A stretch of 64,000 bases of DNA, from NCBI GenBank assembly GCA_022824315.1, contig JAJEAC010000035.1, positions 1 through 64,000 on the forward strand, read 5' to 3'. Of this stretch, positions 1-64,000 are shown piece by piece. Origin of the DNA: Silicimonas sp. Lineage in GTDB: Bacteria > Pseudomonadota > Alphaproteobacteria > Rhodobacterales > Rhodobacteraceae. The translations under genes were made by a program, and so were the position numbers. The notes beneath the pieces are model-generated. The model did not search any database and was not told where the DNA came from. It saw only the letters and a program-made list of their open reading frames with translations. The stretch's first letter is position 1; each line of letters opens with the position of its first letter.

Positions 1-30
1 TCCCCTTGAAATCGGTTCCAGAGACCGGAT

Positions 31-201
31 ATGGTGCTCGACAAGGCCATCGGGGTCGCCTCCTTTGGTGGTCTGTTTAGCAACTACACCATACCTTGTG
101 GCGACCCCGGTTGCCAGGCTTGTCCCGGCAAAATCGCCGAACTCGGCGGGAAATTCGCGCGTCCCAGCGAATTTTGCAAAAGGCTCAGAGATTCGGCTTA
201 A
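31..201 (+). CDS. Small Cys-containing hypothetical protein (uncertain)
   Basis: A 56-residue frame, open from position 10 with its first ATG at 31. It carries a C-x4-C-x2-C cluster near residues 23-31 and a further Cys near residue 49, which could bind a metal. It ends 8 bases before the likely start of the following phosphoribosyltransferase. ComF proteins usually carry an N-terminal zinc ribbon, and the next gene lacks one, so this may be a separated or frameshifted equivalent; that is inference. There is no convincing Shine-Dalgarno, and I recognise no family. It may not be a gene. Confidence 0.3.
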   Translation: MVLDKAIGVASFGGLFSNYTIPCGDPGCQACPGKIAELGGKFARPSEFCKRLRDSA

Positions 202-209
202 ACCAAGCG

Positions 210-791
210 ATGCGTAGTCCGACCGTCGTGGGAACCGATGACGTGTCGGCTATCGGCGTTTACCGTTGGGCTGGCGACGCGAACTGCAACGAGCAATGGT
301 CAAAACTGATCCGGAAGTTTAAGAAGGGTGACCCCGCACTGCCGGGATTTTTTGGGCGCATTTTGGCGGAACACGTTCGAGCAATGCCGATGTGCCGGAC
401 GTGGGTCAGCGAATTAGACTACATAGTACCGGTACCCGCAGCGGCATGTCGAAGGTTCGAGAGGGGCTTTGACATCCTGACCCGGACCGCTGAGCACCTA
501 GGCGCAAGGGTTGGGATCCCGCTTCGCACTGATTTTCTTAGACGGTCGGATAGCTCTGTGAGATCGAGATTCGTCGGCAAAGCAGAGCTGGCCCAGCAAT
601 ACTCGTTAGTCGCCCAAAGTGTGGATGACGCGCGGGGGCGAACAGTGTTGCTGCTCGACGATGTAATGAACCGTGGGCACACTGCGGGAGTATGTGCTCT
701 ACGGCTTCGCGAGGCCGGTTGCAGACGGGTTTTCTTGCTCGTGCTTGCGCAGGCAGAGAGTTCGTTCCAGTCTGGACGCCATGCAGACTAA
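210..791 (+). CDS. ComF-like phosphoribosyltransferase
   Basis: A 193-residue type I PRTase of the ComF/amidophosphoribosyltransferase-like group. It has IVPVP at residues 72-76, an RRFERGFD segment like the ComF RGFN motif near 81-88, and a PRPP-binding loop LLDDVMNRGHTA at 148-159, where the usual TTG is NRG. The frame opens earlier at a TTG (96), but ATG 210 gives a normal domain length and starts just after the small upstream frame. ComF itself acts in DNA uptake in naturally competent bacteria. Here the neighbours are a DprA-like protein, a HAD phosphatase and a second PRTase, so I read it as one enzyme of an accessory nucleotide-related module. Substrate unknown. Confidence 0.75.
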   Translation: MRSPTVVGTDDVSAIGVYRWAGDANCNEQWSKLIRKFKKGDPALPGFFGRILAEHVRAMPMCRTWVSELDYIVPVPAAACRRFERGFDILTRTAEHLGARVGIPLRTDFLRRSDSSVRSRFVGKAELAQQYSLVAQSVDDARGRTVLLLDDVMNRGHTAGVCALRLREAGCRRVFLLVLAQAESSFQSGRHAD

Positions 792-908
792 ATGAGAAGT
801 TAAGGAAATACAGAACTGCTCATTTGGTTCTGCCGCGCTAGCAAATCTTCGACGACGGAACTGGTCTGCAAAGATTCGGTTGCTCGACGTCGCAGCAGCG
901 AGGGAGGA

Positions 909-2018
909 ATGACGACACAAAGCATAGAATCACGGTTGAACGAAGCGACTATCAAGGCTTTGGACGGCTGGCGGGCTAGCCGTTCACCAGCTCCATCAAG
1001 GTCAGAAGCCGTAAGGCTGTTACTAGAGGAGCGGTTGCTTAGGGGAAGGAGCGTCGCTGCGGATGCACCGCATCGGAACTCGCACTGCCCCACCGTCGGC
1101 CGACTAGGAGCGATATTCACACTTGAGCGGGTCTCCGGGTTCGGTCCGGTGAAGTTCCGAACCATGTACGAGGCTGGAGTGGATGCGCAGGCAGCAATCG
1201 AGAATCCCGATCTTCTGCCGTTCACGGGGCGCACTGGTGAAAAGCTGCGGGTCGGCATTCTCGACCTTTCAGAGAAAGATTTAGTAGCGGGACGAGAGAG
1301 GGCCGTGGAACAACTCGAGCGCGCCGATGAGCTGTCTGCGACTATACTTGTCCATGGCGATCCAAGATACCCGACGCAGGTGTACGCGAGCAACAATCCG
1401 GTGCCCGTGCTCTATGTGCGCGGCTATCCGAAGATCTGGGATAAAGCGGGCACCGTGGCAATCGTTGGGTCGCGGAGCACACGCGAACCATATGCGAGCG
1501 CCGCCCGGCAGTTTGCAACAGTGGCCGTACATATGGGAATGGTTGTCGTGTCGGGATTTGCAATGGGTGCCGACTCCCTGGGGCACCGCGCAGCCGTGGA
1601 TGCTGGGGGCGGCACAGTGTGTGTGATGCCGTGTGGGCTCGACAAGGTGTTTCCACCGGAGAACCGCGGGTTGTGGGAAGAATTGCTTGCGAATTCGGGA
1701 GCGGTGTTTGTCAGCGAGTTTGGGTTCGGACAGCGAGCGTCGTCACTATTACTCCGAAAAAGGAATAAGCTGATTGTCGCGTTCTCCCAAGGCGTCCTAG
1801 TGGCCCAATCGGCAGTGACTGGCGGAGCGATGAACGCCTACCGCTTTGGTCGGGAGCAGAAAAAGCCGGTCGCGACGTTTAGAACGGATGGGTCAAAGGG
1901 GACGGGAGGCAACGCACTCATAGGAGAAGATGAGCGCACTGGTGGATTCGTCTTTGAGCTAACAAGCAATCTGCAAAGACAAGAAGCATGGCTGCAGCAG
2001 CTGTCATCTTGGATCTAG
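909..2018 (+). CDS. RHH-HhH-DprA/Smf-like SLOG protein
   Basis: 369 residues in three parts. Residues 1-45 look like a ribbon-helix-helix DNA-binding domain (SRSEAVRLLLEERL near 30-43). Residues about 65-105 resemble a helix-hairpin-helix segment. From about 145 there is a DprA/Smf Rossmann domain with GSRST (187-191), SGFAMGADSLGH (215-226), the PCGLDKVFPPEN segment and RKRNKL (283-288). Housekeeping DprA loads RecA on incoming DNA; an N-terminal RHH is not part of it, and the domain belongs to the SLOG nucleotide-binding superfamily. The ATG is 1 base after GGAGG, an unusually short spacing. The 3' end overlaps the HAD gene by 31 bases, so the two are co-transcribed. Lower GC and rare Leu/Arg codons suggest transfer. 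Confidence 0.8.
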   Translation: MTTQSIESRLNEATIKALDGWRASRSPAPSRSEAVRLLLEERLLRGRSVAADAPHRNSHCPTVGRLGAIFTLERVSGFGPVKFRTMYEAGVDAQAAIENPDLLPFTGRTGEKLRVGILDLSEKDLVAGRERAVEQLERADELSATILVHGDPRYPTQVYASNNPVPVLYVRGYPKIWDKAGTVAIVGSRSTREPYASAARQFATVAVHMGMVVVSGFAMGADSLGHRAAVDAGGGTVCVMPCGLDKVFPPENRGLWEELLANSGAVFVSEFGFGQRASSLLLRKRNKLIVAFSQGVLVAQSAVTGGAMNAYRFGREQKKPVATFRTDGSKGTGGNALIGEDERTGGFVFELTSNLQRQEAWLQQLSSWI

Positions 2019-2581
2019 ACGGGACCGTATGGGACAGCCGTCCATGGTTCGCTAATGCTATCGCACGGCTGTCGGGTGGTTTGGCAGTGCAGGTCAAGCG
2101 GGAACTCGATGCGGATGCAAGCATCATACAGGTTATGAAGGATTACGGCGTAAGCAAGTCGCAGTTGGAATGGGTGGCGAGGGAGGATGGCGGTACAATG
2201 CAGCTGTACGAGCAGGTAATTCCGACATTGGATCGCCTTCGGGCAAGAGGAACGCCGTTGGGCATCGTGACGAACTTGCCAGGCTGGATTGTTAGGCCTC
2301 TTCTGGAGGCGACCGGCATTGGCAGCTATGCCGCCGCAATCGCGACGCCACGGGCGGGCATACCCGCGAAACCGAAACCGCATGGGCTACGGTCGGTCTT
2401 GGCTGAACTCAAGCTGGAAGTGGACATGGGGATCTGGTTCGTAGGGGATGGAAATATTGACGCTGCGGCCGCTGAGGCGGCATCAGTACGGTTCGCTTGG
2501 GCATCGTTTGGGTACGGATCAGAGGTGCCTAACAGCACTGACAAGGTGCTGATGAGCTTCGACGAACTGCTCGACTTATGA
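1988..2581 (+). CDS. HAD-superfamily phosphatase
   Basis: A 197-residue haloacid-dehalogenase-type hydrolase with all four motifs: DLDGT (residues 9-13, nucleophile Asp9 and acid Asp11), TN (95-96), KPKPHG (128-133, motif III Lys) and VGDGNIDAA (152-160, metal-binding acids). A helical cap follows motif I. Family members usually dephosphorylate small metabolites such as phosphoglycolate or nucleotides. It begins inside the end of the DprA-like gene and ends in an ATGA overlap with the following PRTase gene, so translation is coupled on both sides. In this setting dephosphorylation of a nucleotide-like product or signal is plausible but not shown. Confidence 0.8.
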   Translation: MAAAAVILDLDGTVWDSRPWFANAIARLSGGLAVQVKRELDADASIIQVMKDYGVSKSQLEWVAREDGGTMQLYEQVIPTLDRLRARGTPLGIVTNLPGWIVRPLLEATGIGSYAAAIATPRAGIPAKPKPHGLRSVLAELKLEVDMGIWFVGDGNIDAAAAEAASVRFAWASFGYGSEVPNSTDKVLMSFDELLDL

Positions 2582-3633
2582 GGTTTCTCTACAAGATACA
2601 CAGTGGCTACGACGGGTTTCGTCCGGCCGTGTTGCCGGATCGGATGCAAGATGGCCGACTGCGGCTTGGATGGCGCCACTACATTGATGTCGTAGAGAAG
2701 GGCTGGGAATGCTGGGTCTATTTTCACGGCCCCCACAAATTTGAGAACGGCGTGTACGCGAAGGGGATCGTTGACGGAATTGACCTAGACAAGGGAGAAG
2801 TCAGTTTACGGGTGCGCGAGTACCTAGCGGATGAGCCGATTACGCCGAAGGGAACTTCCGAGAGGATTGCGGCGGTTGTCGCCACGCGGTACCGTCAAGT
2901 GTTCCTCTGGCCGGACGATTGGACGGTTGCGCCGGAGTGTGAACCTACGGCGTGTGCCAACAGGAAGTGCGGGGACTGCAAGACATGGAATGAGTTGCCA
3001 TTGATCGGACTGGAGGATTCAAAGGTGCCACTGCGTTTGCGGTGGTCCAAGTATGAGGCGGTAGTGCCTGCACACTGGATTGTGCCGAGTCGGTGCTACG
3101 AGCCCCGCATTGGTCCGGACGTCCAGGATCTGACGAGGAGATTTACCGAGTTCAAACTTGGGGAGAGGGCGTACGCGTATCCTTTCGCATTGTCGATATT
3201 TGAGCAATTACGCCGACACGACCTGTTGGAGTTTGACTACATAGTGCCGATTCCGTTATCGCCGGACAAGGCGAAGAACAAGGAGATGCACCGCACCCGC
3301 GAATTGGCTGGGGAACTGGGGCGTTTGCTGGCAGTCAATGTGTGCGAAATGCTAGGACTGTCGGCAAGTATTTCCAAACGGCGCATGATGGCGGCGGGAC
3401 TTACGCCCGCACAATTCGAGAGGCGATACCGCGAAGCGCTGCATGCCGAAGTTCCGGCCGATGCGGGACGGATTTTGCTGGTCGACGATGTAATGACGAG
3501 GGGGAGCACGACGGCGCAGGCTTTAGACGTTTTGCATGAACAGTGTACCGAAGCAAAGATCGTGGTCGCCACGGTTGGCCAAATGGTCGTAAAGGAGGCG
3601 GTCACGGACGATAGGGGGTTTAAGAACAGTTAG
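2578..3633 (+). CDS. EVE/PUA-like + zinc knuckle + phosphoribosyltransferase
   Basis: 351 residues. Residues about 1-110 form a beta-rich domain with the WECWVYFHGPHKFENGVYAKG segment pattern around 43-63 (aromatic cage-like residues, glycines) that resembles EVE/PUA-type readers. Cys121, Cys126, Cys131 and Cys134 then form a likely zinc knuckle. From about 195 there is a ComF-like PRTase domain with IVPIP (222-226), a KRR...RRY segment and PRPP loop ILLVDDVMTRGST (299-311). It overlaps the HAD gene by 4 bases and ends the module. Two PRTases sharing a DDVMxRG loop in one operon suggest paired roles. EVE-like assignment is by pattern only; the PRTase call is firm. Confidence 0.7.
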   Translation: MRFLYKIHSGYDGFRPAVLPDRMQDGRLRLGWRHYIDVVEKGWECWVYFHGPHKFENGVYAKGIVDGIDLDKGEVSLRVREYLADEPITPKGTSERIAAVVATRYRQVFLWPDDWTVAPECEPTACANRKCGDCKTWNELPLIGLEDSKVPLRLRWSKYEAVVPAHWIVPSRCYEPRIGPDVQDLTRRFTEFKLGERAYAYPFALSIFEQLRRHDLLEFDYIVPIPLSPDKAKNKEMHRTRELAGELGRLLAVNVCEMLGLSASISKRRMMAAGLTPAQFERRYREALHAEVPADAGRILLVDDVMTRGSTTAQALDVLHEQCTEAKIVVATVGQMVVKEAVTDDRGFKNS

Positions 3634-4335
3634 GTGCACGTGGCTGACACACAACTACCCGCTCGTCTCCCAGGGCACCCAGCCCACAGAAGCTGCGTCG
3701 CACTTCGGCTAAATGGACTGAATCCTCGTGCTCCGCTGCAGTCGAACTATTGTCCGGCACAAAGGGAATGAGCAGTGCGGGTTAAACAAGTCGACGGACA
3801 TCGGAAGCAAAGAAAGGGATCGACAGGCATTGGGTACACGCCAGCGGAGATACGAAGGGCAGGCCGGGCCGTCAGGGTGGCTGACAGGCTCGTCACTTAG
3901 TCGACGACGGCTAAGCGATGGCTGGACCTCTATACCGCACAGAACCGTGAAAGTGTGAAGTTGACGCTGGTTGAAGGCGAGCACACCGACGTGCCACTCA
4001 GTAGGTTCGAACGAGCCTGGCTTGGCAGCCGACTGAACGAATGTGTCCTGAAAGTTCCCACCATCACCATGATAGGATGCTCAGGCCGCGATTGGCGCGG
4101 ACGGAACTCTGCGCCCGCGCTGTGCTTGCTGCCGACCATGCATTGCTGTGTGATGGAGAACCGATTCAATTTGGAGTTTCGCCAGTTCACCGAGACAATC
4201 CTTGCCTTCGTCAAGGGCACTCATGCTCAGAAGTGGGGAGCAATCATGCATGCCGTCAGCAACAATTTCGCGGCCGTAGTCAGTGAGCAATGCCGGACAA
4301 TTGAGCGGCAGGAGCGAATGATATAGGGAATTGAC
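3634..4335. other. Gene-poor island edge
   Basis: 702 bases between the accessory PRTase module and the TVP38 operon. Apart from the broken frame at 3775-4326 and the 11-bp inverted pair around it, I see no gene, RNA or terminator. Composition changes here from the lower-GC island to the host-like operon, so the right boundary of the transferred segment probably lies in this stretch. Confidence 0.4.
3775..4326 (+). pseudogene. Reading frame interrupted by an amber stop, unknown family
   Basis: From GTG 3775 one frame runs 41 codons to TAG at 3898-3900 and then continues open to TGA-free sequence ending at 4326. The first part reads GYTPAEIRRAGRAVRVADR and the second begins STTAKRWLDLYTAQNRESVK, which together look like one helical, DNA-binding-like N-terminus broken by a single stop. 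The second part alone has an ATG only at 4138-4140 and a GTG at 3955. I do not recognise the family. An inverted pair, ATTGTCCGGCA (3749-3759) and its complement (4291-4301), sits at the edges, so a decayed mobile gene is possible. Confidence 0.3.
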
Positions 4336-5061
4336 ATGAGCGACGAGATATCTCCGTTCGGCGGGCTCGCAAAGCGCCTTCCGCTTCTGATCATCCTGGT
4401 GGTTGCTGCAGTTGGCGCATTCACTTTGCGAGATCATCTCAGCTTTCAGGCGCTGGCGGACAACCGTGAGATGCTGATCGCTTTCCGGGATGCGAACTAC
4501 CTGCTCACGGTGCTCGTGTTCATTGCGGCCTATGTGGTGATCGTCGCATTCTCTCTTCCGGGTGCCACCATCGCGACGCTGACGGGCGGGTTCCTGTTTT
4601 CAACCTTCCCGGGCGCGCTTTTCAACATCACCGCGGCAACGATCGGGGCGACGGCGATTTTCCTGGCAGCCCGCATGGGGTTTGGCGAAAGGCTGGAACG
4701 CAAGCTGGACGCCTCCGAGGGCGCGATCAAGGCGATCAAGGACGGGATCGACAGCAACCAGTGGTCCATGCTTTTCCTGATCCGCCTCGTTCCCGCGGTA
4801 CCGTTCTTCGTTGCCAACCTGCTGCCTTCGTTTCTTGGTGTCCCGCTCAGCCGTTTCGTGATCTCGACCTTCATCGGGATCATCCCGGGGGCCGTGGTCT
4901 ATACGTCGGTTGGTGCGGGGCTGGGCGAGGTCTTTGCCCGTGGCGAATCCCCGAACCTCGGCATCATTTTCGAGCCGCAGATCCTTCTGCCGATTCTCGG
5001 ACTCTGTGCGCTTGCGGCGCTTCCAATCGTGATCAAGGCCATACGCGGAAGGGCGTTCTGA
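4336..5061 (+). CDS. TVP38/TMEM64 family membrane protein
   Basis: 241 residues, polytopic inner-membrane protein of the TVP38/DedA (SNARE-associated, VTT) superfamily. A first membrane segment lies at about residues 14-32, followed by several more (about 52-75, 80-110, 145-175, 185-205, 215-235). The family hallmark RLVPAVPFFVANLLPS sits in the re-entrant-loop region near 149-164. Members are implicated in lipid or metabolite transport and membrane homeostasis. Stop and the next start are one base apart, so it is co-translated with a flavin oxidoreductase; TVP38 and such oxidoreductases often occur together. The function of the pair is not established. Confidence 0.9.
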   Translation: MSDEISPFGGLAKRLPLLIILVVAAVGAFTLRDHLSFQALADNREMLIAFRDANYLLTVLVFIAAYVVIVAFSLPGATIATLTGGFLFSTFPGALFNITAATIGATAIFLAARMGFGERLERKLDASEGAIKAIKDGIDSNQWSMLFLIRLVPAVPFFVANLLPSFLGVPLSRFVISTFIGIIPGAVVYTSVGAGLGEVFARGESPNLGIIFEPQILLPILGLCALAALPIVIKAIRGRAF

Positions 5062-5062
5062 G

Positions 5063-6478
5063 ATGGAGCGGATCAAGACGGACATACTCGTCATAGGCGC
5101 CGGTTCCGGCGGGCTCTCGGTGGCTGCCGGCGCCAGCCAGATGGGCGCAAAGGTCGTACTTCTCGAAGGCCACAAGATGGGAGGCGACTGCCTGAACTTC
5201 GGATGCGTCCCGTCAAAGGCCCTGATCGCCGCTGCCAAGCAGGCACATTCCATGAGTGCGGGAGACCCGTTCGGGGTGACGCCCGTCACGCCGGAAGTGA
5301 ACTATGCCGCGGCCAAGGATCACGTGCACAGGGTCATTGAAACGATTGCTCCGGTAGACAGCCAGGAACGGTTCGAGGGATTCGGCGTCCATGTGATCCG
5401 GGAATACGGGCGGTTCATTTCTCCGGACGAAGTGCAGGCCGGCGATCACGTGATCAAGGCTCGTCGCATCGTGATCGCGACAGGCTCGTCGCCGTTCGTT
5501 CCGCCAATCCCCGGTGTGGACGAGGTCACGTACTACACGAACGAGAACATTTTTGATCTTCGCGAACGCCCTGAACACTTGCTGGTCATCGGAGGCGGAC
5601 CGATCGGGATGGAGATGGCGCAGGCGCATGTGCGTCTCGGCTCGAAAGTGACGGTGATCGAGGGATTGAAGGCGCTGGGTCGCGACGACCCCGAGGCAGC
5701 GACGGTCGTTCTGGACAAGATGCGCGCCGAAGGCATCGAGATTGTCGAAGATGCTCTGGCAGAGGAAGTCGGCGAAGACGGAGGCCAGATCAAGGTCAAG
5801 ACCTCCCAGGGAAGCTTCACGGGCTCTCATCTGCTCATGGCCGTGGGCCGCAAGGTGAACATCGAGAAGCTCGATCTTGACAAGGGCAATGTCGCGCATG
5901 ACCGGGCGGTGACGGTCAATGAGAGCCTCCGGTCGATTTCGAACCGAAGGGTCTACGCCATTGGCGATGCGGCGGGCGGTCTCCAATTCACCCATGTTGC
6001 AGGATACCATGCGGGCGTCATCATTCGCTCCATGCTCTTTGGCTTGCCGTCCAAGGCGAAGACGTCCCATATCCCCTGGGTGACCTACACCGACCCCGAA
6101 CTCGCGCAGGTAGGACCGACCGAAGCCGAAGCCCGCAAGATGCATGGTTCTGCTCTTGCCGTGGCCCGTTTCGACTATCACGAGAACGATCGCGCAATCG
6201 CTTCGCGAAAGACCTCCGGGTTCGTCAAGGTCATGGTGGTCAAGGGCAGGCCGATCGGTGCGACCATCGTGGGCGAGGCGGCCGGTGAACTTGTTGGCGC
6301 ATGGGCGCTCGCAATCGCCAATGGCCTCAAGATGAGTGGCGTGGCGGCAATGGTCGCGCCCTATCCGACGTTGGGCGAGATCAACAAGCGGGCTGCCGGA
6401 GCCTACTTTTCTCCAAGGCTCTTCGAAAGCGAGTCCGTCAAGCGAGTCGTCGGGATTGTTCAGCGTTTTGTCCCGTAG
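5063..6478 (+). CDS. FAD-dependent disulfide-reductase-family oxidoreductase (mercuric-reductase/lipoamide-dehydrogenase-like)
   Basis: 471 residues of the class I pyridine nucleotide-disulfide oxidoreductase family: FAD motif GAGSGG near residue 11, redox-active CLNFGCVPSK near 46-55, NAD(P)H motif GGGPIG near 180, second FAD motif (YAIGDAAGG) near 308 and a dimerisation domain. The C-terminal His-Glu dyad that acts as base in lipoamide dehydrogenase and glutathione reductase is absent: the segment reads APYPTLGEI. The paired C-terminal cysteines and HMA domain of true MerA are also absent. It therefore reduces an unknown substrate rather than lipoamide or mercury with confidence. It lies between the TVP38 and kinase genes in one operon. 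Confidence 0.85.
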   Translation: MERIKTDILVIGAGSGGLSVAAGASQMGAKVVLLEGHKMGGDCLNFGCVPSKALIAAAKQAHSMSAGDPFGVTPVTPEVNYAAAKDHVHRVIETIAPVDSQERFEGFGVHVIREYGRFISPDEVQAGDHVIKARRIVIATGSSPFVPPIPGVDEVTYYTNENIFDLRERPEHLLVIGGGPIGMEMAQAHVRLGSKVTVIEGLKALGRDDPEAATVVLDKMRAEGIEIVEDALAEEVGEDGGQIKVKTSQGSFTGSHLLMAVGRKVNIEKLDLDKGNVAHDRAVTVNESLRSISNRRVYAIGDAAGGLQFTHVAGYHAGVIIRSMLFGLPSKAKTSHIPWVTYTDPELAQVGPTEAEARKMHGSALAVARFDYHENDRAIASRKTSGFVKVMVVKGRPIGATIVGEAAGELVGAWALAIANGLKMSGVAAMVAPYPTLGEINKRAAGAYFSPRLFESESVKRVVGIVQRFVP

Positions 6479-6493
6479 CGCTGGAAGAAGGCG

Positions 6494-7897
6494 ATGTTCC
6501 TGCACACACTGTCCGGTAGATTCCTGGTTCTGACGGTCCTGTTCGTGATGCTGGCCGAAGTCCTGATCTTCGTGCCTTCAATTGCCCGCTTCCGTCAGGA
6601 CTACATGACGGACAACTTGGAGCGGGCACAGATTGCGTCGCTTGCTCGGCTTGCAGCAGACGCCATTGCACCCGAGCTTGAACGCGAACTCCTGGAAAAT
6701 GCAGGTGTCTTCAATGTCGTCCTGCGACGCGACGAAGTGCGCGAACTTGTGCTGTCGTCGGATCTGCCCAGCCCGGTGGCCGCGACATATGACATTCGCT
6801 CCCCCCCAGCGAGCGTGCTGATTCGCGATGCGTTGGCAAGGCTGCTGACGCCGGGAACCGAAGTCGTCCGCGTTATCGGCCATCCGGTGCGGGACGCGGG
6901 ACTCCTGATCGAGGTCACCATGTCGACCGGGCCGCTCCGGGACGCGATGCTGGACTACGGCTTGCGGATCCTGATTCTCTCGGCCGTCATTTCGGCCGTG
7001 ACGGCGACACTCCTGTTTTTTGCGGTTCGCCAGTTGATGGTGAAGCCGATGAGGGGCGTGGTCTCTGCCATGCAGTCCTACGCCGAAGCTCCGGAAGACG
7101 CACGGCGCATCATTGAGCCTTCTTCCAGCACGGGCGAAATTGGGGAGGCCGAGGCGGCGCTGAAGTCAATGCAGACCGAACTGACCTCCATGCTTCGGCA
7201 CAAGGAGCGTCTCGCCTCCCTAGGAAGCGCGGTCGCCAAGGTAAGCCATGATCTGAGAAACATCCTGACTTCGGCGCAACTCTTCGCGGATCGGATAGAG
7301 GCGTCCGAAGATCCGGTTGTGGCTCGAATGGTTCCCAAGCTGATGAATTCGATCAGCCGTGCCGTGCACCTCTGTGAACGCACATTGGCCTTTGGCAAGG
7401 CGGAAGAGCCTTCGCCGGCCCTTATGCTGATCAACCTTGCTGCCATTGTTGACGATGTCGTCGATGCTGAGCAACTGGCCGTCGAAATGGAAGATGTCAC
7501 GTTCAAGACCGAGATACCGCCTGGATTGACTCTGCGCGCTGATGCCGAGCAGCTCTACCGCGTTCTGTCCAACCTGATCCGCAACGCCAGGCAGGCAATC
7601 GAGGTGACCAAGAGCGACGGAAAAATCTGCATCTCGGCGACCGAGGACGACACGTGCTGGCGGATTGAGGTCAGCGACACCGGACCGGGATTGCCGTCAC
7701 GTGCCAGGGAGCATCTCTTCACGCCGTTTCAGGGCGGCGCCTCAAAGGGCGGAGCGGGGCTGGGTCTTGCAATATCCGCCGAGCTTGTGCGCGGTCACGG
7801 GGGCCAGCTGTCGCTTGGGGAGACCGGGCCCGAAGGGACGACCTTCGTCGTCACACTTCCCAAGGCCGTGATCGACGTCGGTCAGGTCGTCACGTAG
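6494..7897 (+). CDS. Sensor histidine kinase
   Basis: 467 residues. Membrane segment at about 10-28, periplasmic sensing region of about 130 residues, second membrane segment at about 155-180, HAMP linker, then a HisKA dimerisation domain with VSHDLRN (His near 253) and an HATPase domain with NLIRNARQAI (N box), DTGPGLP (G1) and GGAGLGLAIS (G2). All catalytic boxes are intact. It starts 15 bases after the oxidoreductase gene and probably belongs to the same operon. No response regulator gene is adjacent, so its partner lies elsewhere. Two tRNA genes follow, with no terminator seen. Confidence 0.9.
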   Translation: MFLHTLSGRFLVLTVLFVMLAEVLIFVPSIARFRQDYMTDNLERAQIASLARLAADAIAPELERELLENAGVFNVVLRRDEVRELVLSSDLPSPVAATYDIRSPPASVLIRDALARLLTPGTEVVRVIGHPVRDAGLLIEVTMSTGPLRDAMLDYGLRILILSAVISAVTATLLFFAVRQLMVKPMRGVVSAMQSYAEAPEDARRIIEPSSSTGEIGEAEAALKSMQTELTSMLRHKERLASLGSAVAKVSHDLRNILTSAQLFADRIEASEDPVVARMVPKLMNSISRAVHLCERTLAFGKAEEPSPALMLINLAAIVDDVVDAEQLAVEMEDVTFKTEIPPGLTLRADAEQLYRVLSNLIRNARQAIEVTKSDGKICISATEDDTCWRIEVSDTGPGLPSRAREHLFTPFQGGASKGGAGLGLAISAELVRGHGGQLSLGETGPEGTTFVVTLPKAVIDVGQVVT

Positions 7898-8065
7898 CCC
7901 GCCGCATTTGCGTGTCTCCTGCTCCGGTCAAGAGGGACGGACTTCTCGTGATGCCTTGGCGCTGAGCTGGATTTTCAGAAGTCGACCCGCGTCGATGCGC
8001 CCCGGAATGTGCTCAGGATCAGCCTTGCAGTGTCCTCGGCCGCCGGTTACATCCGACCCGCACCT

Positions 8066-8142
8066 GCGCTGGTAGCTCAGATGGATAGAGCACTTGACTT
8101 CGAATCAAGTGGTCGGGGGTTCGAGTCCTCCCCAGCGCGCCA
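8066..8142 (+). tRNA. tRNA-Arg (anticodon TCG)
   Basis: 77 nt with encoded CCA. Acceptor GCGCTGG pairs with CCAGCGC, the anticodon stem CTTGA/TCAAG encloses loop CTTCGAA, giving TCG, which reads CGA. The T arm contains GTTCGAG. It is 71/77 identical to the tRNA at 8295. Confidence 0.95.
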
Positions 8143-8294
8143 TTTCGGCTTTGTCCCGGCAGGTTCTTGCCGCCCTTTTGTCCGCGACGGTAGCGGAGCT
8201 GGGAACTGCATTATTGGGTCCCGCATGCAAGGTGCGCGCATGCGAAAACAGCCTTGCAACGGATTTGGCCGACGGATACACCCTGCCCACTTGT

Positions 8295-8371
8295 GCGCTG
8301 GTAGCTCAGCTGGATAGAGTGCTTGACTACGAATCAAGAGGTCGGGGGTTCGAATCCTCCCCAGCGCGCCA
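8295..8371 (+). tRNA. tRNA-Arg (anticodon ACG)
   Basis: 77 nt with encoded CCA and the same acceptor stem as the preceding tRNA. Loop CTACGAA gives anticodon ACG, whose A34 is normally deaminated to inosine so that it reads CGT, CGC and CGA. Only six bases differ from the TCG gene 229 bases upstream. Confidence 0.95.
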
Positions 8372-8653
8372 TCTCCTCAATCTGATCAAGATCATCTGGA
8401 GCGACCTCAAGATTGGCCGGGAGGAAGGTCAACCACTCCCGAGTGCGGTCGTCCGGAAAGGCGTGGTCCGGCAAGTGCCCAGGACAAAAGCTCTGGAAAT
8501 TGTCGAGATCGCCAAGTTCCAAGGAGGAGAAGCCAGCGACCCGGGCAGCCCGTGACTTTGTCGCCGTGAATTCCGCTCGTAGTCGGTGCCGACCGACAGA
8601 GTTGCGCCCGTCCACGAACTTCCTAGGTTGGGGCGACCGACTTGGAGGGACAA

Positions 8654-10567
8654 ATGACGGAAGGCCCAAGACGCGAACTCGGCGTATGCTATTATCCGGA
8701 GCACTGGCCCGAAGAGGTCTGGGCCGACGACGCCCGCCGGATGGCCGAGTCGGGGCTGTCCTGGGTGAGGATCGGGGAGTTTGCATGGTCGAGGCTCGAA
8801 CCCCAGCCGGGCAAGCTGGATTTCGAATGGCTTGACCGGGCCGTCGAGACATTGGGGCAGGCGGGTCTCAAGGTTGTCCTTGGAACACCCACGGCGACAC
8901 CGCCGCGATGGATGCTCACCCGCCATCCTGACATGGTCGCACTCGACGACAAGGGTCGGCCGCGCGGTTTCGGTTCGCGGCGGCACTACTGCTTCTCGCA
9001 TGAGGGGTACCTCGAGGAATGCCGGCGCATCGTGACGCTGCTGGCCCAGCGCTACGGCAAGAACCCCCATGTTGCCGCCTGGCAGACCGACAACGAATAC
9101 GGATGTCATGAAACCGTGGTAAGCTATTCGGACGCCGCAAAGAGGAGTTTTCGGGCGTGGTGCGCCCAGCGCTACCAGTCCCCGGACGCACTGAATCGCG
9201 CCTGGGGCAACGTCTTCTGGTCAATGGATTACGCCGAATTCGATGAGATCGGGCTTCCGAACCTCACCGTCACGACGCCGAATCCGTCCCATGTCCTCGC
9301 GTTTCGCCGCTACTGTTCCGATCAGGTCGTGCGTTTCAACCGCGCACAGGCAGACATCCTGCGCCGCTACACGGACGCGCCGTTGATCCACAACTACATG
9401 TGCCGAATCCTGTCCTTCGACCACTTTGATGTGGCGGCCGACCTCGACATTGCATCTTGGGACAGCTATCCGCTCGGCTACCTAATCGATCGCCTGGATG
9501 CAGACGAAACCGAGCAGGAGCGTTTCCTTCGCCAAGGCCATCCCGATGCCCAGGCATTCCATCATGATCTTTACAGATCCGTCGGACGGGGCCGCTACTG
9601 GATCATGGAGCAGCAGCCCGGGCCAGTGAACTGGGCCAGATGGAATGTCGCACCGCTGGACGGGATGCCGCGTCTCTGGGCTTGGGAGGCCTTCGCGCAC
9701 GGAGCCGAGGCGGTCTGTTTTTTTAGGTGGCGCCAAGCGCCTTTTGCCCAAGAGCAGATGCATGCGGGCCTTCTGCGGCCAGACGGTGCGGATGCTCCCG
9801 CAATCATCGAGGCTCGGCAACTGGCAAGCGAAATCGCCACGATGTCCGACGTCGGCACGACCAGGGCCAAGGTGGCGGTCGTGTTCGACTACGCGTCATC
9901 ATGGGCATGGGATGCGCTCCCTCAAGGTGCGGATTTCACGTATTTCGGACTGGTATTCGACACCTACAAGGCTCTTCGGCGCGCCGGGCTCTCGATCGAT
10001 TTCCTTCCAGCCGACGTCAAGTCTCTCGACGATTATGACCTCGTGTTCATTCCCGGCCTGCTGACGCTGTCCGACACCCTCAGGCTGGCGCTTGAAGCCT
10101 TCGCCGGCACGGCAATCATCGGGCCCAGAACGAACAGCAAGACGAACGAACTCGCAATTCCGGATCCGTTGCCGCCGAACCTGCCCGGTCTTGATGCGAC
10201 CGTCTCTCGCGTCGAAAGCCTGCCTCCCTTCGCCCGCGTACCCCTGGAGGGCGGCGGGAACTTTCATCGCTGGTTCGAACATCTGGAAGGTGATGCCGCC
10301 GTCACCATGGCCACCGTTGACGGTCGGCCAGCCGTCATGTCCCGTGGCAAGTTGCATTACGTGGCGGGCTGGCCGGATCAGGCGGCCTTCGATCATCTTG
10401 TTGTCGGCGCCTGCGCCGCCGAAGGGCTTGACGCCAGGACTCTGCCGGACGGCCTCCGGATCCGGGACACGGCGACACATCGCTTCGTCTTCAATTACGC
10501 GCCGGAACCCATGGACTTCGAAGGCACGACACTTCCGCCGGCGGGTGTGCACTGGCACCCGATTTGA
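8654..10567 (+). CDS. Beta-galactosidase, glycoside hydrolase family 42
   Basis: 637 residues, usual GH42 length. The N-terminal TIM barrel begins GVCYYPEHWPEEVW and carries the acid/base Glu148 in TDNEYG and the nucleophile Glu319 in WIMEQQPG. A class-I-glutamine-amidotransferase-like trimerisation domain follows (about 390-590) and a short beta C-terminal domain ends it. GGAGGG 5 bases before ATG 8654 fixes the start; an in-frame TTG at 8642 overlaps that site. There is no signal peptide, so it acts in the cytoplasm on imported galactosides. No sugar transporter is adjacent. The stop is followed by an insertion-sequence remnant. Confidence 0.93.
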   Translation: MTEGPRRELGVCYYPEHWPEEVWADDARRMAESGLSWVRIGEFAWSRLEPQPGKLDFEWLDRAVETLGQAGLKVVLGTPTATPPRWMLTRHPDMVALDDKGRPRGFGSRRHYCFSHEGYLEECRRIVTLLAQRYGKNPHVAAWQTDNEYGCHETVVSYSDAAKRSFRAWCAQRYQSPDALNRAWGNVFWSMDYAEFDEIGLPNLTVTTPNPSHVLAFRRYCSDQVVRFNRAQADILRRYTDAPLIHNYMCRILSFDHFDVAADLDIASWDSYPLGYLIDRLDADETEQERFLRQGHPDAQAFHHDLYRSVGRGRYWIMEQQPGPVNWARWNVAPLDGMPRLWAWEAFAHGAEAVCFFRWRQAPFAQEQMHAGLLRPDGADAPAIIEARQLASEIATMSDVGTTRAKVAVVFDYASSWAWDALPQGADFTYFGLVFDTYKALRRAGLSIDFLPADVKSLDDYDLVFIPGLLTLSDTLRLALEAFAGTAIIGPRTNSKTNELAIPDPLPPNLPGLDATVSRVESLPPFARVPLEGGGNFHRWFEHLEGDAAVTMATVDGRPAVMSRGKLHYVAGWPDQAAFDHLVVGACAAEGLDARTLPDGLRIRDTATHRFVFNYAPEPMDFEGTTLPPAGVHWHPI

Positions 10568-10725
10568 GCGATCATTTCATGTGGCGTCGAAGTGGTACGC
10601 AACGAAAGATCTTTCCCGGCAAGCCGTCCTGTTTCTTGCTCCGGCGATTCCGACCTTCATGGGTGTCGGCGGATTCGAAGCCGGTCCCATTTTCGGCCTG
10701 GCTGGGGACATGCAATCTGAAGCCG

Positions 10726-10832
10726 GTCTTCTGTAACAATGGTTGCCATGAAGTCCGCGGATGACGACGGCAGGAGGTGGTTCGATGAGAAGCAAGGCGA
10801 TGGAATTGGTGCTGAGCGACGAGGAGTGCGGG
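10726..10832 (+). repeat. Left copy of a 107-bp inverted repeat (IS630-type end)
   Basis: This 107-bp stretch matches the complement of 18011-18117 at most positions, including CAGGAGG, the start TTCGATGAGAAGCAAGGCG and the following GGTGCTGAGCG segment. It comprises the outer end and first codons of an IS630-type transposase gene reading inward to the aio genes. Confidence 0.85.
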
Positions 10833-11060
10833 TTTCTCGAGGGGCATGTCCGAAAGCACAAGGCGACGTAGTCGCTGTCCAACCGTTGCAGGATCATCTT
10901 TCTCCGCGCCGACGGGTTTCGAGGGAGGTCGCCGGGCGCATCGGCGTGCACGAGCACACTGTCAGTGGCGCGGGAGGTTCGCCGAGAAGCGCACCGACGG
11001 CCTGTGCCACCGTTCTGGCGTACATCGCGGCGCGGATGGCATCGATCCGCACGCATCGCA
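10785..11060 (+). pseudogene. IS630-family transposase fragment
   Basis: From ATG 10785, preceded by CAGGAGG, the frame reads MRSKAMELVLSDEE and stops at 10869-10871. Matches to an IS630-type N-terminal helix-turn-helix region continue in shifted frames (CRIIFLRADGF, then GVHEHTVS, then RFAEKRTDGL), which shows frameshifts and decay. The catalytic DDE half is missing. It lies directly upstream of aioX and is the left flank of the arsenite oxidase locus. Confidence 0.65.
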
Positions 11061-11142
11061 GCTCGATTTGTCAACGGGCCCAGGAAAGTCGCGACTCTTG
11101 CAATTGCGCAGAGCCTTTCGCTAGTGTTTGACGGGAGTGTCC

Positions 11143-11994
11143 ATGAGAAGGCGTGATTTCATCAATAGTGCTGCGGCGACAATGGCGGTGTCCTTGCCGT
11201 TTGTGGCGCGTGCCGCTGCGCCTTTCCGGTTGGGCTTGACCCCTGTGTTTCTCGACAACGATGCCCTCATCATTGACCGATTGCGCTCAAGTGTGTCAGC
11301 GGCCATGGGCGAGCCTGCCGTGCTCATTCAGCGTCGCACATATCAGGAAATCACCGCCATGCTGCTGGACGGGTCGGTCGAGGCGGCGTGGATTTGCGGG
11401 TTTCCCTATCTGCAGCATCAGGATCGGCTGACCTTGATTGGCGTGCCGCAATGGCGGGGCCGACCGCTCTATCAATCCTATTTGATCACCGGTGCCGGCG
11501 ACACCGCCAAATCTCTCGCGGATCTCAAAGGAGGAACACACGCCTTTTCGGACCCTGACAGCAATTCGGGCTATTTGGTCACGGCTTCCGATCTCGCCCG
11601 CGCCGGCAGCACGCCCGTGGAGTTCTTTGCACGCACCATATATACATATGGCCATCGCAATGTCGTCCGCTCCGTCGCAGGTGGCTTGACGCGATCCGGT
11701 AGCGTTGATGGCTATGTTTGGGAAACGCTTGCGCAAGTTGAGCCGTCGCTTACGCAGCGTACACGCGTCGTGGCCCGTTCCGAGTGGATGGGGTTTCCTC
11801 CGTTTGCGGCGCGCAAGGACCGAGCGGCCTCGGAAAGCGTTCGACGCTTCGCAACGGTCTTGAAGTCTCTTGACGCATCTGAAGTGGGGCGTGAAGTTCT
11901 CGCGTTGCTTTACCTCGACAAGATTTTGGAAGGGGAGGAGTCACTGTTCGACAGCATCAAACTTCGAATGGCAGACCTTCCTGAGCGCCGGTGA
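11143..11994 (+). CDS. aioX: AioX-like periplasmic arsenite-sensing binding protein
   Basis: 283 residues. The twin-arginine-type leader MRRRDFINSAAATMAV is followed by a PhnD/SsuA-like solute-binding fold. The mature protein has a single Cys (Cys85 in WICGFPYL), as expected for AioX, where a conserved Cys is needed for arsenite binding and signalling. ATG 11143 is chosen over TTG 11128 because it starts the leader. Its stop overlaps the GTG of the kinase gene, and kinase, regulator and oxidase genes follow in order. By family knowledge it binds arsenite in the periplasm and activates AioS. There is no ABC permease nearby, which argues against a transport role. Confidence 0.88.
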   Translation: MRRRDFINSAAATMAVSLPFVARAAAPFRLGLTPVFLDNDALIIDRLRSSVSAAMGEPAVLIQRRTYQEITAMLLDGSVEAAWICGFPYLQHQDRLTLIGVPQWRGRPLYQSYLITGAGDTAKSLADLKGGTHAFSDPDSNSGYLVTASDLARAGSTPVEFFARTIYTYGHRNVVRSVAGGLTRSGSVDGYVWETLAQVEPSLTQRTRVVARSEWMGFPPFAARKDRAASESVRRFATVLKSLDASEVGREVLALLYLDKILEGEESLFDSIKLRMADLPERR

Positions 11995-13415
11995 TCCGCA
12001 AGGCTTGGCGGGAATGTCCCGTCACTTTGCGCGTGGCCATTGCGACGGGCGCCCTGATGGTCCTTCTTGGGCTCATTGCGTCACAGCAGGTCCTTTCAAC
12101 TCTTTCCAGCCTCCAAAACGAGCGATTGCGGGAGGTGGCGCAATCGCATGTCGGCGGGCTCAAGGTCGCGCTCGGCTCCTTCGTTCTGCACAGGGATGTT
12201 TGGGAAGTCTACGACGCCTTGGATCGCGCAGGATCCGAGGGGGCCGGGGCTCGCATCCTGTTTTCGGCCGTTGCCGATGACCGCGGCAGGGTTCTGGCCT
12301 CATCGGACCCCGCGCGCGCACCGATCGACTTTGAGTTTGAGGCGCTCCTCAACGATGCGGTTCCGGTGCAAGAGGTCACTGCAAGTGAAGGCAGGAACTC
12401 CGTTCGCATCGTCGAGCCATTATTGGTGCAGGGTCGCGAAGTTGGCAGCTTGCTAACGGAACTGGATGTCAGCGACCTTTTGGCGCAACGGCGCTCCACA
12501 TCCCTGGCACTTCTGGCGGCCAACTCTGTCGCAACCTTGCTCTTGGCCCTAGCCGGGTATTGGATCGTGGCACGACTTCTGCGTCCGGTTGAACTGCTGA
12601 CAAGCCAAATGGGGGCAAGTGGCGTCGCTCCGCAGCAAATTCCTGCCGAAGACATCGCGAAGACGGACCCTGCGTTTGCACCGCTATTGCACAACTTCAA
12701 CAGCATGATCGACGCAATTGATGCCCAGCGTGAGGCAGAACGACGCTTGGCGGATCGTGAGCGCTTTGTCAGCTTGGGGCGCTTGTCGTCTTCCTTGGCG
12801 CATGAGATCAACAATCCGCTTGGGGGGTTGCTGAACGCAACAGACACCATCCGTACCTATTCGGATCGCCCTGACGTGGTCCGAAGTTCGGTCGATATCC
12901 TGGACCGCGGATTGAAACACCTGCGTGATGTCAGCCGGGCCATCCTCGAGGAAAATCGGCGGGACCGTTCAAATGCACGTCTTTCATTCGAAGATTTTGA
13001 CGACTTGAAAGTACTCTTTGAACCAGAAGCGAACAGACACGGACAGCAACTGGACTGGAACGTTGACCCTGAACGTTCGACTGCCTCTGCGTTTCCTTCG
13101 GCACCGATCCGTCAAATCGCCCTGAATTTGTTGCTCAATGCCTCTTCTGCCGCCGGCAAAGGCGGCCACGTTGGGTTTGCGGCGCACGCAAACGCCAATG
13201 GGCTGGACTTGAAAGTCACAGACAACGGACCCGGGTTCAGCGAACACGCCAGGCAGCGGCTTCTGTCCGAGACCCCCGTGGAACCGGGCGGCGGAGTTGG
13301 CCTGCGCCTGGTGCGGGAGCTTGTGAGTGAACTGGGCGGTGAGATTGCACTGGAGCGATCTGGTGATCTGACCAATATCCTGGTTCACCTTCCCAAACGG
13401 GCGCCGGACCAGTGA
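11991..13415 (+). CDS. aioS: AioS sensor histidine kinase
   Basis: 474 residues. Membrane segment near 18-38, periplasmic domain, second segment near 165-190, HAMP, HisKA with SLAHEINNPLGG (His near 268) and HATPase with NLLLNASSAA, TDNGPGF and GGGVGLRLVREL. Starts at a GTG within the end of aioX and ends in an overlap with aioR, so the three are translationally coupled. In the AioXSR system of arsenite oxidisers the kinase receives the AioX signal and phosphorylates AioR, which switches on aioBA. The gene order here matches that system. Confidence 0.9.
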   Translation: MIRKAWRECPVTLRVAIATGALMVLLGLIASQQVLSTLSSLQNERLREVAQSHVGGLKVALGSFVLHRDVWEVYDALDRAGSEGAGARILFSAVADDRGRVLASSDPARAPIDFEFEALLNDAVPVQEVTASEGRNSVRIVEPLLVQGREVGSLLTELDVSDLLAQRRSTSLALLAANSVATLLLALAGYWIVARLLRPVELLTSQMGASGVAPQQIPAEDIAKTDPAFAPLLHNFNSMIDAIDAQREAERRLADRERFVSLGRLSSSLAHEINNPLGGLLNATDTIRTYSDRPDVVRSSVDILDRGLKHLRDVSRAILEENRRDRSNARLSFEDFDDLKVLFEPEANRHGQQLDWNVDPERSTASAFPSAPIRQIALNLLLNASSAAGKGGHVGFAAHANANGLDLKVTDNGPGFSEHARQRLLSETPVEPGGGVGLRLVRELVSELGGEIALERSGDLTNILVHLPKRAPDQ

Positions 13416-14620
13416 GCTTCACCGGCCGTCACATCGTGCTTGTCGAGGACGATGCTACCATGGGCCATTCCCTTGTTCAGCGCCTTGAACTCGAAGGCGC
13501 GCGGGTTACTTGGGTCAAGCAGATGGTGCGCGGCATTTCCGCCATTCGAACACCACGTCATCCGGTTGATGCCGTCGTGTGCGACATCGGCCTTCCCGAC
13601 GGAACGGGCGAAGACATCTTGGCGGCGGTCGCCGGGACAATCACGCCCCCGCCGTTCCTGTTCATCACCGGACAGGGCGAAATTGGCCAGGCAGTCAGGC
13701 TCCTGAAGGCCGGTGCCACGGACTATCTGACCAAACCTTTCGAGTTGTCGACACTGCTCGAACGCCTGACCTCGGTATTCTCGTCAGCAATGGAGGGACA
13801 TGATCTCCCTGAGAGTGTGGGGATATCCACCCTGGCGCGCCGGCTGGAAGGCCAGATAAAGCAGGCTGCCGCAGCGGATGGCCCGGTTCTCGTCAAGGGC
13901 GAGCGAGGACTTGGAAAAATGCGCATTGCGCGCCGCCTCCTGAAATTGTCAGGCCATCCAGAGAACGGCATTTCTGAGATCAATGGCTTCGACACTTCCG
14001 GCGACCCGGACTGGCGTGAACTCGATGATGACCAGGCGCTAATTGTCTCGGGCGTCGAAAGACTGCCGGAAGAGACGCAAAGGCGATTGCTGGCCACCGT
14101 GCGCAATCCCGATCGTCGGGTGATCGTGCTTGCCGTAACTTCAGCAGAGGGTGAACTGGGCGCAGGTGGCGTTGGCGAAGACTTGTACTACGCGCTGTCG
14201 CCCGGGGAAATTGTCGTTCCACCGCTAAGGCAAAGGCCTGAAGATGCGGTGTGGTTGGCGAATAAGATCTTCAACGCGTTGAATGCCCGTCGAGCCAATC
14301 CTCTCAGCGGACTGTCTGACCTTTCCTTGACCGCGTTGCGCGAGCACGACTGGCCCGGAAACGGGCGCGAGGTTCGCTCCCGCGTGGTGCGGGCGGTGTC
14401 CGCGCCAAATGACGGTTGGGTGCACCCGGTTGACCTTTTCCCCGAGCTGGATGTGGATTCGTCGAGACTTGAAACCCTCGCGGAAGTGCGCGACGCGGCG
14501 GAACGGCGTCAGATTCAACGAGCCTTGGTTCGGACTGGTGGCCAAATGACGGAATCCGCACGTTTGTTGCGCGTCTCGCGGACCACTCTGTGGGAAAAGA
14601 TGCAAAAGCTGAATCTATGA
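13412..14620 (+). CDS. aioR: AioR response regulator, NtrC-like but lacking the sigma-54 loop
   Basis: 402 residues. Receiver domain 1-120 with acidic pair near 12-14, phospho-acceptor Asp58 in CDIGLPDG and Lys in DYLTKPF. An AAA+ domain follows (about 130-340) with a Walker A of form GERGLGKM (Ser/Thr replaced by Met). The C-terminus is a Fis-type helix-turn-helix ending TTLWEKMQKLNL. The GAFTGA loop that contacts sigma-54 is not present, and the domain is shorter than in typical AioR. Start is GTG 13412, overlapping aioS by 4 bases. By context it controls aioBA, 347 bases downstream. A sigma-54-independent mechanism is inferred. Confidence 0.88.
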   Translation: MSFTGRHIVLVEDDATMGHSLVQRLELEGARVTWVKQMVRGISAIRTPRHPVDAVVCDIGLPDGTGEDILAAVAGTITPPPFLFITGQGEIGQAVRLLKAGATDYLTKPFELSTLLERLTSVFSSAMEGHDLPESVGISTLARRLEGQIKQAAAADGPVLVKGERGLGKMRIARRLLKLSGHPENGISEINGFDTSGDPDWRELDDDQALIVSGVERLPEETQRRLLATVRNPDRRVIVLAVTSAEGELGAGGVGEDLYYALSPGEIVVPPLRQRPEDAVWLANKIFNALNARRANPLSGLSDLSLTALREHDWPGNGREVRSRVVRAVSAPNDGWVHPVDLFPELDVDSSRLETLAEVRDAAERRQIQRALVRTGGQMTESARLLRVSRTTLWEKMQKLNL

Positions 14621-14967
14621 CCTGTGCGTGTTCGGCAATCCTAACGCACGACAAAAAGTAATTTAAAACAACTCTTTATAATCGTGCCCTTTGTTCTTGC
14701 AGCATGTCAGGCGGTGGTCGTACCGGGTTATCACGTCGCCGATCATGACAGCTCCATGCAATGATCTCTCGCGGAAGCCAAGACCGGCGGGCCGCATGCT
14801 TCTGGAATTTCGCGTCACTCCGGCGGCCTGCCACGTTCGGATTTCCGAACGGCAAGATTCTCACTTTATTTTCAGTGCCTTGTGAGCGGAATTACTTGGA
14901 TTTCTGAAATGCCATGGGCCTGGGGTCAGATTATCATGCCATTGTATGCCAAGAGGAGGACTCTTTC
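14621..14967 (+). other. aioR-aioB intergenic region
   Basis: 347 bases with no gene. AT-rich patches near 14655-14685 contrast with the host sequence. The region should contain the aioBA promoter. I find no convincing sigma-54 -24/-12 element. A perfect 7-bp dyad at 14834-14851 is the main visible signal, and GAGGAGGA (14953-14960) is the ribosome site of aioB. Confidence 0.6.
14834..14851. promoter_or_regulatory. Dyad CGTTCGG-ATTT-CCGAACG, candidate operator
   Basis: A perfect 7-bp inverted repeat with a 4-base spacer, partly extended by flanking GCC/GGC, 117 bases upstream of the aioB start. It could be the AioR binding site or a small hairpin. The AioR role is inference from position. 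Confidence 0.45.
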
Positions 14968-15492
14968 ATGAGCAAAAGATGCGAGCGGCTAGTGGATGCC
15001 GGCCGTCGGCAATTCTTGCGTGGTGGTGCCGTTGCGGCGGCTGGCGCAGCTGTGGTGACGGTAGCGCCGGGCGAGGCGCAGGCCGCACCGGCAAGCGCTC
15101 AGCTCGATTACCCATCCAACAAACTCTCGAACGTGGCGGATCTGGCCGTCAACGAACCCGTGGACATCGAATACCCGGATGCCGACAGCCCTGGCGTTCT
15201 TCTGAAGCTCGGGACTGCGGTTGAAGGTGGCGTCGGCCCGGATGGCGACATTGTCGCCTATTCGGTGCTTTGCCCGCACCAGGGGTGGTTCCTGAATTAC
15301 AACGGCGACGACAAGACCTTCAACTGCCCGGGCCACTACTCGCGCTACGATGCCGAGGCCGGTGGTCAGCAGATCTGGGGTCACGCGACCCAGAACCTGC
15401 CGCAATTCACGCTTCGCGTGGCCGACAACGGCGACATCTTCGCCGAGGGCTGCAGCGACCTGATCTTCGGCCGTCCGTCGAACGTATTGTGA
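14968..15492 (+). CDS. aioB: Arsenite oxidase small subunit (Rieske 2Fe-2S)
   Basis: 174 residues. Twin-arginine leader RRQFLRGGAVAAAGAAVV (13-30) directs the folded AioBA complex to the periplasm. Rieske ligands are Cys102/His104 in CPHQGW and Cys120/His123 in CPGH. The two extra cysteines that form a disulfide in most Rieske proteins are Trp107 and Gly122 here, as in the Alcaligenes faecalis enzyme where they are Phe and Gly. The start is set by GAGGAGGA seven bases before ATG 14968. It passes electrons from AioA to a cytochrome or azurin. aioA follows after 15 bases. Confidence 0.95.
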   Translation: MSKRCERLVDAGRRQFLRGGAVAAAGAAVVTVAPGEAQAAPASAQLDYPSNKLSNVADLAVNEPVDIEYPDADSPGVLLKLGTAVEGGVGPDGDIVAYSVLCPHQGWFLNYNGDDKTFNCPGHYSRYDAEAGGQQIWGHATQNLPQFTLRVADNGDIFAEGCSDLIFGRPSNVL

Positions 15493-15507
15493 GGGGAGGA
15501 ACAATCT

Positions 15508-17961
15508 ATGGCTCACAAAAGACAAATCGACCGCCTTCCCATCCCGCCAAAGGGTGCGAAGGTTCACAATGTGACCTGTCACTACTGCATCGTCGGATGC
15601 GGATACAAGGCCTACACCTGGGATCGCAACAAGCAGGGCACGGCAACTGACAACGCTCTGGGGATCGACCTGAGCGAACAGCAAGGCGCAGATGGCACGT
15701 GGTTGAAGCCGTCCAACTACAACATCGTCAAGCAAGACGGCAAGGACGTTCATCTGGCGATCTATGCGGACCAGGATTGTGTGGTGAATTCGGGCCTCGC
15801 ATCGGTGCGTGGCGCCAGGATGGCCGAGAACCGCCCGTCGGAGGTCACCGGTACGCAGCAGCAGCGCCTGACCGACCCACTGGTCTGGAAATACGGCACC
15901 TGGGTGCCCACGAGCTGGGACGATGCGCAAGATCTTGTCGCGCAAGTGACAGCCCGCGCGATCAAGGAAGGCTCGGAGGACGATCTGGTCGTGTCGATGT
16001 TCGACCACGGCGGTTCCGCCGGTGGCTACGAGAACACCTGGGGCACCGGCAAGCTCTATTTCCAGAGCATGAACATCAAGCACTGCCGGATTCACAACCG
16101 TCCTGCCTATAACTCCGAGGTCCACTCCTCCCGCGACATGGGCGTTGACGAACTGAACTACGGCTACAAGGACTATCAGGTCACCGACACAATCGTGATG
16201 TGGGGCGCCAACCCGCTGGAATGCCAGACCAACGTGTTTCTCAATCACATGAAGCCGGGCATGCAGAACGGCGCCAAGTTCATTCTCGTCGATCCGCGTC
16301 GCACGGTCACGCTCAATGCCGCCGAAGACATCGCGGGCACGGAAAACACCCTGCACCTTGCGATCAATGAAGGCACGGACATGGCGCTGGCCAATGCCAT
16401 CATGACGATCATCGTCGACAATGGCTGGACCGATGACGCGTACGTCGCCAACAACACCTTCCAGGACGGCATCGCGGTAGAGCAGGATGCGGCGCATCCG
16501 GCGGCGCTTGGCAGCCTGGATGAGGCGATGAAGTCGATCCGCATGTCGGCGGAGCAAGCTGCCGAAATTTGTGGCGTGTCCGCAGATGACATTCGCAAGG
16601 CGGCTTCCTGGATCGCGGAACCCATGGGTGGTGCGCGCGCGAAATGCATCATTGGCTACGAAAAGGGTGTCATTTGGGGCAACGACAACTACCGCACCGT
16701 TGGCTCGCTGGTGAACATCGGATTGGCGACAGGCAACATCGGCCAGGAAGGCGGCGGCGTCTGCCGGATGGGCGGCCACCAGGAAGGCTACTTCCGTCCG
16801 CCTGAGCCCTTCGTCGGCCGCCCGCCCACTTACATTGACCAGCTCCTGATCAATGGCGGCGGAAAGGTTCACCACATTTGGGCCTGCGACCACTACAAGA
16901 CCACCTTGAACATTACCGAGTTCAAGAAGGCGTACAAGAAGCGGGCCGACATGGTGAAGGACGCGATCGACGCTGCTGCAGGCGGCAGCCGCGAGGACAT
17001 GATCAACGCCATCGTGGATGCAGTGAATGCAGGCGGCCTGTTCGTGGTCGACGTTGACGTGATCCACACCAAGATCGGCCAGAATGCCCACGTGATCCTG
17101 CCAGCGGTGGAAGCGAACGAGATGAACCTCACCTCGATGAACGGTGAACGTCGTTTGCGCCTGTCAGAAAAGTACATGGACGGACCCGGCGTCGCGATGC
17201 CGGACTGCCTGATCGCGGCTGGCATGGCCCAAAACATGGAACGCGTGCTGCGCGCCATGGGCGACGATGCTTATGCCGACAAGTTCATGGGCTACGACTG
17301 GGAGACCGAGGAGGACGCCTTCATGGATGGCTACAACTCGGGCAACCCCGAAGTGACCTATGACCGTTTGCGCGCCATGGGTAACAACGGTGTTCAGGAA
17401 CCGGTGGTCGGCCATGAAAACGGCCAGCTGATCGGCACCGAGCGGCTCTATGCCGACGGCAAGTTCACCCGTCATGGCCGCGACGACATGAAGGCCCTGT
17501 TCTGCGCCTCCGGTTGGCGTGGCTGGCAAGCGGAAGGCAAGGCCGACGAGCAGGCCGCGCATCGGTTCTGGGTCAACAACGGCCGTGCGAACATCTTCTG
17601 GCAGAACTTGTTCCTCGACCAAGCCAATGACTTCGTCATGGACCGCTATCCCTATCCGTTCGTCGAGATGAATCCCGACGATATGGCGGATCTGGGTGTC
17701 GGCGCCGGAGACCTGGTAGAGCTCTACAATGGCAACGGTGCAACCCAGGCCATGGCCTATCCGACGCCGACCGCGAAACGCAACCAGGTGTTCATGGTGT
17801 TCGCGCACCCGAACGGGGCGCAAGGCAACATCATCAACCCCGGCGTGAACGAGCTGGTGCTTCCCGACTACAAGCACTGCTGGGCCGACATCCGCAAGAT
17901 CTCGGATGCGCCGGCTTCGGTAAAAGGCATCTCGATGAAGTCGAAGGAGTACACGGCTTAA
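15508..17961 (+). CDS. aioA: Arsenite oxidase large subunit (Mo-bisMGD, 3Fe-4S)
   Basis: 817 residues, in the normal range for AioA. Cys24, Cys27 and Cys31 in CHYCIVGCGYKAY ligate the 3Fe-4S cluster; a Ser near 99 (LASVRG) stands where a fourth Cys would be in 4Fe-4S relatives. The molybdopterin-oxidoreductase domains and the C-terminal dinucleotide-binding domain follow. It has no signal peptide and is exported with AioB. It oxidises arsenite to arsenate for detoxification or energy. A GAGGGGAGGA site precedes ATG 15508. No cytochrome c or moeA gene follows, unlike in several aio operons; instead there is a hairpin and an IS remnant. Confidence 0.96.
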   Translation: MAHKRQIDRLPIPPKGAKVHNVTCHYCIVGCGYKAYTWDRNKQGTATDNALGIDLSEQQGADGTWLKPSNYNIVKQDGKDVHLAIYADQDCVVNSGLASVRGARMAENRPSEVTGTQQQRLTDPLVWKYGTWVPTSWDDAQDLVAQVTARAIKEGSEDDLVVSMFDHGGSAGGYENTWGTGKLYFQSMNIKHCRIHNRPAYNSEVHSSRDMGVDELNYGYKDYQVTDTIVMWGANPLECQTNVFLNHMKPGMQNGAKFILVDPRRTVTLNAAEDIAGTENTLHLAINEGTDMALANAIMTIIVDNGWTDDAYVANNTFQDGIAVEQDAAHPAALGSLDEAMKSIRMSAEQAAEICGVSADDIRKAASWIAEPMGGARAKCIIGYEKGVIWGNDNYRTVGSLVNIGLATGNIGQEGGGVCRMGGHQEGYFRPPEPFVGRPPTYIDQLLINGGGKVHHIWACDHYKTTLNITEFKKAYKKRADMVKDAIDAAAGGSREDMINAIVDAVNAGGLFVVDVDVIHTKIGQNAHVILPAVEANEMNLTSMNGERRLRLSEKYMDGPGVAMPDCLIAAGMAQNMERVLRAMGDDAYADKFMGYDWETEEDAFMDGYNSGNPEVTYDRLRAMGNNGVQEPVVGHENGQLIGTERLYADGKFTRHGRDDMKALFCASGWRGWQAEGKADEQAAHRFWVNNGRANIFWQNLFLDQANDFVMDRYPYPFVEMNPDDMADLGVGAGDLVELYNGNGATQAMAYPTPTAKRNQVFMVFAHPNGAQGNIINPGVNELVLPDYKHCWADIRKISDAPASVKGISMKSKEYTA

Positions 17962-17986
17962 GCCGAAAACGACTTCAAGAACCCGC

Positions 17987-18008
17987 GGGCGGCCCGTCCG
18001 GGCCGCCC
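17987..18008 (+). terminator. Hairpin after aioA
   Basis: Perfect 9-bp stem GGGCGGCCC/GGGCCGCCC with loop GTCC, 26 bases after the aioA stop. There is no T tract, so intrinsic termination is uncertain. Confidence 0.5.
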
Positions 18009-18010
18009 GT

Positions 18011-18117
18011 CCCGCGCTCCTCGCCGCTCAGCACCACTTCCACCGCCTTGCTTCTCATCGAACCGCCTCCTGCGGCCGTCATCCGCAAGCGTGATGGCAA
18101 CTATTGTCACAGGAGAC
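18011..18117 (-). repeat. Right copy of the 107-bp inverted repeat (IS630-type end)
   Basis: Complement of this stretch matches 10726-10832 and contains the same transposase start (ATG complement at 18056-18058) with CAGGAGG before it. Only the first dozen or so codons remain. It points back toward the aio genes, mirror-image to the left copy. The remaining bases up to 18262 carry no gene. Confidence 0.85.
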
Positions 18118-18262
18118 CAGGACCATGACAGCCGACTAGGACGGGTGTTGACTGATCTATGACAGGCATGATCACCCTCCACTGGCCTGGCGGCGTCGGC
18201 TGCCATTGAGTCGCTTCGGCTGGCCTGCCATTGATGGACGGCACATTGTCAGGGAGCAGATC

Positions 18263-19087
18263 ATGACCAACGACGAATCCCGCCTATTCCCCCACGCGCA
18301 TCAGGACATCGAAACCGCCCGGGACGTTCCGGACACGCCACAGACAGTGTCACCCGCATACCGGCTTGCCTTCGCGGATTCCGACTTTCTCTGTCGTGAC
18401 GACCTTAGGCCAGTTCGCCTTCAACTCGAGCTTCTCAAGCCCGAGTTGCTGATGGAAGAATACGGCGTCAATTCTACCGTTGTCCTCTTCGGTGGAGCGC
18501 GCATCCCGAGTCCAGAGCAACAGGACAGAGTCGGTTCCGAGCCTCTCGCGGAACTCAGTCGGTATTACGAGGAAGCCCGAAATTTCGCCCGCATCATCAC
18601 TGAACGGTCGGCTGCAGGTTCAAGCGACGGCAAGAAGCACGTGATCGTCACTGGCGGCGGCCCGGGAGTGATGGAGGCGGGGAATCGAGGGGCAGCGGAG
18701 GCAGGTGGGGTGTCGATCGGGCTCAATATCGTGCTGCCGCATGAGCAGATGCCCAACGAGTACATCACGCCCGACCTCAATTTCAATTTCCACTACTTCG
18801 CTATTCGAAAGATGCACTTCCTGATGCGTGCAGCGGCCATCGCGGTCTTCCCCGGCGGGTTCGGCACCTTGGACGAGCTCTTCGAGACGCTGACGCTCAT
18901 TCAGACAGGGCGCATGCGGCCGGTGCCGTTCATCCTCTTTGGGAGCGACTTCTGGAAACGCATCGTCAATTGGGAAGCCCTCGCGGAGGCGGGCACGATT
19001 TCGCCGGACGATCTCGAGATCTTTCGCTTTGTCGAGACCGCTGGGGAGGCGGTGGCGGTGATGGATGGCTGGCCGCAGGACATGTAG
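18263..19087 (+). CDS. LOG family (TIGR00730) Rossmann protein
   Basis: 274 residues with the LOG signature: GGGPGVMEAGNRGA near 130-143 and PGGFGTLDE near 197-205. LOG enzymes hydrolyse nucleoside 5'-monophosphates to base and ribose 5-phosphate (cytokinin-activating or purine nucleotide salvage). ATG 18263 follows AGGGAGCAG and is preferred to TTG 18206, which lies next to the insertion-sequence end. It stands alone, without operon partners. The length exceeds small cytokinin-type LOGs and has an N-terminal extension of about 70 residues, so the exact substrate is unclear. Confidence 0.85.
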   Translation: MTNDESRLFPHAHQDIETARDVPDTPQTVSPAYRLAFADSDFLCRDDLRPVRLQLELLKPELLMEEYGVNSTVVLFGGARIPSPEQQDRVGSEPLAELSRYYEEARNFARIITERSAAGSSDGKKHVIVTGGGPGVMEAGNRGAAEAGGVSIGLNIVLPHEQMPNEYITPDLNFNFHYFAIRKMHFLMRAAAIAVFPGGFGTLDELFETLTLIQTGRMRPVPFILFGSDFWKRIVNWEALAEAGTISPDDLEIFRFVETAGEAVAVMDGWPQDM

Positions 19088-19297
19088 CGCCGTATGCGGT
19101 CCGAAAGGCCGGTGGCATTGCGGTTCCATGACGGGAATTCCGAGCCACGCATGCGCACGGAACTGCAGTGACGGACCGGACGCCGCCGTGTCGAACATTG
19201 CCTTCGAGAGCAGGGTTCGCCTGGGTGGCCGCGGGGCCGCAATGCCAGTCGCGGATGTTCCTTGCGTCAGTTGAATGCAGCATGAATGCGCCGCATC

Positions 19298-20488
19298 CTA
19301 TGTCAGTCCGGCCTCTTCGAGGACTTCTGCCCGGCTCTTCCGGGCCCGTTCGGTATCCGACTTGAGCTGGCCGCAGGCCGCCATGATGTCCTCGCCGCGC
19401 GGAGTGCGCACCGGCGAGGCGTAGCCGGCCTTGTGCACGATGTCGGCAAAGGCCTTGATCCGGGATTGGTCGGACCGTTCGTACGGCGCGCCCGGCCACG
19501 CGTTGAACGGGATCAGGTTGACCTTCGCGGGAATGCCCCGGATCAGCTTGACGAGCCGCCGGGCGTCCTCGTCGCTGTCGTTGACACCCTTCAGCATCAC
19601 GTATTCGAAGGTGATCCGCTCTGAATTCGAGAGCTTGGGATAGGCCCGCAGCGCGTCCAGGAGTTCGGCGATGTTCCAGCGCCGGTTAATTGGCACCAGC
19701 TGGTTGCGCACCTCGTCCGTCGTTGCATGAAAGCTGACCGCCAGCATGCAGCCGATCTCCGTTGCGGTTCGCGCGATTTCAGGCACGACCCCGCTTGTCG
19801 ACAAGGTGACCCGCCGTCGCGAGAGGGCAATGCCTTCACCGTCCATCACGATCTGCATTGCGTCGCGGACGGCATCGAAATTGTAGAGCGGTTCGCCCAT
19901 GCCCATCAGCACGACGTTTGACAGGAGCCTCGGACCCGTCTCGCCCGACCCGATGCCCGGCACCGGCCATTCGCCGAGATCGTCGCGCGCCAGCATGACC
20001 TGGCCCACGATCTCGTCCGGGGCCAGGTTTCTCACGAGTTTCTGCGTGCCGGTGTGGCAGAAGGAACAGGTCAGCGTACAGCCGACCTGCGAAGATACGC
20101 AGAGCGTGCCCCGATCCACTTCCGGTATGTAGACCGTTTCGACCTCGTGTCCTCCGGCGATCCTTACCAGCAGCTTGCGCGTGCCGTCGGCGCTGACCTG
20201 TCGGCGCACGACCTCCGGCAAGGAGATCACGAATCGCTCTTCCAGCATGGCGCGGTATGCCTTGGAGAGATTTGTCATCGCCGCGAAGTCGCGCACGCCC
20301 CAGTGATACACCCATTGCCAGACTTGGCGGGAGCGCATCCTCGCCTGCCGCTCCGGCGTTCCTGCCTGGACAAGCGTCTCGAAGAGCTTGTCCCACGTGA
20401 GCCCGACGAGATTGATCCGCGCGTCGCTCGAAAGCTCCTTGCGCGGGACGGTCAGGACATCAGGCGTTATCGGTGCGGGAGCAGCCAT
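19298..20488 (-). CDS. rlmN: 23S rRNA (adenine-C2)-methyltransferase RlmN
   Basis: 396 residues. Radical-SAM motif CTLTCSFC (Cys137, Cys141, Cys144) binds the 4Fe-4S cluster. The N-terminal RNA-binding helical domain and the downstream [10 protein letters not shown] and radical-SAM barrel segments match RlmN, which methylates A2503 of 23S rRNA and A37 of some tRNAs. The resting methyl-carrier Cys lies near the C-terminus ([16 protein letters not shown]). In Rhodobacterales it is commonly next to an IalB-type gene, as here, 188 bases upstream on the same strand. Start ATG 20488. Confidence 0.95.
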
Positions 20489-20676
20489 GAATCGCGTTCC
20501 AAGGGTCAGGGCGCGGATATAGGTGATCCGGGCTCGATTGCCAAAGTCTTTCGGACGGTGCGCGGAACCTTGGCACTGAAGAGACCCGCCGATCCCGCCT
20601 GCGGGGCGGATTCGTGGATCGGGACAGACTGGCGCACCAGACAGGCTGTGTCGCCGTCAGTCGCGGACGGTCTGCG

Positions 20677-21210
20677 TCAGGACCCGCAGCGTCTCTCGGC
20701 GTCCTCGATCATCGCCGTCGCGCCGATCAGCGAAAACGTGTCCTTCGTCTGGGTTCCGCGGGTCGAACGTGCGGTCACGACCGCATCGGCGCCCCGCTTC
20801 ATGGCGGTCACGATCTTCCGATCCTCGGCCGGTGTCGCAGGCCAGGCATACTCGCCCTCGGTGAAGAGCTCGAACGTCGCGCCGTCGACTTCCAGCGTCG
20901 CGGTCGAGCCCTTCGCGAACGGGTACCCGCCCGTGAAGCTGACTTCTCCCGCCACGTTGCGCGCAGGTTGATACGTCACGAACAGGAGGATGTCGCCCCG
21001 GCGAACCGCCACCTCTCTGCCGCCGCGCGTGTTCACGGTCTTCTTGGGTGCCGTCACGGCCCAGCAAGCCTTTGGGTCGGTCCCCTCGAAGACCTGCCAG
21101 TCGGATGCTTCCGCCACACGAGTGCCCGCGTCCTGTGCAATCACGCTTCCCGCAAGGAATGCCGCCGCGACGGACAGTGCCAATGCGGAAAAAAAATGTC
21201 CTGTCTTCAT
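20677..21210 (-). CDS. Invasion-associated locus B (IalB) family protein
   Basis: 177 residues. A Sec signal peptide spans about 1-25 (hydrophobic FFSALALSVAAAFLAGS, cleavage after VIA). The rest is the IalB fold, with SDWQVFEGTDPKACWAVT and the GRGGxE-like basic strand typical of the family, and a conserved C-terminal Cys (RRCGS) that can pair with the Cys of KACW. IalB helps erythrocyte invasion in Bartonella, but in free-living alphaproteobacteria it is a periplasmic protein of unknown role. It is oriented with rlmN. Confidence 0.88.
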   Translation of the reverse strand: MKTGHFFSALALSVAAAFLAGSVIAQDAGTRVAEASDWQVFEGTDPKACWAVTAPKKTVNTRGGREVAVRRGDILLFVTYQPARNVAGEVSFTGGYPFAKGSTATLEVDGATFELFTEGEYAWPATPAEDRKIVTAMKRGADAVVTARSTRGTQTKDTFSLIGATAMIEDAERRCGS

Positions 21211-21362
21211 CGTGCCAATTTGCCTCCGGATCTATCCGCCCGATTCCTGCCCGTTGTCACAGGCGCGATGTTCCTGTCCAACGGGTCTCTAATAGCGTAT
21301 CTCAAGCTCTTGATGGAACCCCCTGCCTATAGAAATTCGCTGCGACCGAGCGGAGCCAACCC

Positions 21363-22355
21363 ATGACCCGACCCGTGCCGATGGTTGAGATCCTTCGAGG
21401 AGACCTCGTGGAATCCCGTCACGAGGGTCATGCCGCAATCGCAAGCGCCGACGGAAGGATCGCTGAGGCCTGGGGCGATCCGGGCACGATCATTCTCCCC
21501 CGCTCTTCAGCCAAGATGCTGCAGGCCTTGCCGCTTCTCGAAAGCGGGGCGGGCGCAGGCCTTTCGACCGAGCAACTGGCGCTTGCCTGCGCTTCGCACA
21601 GCGGAGAGAGGCACCATGTCATCCTGGTAAACCGATGGTTGGCGGATCTTGGCCTTGACGACAACGCTCTGCTATGCGGACCGCAGGCGTCGCGCGATCA
21701 TGAACATTGCCTCTGGATGAACCGTGTCGGCAAGGAGGTGACCCGCGTCTACAACAACTGCTCGGGCAAGCATGCGGGCTTTCTTACGCTTGCGAAGCAC
21801 CTTCATGCGGGACTTGACTATGTCGATCCGGAACATCCCGTGCAGCGCGCCGTGCGTCAGGCGATCGAGGAGACCTGCGACGAGGAAAGCCCGGGCTTCG
21901 GAATCGATGGCTGCTCTGCCCCGAATTTCGCGGTGAGCCTCGCAGGCCTCGCACGCGCCATGGCGCGAATTGCCGCTGCAGGAACGAGCGGCGACCTCCG
22001 TGACGTCGCGATGAAGCGGCTTGTCGATGCCATGATCGCGCATCCGCACCTGGTTTCGGGACGTGGCCGTGCTTGCGCGGCGCTGATGGATTCCGCAAAC
22101 GAGCCTTTGGCCGTCAAGACCGGCGCCGAGGGTGTTTACGTCGCGATTCTGCCGGAACGGCGGCTCGGACTCGCCCTCAAGATCGCAGATGGTGCTACCC
22201 GTGCATCCGAAGTCGCGATGGCGGCCTTGCTTGCACGGCTCGGCGCAATCAGCGAGAACCATCCCCTGCTCAACCGTGACATCCGCAACTGGGATGGGCT
22301 TTTCACCGGCAGCGTGCGGCCTGTCGCGGGCTTCGCCATGCCACGGGGAGGATGA
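21363..22355 (+). CDS. L-asparaginase, Rhizobium type (AnsA/COG4448)
   Basis: 330 residues of the R. etli-type asparaginase family, unrelated in sequence to E. coli AnsA/B. Hallmarks include CASHSGERHH near 79-88, NNCSGKHAGFL near 131-141 and GIDGCSAPNFAVSL near 179-192. It converts asparagine to aspartate and ammonia in the cytoplasm; there is no signal peptide. ATG 21363 is preceded by GCGGAGCC. A CoA-binding protein gene begins 6 bases after the stop, so the two are probably co-transcribed. Confidence 0.9.
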   Translation: MTRPVPMVEILRGDLVESRHEGHAAIASADGRIAEAWGDPGTIILPRSSAKMLQALPLLESGAGAGLSTEQLALACASHSGERHHVILVNRWLADLGLDDNALLCGPQASRDHEHCLWMNRVGKEVTRVYNNCSGKHAGFLTLAKHLHAGLDYVDPEHPVQRAVRQAIEETCDEESPGFGIDGCSAPNFAVSLAGLARAMARIAAAGTSGDLRDVAMKRLVDAMIAHPHLVSGRGRACAALMDSANEPLAVKTGAEGVYVAILPERRLGLALKIADGATRASEVAMAALLARLGAISENHPLLNRDIRNWDGLFTGSVRPVAGFAMPRGG

Positions 22356-22361
22356 TGGCAA

Positions 22362-22856
22362 ATGCCGGACAATAGCAGGGATTCGACTCTTCGTCATGTT
22401 CTTGAGGAGACCGGCACCATTGCCATGGTCGGCGCGTCTACGAACCCCGTCAGCCCATCTCTGTTCGTTGCGACGTATTTCAGTGGGCGAGGACGGCGAG
22501 TGATTCCGATCAATCCAAACCGGGTTGGCGAGACCCTGCTCGGCGAGCCGGTATTGGCGAGCATTCGCGACATTCCCTCGGATGTCAGGATTGACATGCT
22601 GGATGTCTTCCGAAGTTCCGACGCAGTGCCAGGCATTGTAGACGAGGCGCTTGTCCACCTGGTGCCCGGCCTCAAGTCCGTCTGGATGCAATACGGCGTG
22701 CGTCACGAAGCGGCAGCGGAAAAAGCGCGGGTGCACGGGCTGATCGTGGTTCAGGATCGGTGCCCCAAGGTCGAGCACATGCGCCTGTTCGGCGGACCGA
22801 ACCTTGCCGGCATCGGCGGTGTGCGCGTTGCGTCGAAACGGCCGGATGGCAGGTGA
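22362..22856 (+). CDS. CoA-binding domain protein (YccU type)
   Basis: 164 residues with a single CoA-binding Rossmann domain like the N-terminus of succinyl-CoA synthetase alpha: AMVGASTNPVSPS near 19-31, INPN near 47-50 and a GVRHEAA segment near 111. Stand-alone members such as YccU have no settled function. The gene directly follows the asparaginase gene. Confidence 0.85.
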   Translation: MPDNSRDSTLRHVLEETGTIAMVGASTNPVSPSLFVATYFSGRGRRVIPINPNRVGETLLGEPVLASIRDIPSDVRIDMLDVFRSSDAVPGIVDEALVHLVPGLKSVWMQYGVRHEAAAEKARVHGLIVVQDRCPKVEHMRLFGGPNLAGIGGVRVASKRPDGR

Positions 22857-22911
22857 AGAAAGGGACTTACAAGGAAAGGTCTGCACCGTTCCATGTTCCG
22901 CTCTCGCGGCA

Positions 22912-22929
22912 CGACGTTGTGCATTGGCA
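22912..22929 (+). repeat. 18-bp direct repeat, copy 1
   Basis: CGACGTTGTGCATTGGCA, repeated exactly at 23039-23056, 127 bases downstream, in the dapD leader region. Confidence 0.8.
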
Positions 22930-23038
22930 AAGACGCTGAAGGCATGGAATCGTTGCCGTGGCAACAGGTGTCGGGGACTGGCGCAGCTGGACGGCGAGAG
23001 GCGTTTTCATTGGCAACCTCACTGACCCGTCAACATCG

Positions 23039-23056
23039 CGACGTTGTGCATTGGCA
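23039..23056 (+). repeat. 18-bp direct repeat, copy 2
   Basis: Second exact copy of the sequence at 22912-22929. Nothing else identifies the unit as a known element. Confidence 0.8.
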
Positions 23057-23279
23057 TGGCGACGATTGGGCGGTCGAAAGATCGAGCAGGGCGAAAGCCG
23101 ATCTGCGTCCTGCGTGATGGTCCACACGAAAGTCCGATGTTCAGGACATGTGCACCCAACCGATGAAGGTTGGGCGCTTCCCATGCATCGACCTATCTTT
23201 GCAAGCTTCGAAGAAAGCGCCGTTGCCCTCTTCCCGGACAGGAGCTATGTCGCCGACAACAGCCACGCGAGGTAATCAG

Positions 23280-24107
23280 ATGTCCAACGCCCAGCTTGAA
23301 GCCGCAATCGAAGCGGCCTGGAACGCTCGCGACGAGATAACGCCCTCGACGACCGGCGAAACCCGTGACGCGATCGAGGACACGCTGACCGCGCTGGATG
23401 CAGGCACGCTTCGCGTTGCCGAACGCAGGGACGACGGCACCTGGCACGTCAACCAGTGGGCCAAGAAGGCCGTGCTCCTGGGCTTCCGCCTCAAGGAGAT
23501 GGAGCTTCAGGAAGGCAGCCCGCAGGGCGCCGCCTGGTGGGACAAGGTCGACAACAAGTGGAAAGGCTGGAACGGCAACAGGTGGAAAGCGGCCGGCTTT
23601 CGCGCCGTGCCCAATTGCGTCGTGCGCAGGTCCGCCTACATCGCGCCGGGCGTCGTTCTCATGCCGTCCTTCGTCAATCTCGGCGCCTATGTTGACGAAG
23701 GCACGATGGTGGACACCTGGGCGACGGTCGGTTCCTGCGCCCAGATCGGCAAGAATGTCCACCTTTCGGGCGGTGTCGGCATCGGCGGCGTTCTCGAACC
23801 CATGCAGGCAGGGCCAACGATCATCGAGGACAATTGCTTCGTCGGCGCCCGGTCGGAGGTGGTGGAAGGGGTCATCGTCCGCGAAGGCTCGGTGCTCGGC
23901 ATGGGCGTCTTCATCGGCCAGTCCACGAAGATCGTCGTGCGGGATACGGGTGAGGTCCTGTACGGAGAAGTCCCGCCGTACTCCGTGGTCGTCGCCGGAT
24001 CGATGCCATCCAGGAACGGCGTCAATCTCTATTGCGCGGTCATCGTGAAGCAGGTCGACGAGGGTACGCGTTCGAAGACCGGCATCAACGAACTCTTGCG
24101 TGACTGA
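23280..24107 (+). CDS. dapD: Tetrahydrodipicolinate N-succinyltransferase
   Basis: 275 residues, standard length. Helical N-terminal domain, then left-handed beta-helix hexapeptide repeats from about 110 ([15 protein letters not shown], then [16 protein letters not shown]) with the conserved [12 protein letters not shown] turn. It transfers succinyl from succinyl-CoA to tetrahydrodipicolinate in the succinylase branch of lysine and diaminopimelate synthesis. dapE lies 920 bases downstream with a HAD gene between. ATG 23280 begins the family N-terminus [11 protein letters not shown]; upstream in-frame codons lie in non-coding-like sequence. Confidence 0.96.
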
Positions 24108-24294
24108 ACCTGTCGTCCGCGGCCAGAAGTTGCGCCTCGCACTCTCACATGCCAAACGCACAATGCGCCAACGATGGACATCAGGGTCCTGTCACCCAAG
24201 TCGCGCATGCCGTTCGCCCAAGATTGAACGGTCGGGGCACAGCGGGAGGCCCGAATGCGTCACGAAGCAGGGACGCCCCGGTTGGAGGATTGAC

Positions 24295-24930
24295 ATGACG
24301 GCGGTCTTTCTCGATCTCGATGGTACGCTCATGGAATCTCATCCCGGGATTCTCGCGTCCTTGCGCCACGCACTCGAATCCGCCGGCCATCACGCGCTTG
24401 CCGAGATCGACCTTTCCTGGATGATCGGACCACCGCTCGACGGGTCCCTTCGCAGGATGGGACTCTCCGATCCCGAACCGGTGATTGCCGAGTACCGGGC
24501 GCACTACCGCGAGACGGGCATGTTCAATGCACGGGTGTATGACGGCGTCCTGGACGCGTTGGACGCCCTTCGGAAATCCAGGGCGCGCCTTTACGTTGCC
24601 ACCGCCAAGCCTCATGTCTATGCCCGGCAGATCACGCGGCATTTTGGTCTCGCCAAACGCATGGAACGCGAATTCGGCCCGGAGCTCGACGGCACACGGC
24701 AATGGAAAGGCGACCTGCTGGCCTATGCGCTCGCCGAAACCGGCGAGACTGCGGCCAAGGCCGTGATGGTCGGAGACCGGGAGCACGACATCGCGGCCGC
24801 CAAGGATGTGGGAATGAAGAGTGTCGCGGTCAGTTGGGGATACGGCAACGAATCGGAGTGGCGCGATGCCGGGGCCGTAATCGATCGCCCGGACGCCCTG
24901 AAAGCGACGCTTGCGGGACTCGGGCTGTAA
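24295..24930 (+). CDS. HAD hydrolase, phosphoglycolate-phosphatase-like
   Basis: 211 residues. DLDGTL near 6-11 (motif I), a four-helix cap, TAK near 103 (motif II), Lys in QWKGD near 142 (motif III) and GDREHDIAAAK near 159-169 (motif IV). Closest in pattern to Gph/PGP-type phosphatases; substrate not determined. ATG 24295 follows GGTTGGAGGAT. An upstream in-frame ATG at 24100 overlaps the dapD stop but adds 65 residues with no family match. Confidence 0.88.
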   Translation: MTAVFLDLDGTLMESHPGILASLRHALESAGHHALAEIDLSWMIGPPLDGSLRRMGLSDPEPVIAEYRAHYRETGMFNARVYDGVLDALDALRKSRARLYVATAKPHVYARQITRHFGLAKRMEREFGPELDGTRQWKGDLLAYALAETGETAAKAVMVGDREHDIAAAKDVGMKSVAVSWGYGNESEWRDAGAVIDRPDALKATLAGLGL

Positions 24931-25027
24931 TCCGATGCACCGATTCCTCCACTTTCGTGTCGGCATGCGGCGCTGCCGCCCTGAAAGCGTGATTGCGACC
25001 GCGCGCGGCACAGGCTAGCCAAGGCGC

Positions 25028-26170
25028 ATGAACCGTGACCCCGTCGAACTGACGCGGCAACTCGTTCGCTGCAGGACCGTCACCCCGGAGGAGGGCGGTG
25101 CAATTTCCCTGCTGGACTCCACGCTTCGCGACGCCGGCTTTGACTGCTTTCGCGCCGACAGGGGAGGAGTCGCGAACCTCGTTGCCCGTTGGGGCGAGAA
25201 AGCTGCAACACGGACGTTCGGCTTCAACGGGCATACCGACGTCGTGCCTCCCGGAGATCCCGAGTTCTGGTCCGCCGACCCCTTCGCAGCGGAGGAGCGC
25301 GACGGCTGGCTCTACGGGCGCGGCGCCGTCGACATGAAGTCGGGCGTCGCGGCGTTCGTGTCTGCCGCAATTTCCTTCGTGCAGGAAAGCCCGCCCGAAG
25401 GAGCGATCATCATTTCCGTCACCGGCGACGAAGAGGGTGACGCAACCGATGGCACCACGGCCATTCTCGACTGGATGTCCGCAAACGGCGAAGCCATGTC
25501 GGATTGCCTCGTCGGAGAGCCAACCTCCGTCGAGGCGCTGGGCGACACGATCAAGATCGGGCGCAGGGGCTCCATGTCAGCGCATTTCACGGCGACTGGC
25601 ATTCAGGGCCATGCGGCGTATCCGGACCGGGCCCGGAATCCGGTTCACGTCCTCGCGCGCCTCATGGACAGGTTTGCAAGCCACAAGCTTGACGACGGCA
25701 CGGAGCATTTCCAGCCGTCGACGCTTGCCGTCACGACGATGGACACCGGCAATGCCGCCACCAACGTCATTCCAGCCGCTTGCCGGGCATCGCTGAACAT
25801 CAGGTTCAACGATGCCCATCGTTCCGGGAGCCTGACGGCCTGGCTTGAAGAGGAGTCTGCGCGGGCAGCAGCGGAATCGGGCGTTGAGATTTCAATGGAG
25901 ACCAAGGTTGCCGGCGAGAGCTTTCTCACGCTGCCCGGCGCGTTATCAGAACTCGTTGCGGAAGCAATCCAGGCCGAAACCGGCCTCTCGCCCGATCTTT
26001 CGACCACTGGCGGCTCCTCCGATGCGCGTTTCATCAAGCGGCACTGCCCGGTCGTGGAGTTCGGTCTCGTCGGCAAGACCATGCATGGGGTCGACGAACG
26101 TGTCGAAATCGCGCAGATAGCGCAGCTCGCAGCAGTCTATCGCCGAATCCTCGAGAGGTACTTTGCATGA
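25028..26170 (+). CDS. dapE: Succinyl-diaminopimelate desuccinylase
   Basis: 380 residues, M20 metallopeptidase family. Two-zinc site residues are visible: His in [12 protein letters not shown] (near 68), Asp in [10 protein letters not shown] (near 101), Glu pair in TGDEEGDA (near 135), Glu in GEPTS and the C-terminal His in GKTMHGVDE. The dimerisation domain occupies about 180-290. It removes succinate from N-succinyl-LL-diaminopimelate, acting after DapD in the same pathway. The stop overlaps the next start (ATGA). Confidence 0.95.
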
Positions 26171-26583
26171 TTCGCCGGGCCGAACCGCGCGACATGCCGG
26201 CAGTGCTGGATATTCGCGCCCGCGTCTTCATCGAGGAACAGGGCGTTTCCGAAACGGATGAGCGAGACGGTCGCGACGACGATGCAATCCATCTCATCGC
26301 CTTCGATTGCGGCGCGCCCGTCGGAACCGCGCGCCTCCTGATCAAGGGCGATACAGGCAGGATCGGCCGTGTGGCGGTTCTCGCGGACAAGCGCGGTCGC
26401 GGCCTGGGCAAGGACATCATGCGTTGGGCGCTGGATGAACTGCGAAGGCAGGGTGTTGCCCAGGCAAACCTCGGATCCCAGGCTCACGCGGTCGGGTTCT
26501 ACGAGGATCTCGGCTTTGAAGCCACCGGCCCGGAATACTTCGATGCAGGCATCCCTCATCGCGAAATGGTCCTGTCCTTGTGA
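26167..26583 (+). CDS. GNAT family N-acetyltransferase
   Basis: 138 residues with the GNAT fold. The acetyl-CoA loop is [18 protein letters not shown] near 67-84 (R-x-x-G-x-G/A pattern), and the C-terminal strand reads [22 protein letters not shown], typical of the ElaA/YjcF-like branch. Substrate unknown. It is translationally coupled to dapE (4-base overlap) and to the following DUF2064 gene (GTG overlaps its stop). Confidence 0.9.
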
Positions 26584-27149
26584 GGCGGCAGACCTTGATT
26601 GTCATGGTCAAGGAGCCGCGCCCGGGCCGGGTCAAGACGCGACTTGGACGGGAAATCGGCATGGTGACCGCGGCATGGTGGTACCGGCATCAGACCAGGC
26701 GGCTCCTGCCGCGTCTCAGCGATCCCCGCTGGCAGACGGTCCTCGCCGTCACGCCTGACAGCGAGGGTTTCAGGAGCCGGGTCTGGCCGCCCGATCTTCC
26801 GCGCATTCCGCAAGGAACCGGGGACCTGGGCCAGAGGATGGCGCGTGCGCTCACCTCAACACCGGGACCGACCCTGCTCATCGGTTCCGACATTCCTGGA
26901 ATTCGCAGGCAACATGTTGCTGCCGGGTTCTCGGCCCTGGGCCGTGCCCGCTCCGTCATCGGCCCCGCCGACGATGGCGGGTTCTGGTTGATCGGCCTCC
27001 ATCATCCACGGCGACCGCCCTGGGACCTGTTTCAGGGCACGCGCTGGTCGCATCCGGAAACCCTTGCCGACGTGCTTCCCACGCTTCCAAGGCCGATCGC
27101 GATGGTTGACACGCTTGCCGACGTGGACACGGCTTCCGATCTTCGGTGA
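26580..27149 (+). CDS. DUF2064 / TIGR04282 glycosyltransferase-like protein
   Basis: 189 residues with a GT-A-like nucleotidyl/glycosyltransferase core: VMVKEPRPGRVKTRL near 8-22, GSDIPGI near 101-107 and PADDGGFWLIGL near 126-137. Family members have been grouped with glycosyltransferases, including some near arsenosugar genes, but most have no known role. It begins at a GTG overlapping the GNAT stop. The aio locus is 8 kb away with unrelated genes between, so I do not link them. Confidence 0.82.
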   Translation: MRRQTLIVMVKEPRPGRVKTRLGREIGMVTAAWWYRHQTRRLLPRLSDPRWQTVLAVTPDSEGFRSRVWPPDLPRIPQGTGDLGQRMARALTSTPGPTLLIGSDIPGIRRQHVAAGFSALGRARSVIGPADDGGFWLIGLHHPRRPPWDLFQGTRWSHPETLADVLPTLPRPIAMVDTLADVDTASDLR

Positions 27150-27272
27150 CGGGCGCGACCTTCTTCTGTCCGGACCCTGCCCCGACGAGAGCCGTGGAGA
27201 CGTGGCCATGTGCGCATGCCGCGCGTCGTCAACCGGCGTGACCTGGTTCACGTCCCGTGATACGCGCCGGGC

Positions 27273-29516
27273 ATGACCGGGATTCCCTCGAAAGATGACA
27301 TCCTTGCCTGGGTCTCCGACAACCCGTCGAAGGCATCGAAGCGCGACATCGCAAGAGCCTTCGGCGTCAGGGGGGCGGCCCGGCTCGATCTCAAGCGTCG
27401 GTTGAAGGAACTGGAAGCGGAAGGTCAGCTCGCGAGGCGCCGCAAGACCTATCGCGATCCGGATCACCTCCCGCCAGTAACGGTTCTTCAGGTAGACAGG
27501 ATCGACACCGACGGAGATCTGTTTGCGCACCCGCTGGAACGGCAAGGTCAGGGGCCGGCGCCAAAGATCCTGGTCGTGCAGGGATCCGGCGACCCCGCAC
27601 TGGCACCGGGAGACCGCATTCTCGCGCGCCTCGAAGAGGTCAAGGGTGACACACATGCCTACGAAGCCCGTGTCATCCGCCGCATCGGCACCAGCCGCGG
27701 CAAGATCCTCGGAATATTCCGCAAATCGGATTCCGGCGGACGCATCGTGCCGATCGACAAGGGTGCGTCGAGAGAATGGCATGTGCCGCCCGGCGCGGAT
27801 GGCGGAGCGAAGGATGGCGAACTGGTCGAAGCCGGGCAGGCCGGTCCAAGGGCGCGCCCGGGTCTTCCTCATGCACGCGTTGACTCATGCCTCGGCGACC
27901 CGTCGCGGCCCAGGTCCGTTTCGCTGATCGCCATTCACCAGCACGGGCTTCGGGACGACTTTCCGGACGAGGTCATCGCGGATGCGGAAGCCGCGCGGCC
28001 CGTGGATCCCGGGATGCGAACGGACCTGACAACGCTGCCCTTCGTCACGATCGATCCGGCGGACGCACGCGACCATGACGATGCGGTCTGGGCCGAACCT
28101 GACCAGGCTCCGGACAACCCGGGCGGGCATGTCCTCTGGGTCGCGATCGCCGACGTCGCGCACTACGTCAGGCCTGGAAGCGCCCTTGATCTCGAGGCCC
28201 GCGAGCGCGGCAACTCGACGTATTTCCCTGATCGCGTGGTCCCAATGCTCCCCGATCGCCTGTCCGGAGGGCTCTGTTCGCTCCTCGAAGGCGAGCCGCG
28301 GCCATGCATTGCCGCCCGCCTCGCGATTGACGCAAATGGCGAACTGGTCACGCACGAATTCCAGCGCGCCTTGATGCGCTCAGCGGCCTCGCTCAGCTAT
28401 GAAGAGGCGCAGGATGCCCTGGACGGCCGGTTCAACGAAAGGACGGAACCGCTGCGCGGCATGGTCCTGGAGCCGCTCCAAGCCGCCTATGCCGCGCTTC
28501 GCAGCGCCCGCGACCGCCGCCAGCCGCTCGATCTCGACCTCCCGGAGCGAGAGATCGTCCTGGATGAGGGCGGCACGGTCAGATCGGTGGCATTCAAGGA
28601 GCGGTTGGATATGCACCGGCTGATCGAGGAGTTCATGGTGCTCGCCAATGTTGCCGCCGCACGAACGCTCATTGGCAGAAGGACGCCGCTCCTGTTCCGG
28701 GTGCACGAGGAACCGTCGCGCGAGAAGATCCGTGCACTGCAGGAGGTCGCCAAGGCCGCCGGACTTCCCTTCAATGCGGGCACGGTCCTGGATACCCGGA
28801 ACCTCAACCGGCTTCTCGCTGCCGCAGCGGACACGGACGACGGCGCGCTCATCAATCTCTCGGTGCTGCGATCGATGACGCAGGCATATTACAGCCCGGG
28901 GAATCTCGGGCATTTCGGGCTCGCGTTGAAGGCCTATGCCCATTTCACGTCGCCCATTCGGCGCTACGCGGACCTCGTGGTCCATCGGGCGCTGATCCGT
29001 GCGCTCGGCTGGGGAGATGACGGCCTGACGGACGCGGAGACGGAGCGGCTCGGCGTCACTGCGGAGCACATCTCCAGCACCGAAAGGCGTTCCATGCAGG
29101 CCGAGCGCGACACGACCGATCGCTACCTTGCGGCGTACATGGCCGACCGTGTCGGAACAGAGCTTTCCGGGCGCATTTCCGGTGTCCAGCGTTTCGGGGC
29201 GTTTGTCGCGCTCGATGGAACCGGGGCCGACGGACTCATTCCGGTTCGTGCGATCGGACACGAGTATTTCCATTTCGATCGTGATGGGCAGACCTTGACA
29301 GGTGACGACACGAACACCGTAATTTCGGTCGGACAGCGGGTGCTGGTCCGGCTGGCCGAGGCGGTGCCGGTGACCGGCGGCATCCTGCTGGACCTGCTTG
29401 AGATTGACGGGGAGGCGGTGTCACGGGCACGCAGGCTGAGGATGCCTGCGCGTCGAAAGGCGACCAAGGCCCGGAAGAAGGCGGCAAGGCTGAAGCGGAA
29501 GGGAAAGGGAAAATGA
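27273..29516 (+). CDS. rnr: Ribonuclease R
   Basis: 747 residues. An N-terminal winged-helix region (about 1-65), OB cold-shock domains (about 70-230), an RNB exonuclease core with the acidic cluster IDPADARDHDDAVW near 250-264 and FTSPIRRYADLVVHR near 565-580, an S1 domain near 625-705 and a Lys/Arg-rich tail. It degrades structured RNA 3' to 5' and takes part in rRNA and tmRNA quality control. The gene for a lytic transglycosylase overlaps its stop by 4 bases. Confidence 0.95.
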   Translation: MTGIPSKDDILAWVSDNPSKASKRDIARAFGVRGAARLDLKRRLKELEAEGQLARRRKTYRDPDHLPPVTVLQVDRIDTDGDLFAHPLERQGQGPAPKILVVQGSGDPALAPGDRILARLEEVKGDTHAYEARVIRRIGTSRGKILGIFRKSDSGGRIVPIDKGASREWHVPPGADGGAKDGELVEAGQAGPRARPGLPHARVDSCLGDPSRPRSVSLIAIHQHGLRDDFPDEVIADAEAARPVDPGMRTDLTTLPFVTIDPADARDHDDAVWAEPDQAPDNPGGHVLWVAIADVAHYVRPGSALDLEARERGNSTYFPDRVVPMLPDRLSGGLCSLLEGEPRPCIAARLAIDANGELVTHEFQRALMRSAASLSYEEAQDALDGRFNERTEPLRGMVLEPLQAAYAALRSARDRRQPLDLDLPEREIVLDEGGTVRSVAFKERLDMHRLIEEFMVLANVAAARTLIGRRTPLLFRVHEEPSREKIRALQEVAKAAGLPFNAGTVLDTRNLNRLLAAAADTDDGALINLSVLRSMTQAYYSPGNLGHFGLALKAYAHFTSPIRRYADLVVHRALIRALGWGDDGLTDAETERLGVTAEHISSTERRSMQAERDTTDRYLAAYMADRVGTELSGRISGVQRFGAFVALDGTGADGLIPVRAIGHEYFHFDRDGQTLTGDDTNTVISVGQRVLVRLAEAVPVTGGILLDLLEIDGEAVSRARRLRMPARRKATKARKKAARLKRKGKGK

Positions 29517-30682
29517 ATGTCCGTTACGCGGCAGCACCGGGCATTCTGGATGTCACCGGGAAGGAGATCGGATTCCGGCGCTGGATCGAAAAGTTCCGAA
29601 AGAGAGCCCGTGCTTCCGGCATTCGCGACGGCGTCTTTGACGTCGCGTTTCGTGGCGTTCGCTACGATGAAGGCGTGATCCGCAGCGACCGGGGCCAGCC
29701 GGAATTCGCCCGGCAAATCTGGACCTACCTGGACGCGGTGGTCTCGGATGCGCGCGTGAGGGACGGACGTGCTGCACTGCAAAGGAACCGGCGGCTGCTC
29801 GAGGAGATCGAGGCGAAGTTCGATGTCGAGGCTCCAATCCTGGCAGCCGTCTGGGGCGCCGAGAGCGACTTTGGCGCCCGTCGCGGCGATACGCCGCTGA
29901 TCAAGGCGCTGGCGACGCTGGCGTTCGACGGGCGACGGGCGCGGTTCTTCGAGGAGCAGCTGATTGCGGCCCTGAAGATTGTTCAGGCGGGAGACATCTC
30001 GCCGAAGCGCCTGACGGGAAGCTGGGCCGGTGGCATGGGGCACACCCAGTTCATTCCGACAACGTATCTTGACCATGCCGTGGGTTTTCGAGGCCACGTG
30101 CGGCCCGACATCTGGTCGGATGATCCGGCCGACGCCCTCGCATCCACGGCGTCCTTTCTCCGGCACTGCGGCTGGCGGAAGGGACAGCCTTGGGGCATGG
30201 AGGTCGTGCTTTCGCGCGGGTTCGATCTTGCGCTTGCAGATCGGCGCATCAGGAATACCGTCCATGACTGGACCGCGATGGGCGTCCGCGATGCCAGAGG
30301 CCGACACGTTCCCGACCACGGTGTCGCCTCGATCCTGTTGCCGGCCGGGCTGCGCGGCGCCGCCCTCATGATCTTCGACAATTTCCATGTCGTCAGGCAG
30401 TACAACGCCGCCGATGCCTACGTGATCGCCGTGGGTCATCTTGCGGACCGCTTGGGCGGCGGCGGCCCGCTCCGATCCGGCTGGCCGCGGGGAGACAGGA
30501 GCCTCGGCCGTGCCGAGAAACTGGAGATGCAGCGGCTGCTGACAGCGCGCGGATTCAACACGCATGGCACGGACGGGATCATCGGGCCGAACACGATGGA
30601 CGCGGTCCGTGCGTTTCAGGCGAGCCAGGGACTGCCGCCTGACGGCTATGCGAGTCACGAAGTTCTGGAACGCCTCAGGTGA
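29513..30682 (+). CDS. MltB-type lytic murein transglycosylase with peptidoglycan-binding domain
   Basis: 389 residues. SLT-type transglycosylase domain with catalytic Glu in WGAESDFG near 118-125 and the GGMGHTQFIPTTY segment near 178-190, then a C-terminal PG_binding_1 domain (about 325-389, TDGIIGPNTMDAVRAFQ). It cleaves peptidoglycan glycan strands to 1,6-anhydromuramyl products in the periplasm. No Sec, Tat or lipoprotein signal is visible at the start, which overlaps the rnr stop. The real N-terminus may be misjudged or export may be atypical. It ends overlapping the convergent tag gene by 8 bases. Confidence 0.9.
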   Translation: MNVRYAAAPGILDVTGKEIGFRRWIEKFRKRARASGIRDGVFDVAFRGVRYDEGVIRSDRGQPEFARQIWTYLDAVVSDARVRDGRAALQRNRRLLEEIEAKFDVEAPILAAVWGAESDFGARRGDTPLIKALATLAFDGRRARFFEEQLIAALKIVQAGDISPKRLTGSWAGGMGHTQFIPTTYLDHAVGFRGHVRPDIWSDDPADALASTASFLRHCGWRKGQPWGMEVVLSRGFDLALADRRIRNTVHDWTAMGVRDARGRHVPDHGVASILLPAGLRGAALMIFDNFHVVRQYNAADAYVIAVGHLADRLGGGGPLRSGWPRGDRSLGRAEKLEMQRLLTARGFNTHGTDGIIGPNTMDAVRAFQASQGLPPDGYASHEVLERLR

Positions 30683-31253
30683 GATCGGCGCTCTTCCAGC
30701 ATCCTCGGCAGTGGTCGTTCACGACGCCGACGGCCTGAAGGTAGGCGTAGATGATCGTAGGCCCGACGAAGGTCATGCCGCGACGTTTCAGGTCCTTCGA
30801 GATGTCTTCGGCCAGCGGCGTTACCGCTGGAATGTCCGTGACTTCCTCCCAGTCGCCCCGGATGGGAGTTCCATCCACGTGGCCCCAGAGCCAGTCTGCA
30901 AACGTGCCGCATTCGTCCTGCATTTCCAGAAAGACGCGCGCGTTCGTCCGTGCGGCCGGCACCTTTTGGCGGTGGCGCACGATGGCCGGATTCTGAAGGG
31001 CGGTCGACAGTTCGCCGTCGCTCATGGCGGCGACCCTTTCGACGTCGAACCCGTGATAGACGTCGCGATAGCCTTCGCGCTTGTTCAGGATCGTTTCCCA
31101 GGACAGGCCCGCATGCGCGCCTTCGAGAATCAGCATCTCGAAGAGCGTCCGGTCATCATGAACGGGCACGCCCCATTCCGTGTCGTGATAACGGGCATAG
31201 AGCTTCGACCTTGAGCCAAAGCAGCGTGGCGTTTCGTCAATTGGATCGGGCAT
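30675..31253 (-). CDS. tag: DNA-3-methyladenine glycosylase I
   Basis: 192 residues. The zinc ligands of Tag are present: Cys in PRCFG near 11, His in YHDTEWGVP near 23, and the His and Cys of NDHCRGC near the C-terminus. The helix-hairpin-helix glycosylase core includes HAGLSWETILNKREGYR and the WGHVDG motif. It excises 3-methyladenine from alkylated DNA. It starts 31 bases after dnaE2 on the same strand, so it is probably the second gene of a DNA-damage operon, and an SOS-box-like site lies over its ribosome site. Confidence 0.94.
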   Translation of the reverse strand: MPDPIDETPRCFGSRSKLYARYHDTEWGVPVHDDRTLFEMLILEGAHAGLSWETILNKREGYRDVYHGFDVERVAAMSDGELSTALQNPAIVRHRQKVPAARTNARVFLEMQDECGTFADWLWGHVDGTPIRGDWEEVTDIPAVTPLAEDISKDLKRRGMTFVGPTIIYAYLQAVGVVNDHCRGCWKSADLT

Positions 31254-31254
31254 T

Positions 31255-31269
31255 GTTCGGGCCTCGTTC
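31255..31269 (-). promoter_or_regulatory. SOS (LexA) box-like GTTC-N7-GTTC before tag
   Basis: Exact match to the alphaproteobacterial LexA consensus GTTC-N7-GTTC on the plus strand (GAAC-N7-GAAC in the sense of tag). It ends 2 bases before the tag start and covers its GAGG site, so LexA could block tag directly. An eight-base match can occur by chance in a window of this size. Confidence 0.45.
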
Positions 31270-31284
31270 AGTTTCGGAGCCAGG

Positions 31285-34200
31285 TCACGGGGCCTGGCCG
31301 CATTGGTGCGGGGGACTGTTCCCGTCCGCTTTTGCTGCAGGGGCTGGACGGGTCATGCGTTCCTGGGACCGGGATGGTTCCGAACTGTCCCACGGAAGGT
31401 GGCAGCCGTCGGGCTTTCCTTTTCGTGCCTGCTTGTCGGCCGGTCGCGCTTGCGGCGTCAGCCGATGCCTGAGAAAGGCCATTGGATGGGCGCGGAGCGT
31501 CAGTCGCATCGTGGCATAATCCTCGACGACGTGCTCGCCCGGGGTCATTTCAGGCAGGTGCGCTGCGGGTTCCCTGATGGCTTCGCCGTCGAGGTCTCTG
31601 GCAAAAAGCGGAAGGGGTTTGGTCGAGGCGATGGCGCTTGCCGCCCAGATCGCGTCGCGTCTCGAAATCCCGAGGCTCCCGAAAGCGTCGGCTTCCGCCA
31701 GTGCTTGCAGGATGTGCGGCTTGGTTCCGGCCTTGCGCCAGACGTCCTCGACCGAGCGATATCCGTTGCCGCGCGCGGTCATGATCCAGGTCCCGTCCTC
31801 TTCGCCTATGGATTTCATCTGCCGGAAGCCAAGCCTCAAGGCCAGTCCGCCGCCGCCATCGGGTTGCATGATGTTGTTCCAGGCGGACTCGTTGATGTCG
31901 AGCGGGCGTACCTTGACCCCGTGCTCCCGGGCATCCCTGATGATCTGGGCCGGAGCATAGAAGCCCATTGGCTGGGAGTTCAGGAGTGCGCAGGCGAAGA
32001 TGCCCGGATGGAAGCATTTGATCCAGGCCGAAATGTAGACGAGGATTGCGAAGGAAGCCGCGTGGCTTTCGGGAAACCCGTAGCTTGCGAAGCCTTCAAG
32101 TTGGGAAAAGCAGCGTTCGGCGAATTCGTCTTCGTATCCGTTTTCGCGCATGCCCTTGAGGAAGCGGTTCCGGAAATCGCTGATGTTCCCGTGTCTCTTG
32201 AACGTGGCGAGCGAGCGCCTCAACCGGTCCGCCTCATCCGGCGAGAAGCCCGCGCCAGTGATGGCGATCTGCATGGCCTGCTCCTGGAACAGGGGTACGC
32301 CCTTGGTCTTGCCAAGGATCTTCTCGAGCTCGTCCGAGGGGTACTCGATTTTCTCCTCGCCGTTTCGCCGCCTGAGATAGGGGTGGACCATGTCACCCTG
32401 GATGGGCCCCGGGCGGATGATGGCGACCTGGATGACGAGATCGTGAAAGTTGCGTGGCTTCATGCGCGGCAGGAAGTTCATCTGGGCGCGGCTTTCGACC
32501 TGGAAGACGCCAAGCGAGTCTGCCTTGCAGAGCATGTCGTAGACTTCCTCTTCGTGGGGCGGCTGGTTTTCCATCGAGTGTTCGATCCGGTGATGGAGCT
32601 TGAGCAGCTCGAAGGCTTTCCGGATGCAGGAAAGCATGCCAAGGGCCAGGACGTCGACCTTCAGGATCCCGAGGGCATCAATGTCATCCTTGTCCCAGCA
32701 GATGACGGTCCGGCCCTCCATGGTGGCGTTCTCTATGGGGACAAGCTCGTCGAGGCGGCCTTCAGTTATGACGAAGCCGCCGACATGCTGCGAGAGGTGG
32801 CGGGGAAAGCCCCGGATCTGGGAGACAAGCTCGAGCGTTTGCGACAGGTGGCGGTCATCGGGATCAAAGCCGACCTCGCGGAGCCGTTGCTCCGCCATGC
32901 CGGAGGTGTCGAAGAAGCCCCAGAGCTGGGACGAGATCGCGTTAACCGCATCCGCGGTGAGTCCCATGGCGCGACCCACTTCGCGGATTGCGCGCTTGCC
33001 ACGGTAATGCACGACCGTGGCGCACAGGCCGGCACGGTCCCGCCCGTAGCGGTCATAGATATGCTGGATCACTTCCTCGCGCCGTTCATGCTCGAAGTCG
33101 ACGTCTATGTCGGGCGCCTCCTCCCGGGCCTCCGAGACGAAGCGCTCAAAGACCATGGAGCCGACCTCCGGAGAAACCGAGGTGATGCCGAGGCAGTAGC
33201 ATACCACTGAATTTGCGGCGCTTCCCCGGCCTTGGCATAAAATGTCCTTGGAGCGGGCGAACTCCACCACGTCGTAGACCGTGAGGAAATACGGTTCGTA
33301 TTCCAGCTTGGCGATCAACGCCAGTTCATGCTCGAGAAGGTTTCGCACACGTTCGGGGGCGGAGTCATTGGGATAGCGTTTCTTGAGCCCCCTATAGGCA
33401 AGTTCGCGCAGGCGTGCGGCGGCGGATTGGCCGTCGGCGACTTCCGAGGGATATTCGTAGCGGAGTTCGTCAAGCGAGAAGGCGAGGGATGCCGCCAGCC
33501 GGGCGGCACGGTCGACGGCGCCGCCATGGGCGCCGAGCAGGCGGCGCATTTCCGCCTCGTCCCGTAATCTCTGCTCGGAATTCGCAAGGGCTGCGCGGCC
33601 CAGATCCTTGACCTGCACACCGGTGCGGATCGCGGTCAGCACATCTGCGAGCTTGCGGCGGGAGCCGTGATGCATGCGGGGGGTCGCGGAGGCGACGGCA
33701 GGAAGGCCGATCTGCCGCGCAAGCCTGGCGAGATTGTCGAAGCGTTCGGCGTCTTGCCCGTCATAGCGGGGGCTCATCACGAGGTGGCAGTTCCGGGGAA
33801 AGCGGCGTGACAACCGGTTCACCTGTGCCCGCCAGGCGTTCCGGATATCCCCTGCCTTGGGGGCGTCGCCGGCTTTTCCTTTCCGGGGAGGGTCGGGTTC
33901 GGCACTGCCCTTCGGCCTTCCCTCCTCGGGCGGATGGATCAGGAGGGCGAGGTCTGCGCCAAACTCGACAAGATCATCCATGTAGAGGAGGCAGTCGCCC
34001 TTCTTCGCCCGAAGCCGCCCGCGCGAGACAAGGCGGCAAAGATTGCCCCAGCCCTTGCGGGTTTTCGGAAGCGCGGTGGCGGAAAAGCCGGTGTCGAGCA
34101 CGATCCGTGCGCCCGGGATCAGGCGCGGTACGTTCAGTATGGCGGCGGAGGTTTCCAGCGGTGAAGGTCCCGTTCCGGTTTCGTCTGCTGCATGCGGGCT

Positions 34201-34533
34201 GCCGGGCAGTCCTTCCAGTTCCTCTGATGCAAGGGTGCCGCTCTTCCGGCGCGCCTTGCCGCCCGGATAGCTTTCAAAAACCTGGCTTTTCTTTTTCCAG
34301 CCTTTCATCGGGGCAGGCGGGCCTATCAGGTCGCTGGCCAGGCGCTCCTTCACTTGCCGCGCGATTTCCCGGGCACGGGCATGTCCCCGCACAACGCCTG
34401 CAACCGAGTTCACATCCGCAATCGCAATGGCCGAGAGGCCGAGGAGCGCGGCGCGATCGACATATTCCTCAGGGTGCGAGGCGCCGGTGAGGAAGGTGAA
34501 GTTCGACATGGCGCTGAGTTCGGCGAAGCTCAC
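31285..34533 (-). CDS. dnaE2: Error-prone DNA polymerase III alpha subunit DnaE2
   Basis: 1082 residues from GTG 34533. PHP domain at the N-terminus (SFAELSAMSNFTFLTGASHP), palm with the catalytic pair in DIDVDFEHERREE, fingers and tandem HhH (ALAEADAFGSLG). GTG 34533 follows AGGA and gives the family N-terminus; upstream starts (ATG 34587, TTG 34662) would place the SOS box inside the gene. It does lesion bypass and damage mutagenesis. After LRAHPMAFLR the usual C-terminal OB domain is replaced by about 55 Pro/Lys/Arg-rich residues. Gly/Lys/Pro-rich inserts occur near 100-135 and 215-240. imuA and imuB are not adjacent. Confidence 0.92.
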   Translation of the reverse strand: MSFAELSAMSNFTFLTGASHPEEYVDRAALLGLSAIAIADVNSVAGVVRGHARAREIARQVKERLASDLIGPPAPMKGWKKKSQVFESYPGGKARRKSGTLASEELEGLPGSPHAADETGTGPSPLETSAAILNVPRLIPGARIVLDTGFSATALPKTRKGWGNLCRLVSRGRLRAKKGDCLLYMDDLVEFGADLALLIHPPEEGRPKGSAEPDPPRKGKAGDAPKAGDIRNAWRAQVNRLSRRFPRNCHLVMSPRYDGQDAERFDNLARLARQIGLPAVASATPRMHHGSRRKLADVLTAIRTGVQVKDLGRAALANSEQRLRDEAEMRRLLGAHGGAVDRAARLAASLAFSLDELRYEYPSEVADGQSAAARLRELAYRGLKKRYPNDSAPERVRNLLEHELALIAKLEYEPYFLTVYDVVEFARSKDILCQGRGSAANSVVCYCLGITSVSPEVGSMVFERFVSEAREEAPDIDVDFEHERREEVIQHIYDRYGRDRAGLCATVVHYRGKRAIREVGRAMGLTADAVNAISSQLWGFFDTSGMAEQRLREVGFDPDDRHLSQTLELVSQIRGFPRHLSQHVGGFVITEGRLDELVPIENATMEGRTVICWDKDDIDALGILKVDVLALGMLSCIRKAFELLKLHHRIEHSMENQPPHEEEVYDMLCKADSLGVFQVESRAQMNFLPRMKPRNFHDLVIQVAIIRPGPIQGDMVHPYLRRRNGEEKIEYPSDELEKILGKTKGVPLFQEQAMQIAITGAGFSPDEADRLRRSLATFKRHGNISDFRNRFLKGMRENGYEDEFAERCFSQLEGFASYGFPESHAASFAILVYISAWIKCFHPGIFACALLNSQPMGFYAPAQIIRDAREHGVKVRPLDINESAWNNIMQPDGGGGLALRLGFRQMKSIGEEDGTWIMTARGNGYRSVEDVWRKAGTKPHILQALAEADAFGSLGISRRDAIWAASAIASTKPLPLFARDLDGEAIREPAAHLPEMTPGEHVVEDYATMRLTLRAHPMAFLRHRLTPQARPADKQARKGKPDGCHLPWDSSEPSRSQERMTRPAPAAKADGNSPPHQCGQAP

Positions 34534-34590
34534 GGGCAATGTCCTGATGCGGTTTGGGTTGCGTTCGGATCCTGCGGCCCGAAGCATGAT

Positions 34591-34605
34591 ATTCGCTTTT
34601 TGTTC
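34591..34605 (-). promoter_or_regulatory. SOS (LexA) box-like site before dnaE2
   Basis: ATTC-N7-GTTC on the plus strand, one base from the GTTC-N7-GTTC consensus, 58 bases upstream of the chosen dnaE2 start. DnaE2 genes are classic members of the SOS regulon. Confidence 0.55.
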
Positions 34606-34707
34606 TTTTTGCCAACTTTCTTTTTCGGTGCATCCCCAAGTCCCCGAGACATGGTTGGACAACCGTCTTCAAGCGGCGGCGTTCAGTTCCCGGCGCACCG
34701 CACGCCC

Positions 34708-35562
34708 TCACTTTTTCTGGATCAGCGTGACGAGGTAGCGGTTGTTCCGGACAAAGACCGTGCTGCTGCGCTCCTTGCCGCGAAGCCGCCTGTCCAGGCG
34801 ATACAGGCGGCGGCGCCCGAATGCGAGCCTGGCTGCGCCCGCCAGCAGCCAGCGCATCGCGGGCCGTTTCGCGGAAAGCTCGGCATCAACGCGCGTGACC
34901 GCATCGCCAAGGACGTGAAACAGCCCTTGCTCGATGTCGATCGAGGGGGCGACCGCTTCGGTGATGTCCTCCTGGCGAAGCACCTCTCCGGCGCAAGCTT
35001 CGAGAGCTGCCCGAAATTCCGCGACCGGGTGTCCGCCGCCCACGATCCGTGTTTCGCCGTCCGGCGCGAAGTCCTCGGACCGGAAGCAGTCGGCGATCAG
35101 GACATGGCCGTCCGGAGCGGTCAGTTGCAGCGCCTTGTCCAGCGCGACTCGGAGCGGGATGTACTGGAAGCTCTCCGAAAACAGGCACAGATCGAACGTG
35201 GTGTCGCTGTCAAATTCCTCGAAGGTCGTTTCATGGACACGCGCATCGGGCGCGTTGGTGCGGCAGCGATCTGCAAGCAGGCGGGACGGCACGACGATGT
35301 CCACGCCGTGGCCGAGATCAGTGAGCCTTCTGGCCGTCTCTCCTGCCCCGCCGCCGATGTCGAGTATCGAGAGCCGTCCTTCGGGCAGGTCGCCAAGGAG
35401 CCTTTCGGTATATGCTTCCTGAGCCTTGCCAAGGTTTTCCGCGACAGGTTCCAGGTCGGTCCAGAGGCCGTAATGCAGGTTCTCGGCGCCGGTCAGCCAC
35501 CGCATGAAGCCGGCCCCCGCATCCAGCCCGACCGCCTTCGTGTCGACTTTCCCTTTCGGCAT
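34708..35562 (-). CDS. Class I SAM-dependent methyltransferase
   Basis: 284 residues. SAM-binding motif I is ILDIGGGAGETARRL near 66-80, with an acidic residue ending the next strand (VDIVVPS) and a post-I DLCLFSESFQYI motif near 124-135. The C-terminal 60 residues are basic (RRRLYRLDRRLRGKERS). The fold resembles small-molecule or lipid O/C-methyltransferases, but the substrate cannot be told. It sits alone between dnaE2 and rppH, all on the minus strand, with 46 bases to the dnaE2 region upstream frames. Confidence 0.8.
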   Translation of the reverse strand: MPKGKVDTKAVGLDAGAGFMRWLTGAENLHYGLWTDLEPVAENLGKAQEAYTERLLGDLPEGRLSILDIGGGAGETARRLTDLGHGVDIVVPSRLLADRCRTNAPDARVHETTFEEFDSDTTFDLCLFSESFQYIPLRVALDKALQLTAPDGHVLIADCFRSEDFAPDGETRIVGGGHPVAEFRAALEACAGEVLRQEDITEAVAPSIDIEQGLFHVLGDAVTRVDAELSAKRPAMRWLLAGAARLAFGRRRLYRLDRRLRGKERSSTVFVRNNRYLVTLIQKK

Positions 35563-35694
35563 GCGGCGGGTTTATCGCCGGGGGCCAAGGAGGGAAAGCG
35601 GGATTCGCGGTCGGCACGAAAGACGTGGCCGACATGGCCCGGACCGGAAACGGCATCCCGCTGGCATCGCGCGTTGGGCCGGATTGCCAGGCGC

Positions 35695-36174
35695 CTACCG
35701 AGAGGCAGACAGATGAGGGCGGAACGCCGCGATGACCTGCGCGTAGACGTCTCGCTTGAACGGGACGATGTTTTTGATCACTTCGTCCGGAGTGGACCAG
35801 CGCCAACGCGAAAACTCGCGGTGCTTCTGGTCCAGGTCGATGTTGCTGTCCGTGCCATGGAACCGCATCAGAAACCATCGTTGCTTCTGTCCCCGATAGC
35901 GGCCGTCCCAGAGCTTGCCGACAAGGTGTTCAGGGAGGTCGTAGAGAATCCAGTCCGGATGCTCGCGCTCAAGGGTGACCAGGGCCGGCGACACGCCCGT
36001 CTCCTCCTCAAGCTCGCGAAACGCCGCTGTTCGAGGCGTCTCGCCACTGTCCACGCCGCCCTGAGGCATCTGCCAAGCGCCGGGCGTGTCGACGCGCTCG
36101 CCGGTGAAGACGAGTCCTTGATCGTTGGCCAGCGTCACGCCTGCGCAGGGTCGGTAGGGAAGGTTGATGTTCAT
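35695..36174 (-). CDS. rppH: RNA pyrophosphohydrolase (Nudix)
   Basis: 159 residues. The Nudix box [23 protein letters not shown] lies near 39-61, with the catalytic glutamates in [15 protein letters not shown] at the start and [18 protein letters not shown] at the end are typical of RppH/NudH. It removes pyrophosphate from mRNA 5' ends and so starts RNase E decay; relatives act on dinucleoside polyphosphates. ATG 36174 is chosen because [12 protein letters not shown] is the family start; the frame opens 24 codons earlier. Confidence 0.94.
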
Positions 36175-36398
36175 GGGCAAGGACGTGATTCGAAAGGAGC
36201 GAGAGATCAAAGGGCAACCGATGCCGTATCCTGCCGCAGACCGCATGCGGCGTAAACACGCGGTCGGTATTTCGGTTTGGCTACGGGTCGCTGGCCGGAT
36301 TCAATGCGTGCACGGGTGCGGGACGGGACGATTCGCCCCCTTTTCTCTGGCGCGAACAGGCGATATTGGACACCGTCCCAGCCAAGCAGGAGGCCAAG

Positions 36399-37436
36399 GT
36401 GGGTTATCGCGTCGCAGTCGTCGGCGCCACGGGCAACGTGGGCCGCGAAATGCTCAACATCCTCGCGGAGCGCCAGTTCCCCGCAGATGAGGTCGTGGCT
36501 CTTGCGAGCCGCAGGTCGCTCGGAACGGAAGTGAGCTACGGCGACCAGACTCTCAAGACAAGGGATCTGGATGTCTTCGACTTCGACGGATTCGACATGG
36601 CGCTCTTTGCGATCGGATCAGGACCGACAAGGGAATTTGCTCCCAAGGCGGCCAAGGCGGGTTGCATCGTGATCGACAACTCGTCTCTCTATCGCTACGA
36701 CCCGGACATTCCCCTGATCGTTCCGGAAGTGAATCCGGACGCGATCACGGATTGCAGGAACCGCAACATCATCGCCAATCCCAATTGCTCGACCGCACAA
36801 ATGGTGATCGCGCTGAAGCCGCTGCATGACCGGGCAGGGATCAAGCGAGTCGTTGTCTCGACCTACCAGTCCGTGTCCGGGGCCGGAAAGGAAGGAATGG
36901 ATGAGCTGTGGGACCAGACCAAGGCGATCTACAATCCGGTGGTGGAAGTCGAGGCAAGGAAGTTCCAGAAGCAGATCGCGTTCAACGTGATTCCGCATAT
37001 CGATGTCTTCATGGAGGACGGCTCGACCAAGGAAGAATGGAAGATGGTCGCCGAGACAAAGAAGATCATTGATCCGTCGATCAAGCTGACGGCGACCTGT
37101 GTGCGGGTTCCGGTCTTCGTGGGCCATTCCGAGGCGATCAATGTGGAGACCGAGGAGTTCCTGGACGAAGACGAGGCGCGCGCAATCCTGCGCGAGAGCC
37201 CCGGCGTCATTGTCGTCGACAAGCGCGAGGACGGGGGCTACGCGACCCCTGTCGAGTGCGTTGGAGACTTCGCCACGTTCATCAGCAGGATCCGCCAGGA
37301 CTCGACGATTGAGAACGGCCTGAACCTTTGGTGCGTCTCGGACAACCTGAGGAAAGGCGCGGCGCTGAACGCGGTTCAGATCGCCGAACTCCTGGGAAAC
37401 CGGGTGCTGCAAAGGGCGGACGAAGCAGTCGCATGA
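36399..37436 (+). CDS. asd: Aspartate-semialdehyde dehydrogenase
   Basis: 345 residues from GTG 36399, which has AGGAGG five bases upstream (36388-36393); TTG 36366 would overlap that site. NADP motif GATGNVGREML near 9-19, catalytic Cys in NPNCSTAQM near 131, and the C-terminal substrate region with HSEAINVETEEF. It reduces aspartyl phosphate to the semialdehyde, the branch point to lysine (dapD, dapE are also in this window), threonine and methionine. No operon partner. Confidence 0.95.
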   Translation: MGYRVAVVGATGNVGREMLNILAERQFPADEVVALASRRSLGTEVSYGDQTLKTRDLDVFDFDGFDMALFAIGSGPTREFAPKAAKAGCIVIDNSSLYRYDPDIPLIVPEVNPDAITDCRNRNIIANPNCSTAQMVIALKPLHDRAGIKRVVVSTYQSVSGAGKEGMDELWDQTKAIYNPVVEVEARKFQKQIAFNVIPHIDVFMEDGSTKEEWKMVAETKKIIDPSIKLTATCVRVPVFVGHSEAINVETEEFLDEDEARAILRESPGVIVVDKREDGGYATPVECVGDFATFISRIRQDSTIENGLNLWCVSDNLRKGAALNAVQIAELLGNRVLQRADEAVA

Positions 37437-37570
37437 ATGACCGTTGCGCTGCGCCAATGCGGATCGTCTGACGGCTGCGCAGGGGTGGCGAGGACAGTCG
37501 TCCATCCAAGGCCATGTAGCGGTGCCCGGACGTCATCGTCCGCGCCCGGCTCGTGACGCAAGCCTGAAGG

Positions 37571-38221
37571 TCAGACCGGTTCGAATGCTCCGGATACCGG
37601 CATGTATTGCAGGAGGTCGCCGCTCCGGATGTTCACCCAGAGTCCGTGGAGCGACAATGCGCCCGCCGCAACCGCATCCGTGACGAACCGATAGGTCATG
37701 AGGTTCTCGAGCGAGACCACGACGGCTTCGTGTTCAAGGGCCCGGATCGGGTCGGTTTCGTCCTTTCTGGCCGCGACGCGTTCGTAGCCTGGGCGAAGGA
37801 TTTCGACCCAGCACCCGACGAAGCTCGACTTGTCCTCAAGTTCGGGAGCCTGGCCGGAGCACATGGCATGGCAGCCCGCGACTCCGCCGCAACTTGAATG
37901 CCCGACCACGATCAGGTGCTCGACCTTGAGTGCCGTCACCGCGTATTCGACGGCCGCCGATGTACCGTGCATGTTCCCGTCCGGCGTGCAGGGCGGGACG
38001 AGGCTGGCAATGTTGCGATGCATAAAGAGTTCGCCGGGGCCGGCGTCGAAAATCGAAGCGACCTGGACCCGGCTGTCGCAGCATGAAATCACCATCGCCG
38101 GTGGCTGTTGGCCCTTGTCCGCAAGATGTTCGTATCGAACTCGGTTCTCTGCAAATGTCGATGACTTCCAGCCGTTGTATCGTTCGACGAAGTGGCTTGG
38201 CAGGGCACGGGCATGTTTCAT
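37571..38221 (-). CDS. Beta-class carbonic anhydrase
   Basis: 216 residues. Zinc ligands are the Cys and Asp-Arg pair of SCCDSRV near 46-52, and His and Cys in VGHSSCGGVAGCHAM near 106-120. The GNIA-type turn is RNIASLVPP. It interconverts CO2 and bicarbonate in the cytoplasm, as a dimer or tetramer. ATG 38221 is preceded by GGAAGGAAG; the frame has an earlier ATG at 38251 without a ribosome site. Confidence 0.93.
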   Translation of the reverse strand: MKHARALPSHFVERYNGWKSSTFAENRVRYEHLADKGQQPPAMVISCCDSRVQVASIFDAGPGELFMHRNIASLVPPCTPDGNMHGTSAAVEYAVTALKVEHLIVVGHSSCGGVAGCHAMCSGQAPELEDKSSFVGCWVEILRPGYERVAARKDETDPIRALEHEAVVVSLENLMTYRFVTDAVAAGALSLHGLWVNIRSGDLLQYMPVSGAFEPV

Positions 38222-38814
38222 GTGCTTCCTTCCCGATTCGAGTTTTTGCAAGTCAGGCTTCAGTCTTGTGGCCGGTTCGCGATCAGGAGTTACACCGATG
38301 GCTTGTCGAGGAAAAGGGAATCTGCAAGATGTCGCGAGGCAACGTGGAGTTGGCGGCGCCCCCGTTTCGGACCCATTGCGCTCCGGCAGCTCGCCATGGC
38401 AATCGCGATTGAAGGACTCTCATTGGTTTCGGCGCGACCGCGAGTCGCCCGTCCGAAGACCAATGGCCGGAACCCGCGATGAGGCAGGGAAATGCAGGAC
38501 ATCGGGCGATTCTCTGGCGGGCCGGCAGGCAAGCCATGGGTCTTTCGCGGGAATCCGAGTCCAACTCGTCCGCCTTCCTGCTGATTTCTGCTTCTCTGAA
38601 CCCGCAATCCCGCCGGGAGGACGTGGCCTGACGGGCCGTCCGGTCAGGCATGCAGGCCTCATTCGTTTCGATGCAGCAGGAAACGGGCGACTCAGGACAT
38701 GGCCTTCCGCCGATGAAATGCCATTTGCACTGGCCGGCTCTCGCACCTAACCTGAATTCTTGGGGCAGGTTGCCCCGGCGAGATCAGATATGGCCGACTG
38801 CAGGAGTATGATCG
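38222..38814. other. Intergenic region with a palindromic repeat unit
   Basis: 593 bases between divergent genes. No coding frame here is convincing. It contains a palindromic unit at 38624-38659 (GCCTGAC-N9/10-GTCAGGC) that is related to both ends of the TnpB remnant at 43554-44064, and a small hairpin GGGGCA-GGT-TGCCCC at 38762-38776 close to the monooxygenase promoter region. Confidence 0.5.
38624..38659 (+). repeat. Palindromic repeat unit, solo copy
   Basis: Same layout as the right end of the TnpB remnant: GGCCTGACGGGC, a short spacer, then GTCAGGCAT. About two thirds or more of positions agree with 44028-44064. Its stem is GCCTGAC/GTCAGGC. Confidence 0.6.
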
Positions 38815-40608
38815 ATGGACATTGCATCGCCCTTGGGGCGTGTTTCAACGTGGCTTGAACGCTTCGGCAAGGCGCTGGACGGCGGCGACACCGCTGCATT
38901 GAAGGCGCTTTTTGCGAAGGAGTGCTATTGGCGCGACCTCGTGTCTTTCACTTGGAACATCAAGACTATGGAGGGCCGGGACGCAATTTCTGACATGGTT
39001 TCGACTACGTTGGGTGATGTGTGTCCGACCAACTGGCAGATTGATGGCGAGCCGACCGAACAGGACGGAATTGCCGAGGCATGGATTACTTTCGAAACGG
39101 ATGCCTTTCGCGGGCGCGGCCATGTCCGGCTAAACAACGAGGGGTGCTGGACGCTGCTGACCACGGCCCAGGAATTGAAGGGGTTCGAGGAGAAGAAGGG
39201 CGACTTGCGCGACCCCGGGGTTGTACACGGCGCGATCAAGGATCGCGAGACTTGGGCCGAGCGGCGCGCGCGAGAGGCGCGGGAGTTGGGGTATGCCGAG
39301 CAACCTTACGTGGTCATTATCGGCGGCGGACAGGGCGGCATCGCCTTGGGTGCGCGCTTGCGGCGGCTTGATGTGCCCACGATCATTGTCGAAAAGAACG
39401 AGCGACCCGGCGATAGTTGGCGCAATCGCTACAAGTCGCTCTGCCTGCATGATCCGGTCTGGTATGACCACTTGCCCTATTTGCCGTTTCCGGACGATTG
39501 GCCTGTGTTCAGTCCCAAGGACAAGATCGGGGACTGGCTGGAAAGCTATACCAAGATCATGGAATTGAACTACTGGACACGGACCAACTGCATGTCGGCA
39601 AGCTATGACGCTGACAGCCAGAAGTGGACAGTCGTCGTCGATCGTGACGGCGAGGAGGTCGAGTTGTCGCCAAAGCACCTGGTACTGGCGACCGGCATGG
39701 CAGGGGTCCCCGAAATGCCCAGCCTGCCTGGCATGGACGGCTTCGAAGGCGATCTTCACCATTCCTCGCAGCATCCCGGGCCGGATGCGTATCGATGCAA
39801 AAAGGTCGTGGTGGTCGGCTCGAACAATTCGGCCCACGACATCTCCGCCGCTCTCTGGGAGGTGGAGGCTGACGTTACCATGGTACAGCGTTCATCCACG
39901 AATGTCGTGAAGTCCGAGACGTTGATGGATATCGGGCTGGCAGATCTGTACTCCGAGCGTGCCGTCGCGAACGGAATCAACCACGATACCGCCGACCTGA
40001 TTATGGCATCGATTCCCTACAAGGTGCTGCCCGCGCTTCAGACGCCGCTTTACGAGAGGATGAAAGAGCGGGACGCGGCGTTCTATGACCGTCTCGAAAG
40101 TTCCGGGTTCCGGCTGGACTGGGGTGTGGACGACAGTGGGCTCTTCATCAAATACCTGCGGCGAGGATCGGGATATTACATCGATGTTGGCGCAAGCGAG
40201 CTTGTGGCGGACGGCAAGATCAAGCTGGCGCATGGTCAGGTGACCGAGGTTTTGCCTGGCGGCGTGAAGTTGGAGGACGGGACCGAGCTTTCGGCCGAGG
40301 TGATCGTTTTCGCCACCGGGTATTCCTCGATGAACGGATGGGTGGAGCAACTGATCGGCAAGGAAATGGCGGACAAGGTCGGCAAGTGCTGGGGGCTCGG
40401 ATCGGATACGCCGAAGGATCCGGGTCCGTGGGAAGGCGAGTTGCGGAACATGTGGAAGCCGACGCAGCAGGAGGCGCTATGGTTCCACGGCGGCAACCTG
40501 CACCAGTCCCGGCATTATTCGCAGTTCCTGTCGCTTCAGCTCAAGGCTCGGATGGAAGGTTTGGCGACGCCTGTCTATGGTTTGCAGGAGGTGCACCACG
40601 CGTCTTAG
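38815..40608 (+). CDS. Flavin-dependent monooxygenase with N-terminal NTF2-like domain
   Basis: 597 residues. Residues about 10-125 resemble an NTF2/SnoaL-like cone fold (ALKALFAKECYWRDLVSFTW). A group B flavoprotein monooxygenase follows: FAD motif IIGGGQGGIALGA (168-180), NADPH motif VVGSNNSAHDIS near 345, and the ATG motif LVLATGMAG between them and FATGY near the end. YUCCA- and FMO-like enzymes hydroxylate or N-oxidise soft nucleophiles or act as Baeyer-Villiger oxidases; substrate unknown. AGGAG lies eight bases before ATG 38815. Confidence 0.88.
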   Translation: MDIASPLGRVSTWLERFGKALDGGDTAALKALFAKECYWRDLVSFTWNIKTMEGRDAISDMVSTTLGDVCPTNWQIDGEPTEQDGIAEAWITFETDAFRGRGHVRLNNEGCWTLLTTAQELKGFEEKKGDLRDPGVVHGAIKDRETWAERRAREARELGYAEQPYVVIIGGGQGGIALGARLRRLDVPTIIVEKNERPGDSWRNRYKSLCLHDPVWYDHLPYLPFPDDWPVFSPKDKIGDWLESYTKIMELNYWTRTNCMSASYDADSQKWTVVVDRDGEEVELSPKHLVLATGMAGVPEMPSLPGMDGFEGDLHHSSQHPGPDAYRCKKVVVVGSNNSAHDISAALWEVEADVTMVQRSSTNVVKSETLMDIGLADLYSERAVANGINHDTADLIMASIPYKVLPALQTPLYERMKERDAAFYDRLESSGFRLDWGVDDSGLFIKYLRRGSGYYIDVGASELVADGKIKLAHGQVTEVLPGGVKLEDGTELSAEVIVFATGYSSMNGWVEQLIGKEMADKVGKCWGLGSDTPKDPGPWEGELRNMWKPTQQEALWFHGGNLHQSRHYSQFLSLQLKARMEGLATPVYGLQEVHHAS

Positions 40609-40919
40609 TCCCCTTCGGGTCGTCGATTGGCTGAACCTGTCCTGCGGGCTGAATCCAAAAGATTCGGCATGTGGTCTCGCAAGACCTGACGACAGGTTGG
40701 ATCGGGATCCTGCAATGGAGACAGCATGATCTGCGGCCGGGAACAGCGTCGGGCGCTGCGTGGATGGCAATGTGGTTTCATGTTGAAGAGAACGGCGTGC
40801 GGCGGCGCTGAGCCTTAAGTGATCCGAACGGCGCAACCATGGGCAGGTTGCGCCATAGGATTGCCGTTCGTTGACGATTGGCATTGGTCTTGCCGAAACC
40901 TGCCCTAGGGGGAATCACG
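40609..40919. other. Intergenic region with a strong hairpin
   Basis: 311 bases. The only clear structure is a perfect 9-bp stem GGCGCAACC/GGTTGCGCC at 40830-40854. No gene or RNA is recognised. Confidence 0.5.
40830..40854 (+). terminator. Perfect 9-bp hairpin, possible terminator
   Basis: GGCGCAACC, loop ATGGGCA, GGTTGCGCC. It has no T tract and lies 65 bases before the peptidase start, so it could be a terminator or a leader structure for the downstream gene. Confidence 0.35.
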
Positions 40920-42302
40920 TTGCCAACGCTTGCATTTTCGACGGACGCTTCCGCGGCAAGGCCGCTTTTCCTGGTGACAAAGGAGGGGCTCGCGGACTGG
41001 CTCGCGGCGCAGGACGATGCGACGCGCAACTGGGTTGGCGCTGCGGGCTTCAAGGCCGGTGTCGGCGACGTCCTTCCCCTGCCTGGCAAGGATGGCCTGA
41101 GCGGTGCCGTCGGCGGGCTGGGAAGCGGGAAGGACCGTGCACGGGGCCGATTTATCGCGGCGGGATTGCGCGGGAAACTGCCCGAAGGTGTTTGGCGGTT
41201 CGAATGCGACCTGGAGGGAGACGAGCTTGCCGAGGCCGCGCTTGGCTGGCTGCTCGCAGGCTACCGGTTCGACAGGTTCGTCCCGGACTCGAAGCCGATG
41301 GCCATGCTTCTGGCACCCGAAGGCGTTGATGCCGCGATGCTGGAGCGGATCGCGTCCGGCGAGGCGCTGGCCCGCGACCTGATCAACACGCCCGCCTCGC
41401 ATATGGGACCGGACGAACTCGAGGCGGCGGCCCGCGATCTTGCATGTACCCATGGCATGGCAATTGACGTCGCCACCGGTGCGGCGCTGCCGAAACGCAA
41501 CCTCCCGATGATCCACGCCGTGGGACGGGCCAGCACCAGGGAGCCGAGGCTGATCGACATGTCATGGGGTGACGGCGGTCCGTCACTTGCACTGGTTGGC
41601 AAGGGCGTATGTTTCGATACCGGCGGGCTGAACATCAAGCCCGGCGCGTCCATGCAATTGATGAAGAAGGACATGGGCGGGGCCGCCAACGTGCTGGGTC
41701 TTGCCCACATGCTGATGGACGGTGGCATGAATTGCCGGCTGCGCGTCCTGATTCCGGCGGTCGAGAATTCCATCTCCGGCGAGGCGTTCCGTCCGGGCGA
41801 CATCCTCGAATCGCGAAAGGGCCTCACTGTCGAGATCAACAACACCGATGCCGAGGGCCGGCTCGTGCTTGCCGACGCGCTCGCTCTGGCTGATGAGGAC
41901 CGACCAGACCTGATCGTTTCGATGGCCACCTTGACAGGAGCGGCCAGGGTTGCGGTCGGGCCAGACCTCGCACCGTTCTACGCGACGGATGACAACGATG
42001 CCGCTGCGCTGGAGGCGGCTGCAACGGCGGTTCGGGATCCGGTTTGGAGACTTCCGTTCTGGGAACCGTACGAGAAGATGATCGAGCCGGGCATCGCGGA
42101 TCTGGACAATGCGCCGAAAGGCGGTTTTGCAGGATCGATCACGGCCGCGCTGTTCCTCCGGCGTTTCGTCACGGCTGCGTCGCGCTACATGCATTTCGAC
42201 ATATTCGGCTGGACTCGGGACTCGGCACCGGGCCGTCCCAAGGGTGGGGCCGGGCAGGGGATCCGTGCACTCTACCGGGCGCTGCCGGAGATGCTTGGAT
42301 GA
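40920..42302 (+). CDS. Leucyl aminopeptidase family (M17) protease
   Basis: 460 residues from TTG 40920, which has AGGGGG eight bases upstream; TTG 40878 lies before that site. The catalytic domain has VGKGVCFDTGGLNIKP with its metal/catalytic ligands, MKKDMGGAANVLG and the M17 signature NTDAEGRLVLADAL. It removes N-terminal residues from peptides in the cytoplasm using two metal ions. Its stop overlaps the start of an NlpC/P60 gene, which suggests that they work together in peptide or murein-peptide turnover. Confidence 0.92.
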   Translation: MPTLAFSTDASAARPLFLVTKEGLADWLAAQDDATRNWVGAAGFKAGVGDVLPLPGKDGLSGAVGGLGSGKDRARGRFIAAGLRGKLPEGVWRFECDLEGDELAEAALGWLLAGYRFDRFVPDSKPMAMLLAPEGVDAAMLERIASGEALARDLINTPASHMGPDELEAAARDLACTHGMAIDVATGAALPKRNLPMIHAVGRASTREPRLIDMSWGDGGPSLALVGKGVCFDTGGLNIKPGASMQLMKKDMGGAANVLGLAHMLMDGGMNCRLRVLIPAVENSISGEAFRPGDILESRKGLTVEINNTDAEGRLVLADALALADEDRPDLIVSMATLTGAARVAVGPDLAPFYATDDNDAAALEAAATAVRDPVWRLPFWEPYEKMIEPGIADLDNAPKGGFAGSITAALFLRRFVTAASRYMHFDIFGWTRDSAPGRPKGGAGQGIRALYRALPEMLG

Positions 42303-43189
42303 GCGACAGGAGATTCCTGGCGGCAAACGGGCGTGTGGCGAGGAGCGAACTGCGGGGGATTGTCGAGGCGGAACTCTTCACCGATGGAAAGGTGTACAGC
42401 CTCGCTGAATCCGCCTGGCTGCTTGAGTCGCCTTGGGGCCACGCGGATCGCCAGTTGATTTTCGGCGACAGGTTTGTCGAACTCGAAAGGGAAGGCAACT
42501 GGAGCTTCGGGTATTCGTCCAAGGATGGATATGTCGGCTATGTCGGGGCGGCATGCCTGGACAGGACCTTCCGTCCGACGCACAAGGTCACGGTTCGCTC
42601 GACCTACGCGCGGGCGAATGCGAATGCCAAGGCCTCGCTCGTGCAGGACCTGCACCTGAACTCCGAGGTTCGAGTGACAGAACGATCCGGTGCATGGTGC
42701 CGAATCGCCTCAAGGGATCGCTTGTACATTCCTTCGGCGCACTTGGCCGAAATTGAGTCGAGGGACGGGGACGTCGTCGGCTGGGCGCGAGTCATGCTGG
42801 GGACGCCTTATGTATGGGCGGGAAATTCCGGCTTCGGCATCGATTGCTCCGGACTGGTGCAGGCGGCGTTCCACGCGGCGGGTCTTGAATGCCCTCCGGA
42901 CAGCGATCTTCAGGAGGCAATGCCGGGAGGGCGCCTCTCGGACTCCGACACCCTGAATGCCGGTGACCTGGTGTTCTGGAATGGTCATGTCGCGATCGCC
43001 AGCGGCAATGGCACGCTCATCCATGCAAATTCCCACCACATGTCGGTCGTCGAGGAACCGGTTGCGACCGCCCTGGCACGGATTGCGTCAACCCACTCCG
43101 GTCCGGTGACGTCGCGGCTGCGGCCGACGCGCGTGAAACGGAGGAGGTTGGGCCCGCGGCGGAAGCAGGCTACTCGACCACGCGGATGA
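42299..43189 (+). CDS. NlpC/P60 family endopeptidase with SH3-like domains
   Basis: 296 residues. Two SH3b-like regions (about 20-160), then an NlpC/P60 papain-like domain with catalytic Cys in FGIDCSGLVQAAF near 182 and His in WNGHVAIASGN near 235, plus a polar third residue in HANSHHMSV. Such enzymes cut gamma-D-Glu-diaminopimelate bonds in murein peptides. No signal peptide is seen, so a cytoplasmic recycling role is likely, in line with its coupling to the aminopeptidase (ATG overlaps the TGA). Basic C-terminal tail. Confidence 0.88.
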   Translation: MSDRRFLAANGRVARSELRGIVEAELFTDGKVYSLAESAWLLESPWGHADRQLIFGDRFVELEREGNWSFGYSSKDGYVGYVGAACLDRTFRPTHKVTVRSTYARANANAKASLVQDLHLNSEVRVTERSGAWCRIASRDRLYIPSAHLAEIESRDGDVVGWARVMLGTPYVWAGNSGFGIDCSGLVQAAFHAAGLECPPDSDLQEAMPGGRLSDSDTLNAGDLVFWNGHVAIASGNGTLIHANSHHMSVVEEPVATALARIASTHSGPVTSRLRPTRVKRRRLGPRRKQATRPRG

Positions 43190-43517
43190 GCTTCCGCTCA
43201 AGGACGCGCAGGACGGATTTCAGGTCATGGCCGCGTTTCAGGACGTGACCATCCATTCCGACTACGGAGTACATGCCCTGCCGTTCCCGGAGTCTGGGCC
43301 GCTTTTCGATCCGGTAGATCGGATGCTCGGCGGTCTGGCGAAAGATCGAGAAGATCGCGGTGTCCTGCAGGAAGGACATGCCGTAGTCGCGCCATTCTCC
43401 GGCGACGACCATGCGGCCGTAGACGTTCAGGATCGCCATAAGTTCGCGGCGATCGAATGCCACCCGTTCGGGCGCATGCCGAGAATTCGGGGAGGGAGCC
43501 GGGTGCTGGACCGTCAT
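43170..43517 (-). CDS. DUF2794 family protein
   Basis: 115 residues, a family confined largely to alphaproteobacteria. Conserved blocks are VAFDRRELMAILNVYGRMV, WRDYGMSF and FSIFRQTAEHPIYRIEKRP. Function unknown. It converges on and overlaps the NlpC/P60 gene by 20 bases. Confidence 0.88.
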   Translation of the reverse strand: MTVQHPAPSPNSRHAPERVAFDRRELMAILNVYGRMVVAGEWRDYGMSFLQDTAIFSIFRQTAEHPIYRIEKRPRLRERQGMYSVVGMDGHVLKRGHDLKSVLRVLERKLIRVVE

Positions 43518-43553
43518 GATTGGAACCCTGCCCTTGGAATCGGATCAAATCAA

Positions 43554-44064
43554 GGGACTTATATGCCTGGCTTGACGGACCGTCAGGCCGTCGCGGGCAT
43601 TGATTTCACGGGTCAGCAGAGGTTGCCAACGCAAGCGCCTCTCGCCGTGCAGATGCGCCAGCCCCTGACGTCTCGTTCATTGGAACAATGCGCTCCAGCG
43701 ACTTGTCACGGATGTTCTTTGCCGCATTGAGGTCGGCATGGGAATGTCGCGACGGCAGATCGTCAGGGACTTGAACTGGTCGAAGGGCGTGACGCTCCTG
43801 CCCGTCTTCCGGTAGCAGTCGATGCGCTCTTCCAAGACAGCGTTGCAAACTTGCCGCTGCGCTTCGAGCGTCATGTCAAGCCAGCCCCAGTTTCCGCGTG
43901 TCTGGGGCAGAACGCGGTAGACAACCTGCCTGTGCGTGGCGACGTGGGCCATGCGGTCGTTCCTCCGGCTTGGGCTCCGGCATCATTCGCGCGGGCGTCT
44001 CGTTCAAATTTGCCGGGCTGGCGGAGGCGGCCTGACGGGCTGCCAAGTCAGGCATATAAGCCCC
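43554..44064 (-). mobile_element. IS200/IS605-type remnant bounded by inverted palindromic ends
   Basis: Ends at 43554-43590 and 44028-44064 are 37-base imperfect inverted copies (32 of 37 agree), each with a GCCTGxC/GTCAGGC stem and a TATATGCC edge. Between them, on the minus strand, are the start and end of an OrfB/TnpB gene with the middle lost. No TnpA is present, so it could only move with help. Confidence 0.65.
43606..43952 (-). pseudogene. TnpB (OrfB) with internal deletion
   Basis: The N-terminal part (from 43952) reads RGNWGWLDMTLEAQRQVCNA and RIDCYRKTGRSVTPFDQFK, as in IS605-type TnpB N-termini. A different frame then gives the C-terminal part HADLNAAKNIRDKSLE, the region after the last RuvC Asp and zinc ribbon. 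About 250-300 residues including two catalytic acids and the Cys pairs are missing, so no active guide nuclease can be made. Confidence 0.7.
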
Positions 44065-44273
44065 CAAACCAACCCTTGGGGGCAAGCGTGCCCGCCGGTG
44101 ACACGCCTGACCGTGGCTTTGCTCCGCGAACGCCCGGCAGTCGACGCATTCAACCTGGATTGACTTCCTATATTCGGACGGTGCCGGGGGACGCCCTGAA
44201 GGCATCTTTCCGTTGGGCGTTGTCGTCCGCGCCGGGGTCTTCTACCGTCGCCCCGTAAAACAAAGGGACGGCC

Positions 44274-45155
44274 ATGAGCGAAAGAACAACATTTGTCGGC
44301 GTGATCGGGGGCAGCGGAATCTATGAGATCGAGGGCCTGGAGCGTGCCGAGTGGGTCTCTGTCAAGAGTCCCTGGGGCACGCCGTCCGACCAGGTCCTGA
44401 CGGGATCGCTGGAAGGCGTCCGAATGGCGTTTCTTCCGCGGCACGGAAGGGGACACGTCCACTCGCCCACGACCGTGCCCTACAGGGCGAACATTGATGC
44501 TCTGAAACGCCTTGGCGTGACGGATCTTGTCAGCGTGTCAGCCTGCGGCTCTTTCCGGGAGGACATGGCTCCCGGCGAGTTCGTGATCGTTGACCAGTTC
44601 ATTGATCGGACGTTCGCGCGAGACAAGAGCTTCTTTGGCGAAGGATGCGTCGCCCATGTAAGCGTGGCGCATCCGACCTGCGCGCGTCTCGGGGCGGTGG
44701 CGGCCGCCGCTGCGGAGGCGGCCGGTGCAACGGTGCACCTTGGCGGCACGTATCTGGCGATGGAGGGGCCGCAGTTCTCGACGCTTGCCGAATCGGTCAT
44801 GTACCGGGAGCGCTGGGGGTGCGACGTGATCGGGATGACGAACATGCCGGAAGCCAAGCTCGCGCGGGAAGCTGAGCTCTGCTACGCTTCGGTCGCCATG
44901 ATCACGGATTACGACAGTTGGCATCCGGATCATGGCGAGGTGGACGTAACAGAGATCATCAAGACCTTGATGGGCAATGCCGAGAAGGGCCGCGCACTCG
45001 CAGCGGGGCTGCCCGGCCGGTTGGGCGCATCCCGTGATCGGTGCCCGCACGGATGCGACCGGGCGCTGGAACATGCGGTGCTGACGCAGCCGGATGCGCG
45101 CGCCCCGGATGTCGTGGCCAGGCTAGATGCCGTTGCCGGCCGTGTACTGAATTGA
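44274..45155 (+). CDS. mtnP: S-methyl-5'-thioadenosine phosphorylase
   Basis: 293 residues of the PNP/MTAP family. GVIGGSGIYEIEG at the start, LPRHGRGHVHSPTTVPYRANI near 46-66, SACGSFRED and the purine-binding MEGPQFSTLAES and GMTNMPEAKLAREAE segments. It phosphorolyses methylthioadenosine to adenine and 5-methylthioribose 1-phosphate. The next gene, apt, salvages the adenine, so the pair forms a two-step recycling unit 57 bases apart. Confidence 0.94.
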   Translation: MSERTTFVGVIGGSGIYEIEGLERAEWVSVKSPWGTPSDQVLTGSLEGVRMAFLPRHGRGHVHSPTTVPYRANIDALKRLGVTDLVSVSACGSFREDMAPGEFVIVDQFIDRTFARDKSFFGEGCVAHVSVAHPTCARLGAVAAAAAEAAGATVHLGGTYLAMEGPQFSTLAESVMYRERWGCDVIGMTNMPEAKLAREAELCYASVAMITDYDSWHPDHGEVDVTEIIKTLMGNAEKGRALAAGLPGRLGASRDRCPHGCDRALEHAVLTQPDARAPDVVARLDAVAGRVLN

Positions 45156-45212
45156 ACGAATTGCGACTTGTCCGTCCGGTCCGTGCGGCCGGACCAAGAA
45201 ACGGGATTGCCG

Positions 45213-45743
45213 ATGAAAGACATCAAGGACTACATCCGGACCATTGCGGACTTCCCCCACGCAGGAATCATGTTCCGCGACGTGACGACGCTCTTTTCGG
45301 ATCCGCGCGGGCTGCGAATCTGCGTCGACCAGCTCCTGCACCCCTTTGCCGACCAGGAAATCGACACGGTCGTGGGGCTTGAAGCACGTGGATTCATCAT
45401 TGGAGGAGCGATCGCGCATCAGCTGTCGGTTGGCTTCGTGCCGGTGCGAAAGCAGGGCAAGCTGCCGGGTGCCACGCTCAGCCAGGACTACGAGCTGGAA
45501 TATGGCGAGGCGGTCATGGAAATCCATGACGATGCCATCGACGCAGGCGACAAGGTGCTCTTGGTCGATGACCTGCTCGCGACAGGAGGCACGGCCGAAG
45601 CCGGCATCAGGCTCGTTGAACGTCTGGGCGGCGACATTGTCGGATGCAGCTTCATCATAGACCTGCCGGAGCTCGGCGGGCGATCCCGACTGGAAGCGCT
45701 CGGGATGGAAATTCACACGTTGTGCGAGTTTGGCGGGACATGA
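45213..45743 (+). CDS. apt: Adenine phosphoribosyltransferase
   Basis: 176 residues. [16 protein letters not shown] near 11-26 is the Apt N-terminal signature and [16 protein letters not shown] near 116-131 the PRPP loop. It converts adenine and PRPP to AMP. ATG 45213 ([11 protein letters not shown]) fits the family; an upstream GTG/ATG at 45168 adds 15 unrelated residues. It takes the adenine released by the mtnP product. Confidence 0.95.
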
Positions 45744-46031
45744 TTCGCAGAATCGCCGTCACCGCGGGGCTCGGTGAACTCCCGGCCGTCGAGACCCCCG
45801 GCCGGGAGAGACCGATGCGCGTGCCAACGTGAGCGCCCGACCGCGCTGCACGAACTTGTTCCCCTCCGGCAGGGAATGTAGTATGCGGCCATGATGTGCT
45901 TGACCGACACGGGCATCCGGACTTTCCGTCCGCAGCAAATTGCCGACGTGCCGCGCCCCGCGTTCTCGAACGCTCCGGCGTAGGCTGCACGCCCCCATGA
46001 ACGCACTGCCACTCCATCCTTGCAGAGATGA

Positions 46032-47444
46032 ATGACCATGACCGCTCCGCGTACGCTCTATGACAAGATCTGGGATGACCATGTCGCCCATGAGGCCGAG
46101 GACGGCACATGCCGCCTGTACATCGATCGCCACCTTGTTCACGAAGTAACGAGCCCACAGGCCTTTGAGGGGCTTCGAATTGCGGGCCGGAAGGTCCGTG
46201 CGCCGGAAAAGACAGTGGCTGTCCCGGACCACAACGTGCCGACGGACCCGGCCCGCCTCGCTGGAATCAAGGACGAGCAATCGCGAATCCAGGTCGAAGC
46301 CCTGCGCAGGAATGCGGAGGAGTTTGGCATCGAGCTCTACGACATCGATGACGACCGGCAGGGAATCGTCCACATCGTCGGTCCGGAACAGGGCTGGACC
46401 CAGCCGGGCATGACGATCGTGTGCGGGGACAGCCATACGGCAACGCACGGGGCCTTCGGCGCGCTGGCCCACGGTATCGGCACGTCAGAGGTCGAACATG
46501 TGCTTGCGACCCAGACGCTGATCCAGAAGAAGTCGAAGAACATGCTCGTAGAGGTTGACGGCGACCTTGCTCCGGGCGTGACGGCCAAGGACATCACGCT
46601 CTCGATCATAGGCAGGACCGGAACTGCCGGCGGCACGGGCCATGTCATCGAATATGCAGGAAGCGCAATCCGGAACCTCACAATGGAAGGCCGCATGACG
46701 GTCTGCAACATGGCGATCGAGGGGGGCGCGCGCGCCGGGCTGATCGCGCCCGACGAGAAGACAATCGATTACGTAAAGGGCCGCCCTCACGCACCAAAGG
46801 GCGGGCAGTGGGAACTGGCCGTGACCTACTGGAACACCCTGCAATCCGATGAAGGCGCGCATTATGACCAAACGGTCAGGATGGACGCAGCCGAGATTCC
46901 GCCTGTCGTCACCTGGGGAACGTCTCCGGAAGACGTGCTGCCGATCACGGGCAAAGTGCCGGATCCAGAGAGCTTCGAGGGCGGTAAGATCGAAGCCGCG
47001 CGGCGGTCTCTGGACTACATGGGACTGACGCCCGGGCAGAAACTGAACGAGATCGAAATCGATACGGTGTTCATTGGATCCTGCACGAACGGCAGGATCG
47101 AGGATCTGCGTGAGGTCGCGAAAATCATGGAAGGACGCAGGGTGAGAGAGGGTCTGCGCGCAATGATCGTGCCGGGTTCCGGCCTCGTGCGGCTTCAGGC
47201 CGAGGAGGAGGGCATCGCCCAAAGGCTGCAGGACGCGGGCTTTGAATGGCGAATGGCCGGTTGCTCGATGTGCCTTGGCATGAATCCTGACCAGCTCAGT
47301 CCTGGCGAACGGTGCGCATCGACGTCGAACCGGAACTTCGAGGGGCGGCAGGGCTACAAGGGCCGCACGCATCTCATGAGTCCTGCCATGGCCGCGGCCG
47401 CGGCGGTCACCGGTCGCCTGACGGACGTGCGCGACCTGATGTAA
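46032..47444 (+). CDS. leuC: 3-isopropylmalate dehydratase large subunit
   Basis: 470 residues, aconitase family. Start [16 protein letters not shown], 4Fe-4S ligands in [11 protein letters not shown] near 351 and in [12 protein letters not shown] near 412-423, and [12 protein letters not shown] near 134-145. It isomerises 2- and 3-isopropylmalate with LeuD. A second in-frame ATG at 46038 is an alternative start. The 288 bases upstream carry no gene. Confidence 0.96.
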
Positions 47445-47555
47445 TCGGTTCGGCCTCCTGCCCGGCGCTTCCCGTCCGCTGCCAGGACTTGCGGAGCGCT
47501 TGCGCAACTCGAAGCGTCGGGGCAGAAAGGCGCGACCACTGCAAGGGATGGATCG

Positions 47556-48164
47556 ATGGAGAAGTTCACCAAGCTCACCGGCGTCGCCGCGCCAATGCCG
47601 CTGGTCAACATCGACACGGACATGATTATTCCGAAACAGTTCCTGAAGACGATCAAGCGGACGGGCCTCGGCGCCAATCTTTTTGACGAGATGCGGTTTG
47701 ACCGCGACGGAAACGAGATCGAGGACTTCGTGTTGAACCATCCAGCTTATCGCGAGGCCCGGATCCTGGTTGCGGGCGACAATTTCGGCTGCGGCTCCAG
47801 CCGGGAGCACGCGCCTTGGGCGCTTCTCGATTTTGGCATTCGCTGCGTGATATCGACCAGCTTCGCGGACATCTTCTACAACAACTGCTTCAAGAACGGC
47901 ATCTTGCCGATCAAGCTTCCGAAAGAGCAGGTGGACGCCCTCATGGAGGATGCCGAACGGGGTTCGAATGCCCGGATGACGGTTGATCTCGATAAGCAGA
48001 CGGTCACGGGTTCGGATGGGGCGGTGTATGGCTTCGAGATCGATCCGTTCAGGAAGCACTGCTTGCTAAATGGCCTTGATGACATCGGCCTGACGGTCGA
48101 GACCGCCGCGACGTCGATAGATACGTATGAGGCAAGAACGGCGGAGCAGCGACCCTGGCATTGA
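47556..48164 (+). CDS. leuD: 3-isopropylmalate dehydratase small subunit
   Basis: 202 residues. [13 protein letters not shown] near 19-31 and [14 protein letters not shown] near 74-87 are LeuD hallmarks. It forms the swivelling half of the isopropylmalate isomerase with LeuC, encoded 111 bases upstream. Confidence 0.96.
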
Positions 48165-48283
48165 GCAGTGCGGACCTGAAGGCAGAAGTTGTCGGGAGAA
48201 TTGACATCAGGGAGATTCGCCGATTCGTGCTGCGGAGCGCGCGGCGGTCGGGCAAAGCCAATGTATGAATGGGAGCAGGCGTG

Positions 48284-48652
48284 ATGTTGAGACAGAGTCT
48301 TCTGGCGCTTGCCATGTTGTCTCAGCCCGCATTTGCAGGGGATCTGCCCAAACCGATTTCCTTTTATCAGGACGCTGCAAATGCCAAGGACATCGATGCC
48401 TACATGTCCTGTTTCACCGCCGACGCTGAAATGACCGATGTTTCCCGCGCCCATACGGGCCAAGATGCAATTCGTGCTTGGGCGTTGCGTGAGGTCACCG
48501 CTAAAGGCATCTTCAGGCAACGCGAGAATCTGGAGCGGGGGGCCGGGACATGCGAAGACCGACGTGAACTGGCCGAGTTGGAGCATTTGCTGCACATAAG
48601 GTGGGTTGATGAAGGAAAGATCACCCGAATGTCCTTCCAGTATGCAAATTGA
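48284..48652 (+). CDS. SnoaL/NTF2-like small secreted protein
   Basis: About 122 residues from ATG 48284, which follows GGAGCAGG; an earlier in-frame ATG is 48269. A Sec signal MLRQSLLALAMLSQPAFAG precedes an NTF2-like domain with ISFYQDAANAKDIDAYMSCF and TDVSRAHTGQDAIRAW. Such domains often bind small hydrophobic molecules or act as isomerases. It forms a pair with the SDR gene 9 bases downstream and splits leuD from leuB. Function unknown. Confidence 0.72.
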   Translation: MLRQSLLALAMLSQPAFAGDLPKPISFYQDAANAKDIDAYMSCFTADAEMTDVSRAHTGQDAIRAWALREVTAKGIFRQRENLERGAGTCEDRRELAELEHLLHIRWVDEGKITRMSFQYAN

Positions 48653-48661
48653 GACGAAGCC

Positions 48662-49318
48662 ATGAAACGTGCACTTGTGACAGGGGCAAATCGCGGCATT
48701 GGCTTCGCTATTGCAGAAGGACTGTCCGTCAAGGGACATGAGGTCCTGCTCGGGTCCCGGAATCTGGATGAAGGCAGAAGCGCGGCGAGCCGGATTGGCG
48801 CGACGCCGATTCAGCTTGACGTGGCAAGTCCGGACAGCATTTCCCGCGCTGTCAAGGACGTGGGACCTGTCGACATACTTGTCAACAACGCGGGCATCTT
48901 GGGCTCTGGCGGCATTCTGGATGATCCGGGCGACTTCACGGACTGCATGAACGTCATGGTGCGAGGCCCGCTTCTTCTCATGCGGCACCTGATCCCGCAT
49001 ATGGTTTCGCAACGCTATGGTCGCGTGGTAAACGTTTCTTCTGGGTGGGGAGCATTCTCGGATGGTATCGCAGGGCCCGGTGCGTATGGTGTCGCAAAGG
49101 CTTCACTCAACGCCTTGACGGTTTCTGCGGCGCGGACATTGCCGAATGGGGTGAAAGTGAACGCGATGTGTCCAGGATGGGTTCGCACGCGCATGGGTGG
49201 TGCGAACGCCAGCCGATCACCGGAGGAAGGCGCGGAGACGGCAATCTGGCTGGCAACGCTTGACGAGAATGGCCCGACCGGCGGGTTCTTCAGAGACAAG
49301 CGTTCGATCGATTGGTGA
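48662..49318 (+). CDS. Short-chain dehydrogenase/reductase
   Basis: 218 residues. TGANRGIG near 7-14 (NADP-type cofactor loop), NNAG near 79-82, catalytic Ser in VNVSSGWG and YGVAKAS near 141-147 (Tyr and Lys of YxxxK). Substrate unknown. It is coupled to the SnoaL-like gene and not related to leucine synthesis. Confidence 0.88.
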   Translation: MKRALVTGANRGIGFAIAEGLSVKGHEVLLGSRNLDEGRSAASRIGATPIQLDVASPDSISRAVKDVGPVDILVNNAGILGSGGILDDPGDFTDCMNVMVRGPLLLMRHLIPHMVSQRYGRVVNVSSGWGAFSDGIAGPGAYGVAKASLNALTVSAARTLPNGVKVNAMCPGWVRTRMGGANASRSPEEGAETAIWLATLDENGPTGGFFRDKRSIDW

Positions 49319-49624
49319 GCCCGGCAGGTCTACCCGATGCGAAGATTCCAAAGGCCAGAGCGGGTCGCCGGAGGGTCCGAATGGCGAGGCGCCGCCTGTA
49401 GCGAAGGTGCATTCGCCTCTGACGCCGCCGCGGTGCCGATGGGTGGTCGAAAGGCAGGTGCTGCCGAGCTGCGCCTTTGGCTCTGAACCGTACGCCTCTG
49501 ATGGAGCGGATGACTTCGTCTCTATTCCTTGCCCATGTCCGGATTGATTGAGGGCGGCGCTTGTTGACGCCGGAATTGAGCCGCGTTAGGCGGCACGAGT
49601 CCAGTTCCAAAGGGGGGTGTCGCG
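49319..49624 (+). other. Intergenic region before leuB
   Basis: 306 bases; no gene, RNA or repeat recognised. AGGGGGG (about 49610-49616) is the ribosome site of leuB. A separate leuB promoter is likely here because of the inserted SnoaL-like/SDR pair. Confidence 0.4.
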
Positions 49625-50731
49625 ATGAGCAACCCATCGATTCTCATTCTTCCCGGTGACGGCATCGGTCCCGAAGTCATGGCGGAAGTCCGCAAGATCA
49701 TCGACTGGTTCGGATCGACTCTCGCACTGACCTTCGATGTCGGCGAGGATCTGGTGGGTGGCGCCGCCTATGACGTCCACGGCGTGCCGCTGGCGGATGC
49801 CACCATGGAGAGGGCGCAAGCGGTTGACGCCGTGCTCCTTGGGGCCGTTGGCGGTCCCAAATACGACGAGCTTGACTTTCAGCTGAAGCCCGAGCGGGGC
49901 CTCTTGAGGTTGCGCAAGGAGATGGATCTCTATGCCAATCTGCGCCCCGCGCAGTGCTTTGACGCATTGGCGGATTTCTCCTCCCTGAAGGCAGATGTCG
50001 TTGGTGGCCTCGACATAATGATCGTCCGCGAACTGACGTCCGGCGTCTATTTCGGCGAACCGCGCGGCATCGTGAAGGAAGGCAACGAGCGCGTCGGCAT
50101 CAACACGCAACGCTACACGGAAAGCGAGATCGCGCGTGTTGCCCGCTCCGCGTTTGACCTGGCGCGGAAGAGATCCGGCCAGGTCTGCTCAATGGAGAAG
50201 GCAAACGTGATGGAGTCGGGCGTACTCTGGCGCGAGGTCGTGACCGAGGTTCATGCCGCCGAGTATTCCGATGTCGAACTCAGTCACATGTATGCCGATG
50301 CCGGCGCGATGCAATTGACGCGCTGGCCCAAGCAATTTGACGTCATTGTGACCGACAACCTGTTTGGGGACCTTCTGTCAGACCTTGCGGCGATGCTCAC
50401 CGGTTCGCTCGGAATGCTGCCTTCGGCATCGTTGGGGGCCCTGATGGACAGCGGCCGCCCCAAGGCGCTCTACGAACCGGTGCACGGTTCGGCCCCGGAC
50501 ATTGCGGGGCAGGGCAAGGCCAATCCCATTGCCTGCATCCTGAGCTTTGCGATGGCACTCCGCTACAGTTTTGACAAGGGTGACGAGGCGACCCGTCTCG
50601 AAAAGGCGGTCGAGGCGGTTCTGGCCGACGGACTCCGCACGCCCGACCTGATGGGACCTGAGGGCGGATCGCCGATTTCCACTTCCGAGATGGGCGATGC
50701 GGTGATCGCCAAGCTGAGTGCCAGTCTTTGA
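49625..50731 (+). CDS. leuB: 3-isopropylmalate dehydrogenase
   Basis: 368 residues. [12 protein letters not shown] near 8-19, LRPAQCFD, the [15 protein letters not shown] loop near 135-149 and [19 protein letters not shown] near 278-296 are family signatures. It oxidises and decarboxylates 3-isopropylmalate with NAD, completing the window's leucine genes. Its stop overlaps the next start. Confidence 0.96.
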
Positions 50732-51735
50732 GCGAGGCCCGGCAGGCCAATCTCCGCGGAGTCCTGTTCGCAATACTGGGCTTTGCCGCGTTTTCGACGC
50801 ATGACGCCGTAATCAAGTTCCTTGGCGGCGGCTACGCGCCGTTCCAGATCCTGTTCTTCAGTGTCCTGCTCAGCTTCCCGTTCGCCACGCTCTTGCTTCT
50901 GCGCGACAGGGAAGTGGGTACGCTCAGGCCGCACCATCCGGGTTGGGTGGCCTTGCGAACGGCTGCGGCCGTCGTGACCGCCGCTTCCGCGATCTTTGCG
51001 TTTACTGTCCTGCCGATTGCCCAAGTGTACGCATTCATCTTTGCTGCCCCGTTTCTGATCACCATCATGTCCATCCCAGTGCTGGGCGAACGAGTCGGTG
51101 TTCATCGTTGGGCTGCCGTCCTGCTCGGTCTTGCAGGCGTGCTAATTGTTCTGCGCCCTGGCGTCGAGCCGCTTACCGCTGGACACGTTGCAGCGCTCAC
51201 CGCTGCGGCCGGAAGCGCGTTGGTCTCGGTCATCACTCGGAAGGTTGGACGCGAGGAGCGTGCGGCAGTGCTCATGCTTTACCCGATGATGACCAATGTC
51301 GTGTTGATGGGCGCGATCCTGCCCTTCGTCTACCGGCCCGTTCCGGTCGAGCACTTGGGGCTCTTCGCCCTGGTTGCGATTCTCGGGTACGGTGGCGGGC
51401 TATGCATCATTGCTGCCTACAGGCATGGGGACGCAGCGACCGTTGCACCGATCCAGTATTCGCAGATCATTTGGGGTGCAGGTCTGGGCTTGCTGTTTTT
51501 CGCCGAAGTGCCTGACCTCATGACGGGCTTGGGTGCTGCCGTGATCATCGCTTCCGGCCTCTATGTCGTGATCCGGGAAAGCCTGGGCGGTCGCTCGGAA
51601 AACACGCCGGTCCTGCGCACTCGAACCCGCCCAGGCACGGCCACCTCTCCGAATATCGGCGCCATGCTCCGGGCTCGGACCGAGCGCGTGCCGCCGGGCT
51701 ACGAGGCCCTTGCAAAGTCACGCGAAGCAGAGTAA
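50728..51735 (+). CDS. DMT/EamA family transporter
   Basis: 335 residues with ten hydrophobic segments from about 8 to 285, arranged as two EamA repeats; the second begins near residue 150. A hydrophilic tail of about 50 residues ends it. Members export amino acids, nucleosides or drugs. It begins at TTG 50728 inside the leuB stop, so it is coupled to leucine synthesis, but substrate is not known. Confidence 0.87.
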
Positions 51736-51748
51736 TTCCGCCTTCCGT

Positions 51749-51825
51749 CGGAGTGTAGCTCAGCCTGGTAGAGCACTGTCTTCGGGAGGCAGGGGTCGTG
51801 AGTTCGAATCTCGCCACTCCGACCA
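51749..51825 (+). tRNA. tRNA-Pro (anticodon CGG)
   Basis: 77 nt with encoded CCA. Acceptor CGGAGTG pairs with CACTCCG, anticodon stem CTGTC/GGCAG encloses TTCGGGA, giving CGG (reads CCG). The T arm has GTTCGAA. It starts 13 bases after the transporter stop. Confidence 0.94.
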
Positions 51826-52476
51826 ATTGAGGCAAATGCCTGCACGGGGCTTCGGACCACCCTTCAAGAAAACTGTCGCGCAATTGTCTCGGCGGAGAGG
51901 TCTGTTCCGGAATCGGGACCTTTGGACCGGTGCGAGATTGGCCGAAATTCCGCGGTGCAAATCGCTCAAATCTGCATGGCCGACATTGGTGCGGAGCACA
52001 GCGAATGACCTGGTCGAGCCCAACCTGTGATTTGGTTGTCTCGCTGCATGCGCTGGCAGCACAAGCAATGCCGCAGGTGCGCAAATTCCCGCTGCGCAGC
52101 GTGAACAGGGGCCATTGATGCAGCCTGCAGCAAAGTCGGACAGGTCGGTTCACAGGCGGCGGGAATTCCAGAAATCCGGTCTGGTCGATGGAATTTCCGC
52201 ACTTGGCACCGGGCGTTCGATAAATCCGAGGATTGAGGTAAGCGGGACCGGCCAAATGCGGCTGCCAACACCCGTCCAGCGCCGCATGCAGCCCTCAGTT
52301 CCCATCCGCTTTGGCCCGTGTGCGACAGGAATTGCGGCATCCCGCGGGCCAACTCCCGGGTTTCGGCGCTTCAATCCTGTCTTTTCCTGTTCCATTCGGT
52401 GACCCTTGGAACAGCATGGCATTGAAGCATGTCTTGGAATCCCCAAGTCACTCGAGTGATTTCCGCCAACGGCGCT
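51826..52476. other. Intergenic region after tRNA-Pro
   Basis: 651 bases between the tRNA and the catabolic cluster. No gene or repeat is convincing. Its place next to a tRNA 3' end makes it a possible integration boundary, but no integrase or attachment duplicate is seen. Confidence 0.4.
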
Positions 52477-54219
52477 TCAGGGAGAGCGTACGCCAAAAAG
52501 TGTCGACTCAGTGCCTTTGTGATCGACACGGCAGGCGAACAAGCCACCGGAAAGAGGGGCCTCGGCAAGAGAGGATGCGGGCAGCCTGGTGCGGGCGCTG
52601 GTGACGAAGAGCGTATCGAGATCGAGGCCGCCGAAGGTCAGGCTGGTCGGGCGAGGGAACGGCAGATAGATGCAATGGTCAAGCGTGCCGTCCGCGTGAT
52701 ACCGGTTGACGCGCCAGCCGTCCCAGATGGCGCACCAGACCCCGCCGTCGGCGTCGACCGCAAGGCCGCCGGGCCGGCCTTCGTCCTCGGAAACCGTCGC
52801 AAGGATACGCTTGTTGGTCAGTTCGCCACTTCCGGGGGCACTGTCATAAGCGTAGATCCGACCCGGCAGCGTATCGACGAAATAGAACGTCTCCTGGTCG
52901 GGGCTCCAGCCCAGCCCGTTGGCCACGCTGACGCCGTATTCCTTGCAGCTGATTTCGCCGCCGGGCGACACGCGATAGAGCGCACCGCTTGGGCGGCTGG
53001 CGTCCAAGCGCATGGAGCCGACCCAAATCGCCCCGCCTGGTCCGATCTTGGCATCGTTCAAACGGTTTCCGTCGATATCCGCCTCTGGATCAACAAAGGC
53101 CGTCAGCGCACCGGTGTCGAAGTCGAGCCACTCGATGCCATCCTGCGACGCGATCAGCAACTTTCCGTCTTCTGCCGGCAGGACCGCGCTGACCAGTTTG
53201 CTGATCGGGCAGGACTCGTTCTTGCCCGTTGCCGGGTCAAAGCGAAACACCGCCGGTTCGAGAATGTCCACCCAATAGAGCCTTTCCTCTTCTATATGCC
53301 ACACCGGCGATTCGCCGAGCTGTGCGCCCCAGGGCAATACGCATCTTACCGTAATCGCTGGGCGGATATCGGCGCCGTGCCGGTTTGGGCGCGGATGCGA
53401 GCTGATGGCGACGGCACCAGCCGATCCGGTGATGCGCCGCGCCGAGGCAATCAGTTCGCGCCCGACCAGATGCACGACCGACTGGTCCATGCGCGACGCG
53501 GGGCCGAGAACGCACAAGGCGCCGATCGGCACGCCGTCGGGGCCGGCGATCGAGACACCGACCGAGTTTACGCCGGCAAGGTGTTCTTCGAGTGAAACGG
53601 AGTATCCGCGCGCGCATGTCAGGATCAGGTCGGAATTCAGCATATCCGGATCGGTGATCGTCTTGTCGGTGAACCTCTCGAACGATTGCGCGTCGATCAA
53701 ACGGCGCAGGGTCGACGGGTCCTGAAAGGCCAGTAGCGCCTTGCCCGCGGCGGTGCAGAACAGCGGCACACGCCGGCCGACCTCGACCCGCACGCCAAGG
53801 CCGTCGCCCGAGCGTTCGTCGAGATACCAGACCTCGCCGCGGTCCAGGCGGCACAGACCGACCGTCTCGCCAAGTTCACGGGCCAGCTTTTCCATCTCTG
53901 GTATCGCTGCGACAGCAAGGTCGAACTTGTCCCAGACCCGATGCGAGAGCTCCAGGAAGCGCAGGCCAAGCAGATAGGCCCCGTCGCTTTCGCGTTGCCG
54001 GACCAAATCGAATGCGGTCAAGGTGCGCAGGATACGGGCGAACGTAGGTTTTGGCAGTTCTGACAATTCCAGCAACTGCGCAAACCGCATCGGCTGATTG
54101 GCGTCGGCTATCAGATTGAGAAGCGTAAGCCCCTTGGCGAGCGCAGCGGCACCGGCGGGAACCGATTTTTCCCGCTCTGGCTTGTTGCGCCTGCCGCTTT
54201 CCGTTTCTCGGTTTGCCAT
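52477..54219 (-). CDS. IclR-type regulator fused to an SMP-30/gluconolactonase domain
   Basis: 580 residues from ATG 54219 (MANRETESG), preceded by GAGGAAGG. Residues about 20-85 form the IclR winged helix (ALAKGLTLLNLI, PKPTFARILRTL), about 90-255 its ligand domain, and from about 290 a six-bladed SMP-30 lactonase. The metal residues of the latter are all present: Glu in GESPVWH, Asn in RLNDAK, Asn in ANGLGWS and Asp in GGLAVDADGG, so it may be active. It heads the leftward arm and probably controls the cluster according to a sugar lactone or acid. Confidence 0.88.
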   Translation of the reverse strand: MANRETESGRRNKPEREKSVPAGAAALAKGLTLLNLIADANQPMRFAQLLELSELPKPTFARILRTLTAFDLVRQRESDGAYLLGLRFLELSHRVWDKFDLAVAAIPEMEKLARELGETVGLCRLDRGEVWYLDERSGDGLGVRVEVGRRVPLFCTAAGKALLAFQDPSTLRRLIDAQSFERFTDKTITDPDMLNSDLILTCARGYSVSLEEHLAGVNSVGVSIAGPDGVPIGALCVLGPASRMDQSVVHLVGRELIASARRITGSAGAVAISSHPRPNRHGADIRPAITVRCVLPWGAQLGESPVWHIEEERLYWVDILEPAVFRFDPATGKNESCPISKLVSAVLPAEDGKLLIASQDGIEWLDFDTGALTAFVDPEADIDGNRLNDAKIGPGGAIWVGSMRLDASRPSGALYRVSPGGEISCKEYGVSVANGLGWSPDQETFYFVDTLPGRIYAYDSAPGSGELTNKRILATVSEDEGRPGGLAVDADGGVWCAIWDGWRVNRYHADGTLDHCIYLPFPRPTSLTFGGLDLDTLFVTSARTRLPASSLAEAPLSGGLFACRVDHKGTESTLFGVRSP

Positions 54220-54310
54220 TGCCTTCCTCTTCGATTGCTTCCGCACGCATTGTCGCCCCGGCATTGGCTGCAAGGCCAGCTACGGCACCAGCGCCCGGCT
54301 CGTCAACGGA

Positions 54311-54625
54311 TCATGTCTCGACGGTCTCGACGAGCTTGCCATACTGGCTGACCACCGCACCCAGCGACTTGCTGAGCGTCACATGTTCCTGCCATTCCGG
54401 GTCGTCCCACATCAACTCGCACTGGGCTTCGCGGTCCGCAAGATCGTCATATTGCCAGATCAGAATGAACTCGTTCGGATCCTCGATGGATTTGATGTAT
54501 GCGAAAGGATCGCCCAGTATGCGGGATTGGGCCCCTAGGCCCTTCCCGTTGAACAGCTCAAATTGCGCATCCCGCATCCCGGGCTTGCACTGATGGATTC
54601 GTATGTCCGGCAACATCGGTTTCAT
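54311..54625 (-). CDS. NIPSNAP-like (dimeric alpha-beta barrel) protein
   Basis: 104 residues with a ferredoxin-like NIPSNAP pattern: IRIHQCKPGMRDAQFELF, then EFILIWQYDDLADREAQ and WDDPEWQEH. Such small proteins act as isomerases, monooxygenases or binding proteins. ATG 54625 overlaps the stop of the amidohydrolase gene, so they are coupled. Substrate unknown. Confidence 0.75.
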   Translation of the reverse strand: MKPMLPDIRIHQCKPGMRDAQFELFNGKGLGAQSRILGDPFAYIKSIEDPNEFILIWQYDDLADREAQCELMWDDPEWQEHVTLSKSLGAVVSQYGKLVETVET

Positions 54626-56115
54626 CCTCGTGAGCGACGTTTGGTTTGTTGGCGATTGATCAGCTCGCCGCCGCCTTGTCCGGTCGGCTTCCCGTCCGTC
54701 AGGGCCGGAACGCCTGCGACCAGCACATGTTCGATGCCCCGAGCGGGCTTTTGCGGTTCCAGGAAGGTGGCGCGATCCTCGACGGTGTCGGGATCGAATA
54801 CGGTGATGTCGGCGGCATAACCCGGTGCAATCCTGCCGCGCGCGCCCAGCCCGAAGGTGCGTGCCGGAATATCGGTCATCTTGCAGATCGCGGTTTCCAG
54901 ATCGAATACCCGGCGCGCCCGACAGTAATGCGCCAGAACCCTGGGAAACGTGCCCCACAACCGAGGATGGGGGTGTTCGTCATGGGGCAACCCGTCCGAA
55001 CCGATCATGGTCTTCGGATAGGCCAGTATACGCTCTACATCCCGTTCGTCGGTGGAAAAGTAGATGGCGCCGCCGGGTTGCAGCCGCGCGGCGGCATCTT
55101 TTTCCGTGCGGCCCCATTCAGACGCGATGTCCGAGATCTCCCGCCCCGCCAGATGCGGATAGTCCCTGCTCCAGGCGAGCATGACCGGATAACCTTCACC
55201 GACAAAGCGCGGATCGAGAACCGTTGATCCTGCGGCATAAGGGTAGGCATCCAGCCCGATCCTTTGTGACCGTGACCGTCGCGAAATCAAGGCAAGCGTC
55301 TCGACCGACCGGCCATGATTTTCCACGCCGGCGCATTTGTGATGCGATATCACCACCGGCGCGTCGGCTGCCGCACTGGTGTCGAAGGCCTCGGTCAGCG
55401 CGTCGATCACGCCGGCACGTTCGTCCCGGATATGTGTGGCATAGATGCCGCCCGCCTGACTGGCGATCCGGACAAGGTGGGTGACCTCCTCCATGCTGGC
55501 GCCGGCATTCGGTCCGTAGAACAGTCCCGTACTGAACCCGAGTGCGCCAGCATCCAGCGCCTCTGACAGACCCTGCCCCATCTGCTCGAGTTCCGCCGCG
55601 CTCGCCGGGGCAAACGGGTCGGCCATCGCCATCAGCCTCAGCGACATATGCCCGGTCAGGACCGCCACGTTGACCGCAGGTTTCGCGACGCGCACGGCGT
55701 CCAGATATCCGGCCATCTCGGGGAAGCGAAAATCGTCCGGCCGGCCCAGAATGCTGAATGGCGGCTGAAAAGCCTCCTGCGTCATGGGGGCGAGGCTGAT
55801 CCCGCAATTGCCGACGACCACCGTGGTGCAGCCCTGCGTCACCTTCGGCGCCATGTCCGGCGTTGCAATCACCGCCCGGTCGTCATGGGTGTGCACATCG
55901 ATAAAGCCCGGGGCAACGACCTTGCCGGACACGTCAATCACCTGCTTCGCCGCTTGCGCATGCCGCGAATCGCCATGGCTCAGGGAAATGATGTCTCTAC
56001 CCCGGATGCCGACATGTCCGATGCGCCCGGGCCGGCCGGTGCCATCGACGATCAGGCCGCCCCCGAGAACAAGATCGAGCGTTTCCGCGCCGGGTGTCAC
56101 CGCGTCATTCCCCAA
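54622..56115 (-). CDS. N-acyl-D-amino-acid deacylase / D-aminoacylase-like amidohydrolase
   Basis: 497 residues of the amidohydrolase superfamily. DVHTHDD near 78-84 supplies two metal-binding His, VVGNCGISLAP near 104 and SHHKCAGVENHG near 249 further residues, and IGSDGLPHDEHPHPRLWGTFPR near 376-397 contains the catalytic Asp region typical of D-aminoacylases. It hydrolyses N-acyl or related amide bonds; in this cluster the substrate could be an acylated amino sugar acid, but this is inference. The start overlaps the SMP-30 stop. Confidence 0.88.
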   Translation of the reverse strand: MGNDAVTPGAETLDLVLGGGLIVDGTGRPGRIGHVGIRGRDIISLSHGDSRHAQAAKQVIDVSGKVVAPGFIDVHTHDDRAVIATPDMAPKVTQGCTTVVVGNCGISLAPMTQEAFQPPFSILGRPDDFRFPEMAGYLDAVRVAKPAVNVAVLTGHMSLRLMAMADPFAPASAAELEQMGQGLSEALDAGALGFSTGLFYGPNAGASMEEVTHLVRIASQAGGIYATHIRDERAGVIDALTEAFDTSAAADAPVVISHHKCAGVENHGRSVETLALISRRSRSQRIGLDAYPYAAGSTVLDPRFVGEGYPVMLAWSRDYPHLAGREISDIASEWGRTEKDAAARLQPGGAIYFSTDERDVERILAYPKTMIGSDGLPHDEHPHPRLWGTFPRVLAHYCRARRVFDLETAICKMTDIPARTFGLGARGRIAPGYAADITVFDPDTVEDRATFLEPQKPARGIEHVLVAGVPALTDGKPTGQGGGELINRQQTKRRSRG

Positions 56116-57017
56116 TCATCTTGCCTGGAATTCGCCAGGCGATAGGTGGTGGCTCCCTTGCCGCAACCTTCAATGACGAACAGACAGCCCGAAAGCGGCG
56201 CGTTTTCCAGTTGCCGCGCATCCAGCCCGGTTCTGGACGATGTCAGAAACAGGGTTCTCATGTCCCTGCCACCGAAGGTGCAGCAGGACGGCCGCGGCAC
56301 CGGCAACGAGATTTGCTTCAGTTGATCGCCGTCCGGGCTCAGTTTTTCGATCCGCCACCCATCCCAGAAAGTGCACCAGATGTTATCGTCGGCATCAACG
56401 GTCATCCCATCCGGCTTGCCGTCCGCCAGATCAAAGCTCGCGATCCGATTGCGCTTGGCCAGACTTCCGGTTCCCGGCGCGACATCATAGCGGTAAATGC
56501 AGCCGGCATTGGTATCGACGAAGAACATCCGCGTGCCGTCCCGGCTCCAGCCGAGACCGTTGCCGGCCCAGATGCCGGCATCCCTTTCAAGCCATTGGCC
56601 CGTCAGGTCGCGCATGTAAAGCCCGCCGCGCGGCTTGTCCGGGCGGCGGTCCAGCGTACCTGCCCAGAACCGGCCGGATGCATCGCATTTTCCGTCATTG
56701 AATGCGGCAGGCGGCAGGTCCGTGTCACGCGAACCGTCCAAAAGCCTGTCGAGCGGACAGAGGCCGCTTGCGGTCAGAACCCATAGTCCCCCCGGACCTT
56801 CGGTGATCGCGCTCGCCCGATCCGCCAGTCGCGCCGCTTCGACCAGGTTGCGGCCCGGGAACAACCGGTAGAGGAACTGCCGTTCGACATCGATCCAATA
56901 GAGCGCTTCCTCTCGCCCATGCCACAGCGGGCCTTCGCCAAGCTCGTTTCGCACGTCGATTGCCGTGAAATTCCGGACAACCGCCTTTTCTTCGGGGGTT
57001 GCAATCTGCCAGTCCAT
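56097..57017 (-). CDS. SMP-30/gluconolactonase/LRE family protein
   Basis: 306 residues from ATG 57017, which follows GCGAGGACTG. Six-bladed beta-propeller with the metal ligands Glu in GEGPLWHG, Asn in FNDGKCDASGRFWAG, Asn in GNGLGWSRDG and Asp in DGMTVDADDN. It opens sugar lactones to aldonic acids. It is a paralogue of the C-terminal half of the IclR fusion in the same cluster. It is first in the leftward operon, divergent from the DapA-like gene. Confidence 0.9.
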   Translation of the reverse strand: MDWQIATPEEKAVVRNFTAIDVRNELGEGPLWHGREEALYWIDVERQFLYRLFPGRNLVEAARLADRASAITEGPGGLWVLTASGLCPLDRLLDGSRDTDLPPAAFNDGKCDASGRFWAGTLDRRPDKPRGGLYMRDLTGQWLERDAGIWAGNGLGWSRDGTRMFFVDTNAGCIYRYDVAPGTGSLAKRNRIASFDLADGKPDGMTVDADDNIWCTFWDGWRIEKLSPDGDQLKQISLPVPRPSCCTFGGRDMRTLFLTSSRTGLDARQLENAPLSGCLFVIEGCGKGATTYRLANSRQDDWGMTR

Positions 57018-57209
57018 CAGTCCTCGCTGCAATCCTCTCAAACCCTGGCCGCCCCCCGAGCGCGGATGGCCCCCGGCCATTGGCCACCCTAAGGATCATG
57101 CCAAGCCGCAGCCCTTTGCTGGCGCGGCAGGCACCGTACCCGTTTCTGTCCATGACGTCCTTGACGAGCTTGCCAACCCTGTCAGCATTTTATATCAAAA
57201 GATGAACCC

Positions 57210-57219
57210 ATGGTACCAT
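57210..57219. promoter_or_regulatory. Palindrome ATGGTACCAT in a divergent promoter region
   Basis: A 10-bp perfect palindrome in the 219-base gap between the leftward lactonase and the rightward lyase, with A/T-rich arms (CAAAA before, TTTTG after). It is a candidate operator for the IclR-type regulator. It overlaps an alternative ATG of the lyase frame. Confidence 0.3.
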
Positions 57220-57236
57220 ATTTTGGACATGCCGCA

Positions 57237-58178
57237 ATGCGAATTCAAGGCGTTCTTCCCGTGCTGCCAACGCCGTTTGGCGAGGACGGAGGCATCGACC
57301 GATCCGCAATGCAGCAGATCGTGCGATTCTGCCTGGATGCCAGGGTCTCGGGCATGGTGTTTCCGGGGTTTGCCAGCGAGGTCTCGGATTTGACCGCAGC
57401 CGAACGGCAGGAATTGTTGGAGACGGTTGCCTCGATTGCGCCGCCGAGTGTTTCACTGATTGCCGGGATAAGTGCCGAGACTGCGCCGGCATCGATCGGA
57501 TTCGGCAAATCCGCGGCCAAACTCGGGGTCGATCACCTCATGATTCAGCCTCCTCCGGGCCTTGGCAGTGAATTCAGGCCGGTGTCGGAGTTTCTGGAAG
57601 AGGTCGTTCGCGGCCTGCCGAATTCCCGCATCATATTGCAAAACGCCCCAGCGCCACGCGGCGCGGATATATCTCCGGACACGATTGTCAAACTGGCGGC
57701 TTCCTTTCCGCAGATCGCCTATGTCAAGGAAGAGTCCCTTCCGTCCGGACCTGCAATCACCTACATCCTGGAACACAAGCCAGTCTCACTCGAGGGCGCG
57801 ATCGGCGGTGGCGGGGCGCGATATGTTCTCGATGAATATGCGCGCGGCGCCTGCGCCGTCATGCCTGCGGTCGAGATTGCCGATCTGCATGTGGAAATGA
57901 CCGAGGCTTGGCAATCGGGTGATACAGCCAGAGCCCGCGAGCTCTATGTCAGGACATTGCCGCTCTTGACGCTGCAAACCGTCTATCGCATGCGGCTGAC
58001 CAAACACGTGCTGGCGCGGCGGGGGTTGAATATCACGTCAGTCGTGCGTGCGCCGACGCCACTTGCAGACCAGTTTGCCCTGGACGACATCGACGAAAAC
58101 CTGCGCGAACTGAACCTCATCGACGGGCGGCAATCAGGACAAGGGAGCGCCCGTGAGCGACACAGTCAAATCGGTTGA
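57237..58178 (+). CDS. Dihydrodipicolinate-synthase-family lyase
   Basis: 313 residues, DapA/NanA superfamily TIM barrel. It begins RIQGVLPVLPTPFGEDGGID, and the Schiff-base Lys is in IAYVKEESLPSG near 168. The usual catalytic Tyr of the LYNxP motif is Gln here (ILQNAPAP near 134). Such proteins split or dehydrate 2-keto-3-deoxy sugar acids. Context with a lactonase and a sugar-acid dehydratase supports a catabolic rather than lysine role. ATG 57237 is chosen by family start; ATG 57210 is possible. Confidence 0.87.
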   Translation: MRIQGVLPVLPTPFGEDGGIDRSAMQQIVRFCLDARVSGMVFPGFASEVSDLTAAERQELLETVASIAPPSVSLIAGISAETAPASIGFGKSAAKLGVDHLMIQPPPGLGSEFRPVSEFLEEVVRGLPNSRIILQNAPAPRGADISPDTIVKLAASFPQIAYVKEESLPSGPAITYILEHKPVSLEGAIGGGGARYVLDEYARGACAVMPAVEIADLHVEMTEAWQSGDTARARELYVRTLPLLTLQTVYRMRLTKHVLARRGLNITSVVRAPTPLADQFALDDIDENLRELNLIDGRQSGQGSARERHSQIG

Positions 58179-59334
58179 GTGTTTTGCGCTGACCATACCG
58201 CGCGACACGCCCTATCTGGGCTCGCCCCGCGATGGCGAAGGTGCCAACGCCCGCGGGTACATTGTCCGGAAGGGAAACAAGACGGTCTATCCGACCTTCG
58301 ACCGATCCGTTCTTGTGCGCATCGAGACCGTGGGCGGCGTTGTTGGCTGGGGGGAAACCTACGGGTTGGTTTCGCCCGGCGCTGTCGGAGAGATCATCGG
58401 CGACCTTCTGGCGGATTTTACCATCGGGCGCGACCCGACGGATCCCAGCGCGATTTACGATGATCTCTATGACCTGATGCGCGTTCGCGGCTATATCGGC
58501 GGTTTCTTCGTCGACGCACTTGCCGCCATTGACATCGCGCTTTGGGACATCGCCGGGCGGATTGCAAAAAAAACCCTGGCCGATCTTCTGGGAGGCCGTG
58601 TCCACGACAAGATCCCGGCCTATGTTTCAGGCCTGCCCGAGAAAACGCTGGAAGACCGGGTTTCGCTGGCGCAGGCTTGGCAGGCCAAAGGGTTCAACGC
58701 GTTTAAATTCGCCTTGCCGGTTGCCGATGGCGGCGCCATCGCCGAGACAAGGGCATTGCGTGAAGGCCTTGGGCCAGACGCAAGAATCGCCGCGGACATG
58801 CATTGGCGCGAAACCGCGGACGAGGCGCTGGATATCATTCGGGGAATGGCCCCCCATGGTCTGTGGTTCGCCGAAGCCCCGGTGCGAACCGAGGATTTCG
58901 CCGGGCTCGCACGGGTTTGCCGCGACTCGAAGGTTCCCATCGCAGTTGGCGAGGAATGGCGTACGCCATATGATTTCCTGAACCGGATTGACCGATGCGA
59001 CATCGCGATCCTGCAGCCTGAAATGGGACACAAGGGCGTTACGAATTTCACCCGGATTGCGCAGCTGGGAAAAGAACGGGGGCTGCCAGTCATCCCGCAC
59101 GCAACGATCGGCGCGGGCATCTTTCTGGCCGCCAGCATTCAGGCCAGTTCGGCACTGCCCAACGTGCCAATGCACGAGTATCAACACTCGGTGTTCGAAC
59201 CAAACCGTCACCTGCTGAAGGGCAACATGTCCTGCAGGGCGGGCGCCTACACTCCGCCGAGCGGAATCGGCCTTGGCGTCGGGCCCTCGGATGAGGCGCT
59301 CGGACTGCTTGAGCCACTGAAACCAACAGGGTGA
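58153..59334 (+). CDS. Mandelate racemase/enolase-superfamily sugar-acid dehydratase
   Basis: 393 residues. Capping domain 1-125, then barrel with Lys in FNAFKFALP near 182, metal ligands Asp in AADMHWRE near 216, Glu in WFAEAP near 241 and Glu in VGEEW near 266, and base His in IPHATIGAG near 316. This set resembles acid-sugar dehydratases of the mandelate racemase group. Start is GTG 58153 after AAGGGAG, overlapping the lyase gene by 26 bases. It would make the keto-deoxy acid for the adjacent lyase. Confidence 0.9.
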   Translation: MSDTVKSVECFALTIPRDTPYLGSPRDGEGANARGYIVRKGNKTVYPTFDRSVLVRIETVGGVVGWGETYGLVSPGAVGEIIGDLLADFTIGRDPTDPSAIYDDLYDLMRVRGYIGGFFVDALAAIDIALWDIAGRIAKKTLADLLGGRVHDKIPAYVSGLPEKTLEDRVSLAQAWQAKGFNAFKFALPVADGGAIAETRALREGLGPDARIAADMHWRETADEALDIIRGMAPHGLWFAEAPVRTEDFAGLARVCRDSKVPIAVGEEWRTPYDFLNRIDRCDIAILQPEMGHKGVTNFTRIAQLGKERGLPVIPHATIGAGIFLAASIQASSALPNVPMHEYQHSVFEPNRHLLKGNMSCRAGAYTPPSGIGLGVGPSDEALGLLEPLKPTG

Positions 59335-59372
59335 AAATCCCGCCAGGACCGAAACATCCGGGAAGAAAGCGC

Positions 59373-60482
59373 ATGGCCAGCATCAAATTTGAAAACGTGC
59401 ACAAGGACTATGGTTCGCTTCGGGTCCTGAAGCCATTCTCGCTGGAAATCGAGGAGGGCGAGTTCGTCATTCTTGTCGGCCCGTCGGGTTGCGGGAAATC
59501 GACGCTGCTCAAGATCCTTGCCGGGCTGGAACCCGCCTCGGGTGGACGGATCCTGCTGGACGACCGGGACGTGACCGATCACGCCCCGGGCGACCGGGAC
59601 ATCGCGATGGTATTCCAGAACTATGCGCTCTACCCACATGTAACGGTTCGCGGCAATATCGGCTTTGGCCTCAAGATGCGCGGCATGAAAGCGGACGAGA
59701 TCAACAAGCGGGTCGACGACGCGGCCAAGATGCTGGGCGTTTCGCATCTGCTGGATCGCAAGCCCAAGGACCTTTCCGGTGGCCAGAGACAGCGTGTCGC
59801 CTTGGGGCGCGCGATCGTGCGCGAGCCGCAGGCGTTTCTGATGGACGAGCCGCTATCCAACCTCGACGCCAAGCTCAGGGTCCATATGCGGGCCGAAATC
59901 AGCGCCTTGCACAAGCGGATCGGCGTAACGACCGTCTATGTCACCCATGACCAGATCGAGGCTATGACGATGGCGGATCGGGTTGTATTGATGCATGACG
60001 GCGTCATTCAACAGATCGCCTCGCCGGACTCGCTGTTCCGGCAACCGAGCAATTTGTTCGCCGCCGGGTTCATCGGATCGCCGGGCATGAACCTTTTGCC
60101 CGCCACGGTCACGACCGATGGCGACGGGCTTGGGGTGGACGTCCTGGGTGCACGCATATCGGTGGAGGGAAAACCATGCGTTGACGGGCAGAAGCTCGTG
60201 GTTGGCCTGAGGCCCGAAAACATCGACCTCGGCCCGGGCAAGGCTAGCTTCACCGTGACGCCGTCACTCGTGGAAAGCCTCGGGTCGGAAAAATACGTCT
60301 ACTTCTCGCACGGATCCCATGAGGTCGCCCAAATCGTTCAGCGCGACGGCGAAAGAACCAAGGGGTACATTGCCCGCATTTCCCATCTGGGGGGAATCCC
60401 TGAGCATGAAGAACTGACGCTGTCGTTCGACCCCAACGAACTGTACATGTTTGACGCCAAGACCGAAAACGCCCTGGCGTAG
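59373..60482 (+). CDS. Sugar ABC transporter ATP-binding protein (UgpC/MalK type)
   Basis: 369 residues. Walker A GPSGCGKST near 36-44, Q loop, signature LSGGQRQRVALGRA near 134-147, Walker B FLMDEPLSNLD near 156-166, and H loop TVYVTHD near 191. The C-terminal MalK-type TOBE domain (about 235-365) is present. ATG 59373 follows GGAAG; a GTG at 59331 overlaps the dehydratase stop. It powers import with the two permeases at 61688-63452. Confidence 0.94.
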   Translation: MASIKFENVHKDYGSLRVLKPFSLEIEEGEFVILVGPSGCGKSTLLKILAGLEPASGGRILLDDRDVTDHAPGDRDIAMVFQNYALYPHVTVRGNIGFGLKMRGMKADEINKRVDDAAKMLGVSHLLDRKPKDLSGGQRQRVALGRAIVREPQAFLMDEPLSNLDAKLRVHMRAEISALHKRIGVTTVYVTHDQIEAMTMADRVVLMHDGVIQQIASPDSLFRQPSNLFAAGFIGSPGMNLLPATVTTDGDGLGVDVLGARISVEGKPCVDGQKLVVGLRPENIDLGPGKASFTVTPSLVESLGSEKYVYFSHGSHEVAQIVQRDGERTKGYIARISHLGGIPEHEELTLSFDPNELYMFDAKTENALA

Positions 60483-60568
60483 AGCCGGACCTTGGCCGTA
60501 TCCGCCAGCCTGATTCGCCGAACCAAATGGCCGGCCAGGGCAGGCCGCATCCGAGTCGGCGCAGCAAC

Positions 60569-61534
60569 CTACGATCCAGACGTTGCGTCTTCCAGCATTC
60601 GGTCGATCGTCCATTCCGGTTCGAACCCCAATTCGGAGCGGATACGGGCATTCGACGTGTGGTAGAGGACTCCGGGGCCCGGCAGGTTGACCCGTACCAC
60701 CGGCAGCCCCAGCTTGTCCGACAGCTTTGGCAGGAACGCCTCGAAATCGACCGGATCGTTGCATCCCAGGTTATAGATGCGGTTGGCCGCGGCCGGGTGG
60801 TTCGCCGCCAGCAGGATGCCGGTGACCATGTCCCTGGCGTCGGTGATGTCCATCTGGAAGGCGCACCCGTCTTCGTTGCAGCACAGCACGAGCGCCTCGT
60901 GGCCGGGGTCCGCGGCCCGGAAGATATCGGCCGCCGCGCGGTTGCCGAAGGCATCCTGCTGCTCGATCTTGCGCCGCAAAAAGAACCTCGGCCCGGAAAA
61001 GAAGCTGTCGCGGTCGATGATTTCGCTGGCCCGCTGGGTATGTGAAAAGCGAAGGATCACCGTCTCCATCGGCTTGGTGCGCGCGTAGAACCGCACAAGC
61101 TCTTCGCCCAGCAGCTTGGTCGCACCATAGGGTGAGTTGGGCAGGCGCGGATGATCCTCGTCAAGCGGAAGGTACCGAGGTGCGTTTTCCGGATAGACCT
61201 CGCCCGAACTGGCAAAGACGAATCGCTTCGAACCTGCCGCCTGGGCGGCGTCGAGCACGATGCGCGTTCCCTCGACATTCGACCGAAACATCTGCCCGAC
61301 CTCTTCGGGCTTCCACGACATGAAGGCGCCGAGGTGAATGACGCTGTCGATGCCTTCGCACGCGGTGCCCGCCGCCGCGGGGTCGTGAAGCGGCCCCAGG
61401 ACCTCGCTATAGGCTTCGTGTTCGAACCCCGAAGCGTGCAGGTCAAAGCCCCGTACCTCGTGGCCGTCGTCAACCAGTTGCCGGCACGCCAGATCGCCAA
61501 TCCGTCCGGCCGAACCTGTCACCAGGTATTTCAT
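60569..61534 (-). CDS. NAD-dependent epimerase/dehydratase family protein
   Basis: 321 residues, extended SDR. VTGSAGRIGDLACRQL near 5-20 binds NAD, SSGEVYPE near 112, and SPYGATKLLGEE near 133-144 supplies Tyr and Lys. It may oxidise or epimerise a sugar or uronate in this catabolic cluster. It is longer than bacterial uronate dehydrogenase, so that specific call is not made. It faces the ABC ATPase gene. Confidence 0.85.
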   Translation of the reverse strand: MKYLVTGSAGRIGDLACRQLVDDGHEVRGFDLHASGFEHEAYSEVLGPLHDPAAAGTACEGIDSVIHLGAFMSWKPEEVGQMFRSNVEGTRIVLDAAQAAGSKRFVFASSGEVYPENAPRYLPLDEDHPRLPNSPYGATKLLGEELVRFYARTKPMETVILRFSHTQRASEIIDRDSFFSGPRFFLRRKIEQQDAFGNRAAADIFRAADPGHEALVLCCNEDGCAFQMDITDARDMVTGILLAANHPAAANRIYNLGCNDPVDFEAFLPKLSDKLGLPVVRVNLPGPGVLYHTSNARIRSELGFEPEWTIDRMLEDATSGS

Positions 61535-61687
61535 CGCCTGTTTTCCCTTTTCGCCGAGTCCAGCCGCGCGACTCGCTGACAGGTCGCGCGGAAGGGTGTT
61601 GATCTTTCATGTCTTTCACAGGTGTTCTGCGTTGGAGGTGGGCCTGGCGGGTCTAACCCGCCGGGCGTCTGGTTGTCCGGTCCACAC

Positions 61688-62518
61688 TCACTTTTCCGCA
61701 CCGGCGGTCAGTCCGCCGACCAGATGCCGTTCCAGGAACAGATAGATGATGATGATCGGTGCCGCGACGATCACCGAGGCCGCGGCGATTTCGTTCCAGT
61801 CGGTGATGTATTCGCCCTTCATCGAGGTGATCCCGAGGTTAGCGGTCCAGTTGTTCTGCGCATTGGTCAGGAAGGTGCGGGCATAGGCGTAGTCTGCCCA
61901 GGACAGTACGAAAGCGTATAGCGCGGTCGCGGCCAGCCCCGGGGCCGACACCGGCAGGATCACTCGCCACAGCGCCCCTAGCGGGCTGCAGCCGTCGACC
62001 ATGGCCGCCTGTTCAAGTTCGCGCGGGATCGTGTCGAAATAGCCTTTCAGCATCCAGGTCGTGAACGGAACGATCAGCGTCGTATGGGCCAGGATCAGTG
62101 TCCACAGGCTGCCGATCATCCCCACCGATCTGAAGATCGCGAAAAGCGGGATGACCATCAGGGTCGCCGGCAGCATCTTTGCGGTCAGGATGAAGACACC
62201 CATCGAATTGCTGCCTCGCACCTGATAGCGCGACAGGCTGTAGCCGGCCAGAACCGATACGAACATCGACAGCAGGACAGAGCCGACGGCCACGATTGTC
62301 GAATTCCCAAGCCATTGGAAGATGGCACGCTCTTCGACAACCTTGGCGAAGATCTCCCAATGCATGGGTTCCGGCCAGAAACTGGGCGGCAGCCCCTGCA
62401 ACTCGGCGCTGGATGACAGCGCCGTGTTGAACAACCAGTAGACCGGGAACAGAAGGAAGGCGCATACGGCAGCGATTGTCGCATAGAGCAGAAGGGACTG
62501 GTTCCTGGTTCTGTTCAT
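61688..62518 (-). CDS. Carbohydrate ABC transporter permease (MalG type)
   Basis: 276 residues with six membrane segments (about 10-30, 72-95, 108-130, 142-160, 185-205, 242-262). The EAA loop that docks the ATPase reads EQAAMVDGCSPLGALWRVILP near 163-183. It is the second inner-membrane subunit of a CUT1 sugar importer, 7 bases after the other permease gene on the same strand. Confidence 0.92.
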   Translation of the reverse strand: MNRTRNQSLLLYATIAAVCAFLLFPVYWLFNTALSSSAELQGLPPSFWPEPMHWEIFAKVVEERAIFQWLGNSTIVAVGSVLLSMFVSVLAGYSLSRYQVRGSNSMGVFILTAKMLPATLMVIPLFAIFRSVGMIGSLWTLILAHTTLIVPFTTWMLKGYFDTIPRELEQAAMVDGCSPLGALWRVILPVSAPGLAATALYAFVLSWADYAYARTFLTNAQNNWTANLGITSMKGEYITDWNEIAAASVIVAAPIIIIYLFLERHLVGGLTAGAEK

Positions 62519-62525
62519 GCTGGCC

Positions 62526-63452
62526 TCAATACATCGACTTGGTCTGTCGGCCGAGCATCAGATAGCTGGCAATGAAGCAGATCAGAAGCGTGATCACGCC
62601 CACCGCCGAGGCATAGCCGAAATTGAAGAATCCGAACGCCTGGTCATAAGTCAGAATGGCCAGGGTCTGAGTGGACTTGATCGGGCCGCCGTCGGTGAGG
62701 ACCTTGATGATCGCGAAGTCCCTGAACACCCAAAGCATGACCAGAATGGTCACGACCCCTAGGACCGGCATCAAGACCGGCACGGTGATATAGCGAAAGC
62801 GCTGCCAGACGCCGGCACCGTCGACCTTGGCGGCATTGTAGAAATCGACCGGGATCGACTGCAGCCCCGCCAGCACCATGATCGAAATGAAGGGATAGCC
62901 TTTCCAAACCATTGTCATGACGATCGACCAGAATGCAAGCGTCGGGTCTGAGAACCAGCCCCACAGCTCATCCGTCACACCCAAAGTGATGAAAAGCCAG
63001 TTGATCAGGCCGAAGGATGAATCGAGAAAACGCGAGAAGATCACTACCGCGATGACCTCTGGCACGGCCCATGGCAAAGCGACGAAAAGGCGCGCCATGG
63101 TGCGGCCCCGAAACTGATTGTTTACCAAAAGCGCGGTCGCCAGCCCCACGATCATGGAAAGCAGAGTCACCGTGACGACGAGTTTCAGGGTGATCCAGCA
63201 GGATTTCCAGAATTCGGGCGACAGGAACAGCTTTTCATAATTGGCGAGCGTGAAGGGTTTTCTGGCCACGTCCAGGCGCGCGATCCCCACCTTTTGGAAC
63301 GACAGGTCCACGGACACGACAAGGGGGTAAATGATGATGACCGCCACCAGGATGACGGCAGGGGCAAGCAGGATATAACCGAGCCAGTGCCGCCGGCTTG
63401 GTCTTGCAAGCCCAAACCACGTGGTTCCGGATTGGCTCCGTGGGATTGCCAT
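62526..63452 (-). CDS. Carbohydrate ABC transporter permease (MalF type)
   Basis: 308 residues from ATG 63452 (GTG 63461 is possible). Six or more membrane segments, the first near 27-48, and an EAA loop reading YNAAKVDGAGVWQRFRYITVP near 203-223. It pairs with the next permease and the ATPase at 59373 to import a sugar or sugar acid. Lies between the binding protein and second permease genes in standard CUT1 order. Confidence 0.92.
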   Translation of the reverse strand: MAIPRSQSGTTWFGLARPSRRHWLGYILLAPAVILVAVIIIYPLVVSVDLSFQKVGIARLDVARKPFTLANYEKLFLSPEFWKSCWITLKLVVTVTLLSMIVGLATALLVNNQFRGRTMARLFVALPWAVPEVIAVVIFSRFLDSSFGLINWLFITLGVTDELWGWFSDPTLAFWSIVMTMVWKGYPFISIMVLAGLQSIPVDFYNAAKVDGAGVWQRFRYITVPVLMPVLGVVTILVMLWVFRDFAIIKVLTDGGPIKSTQTLAILTYDQAFGFFNFGYASAVGVITLLICFIASYLMLGRQTKSMY

Positions 63453-63536
63453 GAGAATCACCCACCCGCATGCGGGGATTGAATTGGTATTGCCGGTCCG
63501 CGGAACGTCCGCGAACCGGCTGGATGGAGTCCGGGA

Positions 63537-64000
63537 TCAACCGCCCTGAATGGCTTCTGCCTTGGCCTGCATGGTTGCGGCAACATCTGCCGGATCCAGA
63601 TCCTCGATCAGCATCCGCTCGACCTCTTCCATGACCATTTTGGAGAATTCACCGTACTGAACCTCAAGCCCGGTCGGAATACGGTCGACACCGGCCGCGG
63701 CCGCGGCCTGCTGCGTTTGGATCAACAGCTGGAAGTGCGGCGTCTTCTCTTCAACACCGGTCACGTCTGCGGTCGGGCTGGGCGGCGTCGAATTGGCGAC
63801 GGTCGCGTACTTCGACTGCATCTCGGGCGACATGGCGATCTTGATGAATTCAAACACCAGCGCCTTTTCCTCGTCCGAGATCTCGCTGGCCATGCCAAGC
63901 ACGTTCGACGAGCCGCCAACCGGCGGATTGAACGGCGGCTTGGTGACCTTCAGATCAGCCGCGGCGGGGCCTCTTGCCATGATTGGATAGAGCCACGGTC
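63537..64000 (-). CDS. ABC extracellular solute-binding protein, C-terminal part
   Basis: The frame is open to the window end, so only the last 154 residues are seen. It includes ATVANSTPPSPTAD, an EKTPHFQLLIQTQQAA stretch and a helical end (EVERMLIEDLDPADVAATM), typical of family 1 sugar-binding proteins. Its start, signal peptide and any upstream gene lie outside. It delivers substrate to the two permeases that follow. Confidence 0.85.
   Translation of the reverse strand, partial: PWLYPIMARGPAAADLKVTKPPFNPPVGGSSNVLGMASEISDEEKALVFEFIKIAMSPEMQSKYATVANSTPPSPTADVTGVEEKTPHFQLLIQTQQAAAAAGVDRIPTGLEVQYGEFSKMVMEEVERMLIEDLDPADVAATMQAKAEAIQGG

What the first reader, a model, noticed from the sequence alone, without database searches (positions are those of the whole stretch)
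210..3633. Four-gene PRTase / RHH-DprA / HAD / EVE-PRTase module
Seen: two ComF-like phosphoribosyltransferases, a DprA-like protein and a HAD phosphatase in one tight operon (overlaps of 31 and 4 bases), in lower-GC, rare-codon sequence unlike its neighbours. Known: DprA and LOG domains belong to the SLOG superfamily, which has been linked to nucleotide signals in bacterial conflict; HAD enzymes dephosphorylate nucleotides; PRTases join bases to ribose 5-phosphate. Inference: a mobile defence or nucleic-acid surveillance system that makes or senses a nucleotide-like signal. It is not a competence operon, as no com genes accompany it.
Basis: partly seen in the sequence, partly recalled or inferred. 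Interest (0 to 1): 0.85.

Follow-up and report, generated by a model that had tools for sequence, protein, structure and literature searches.

The report
Four-gene ShosTA-like toxin–antitoxin module
This is a rare, horizontally spread four-gene relative of the known phage-defence toxin–antitoxin system ShosTA, in which the toxin's enzyme parts are split and doubled across separate genes; in this genome one of the genes has lost its front end to a mobile element.

Summary
The four genes are real, but their best reading is a variant of a known system. The DprA-like gene matches the PADLOC ShosA model (E 1.8e-45). Both phosphoribosyltransferases (PRTases) match ShosT weakly and keep the PRPP motif. 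The HAD enzyme keeps its catalytic motifs. Two ShosT proteins (phages P24C9 and PfAC02a) are themselves HAD–PRTase fusions beside DprA, and a Rhizobium plasmid carries PRTase–DprA–HAD as three genes, so this combination is an existing ShosTA theme. New is the split four-gene layout: TPR-PRTase, RHH-DprA, HAD, and a PRTase with an unclassified cysteine-bearing N-terminus. It recurs co-linearly in four proteobacterial MAGs; a fifth lacks the first gene. It was otherwise not found in about 1,090 sampled genomes or in the phage, plasmid and viral collections. It is absent from all seven congeners; one carries an ordinary ShosTA at the same site, another a TacA-type antitoxin. In this window the first gene is cut at nt 186 by a repeated element, so ATG 210 is not its native start. 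'EVE' failed profile tests; 'RHH' is weakly supported. Best guess: PRTase toxin restrained by a DprA antitoxin, with HAD as accessory. Signal production is neither shown nor excluded.

The parts
1..186 (.). End of a repeated (probably mobile) element that truncates P1; also the contig edge
   Evidence: 99% match at G000:C26:1-141 and 84% at C72:23086-23199, all three ending at ...CAAAAGGCTC with different sequence beyond. The C72 copy adjoins a transposase-looking fragment, which has no Pfam hit.
189..791 (+). P1: ComF/ShosT-like phosphoribosyltransferase, 5'-truncated (lacks the roughly 150-aa TPR N-terminus of relatives). PRPP motif VLLLDDVMNRGHT intact. ORF from ATG 210 is 193 aa.
   Evidence: comF TIGR00201 6.2e-11; PADLOC PsyrT 3.5e-9 and ShosT 8.8e-8; alignment with L008, L009, L010, L012; homology starts at nt 189; 5' part not found elsewhere in G000
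909..2018 (+). P2: probable N-terminal ribbon-helix-helix plus DprA (SLOG Rossmann) protein, the candidate antitoxin/sensor
   Evidence: Pfam DNA_processg_A 1.5e-42; PADLOC ShosA 1.8e-45; below the TIGR00732 cut-off, 130 against 191 bits; conserved in six loci
1988..2581 (+). P3: HAD phosphatase (phosphoglycolate phosphatase / PpaX-like), catalytic motifs I-IV present
   Evidence: PF00702 5e-16; TIGR01449 1.3e-25 and PpaX 2.9e-8, both below cut-off; motifs aligned
2578..3633 (+). P4: roughly 175-aa unclassified N-terminal domain with four invariant Cys (121, 126, 131, 134) plus ComF/ShosT-like PRTase, motif RILLVDDVMTRGST
   Evidence: PADLOC ShosT 1.1e-7; TIGR00201 1.1e-6; invariant columns; AlphaFold confident only for the PRTase
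3634..4317 (.). Rest of the strain-specific insertion, no clear gene; the boundary with genus-conserved DNA lies at about 4318
   Evidence: Six congeners match window DNA only from about nt 4318 on

Best explanation
The module is a horizontally acquired toxin-antitoxin / abortive-infection system of the ShosTA kind, in a split and enlarged form. Most likely P4 (and P1 where intact) is the ShosT-type toxin: a PRPP-binding phosphoribosyltransferase that disturbs the nucleotide pool. P3, the HAD phosphatase, supplies the hydrolase activity that some ShosT proteins carry as a fused domain, for example removing pyrophosphate or dephosphorylating a product. P2, the DprA-like protein, is the antitoxin and probably the DNA-linked sensor that restrains the PRTases until infection or DNA damage. 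Shown: the gene content, catalytic motifs, co-conservation, mobility, and the ShosTA at the same site in a sister species. Inferred by analogy: toxicity, neutralisation by DprA, the role of HAD, and the trigger. In this genome P1 is 5'-truncated, so the local copy may work only through DprA-HAD-P4, the same three genes that occur alone in L011.
For: P2 best PADLOC match is ShosA, 153.6 bits, more than the core-DprA model gives (130.4 bits, below its cut-off). P1 and P4 match ShosT/PsyrT PRTase models. DprA-HAD-P4 is co-linear in 6 of 6 loci, with full-length P1 in 4. Reference ShosT of P2-like phage P24C9 (979.5 bits, 427/427 of PDLC03012) has a HAD-like part plus a PRTase part. PfAC02a has an annotated HAD/PRTase ShosT next to ShosA and Kiwa. 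A Rhizobium plasmid has PRTase-DprA-HAD as three genes. Rousset et al. report that DprA+PRTase protects E. coli against T7 and lambda (PMC9122126). A review reports ShosT as PRTase plus pyrophosphatase upsetting purine pools, with ShosA as a DNA-binding antitoxin (PMC12593503). RqlH toxicity needs its PRTase domain and is checked by the DprA-like RqlI (PMC4670107). Congener G956 has ShosA (4.9e-93) plus a stop-interrupted ShosT at the same site, and G961 a TacA-type antitoxin. Four of five relatives' genomes hold a separate housekeeping DprA. dN/dS is below 0.45 in every pair where dS could be computed.
Against: The DprA tree does not join the module to ShosA: it is its own clade (100/100) on a long branch with its position unresolved. 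ShosT matches of P1 and P4 are weak (about 30 bits, E about 1e-7). Four genes with two PRTases is not the two-gene ShosTA definition. No toxicity or phage data exist for this variant, and L010 sits among ordinary chromosomal genes.
Confidence: 0.68

Rival explanations
1. Nucleotide-signal system: the PRTases and HAD make a modified nucleotide or nucleoside that the SLOG domain of DprA (or the P4 N-terminus) binds, switching on a response.
For: SLOG-fold DprA plus PRTases plus HAD; P4 weakly resembles PRTase_2 (PF15609, E 6.6e-4, below cut-off); Ter systems are proposed to use PRTases and HADs for a signal (PMC7824862).
Against: No separate effector (nuclease, membrane or NADase protein) is encoded in the module; close precedents with DprA+PRTase act as toxin-antitoxin through the PRTase.
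Confidence: 0.15
2. DNA-repair or nucleobase-salvage cassette: PRTase and HAD enzymes recycle damaged bases while DprA protects or channels ssDNA for recombination; defence is incidental.
For: ComF/GntX-like PRTases and DprA are linked to DNA utilisation; HAD resembles phosphoglycolate phosphatase.
Against: Patchy presence (0 of 7 congeners), defence-type neighbours, a site shared with ShosTA and TacA-type genes, and better DprA match to ShosA than to housekeeping DprA.
Confidence: 0.1
3. Competence (com) operon remnant.
For: DprA and ComF-like names.
Against: No other com gene in the module; host genomes of four of five relatives carry a separate DprA above the equivalog cut-off; module DprA is below it and has no Pfam hit beyond the Rossmann domain.
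Confidence: 0.02

Closest known systems
ShosTA (PADLOC ShosT/ShosA; e.g. phages P24C9, PfAC02a, Mana)
   Same: DprA-like protein next to a PRPP-motif PRTase; a HAD or HAD-like part fused to the PRTase in P24C9 and PfAC02a; carried on mobile DNA
   Different: Four genes, HAD separate, two PRTases, TPR and Cys-bearing N-terminal domains, probable RHH on DprA; DprA forms its own clade
Rhizobium leguminosarum CB782 plasmid PRTase-DprA-HAD cluster (L053)
   Same: Three separate genes for PRTase, DprA and HAD on one strand
   Different: One PRTase without TPR or Cys domain; different fourth gene; DprA scores higher with the ShosA model (243.7 bits)
PsyrTA / RqlHI
   Same: PRTase toxin domain restrained by a DprA-like partner
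   Different: Their PRTase is fused to a RecQ-like helicase; no helicase here
Ter-associated PRTase/HAD biosynthetic genes
   Same: PRTases and a HAD in one operon; weak PRTase_2 match of P4
   Different: DprA present; no other Ter component among the four genes

Membership tests
ShosTA | DprA-like (SLOG) antitoxin distinct from housekeeping DprA | tested here: met
   PADLOC ShosA 1.8e-45; below dprA equivalog cut-off; separate core DprA in four of five relatives' genomes
ShosTA | Adjacent PRTase with intact PRPP motif matching ShosT | tested here: met
   P1 and P4 match ShosT weakly (8.8e-8, 1.1e-7); motifs present
ShosTA | Two-gene T+A composition | tested here: not met
   Four genes (three in L011) with HAD conserved in all and a second PRTase in most
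ShosTA | DprA groups with ShosA in a tree | tested here: inconclusive
   Module is one clade (100/100); its link to ShosA or core is unresolved and branches are long
ShosTA | PRTase is toxic and neutralised by DprA; phage protection | not testable with these tools
   Needs expression and phage challenge
PsyrTA / RqlHI | RecQ-like helicase fused to the PRTase | tested here: not met
   P1 matches only the PRTase end of PsyrT and P4 does not match it; no helicase domain by Pfam
Housekeeping/competence DprA operon | DprA above the equivalog cut-off, constant core location | tested here: not met
   130 against 191 bits; absent from seven congeners
EVE-domain protein (P4 N-terminus) | Detectable EVE profile match | tested here: not met
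   No Pfam hit at E<=10; hhalign probability 0.1 against 23 EVE sequences
Ribbon-helix-helix (P2 N-terminus) | RHH_1 profile match | tested here: inconclusive
   E 0.14 and 0.06, below cut-off but in register; half missing in L008 and L009
Ter system | PRTase_2/HAD together with TerB/C/D or ATP-grasp genes | not tested
   Only a weak PRTase_2 hit for P4; Ter genes were not searched for by profile beyond the module

The most novel reading that the evidence does not exclude
A multi-enzyme conflict system in which two different PRTases and a HAD phosphatase make or consume a specific nucleotide-type compound under control of an RHH-DprA sensor, with the Cys-bearing N-terminus of P4 as a new nucleic-acid or modified-base recognition domain: a nucleotide-signalling branch that grew out of ShosTA.
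Probability: 0.15. Interest if true: 0.75.

Novelty: new variant of a known kind. Interest (0 to 1): 0.42.

Why it matters
It links the separate HAD gene here to the HAD part fused in several ShosT proteins, which suggests that the hydrolase is a functional part of the ShosTA toxin rather than decoration. A form with every activity on its own gene lets each be tested alone. It also shows that a current profile-based detector would see only part of such a system.

Tried and rejected
EVE assignment of the P4 N-terminus (AlphaFold models too poor for a fold search). A first EVE comparison used some wrong frames and one search failed; both were replaced. Relatives in viral contigs, plasmids and phages for P4: none; for module DprA in viral contigs: none; phage and plasmid DprA hits were all distant, under 60% identity. 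The lost 5' part of P1 elsewhere in the genome: only a chance-level hit. The best-scoring phage hit MT835528 looked like a housekeeping dprA next to comM-like and topA-like genes, and Shinella also looked like housekeeping DprA (by eye). No fold search was run because the model of the unknown domain was not trustworthy.

Full report
What is there. The four genes are present on the + strand with the stated overlaps of 31 and 4 bases. Pfam, NCBIfam and PADLOC give: P1 ComF-like PRTase; P2 DprA; P3 HAD of the phosphoglycolate-phosphatase/PpaX type; P4 ComF-like PRTase behind an unclassified N-terminus. GC is 57% against 62% for the rest of the window, and codon adaptation lies below the range of 35 large reference ORFs.

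P1 is broken here. The window begins at the start of contig C171. Its first 186 bases recur in part at two other places in the genome and end at the same point in each. Homology to relatives' P1 begins at nt 189. In relatives P1 is 338-381 aa, counted from the first start codon, with a roughly 150-aa N-terminus matching TPR structures (SPAG1, E 4.8e-7; alignment). The missing part was not found elsewhere in the genome. So ATG 210 is not the native start. Whether this is a true insertion or deletion, or an assembly edge at a repeat, cannot be told; the same repeat also lies at a contig edge in C26, which keeps both open.

Conservation. A scan of 84,980 genomes with P4 peptides found five relatives, 62-75% identical, in MAGs labelled Delta-, Gamma- and Alphaproteobacteria. 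DprA, HAD and P4 are co-linear in all five, with HAD starting inside DprA and P4 starting at the end of HAD. P1 is upstream in four; L011 has none. The scan uses strict peptide patterns, so five is a lower bound. Profile searches of sampled genomes found no other convincing copy: 0 of 288 others in the class, one chance-level partial hit in 397 others of the phylum, 0 of 394 others in the phylum of L008's genome, 0 of 7 congeners. No P4 relative was found in plasmids, phages or viral contigs. Where dS could be computed, dN/dS was below 0.45 for all four genes, though dS is near saturation for most pairs; L008-L009 is the usable pair (0.10-0.44).

Mobility and site. Six congeners share the downstream DNA only from about nt 4318. 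Just before that same boundary G956 carries a ShosA gene (309.7 bits) followed by a ShosT gene with one in-frame stop. G961 carries a TacA1-type antitoxin (PF08681 1.6e-12) there. This makes the site a likely recurrent landing place for toxin-antitoxin genes. Relatives lie near a type I restriction methylase and specificity gene plus DUF4238 (L012), NB-ARC and DUF4145 proteins (L008), a PAPS-reductase-like gene (L009) and a NADAR protein (L011). L010 lies among ordinary chromosomal genes. These are single observations, without an enrichment test.

Link to ShosTA. P2 scores 153.6 bits with ShosA and 130.4, below cut-off, with the DprA equivalog. PDB profile hits include a solved ShosA, 9vzo, though housekeeping DprA structures score higher there. 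A tree of 52 DprA proteins puts the six module proteins in one clade (100/100) outside the sampled housekeeping groups but does not place it with ShosA; branches are long. The stronger link is the combination of parts. P24C9 ShosT spans a HAD-like stretch and a PRTase, PfAC02a ShosT is annotated HAD/PRTase, and a Rhizobium plasmid has PRTase, DprA and HAD as three genes. P24C9's HAD-like stretch lacks the catalytic Asp motif, whereas PfAC02a, the Rhizobium gene and all module HADs examined keep it.

How it probably works. Published work: DprA+PRTase from a P2-like phage protects against T7 and lambda (PMC9122126); ShosT is described as PRTase and pyrophosphatase that upsets purine pools, with ShosA binding DNA and opposing it (review PMC12593503, citing Pu et al. 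2025; the primary paper was not read here); in RqlHI the PRTase is needed for genotoxicity and the DprA-like RqlI restrains it (PMC4670107). By analogy, P4 and P1 are toxins, DprA the antitoxin and sensor, HAD an accessory hydrolase that may remove pyrophosphate or dephosphorylate a product. P1 and P4 PRTases are related to each other (hhalign 96.8%), so P1 looks like a second, dispensable PRTase: absent in L011, truncated here, and with a D-to-E change in the PRPP motif in L008. All functional steps are inference.

What failed. The EVE label has no profile support, although a beta-rich N-terminus is not excluded. RHH is only weakly supported. Nucleotide signalling is not excluded but nothing here requires it.

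Verdict. A genuine, rare, mobile four-gene variant of the ShosTA kind: a new variant of a known kind, of moderate interest.

Noticed in passing
L078 (G956:C92), reverse strand, 3381-4271 and about 2740-3376: A congener carries a two-gene ShosTA at the same site; its ShosT reading frame has one in-frame stop while the PRPP motif downstream is still readable, i.e. a probably inactivated toxin.
   Followed up: partly
L082 (G961:C145) 2673-3035 +: TacA1-type antitoxin gene at the same site in another congener, so the stretch before the VTT-domain gene looks like a hotspot for toxin-antitoxin genes.
   Followed up: partly
G000 and its genus: No genome searched of this genus shows a DprA above the equivalog cut-off, unlike other family members; several carry divergent DprA-like proteins of about 300 or 360 aa. 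Housekeeping DprA may be lost or replaced in the genus.
   Followed up: no
L008 3059-4117 (P1): PRPP motif of P1 reads VLLLEDVV instead of VLLLDDVM, a possible loss of activity; P1 also has the highest dN/dS (0.44) between L008 and L009.
   Followed up: no
L008 4270-4375, L009 6419-6525: DprA lacks the second half of the proposed RHH, so that domain is not essential to the module.
   Followed up: no
L051 1190-1700 (phage P24C9 ShosT): The HAD-like part of this reference ShosT lacks the catalytic Asp motif that the other ShosT-linked HADs keep.
   Followed up: partly
L008, L009, L010, L012: Isolate codes (RHO, APA, SB) of four of the five relatives look like sponge-microbiome bins (recalled, not checked); exchange within such communities would explain the wide taxonomic spread.
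   Followed up: no
window 1-186; G000:C26:1-141; G000:C72:23086-23199: A repeated element end shared by three contigs, next to a transposase-looking fragment in C72 without a Pfam match.
   Followed up: partly

Follow-up and report, generated by a model that had tools for sequence, protein, structure and literature searches.

A probable fossil IS630-type composite transposon carrying an arsenite oxidase locus in the genus Silicimonas

The window, a 64,000-nucleotide stretch of a Silicimonas sp. genome (G000), lies on contig C171 of a 208-contig draft, and contains aioX, aioS, aioR, aioB and aioA, all five complete and open, between two remnants of an IS630 element (Table 1). The genus is represented by eight genomes (G000 to G007), all of them fragmented drafts (120–570 contigs). 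Both AioA and AioB score above the curated cut-offs of their models (TIGR02693 and TIGR02694), and aioA has a dN of 0.013 and a dS of 0.17–0.18. The aio genes of the window genome are still under purifying selection, and the predicted AioBA presumably still oxidises arsenite. The GC content of the cluster (59.6%, versus 61.6% for the window) carries no clear foreign signal.

Table 1. Positions of the arsenite oxidase genes, insertion sequence remnants, target dinucleotides and native neighbours in the window.
Feature	Position	Strand	Evidence and remarks
GH42 beta-galactosidase, left native neighbour	8642..10567	+	Pfam PF02449, 491 bits; adjoins LOG in G004, G005 and G006
Left target dinucleotide	10724..10725		CG (TA expected)
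Left IS630 remnant	10726..11006	+	5′ terminus GTCTTCTG and transposase start, truncated internally; forms the outer edge of the unit
IS5-family end remnant, 76 bp, between IS630 remnant and aioX	about 11007..11082		77–83% to dispersed genus copies
aioX, periplasmic arsenite-sensing protein	11143..11994	+	PF12974, 139 bits; gene order as in most other aio loci
aioS, sensor histidine kinase	11991..13415	+	PF00512, PF02518
aioR, response regulator	13412..14620	+	PF00072, PF14532, PF02954; lacks GAFTGA motif
aioB, arsenite oxidase small (Rieske) subunit	14968..15492	+	TIGR02694, 187.8 bits (cut-off 95.65)
aioA, arsenite oxidase large (molybdopterin) subunit	15508..17961	+	TIGR02693, 1058.9 bits (cut-off 359.05)
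Right IS630 remnant, inverted	18012..18117	-	5′ terminus GTCTCCTG and transposase start; outer end of the unit
Right target dinucleotide	18118..18119		CA; CC in G001 (TA expected)
LOG-type (TIGR00730) protein, right native neighbour	18263..19087	+	TIGR00730, 98.8 bits

AioR of the window has no GAFTGA loop, which is needed for contact with sigma-54, and its Walker A motif is altered (GERGLGKM). The loop is likewise absent from AioR at the 17 nearest related loci checked, most of which are from Rhodobacterales and two of which belong to a single genome; several rhizobial AioR proteins retain both GAFTGA and Walker A. AioR in this lineage may activate transcription without sigma-54, as these motifs suggest. 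Further to the right in the window, at about 22863–23209, a dispersed repeat of ~345 bp lies between an asparaginase-like gene and dapD, with about 20 matches in G007 and several more in G002, some of them falling at the ends of contigs.

The segments at 10725–10832 and 18011–18118 form an inverted repeat of 108 nt with 86% complementarity, the only long inverted repeat in the 9.5–20 kb region of the window. Its BLAST score is 128 bits, compared with 41 bits for the best inverted match among 100 first-order Markov sequences of the region with the same dinucleotide make-up. The start of an IS630 transposase is present in both arms, each reading inward, which bears out an earlier note on this DNA that had described 107-bp inverted copies of a transposase start facing one another. 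Judged by the other genus copies, the IS termini lie at 10726 and 18117 and, as in those copies, the outer edges are the terminal inverted repeats of the IS, GTCTTCTG on the left and GTCTCCTG, on the reverse strand, on the right. The left remnant (about 10726–11006) matches nt 1–291 of the genus IS630 at 82%, and the right remnant matches nt 1–106 at 87% and the left copy at 86%; the inverted starts lie where the earlier note had placed them, with the left remnant proving to be longer.

Both remnants derive from the same genus IS630 and both are truncated and non-functional, in keeping with the decay previously proposed for the transposase on either side. No functional transposase that could move the unit is present, both copies being truncated with no further copy in the window assembly, and for this reason the element is classed as a fossil and not as an active transposon. 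Both remnants have lost their inner end and any working transposase, and the ability of two paired 5′ ends to act together is therefore inferred. Neither the short IS630 fragments nor the IS21 fragment of G002 was recognised by Pfam. Insertion of aio into a single IS630 was rejected as an explanation, the same 5′ end being present on either side. The 76-bp IS5-family end is directly upstream of aioX in all three aio carriers of the genus (G000, G001 and G002), and its assignment comes from the transposase of the G005 copy, which matches NF033580.

Among the 147 genomes searched, copies of this IS630 type occur in all eight of the genus, and outside the genus there is a single match of 57 bp. 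A search for the full IS, which the earlier note had recommended, yielded nothing in the window genome beyond the two remnants, and copies across the genus; the best of these (G001:C132), which carries a 279-bp insert, defines an element of ~1182 bp that begins GTCTTCTG and finishes CAGGAGAC. The G001:C132 transposase has a DDE_3 domain and scores 282 bits with the IS630-family NCBIfam model NF033545 (cut-off 100). Since the 5′ end is preceded by CTA in most genus copies, and the 3′ end is followed by TAG in three of the four seen, the target is taken to be C-TA-G. The title of Tenzen and Ohtsubo (1991), as given in PMC2170065, is consistent with this, referring to an IS630-associated composite transposon and a target TA within CTAG. 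Plasmids searched with the IS fragment gave only ~70% matches, from rhizobial IS630 copies, and none had an aio locus above ~75–77% identity. A scan of genomes for AioA found relatives at most 78% identical, none with these IS ends, and hence no donor carrying the intact transposon was found.

Three of the eight genus genomes carry aio, and in three others (G004, G005 and G006) GH42 is followed directly by LOG. In G000 and G001 the cluster lies between GH42 and LOG with both IS630 edges visible, G001 sharing the site, the edges and the truncation points of the window. G002 has GH42, aioXSR and aioB at the same site, on a contig that ends at the start of aioA with the right edge outside it, and a right-flank search of G002, G003 and G007 did not recover its right border. 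On the left of this locus, a 341-bp IS21 fragment (assigned by NCBIfam) stands in place of the left IS630 remnant together with 92 bp of the native flank. An aio locus devoid of IS traces at this site in many relatives, the pattern that the earlier note had linked to vertical descent, is not what the genus presents: both remnants persist in G001, and G002 has the IS21 fragment.

The carriers also differ within the cluster. An apparent decayed c-type cytochrome gene lies between aioR and aioB in G002 (L030:755–1345), at a point corresponding to window 14762/14763, and has no counterpart in the window genome or G001. In G001 (L026), 1 bp is inserted into a C homopolymer of aioA, at the equivalent of window 16821, and aioR contains one stop codon; the G001 cluster may be decaying, or assembly errors may lie behind both changes.

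When the native flanks of G000 or G001 are joined with one copy of the 2-bp target, G005 and G006 align through the junction without a gap. The outer ends of the IS are therefore the exact borders of the inserted DNA, and an empty site at the outer IS630 ends matches the prediction of insertion as one unit. The empty site joining GH42 and LOG, proposed beforehand as a check, is thus present in G005 and G006, and the suggestion that a 7.4-kb segment moved as a unit gains support from native flanks that meet precisely at the outer IS630 ends. The unit is also absent from G004, with about 70 bp lost at the junction. A TA duplication at the outer edges, the other signature looked for, is not recognisable: the left dinucleotide is CG in both the window and G001, the right one is CA in the window and CC in G001, and the empty sites have CG (G006) and AA (G005). 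As the right dinucleotide differs between G000 and G001, at least one target position has mutated. The absence of a recognisable TA duplication is the main reservation about the transposon reading.

Divergence along the locus has provided insight into what followed. Identity between G000 and G001 climbs at about 10.57 kb and drops at about 20.2 kb. Within this tract the aio genes have a dS of 0.17–0.21 between the two genomes, with 0.16 in LOG and 0.17 in rlmN; on the left (HK and GH42) dS is 0.37–0.45, and to the right of rlmN it is 0.34–0.46 in six of the eight genes tested (hyp20677 to mltB), the remaining two being dnaE2 (0.24) and asd (0.26). In trees of HK and GH42, the aio-bearing G002 groups with the empty G005 at 100% support. 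The low dS over ~10.6–20.2 kb and the grouping of G002 with G005 indicate that the later history was not one of simple descent. Four-taxon topology tests did not discriminate, a single unrooted tree being favoured in the two regions alike, and the argument on spread rests on branch lengths and dS. These data suggest that homologous recombination, and not renewed transposition, probably carried the occupied locus from one species of the genus to another. Since both truncation points are shared, the IS copies had decayed before the G000 and G001 lineages acquired their common locus. The simplest account that we infer has the unit inserting a single time and the occupied region then being exchanged between species through homologous recombination.

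Other histories of the locus can be set against this account. The aio genes could have entered by another route, such as homologous recombination or an integrative element, with two IS630 copies landing independently on either side at a later time. Fragments of IS630, IS5 and IS21 are indeed scattered across the genus, and the IS5 end to the left of aio in every carrier, together with the IS21 piece in G002, demonstrates that IS insertions and deletions have occurred there. Independent landing would, however, need both borders to have been struck exactly, with no foreign DNA outside, as both outer ends match the native junction of G005 and G006 to the base; this history is very improbable, and is largely excluded by the exact empty site. 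Alternatively, the element may have been ancestral to the genus and lost by precise excision in G004, G005 and G006, since loss could also explain why carriers and non-carriers are mixed together in the trees of flanking genes. A footprint is the usual product of cut-and-paste excision, yet footprint-free excision would be required in several lineages, G005 and G006 having no extra bases, and a dS for aio below that of the flanks fits recent sharing better than ancient presence. Ancestral presence with repeated loss is consequently an improbable explanation.

A single insertion inherited vertically by the three carriers, with strong codon constraint behind the low dS of aio, would dispense with exchange altogether, and dS does vary by gene, as the values for dnaE2 and asd between G000 and G001 illustrate. 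The best control is the native LOG gene, because the same gene that gives 0.16 between G000 and G001 gives 0.37–0.51 when either is compared with the empty-site genomes. For rlmN the corresponding values are 0.17 and 0.25–0.32, while the next genes outward jump to 0.34–0.46 between the two carriers. Vertical inheritance also sits poorly with the grouping of G002 with an empty-site genome, and is on these grounds improbable.

Together, these observations make it likely that positions 10726–18117 are a fossil IS630-type composite transposon, inserted once as a unit and later shared by recombination. In this reading, aioXSR-aioBA was flanked by two oppositely oriented IS630 copies whose 5′ ends faced outward. 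A transposase working on both of these ends would have moved the unit, by cut-and-paste, into a single dinucleotide between GH42 and LOG. The insertion would have happened in an ancestor within the genus; its occurrence as a unit is attested by the empty site, with the enzyme and the cut-and-paste step being reconstructed. Deletions then stripped away the greater part of each IS copy before the shared copy was gained by the window lineage and G001, as the common truncation points show, leaving a fixed aio locus, and homologous recombination in the flanks would later have moved the occupied locus between species, as the divergence tracts and conflicting groupings suggest. The broader proposition, in which an IS630 composite transposon brought a metabolic operon to a fixed chromosomal site a single time and the operon spread afterwards as an allele among species of the genus through flank recombination, long after mobility was lost, is plausible and on balance favoured. 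If so, capture by transposition and sharing by homologous recombination are two phases that can be distinguished at one locus, and the near base-exact empty site documents the entry of an aio operon into a chromosome by simple IS-mediated transposition, and not only by way of a large island or plasmid.

Horizontally acquired aio DNA that varies among close relatives is also found in the arsenic genomic islands of Thiomonas (PMC2829063, PMC4589449). Unlike the window unit, those islands are large and carry integrases, transposases and conjugation genes, some being bordered by direct repeats of 10–112 bp, and in Thiomonas 3As no IS copies form a composite transposon (PMC2829063). Among 80 aio loci of other organisms (AioA at most 78% identical), most have the aioXSR-aioBA gene order and none has the genus IS630 within 9 kb; compared with other alphaproteobacterial aioXSR-aioBA clusters, the position between GH42 and LOG with IS630 ends is particular to the genus of the window. 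A literature search found no paper linking arsenite oxidase or aio with IS630. The IS630/Tc1/mariner family, exemplified by ISY100 (PMC2170065), resembles the genus element in its transposase family model, its short terminal inverted repeats and the TA flanks of most genus copies, but the window genome has no intact transposase and the target site in the window is not TA. The closest parallel is with IS630-associated composite transposons, which, as far as the title of Tenzen and Ohtsubo (1991, via PMC2170065) indicates, likewise have IS630-family copies bracketing a passenger and a preferred TA within CTAG, the latter also seen at most copies in the genus. Set against that title, the window unit differs in that its IS copies are truncated, its target duplication is unrecognisable and its passenger is aio, the unit being known here from sequence. 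IS630 composite transposons are an established kind of element, and the window unit is a new example, with aio as the passenger.
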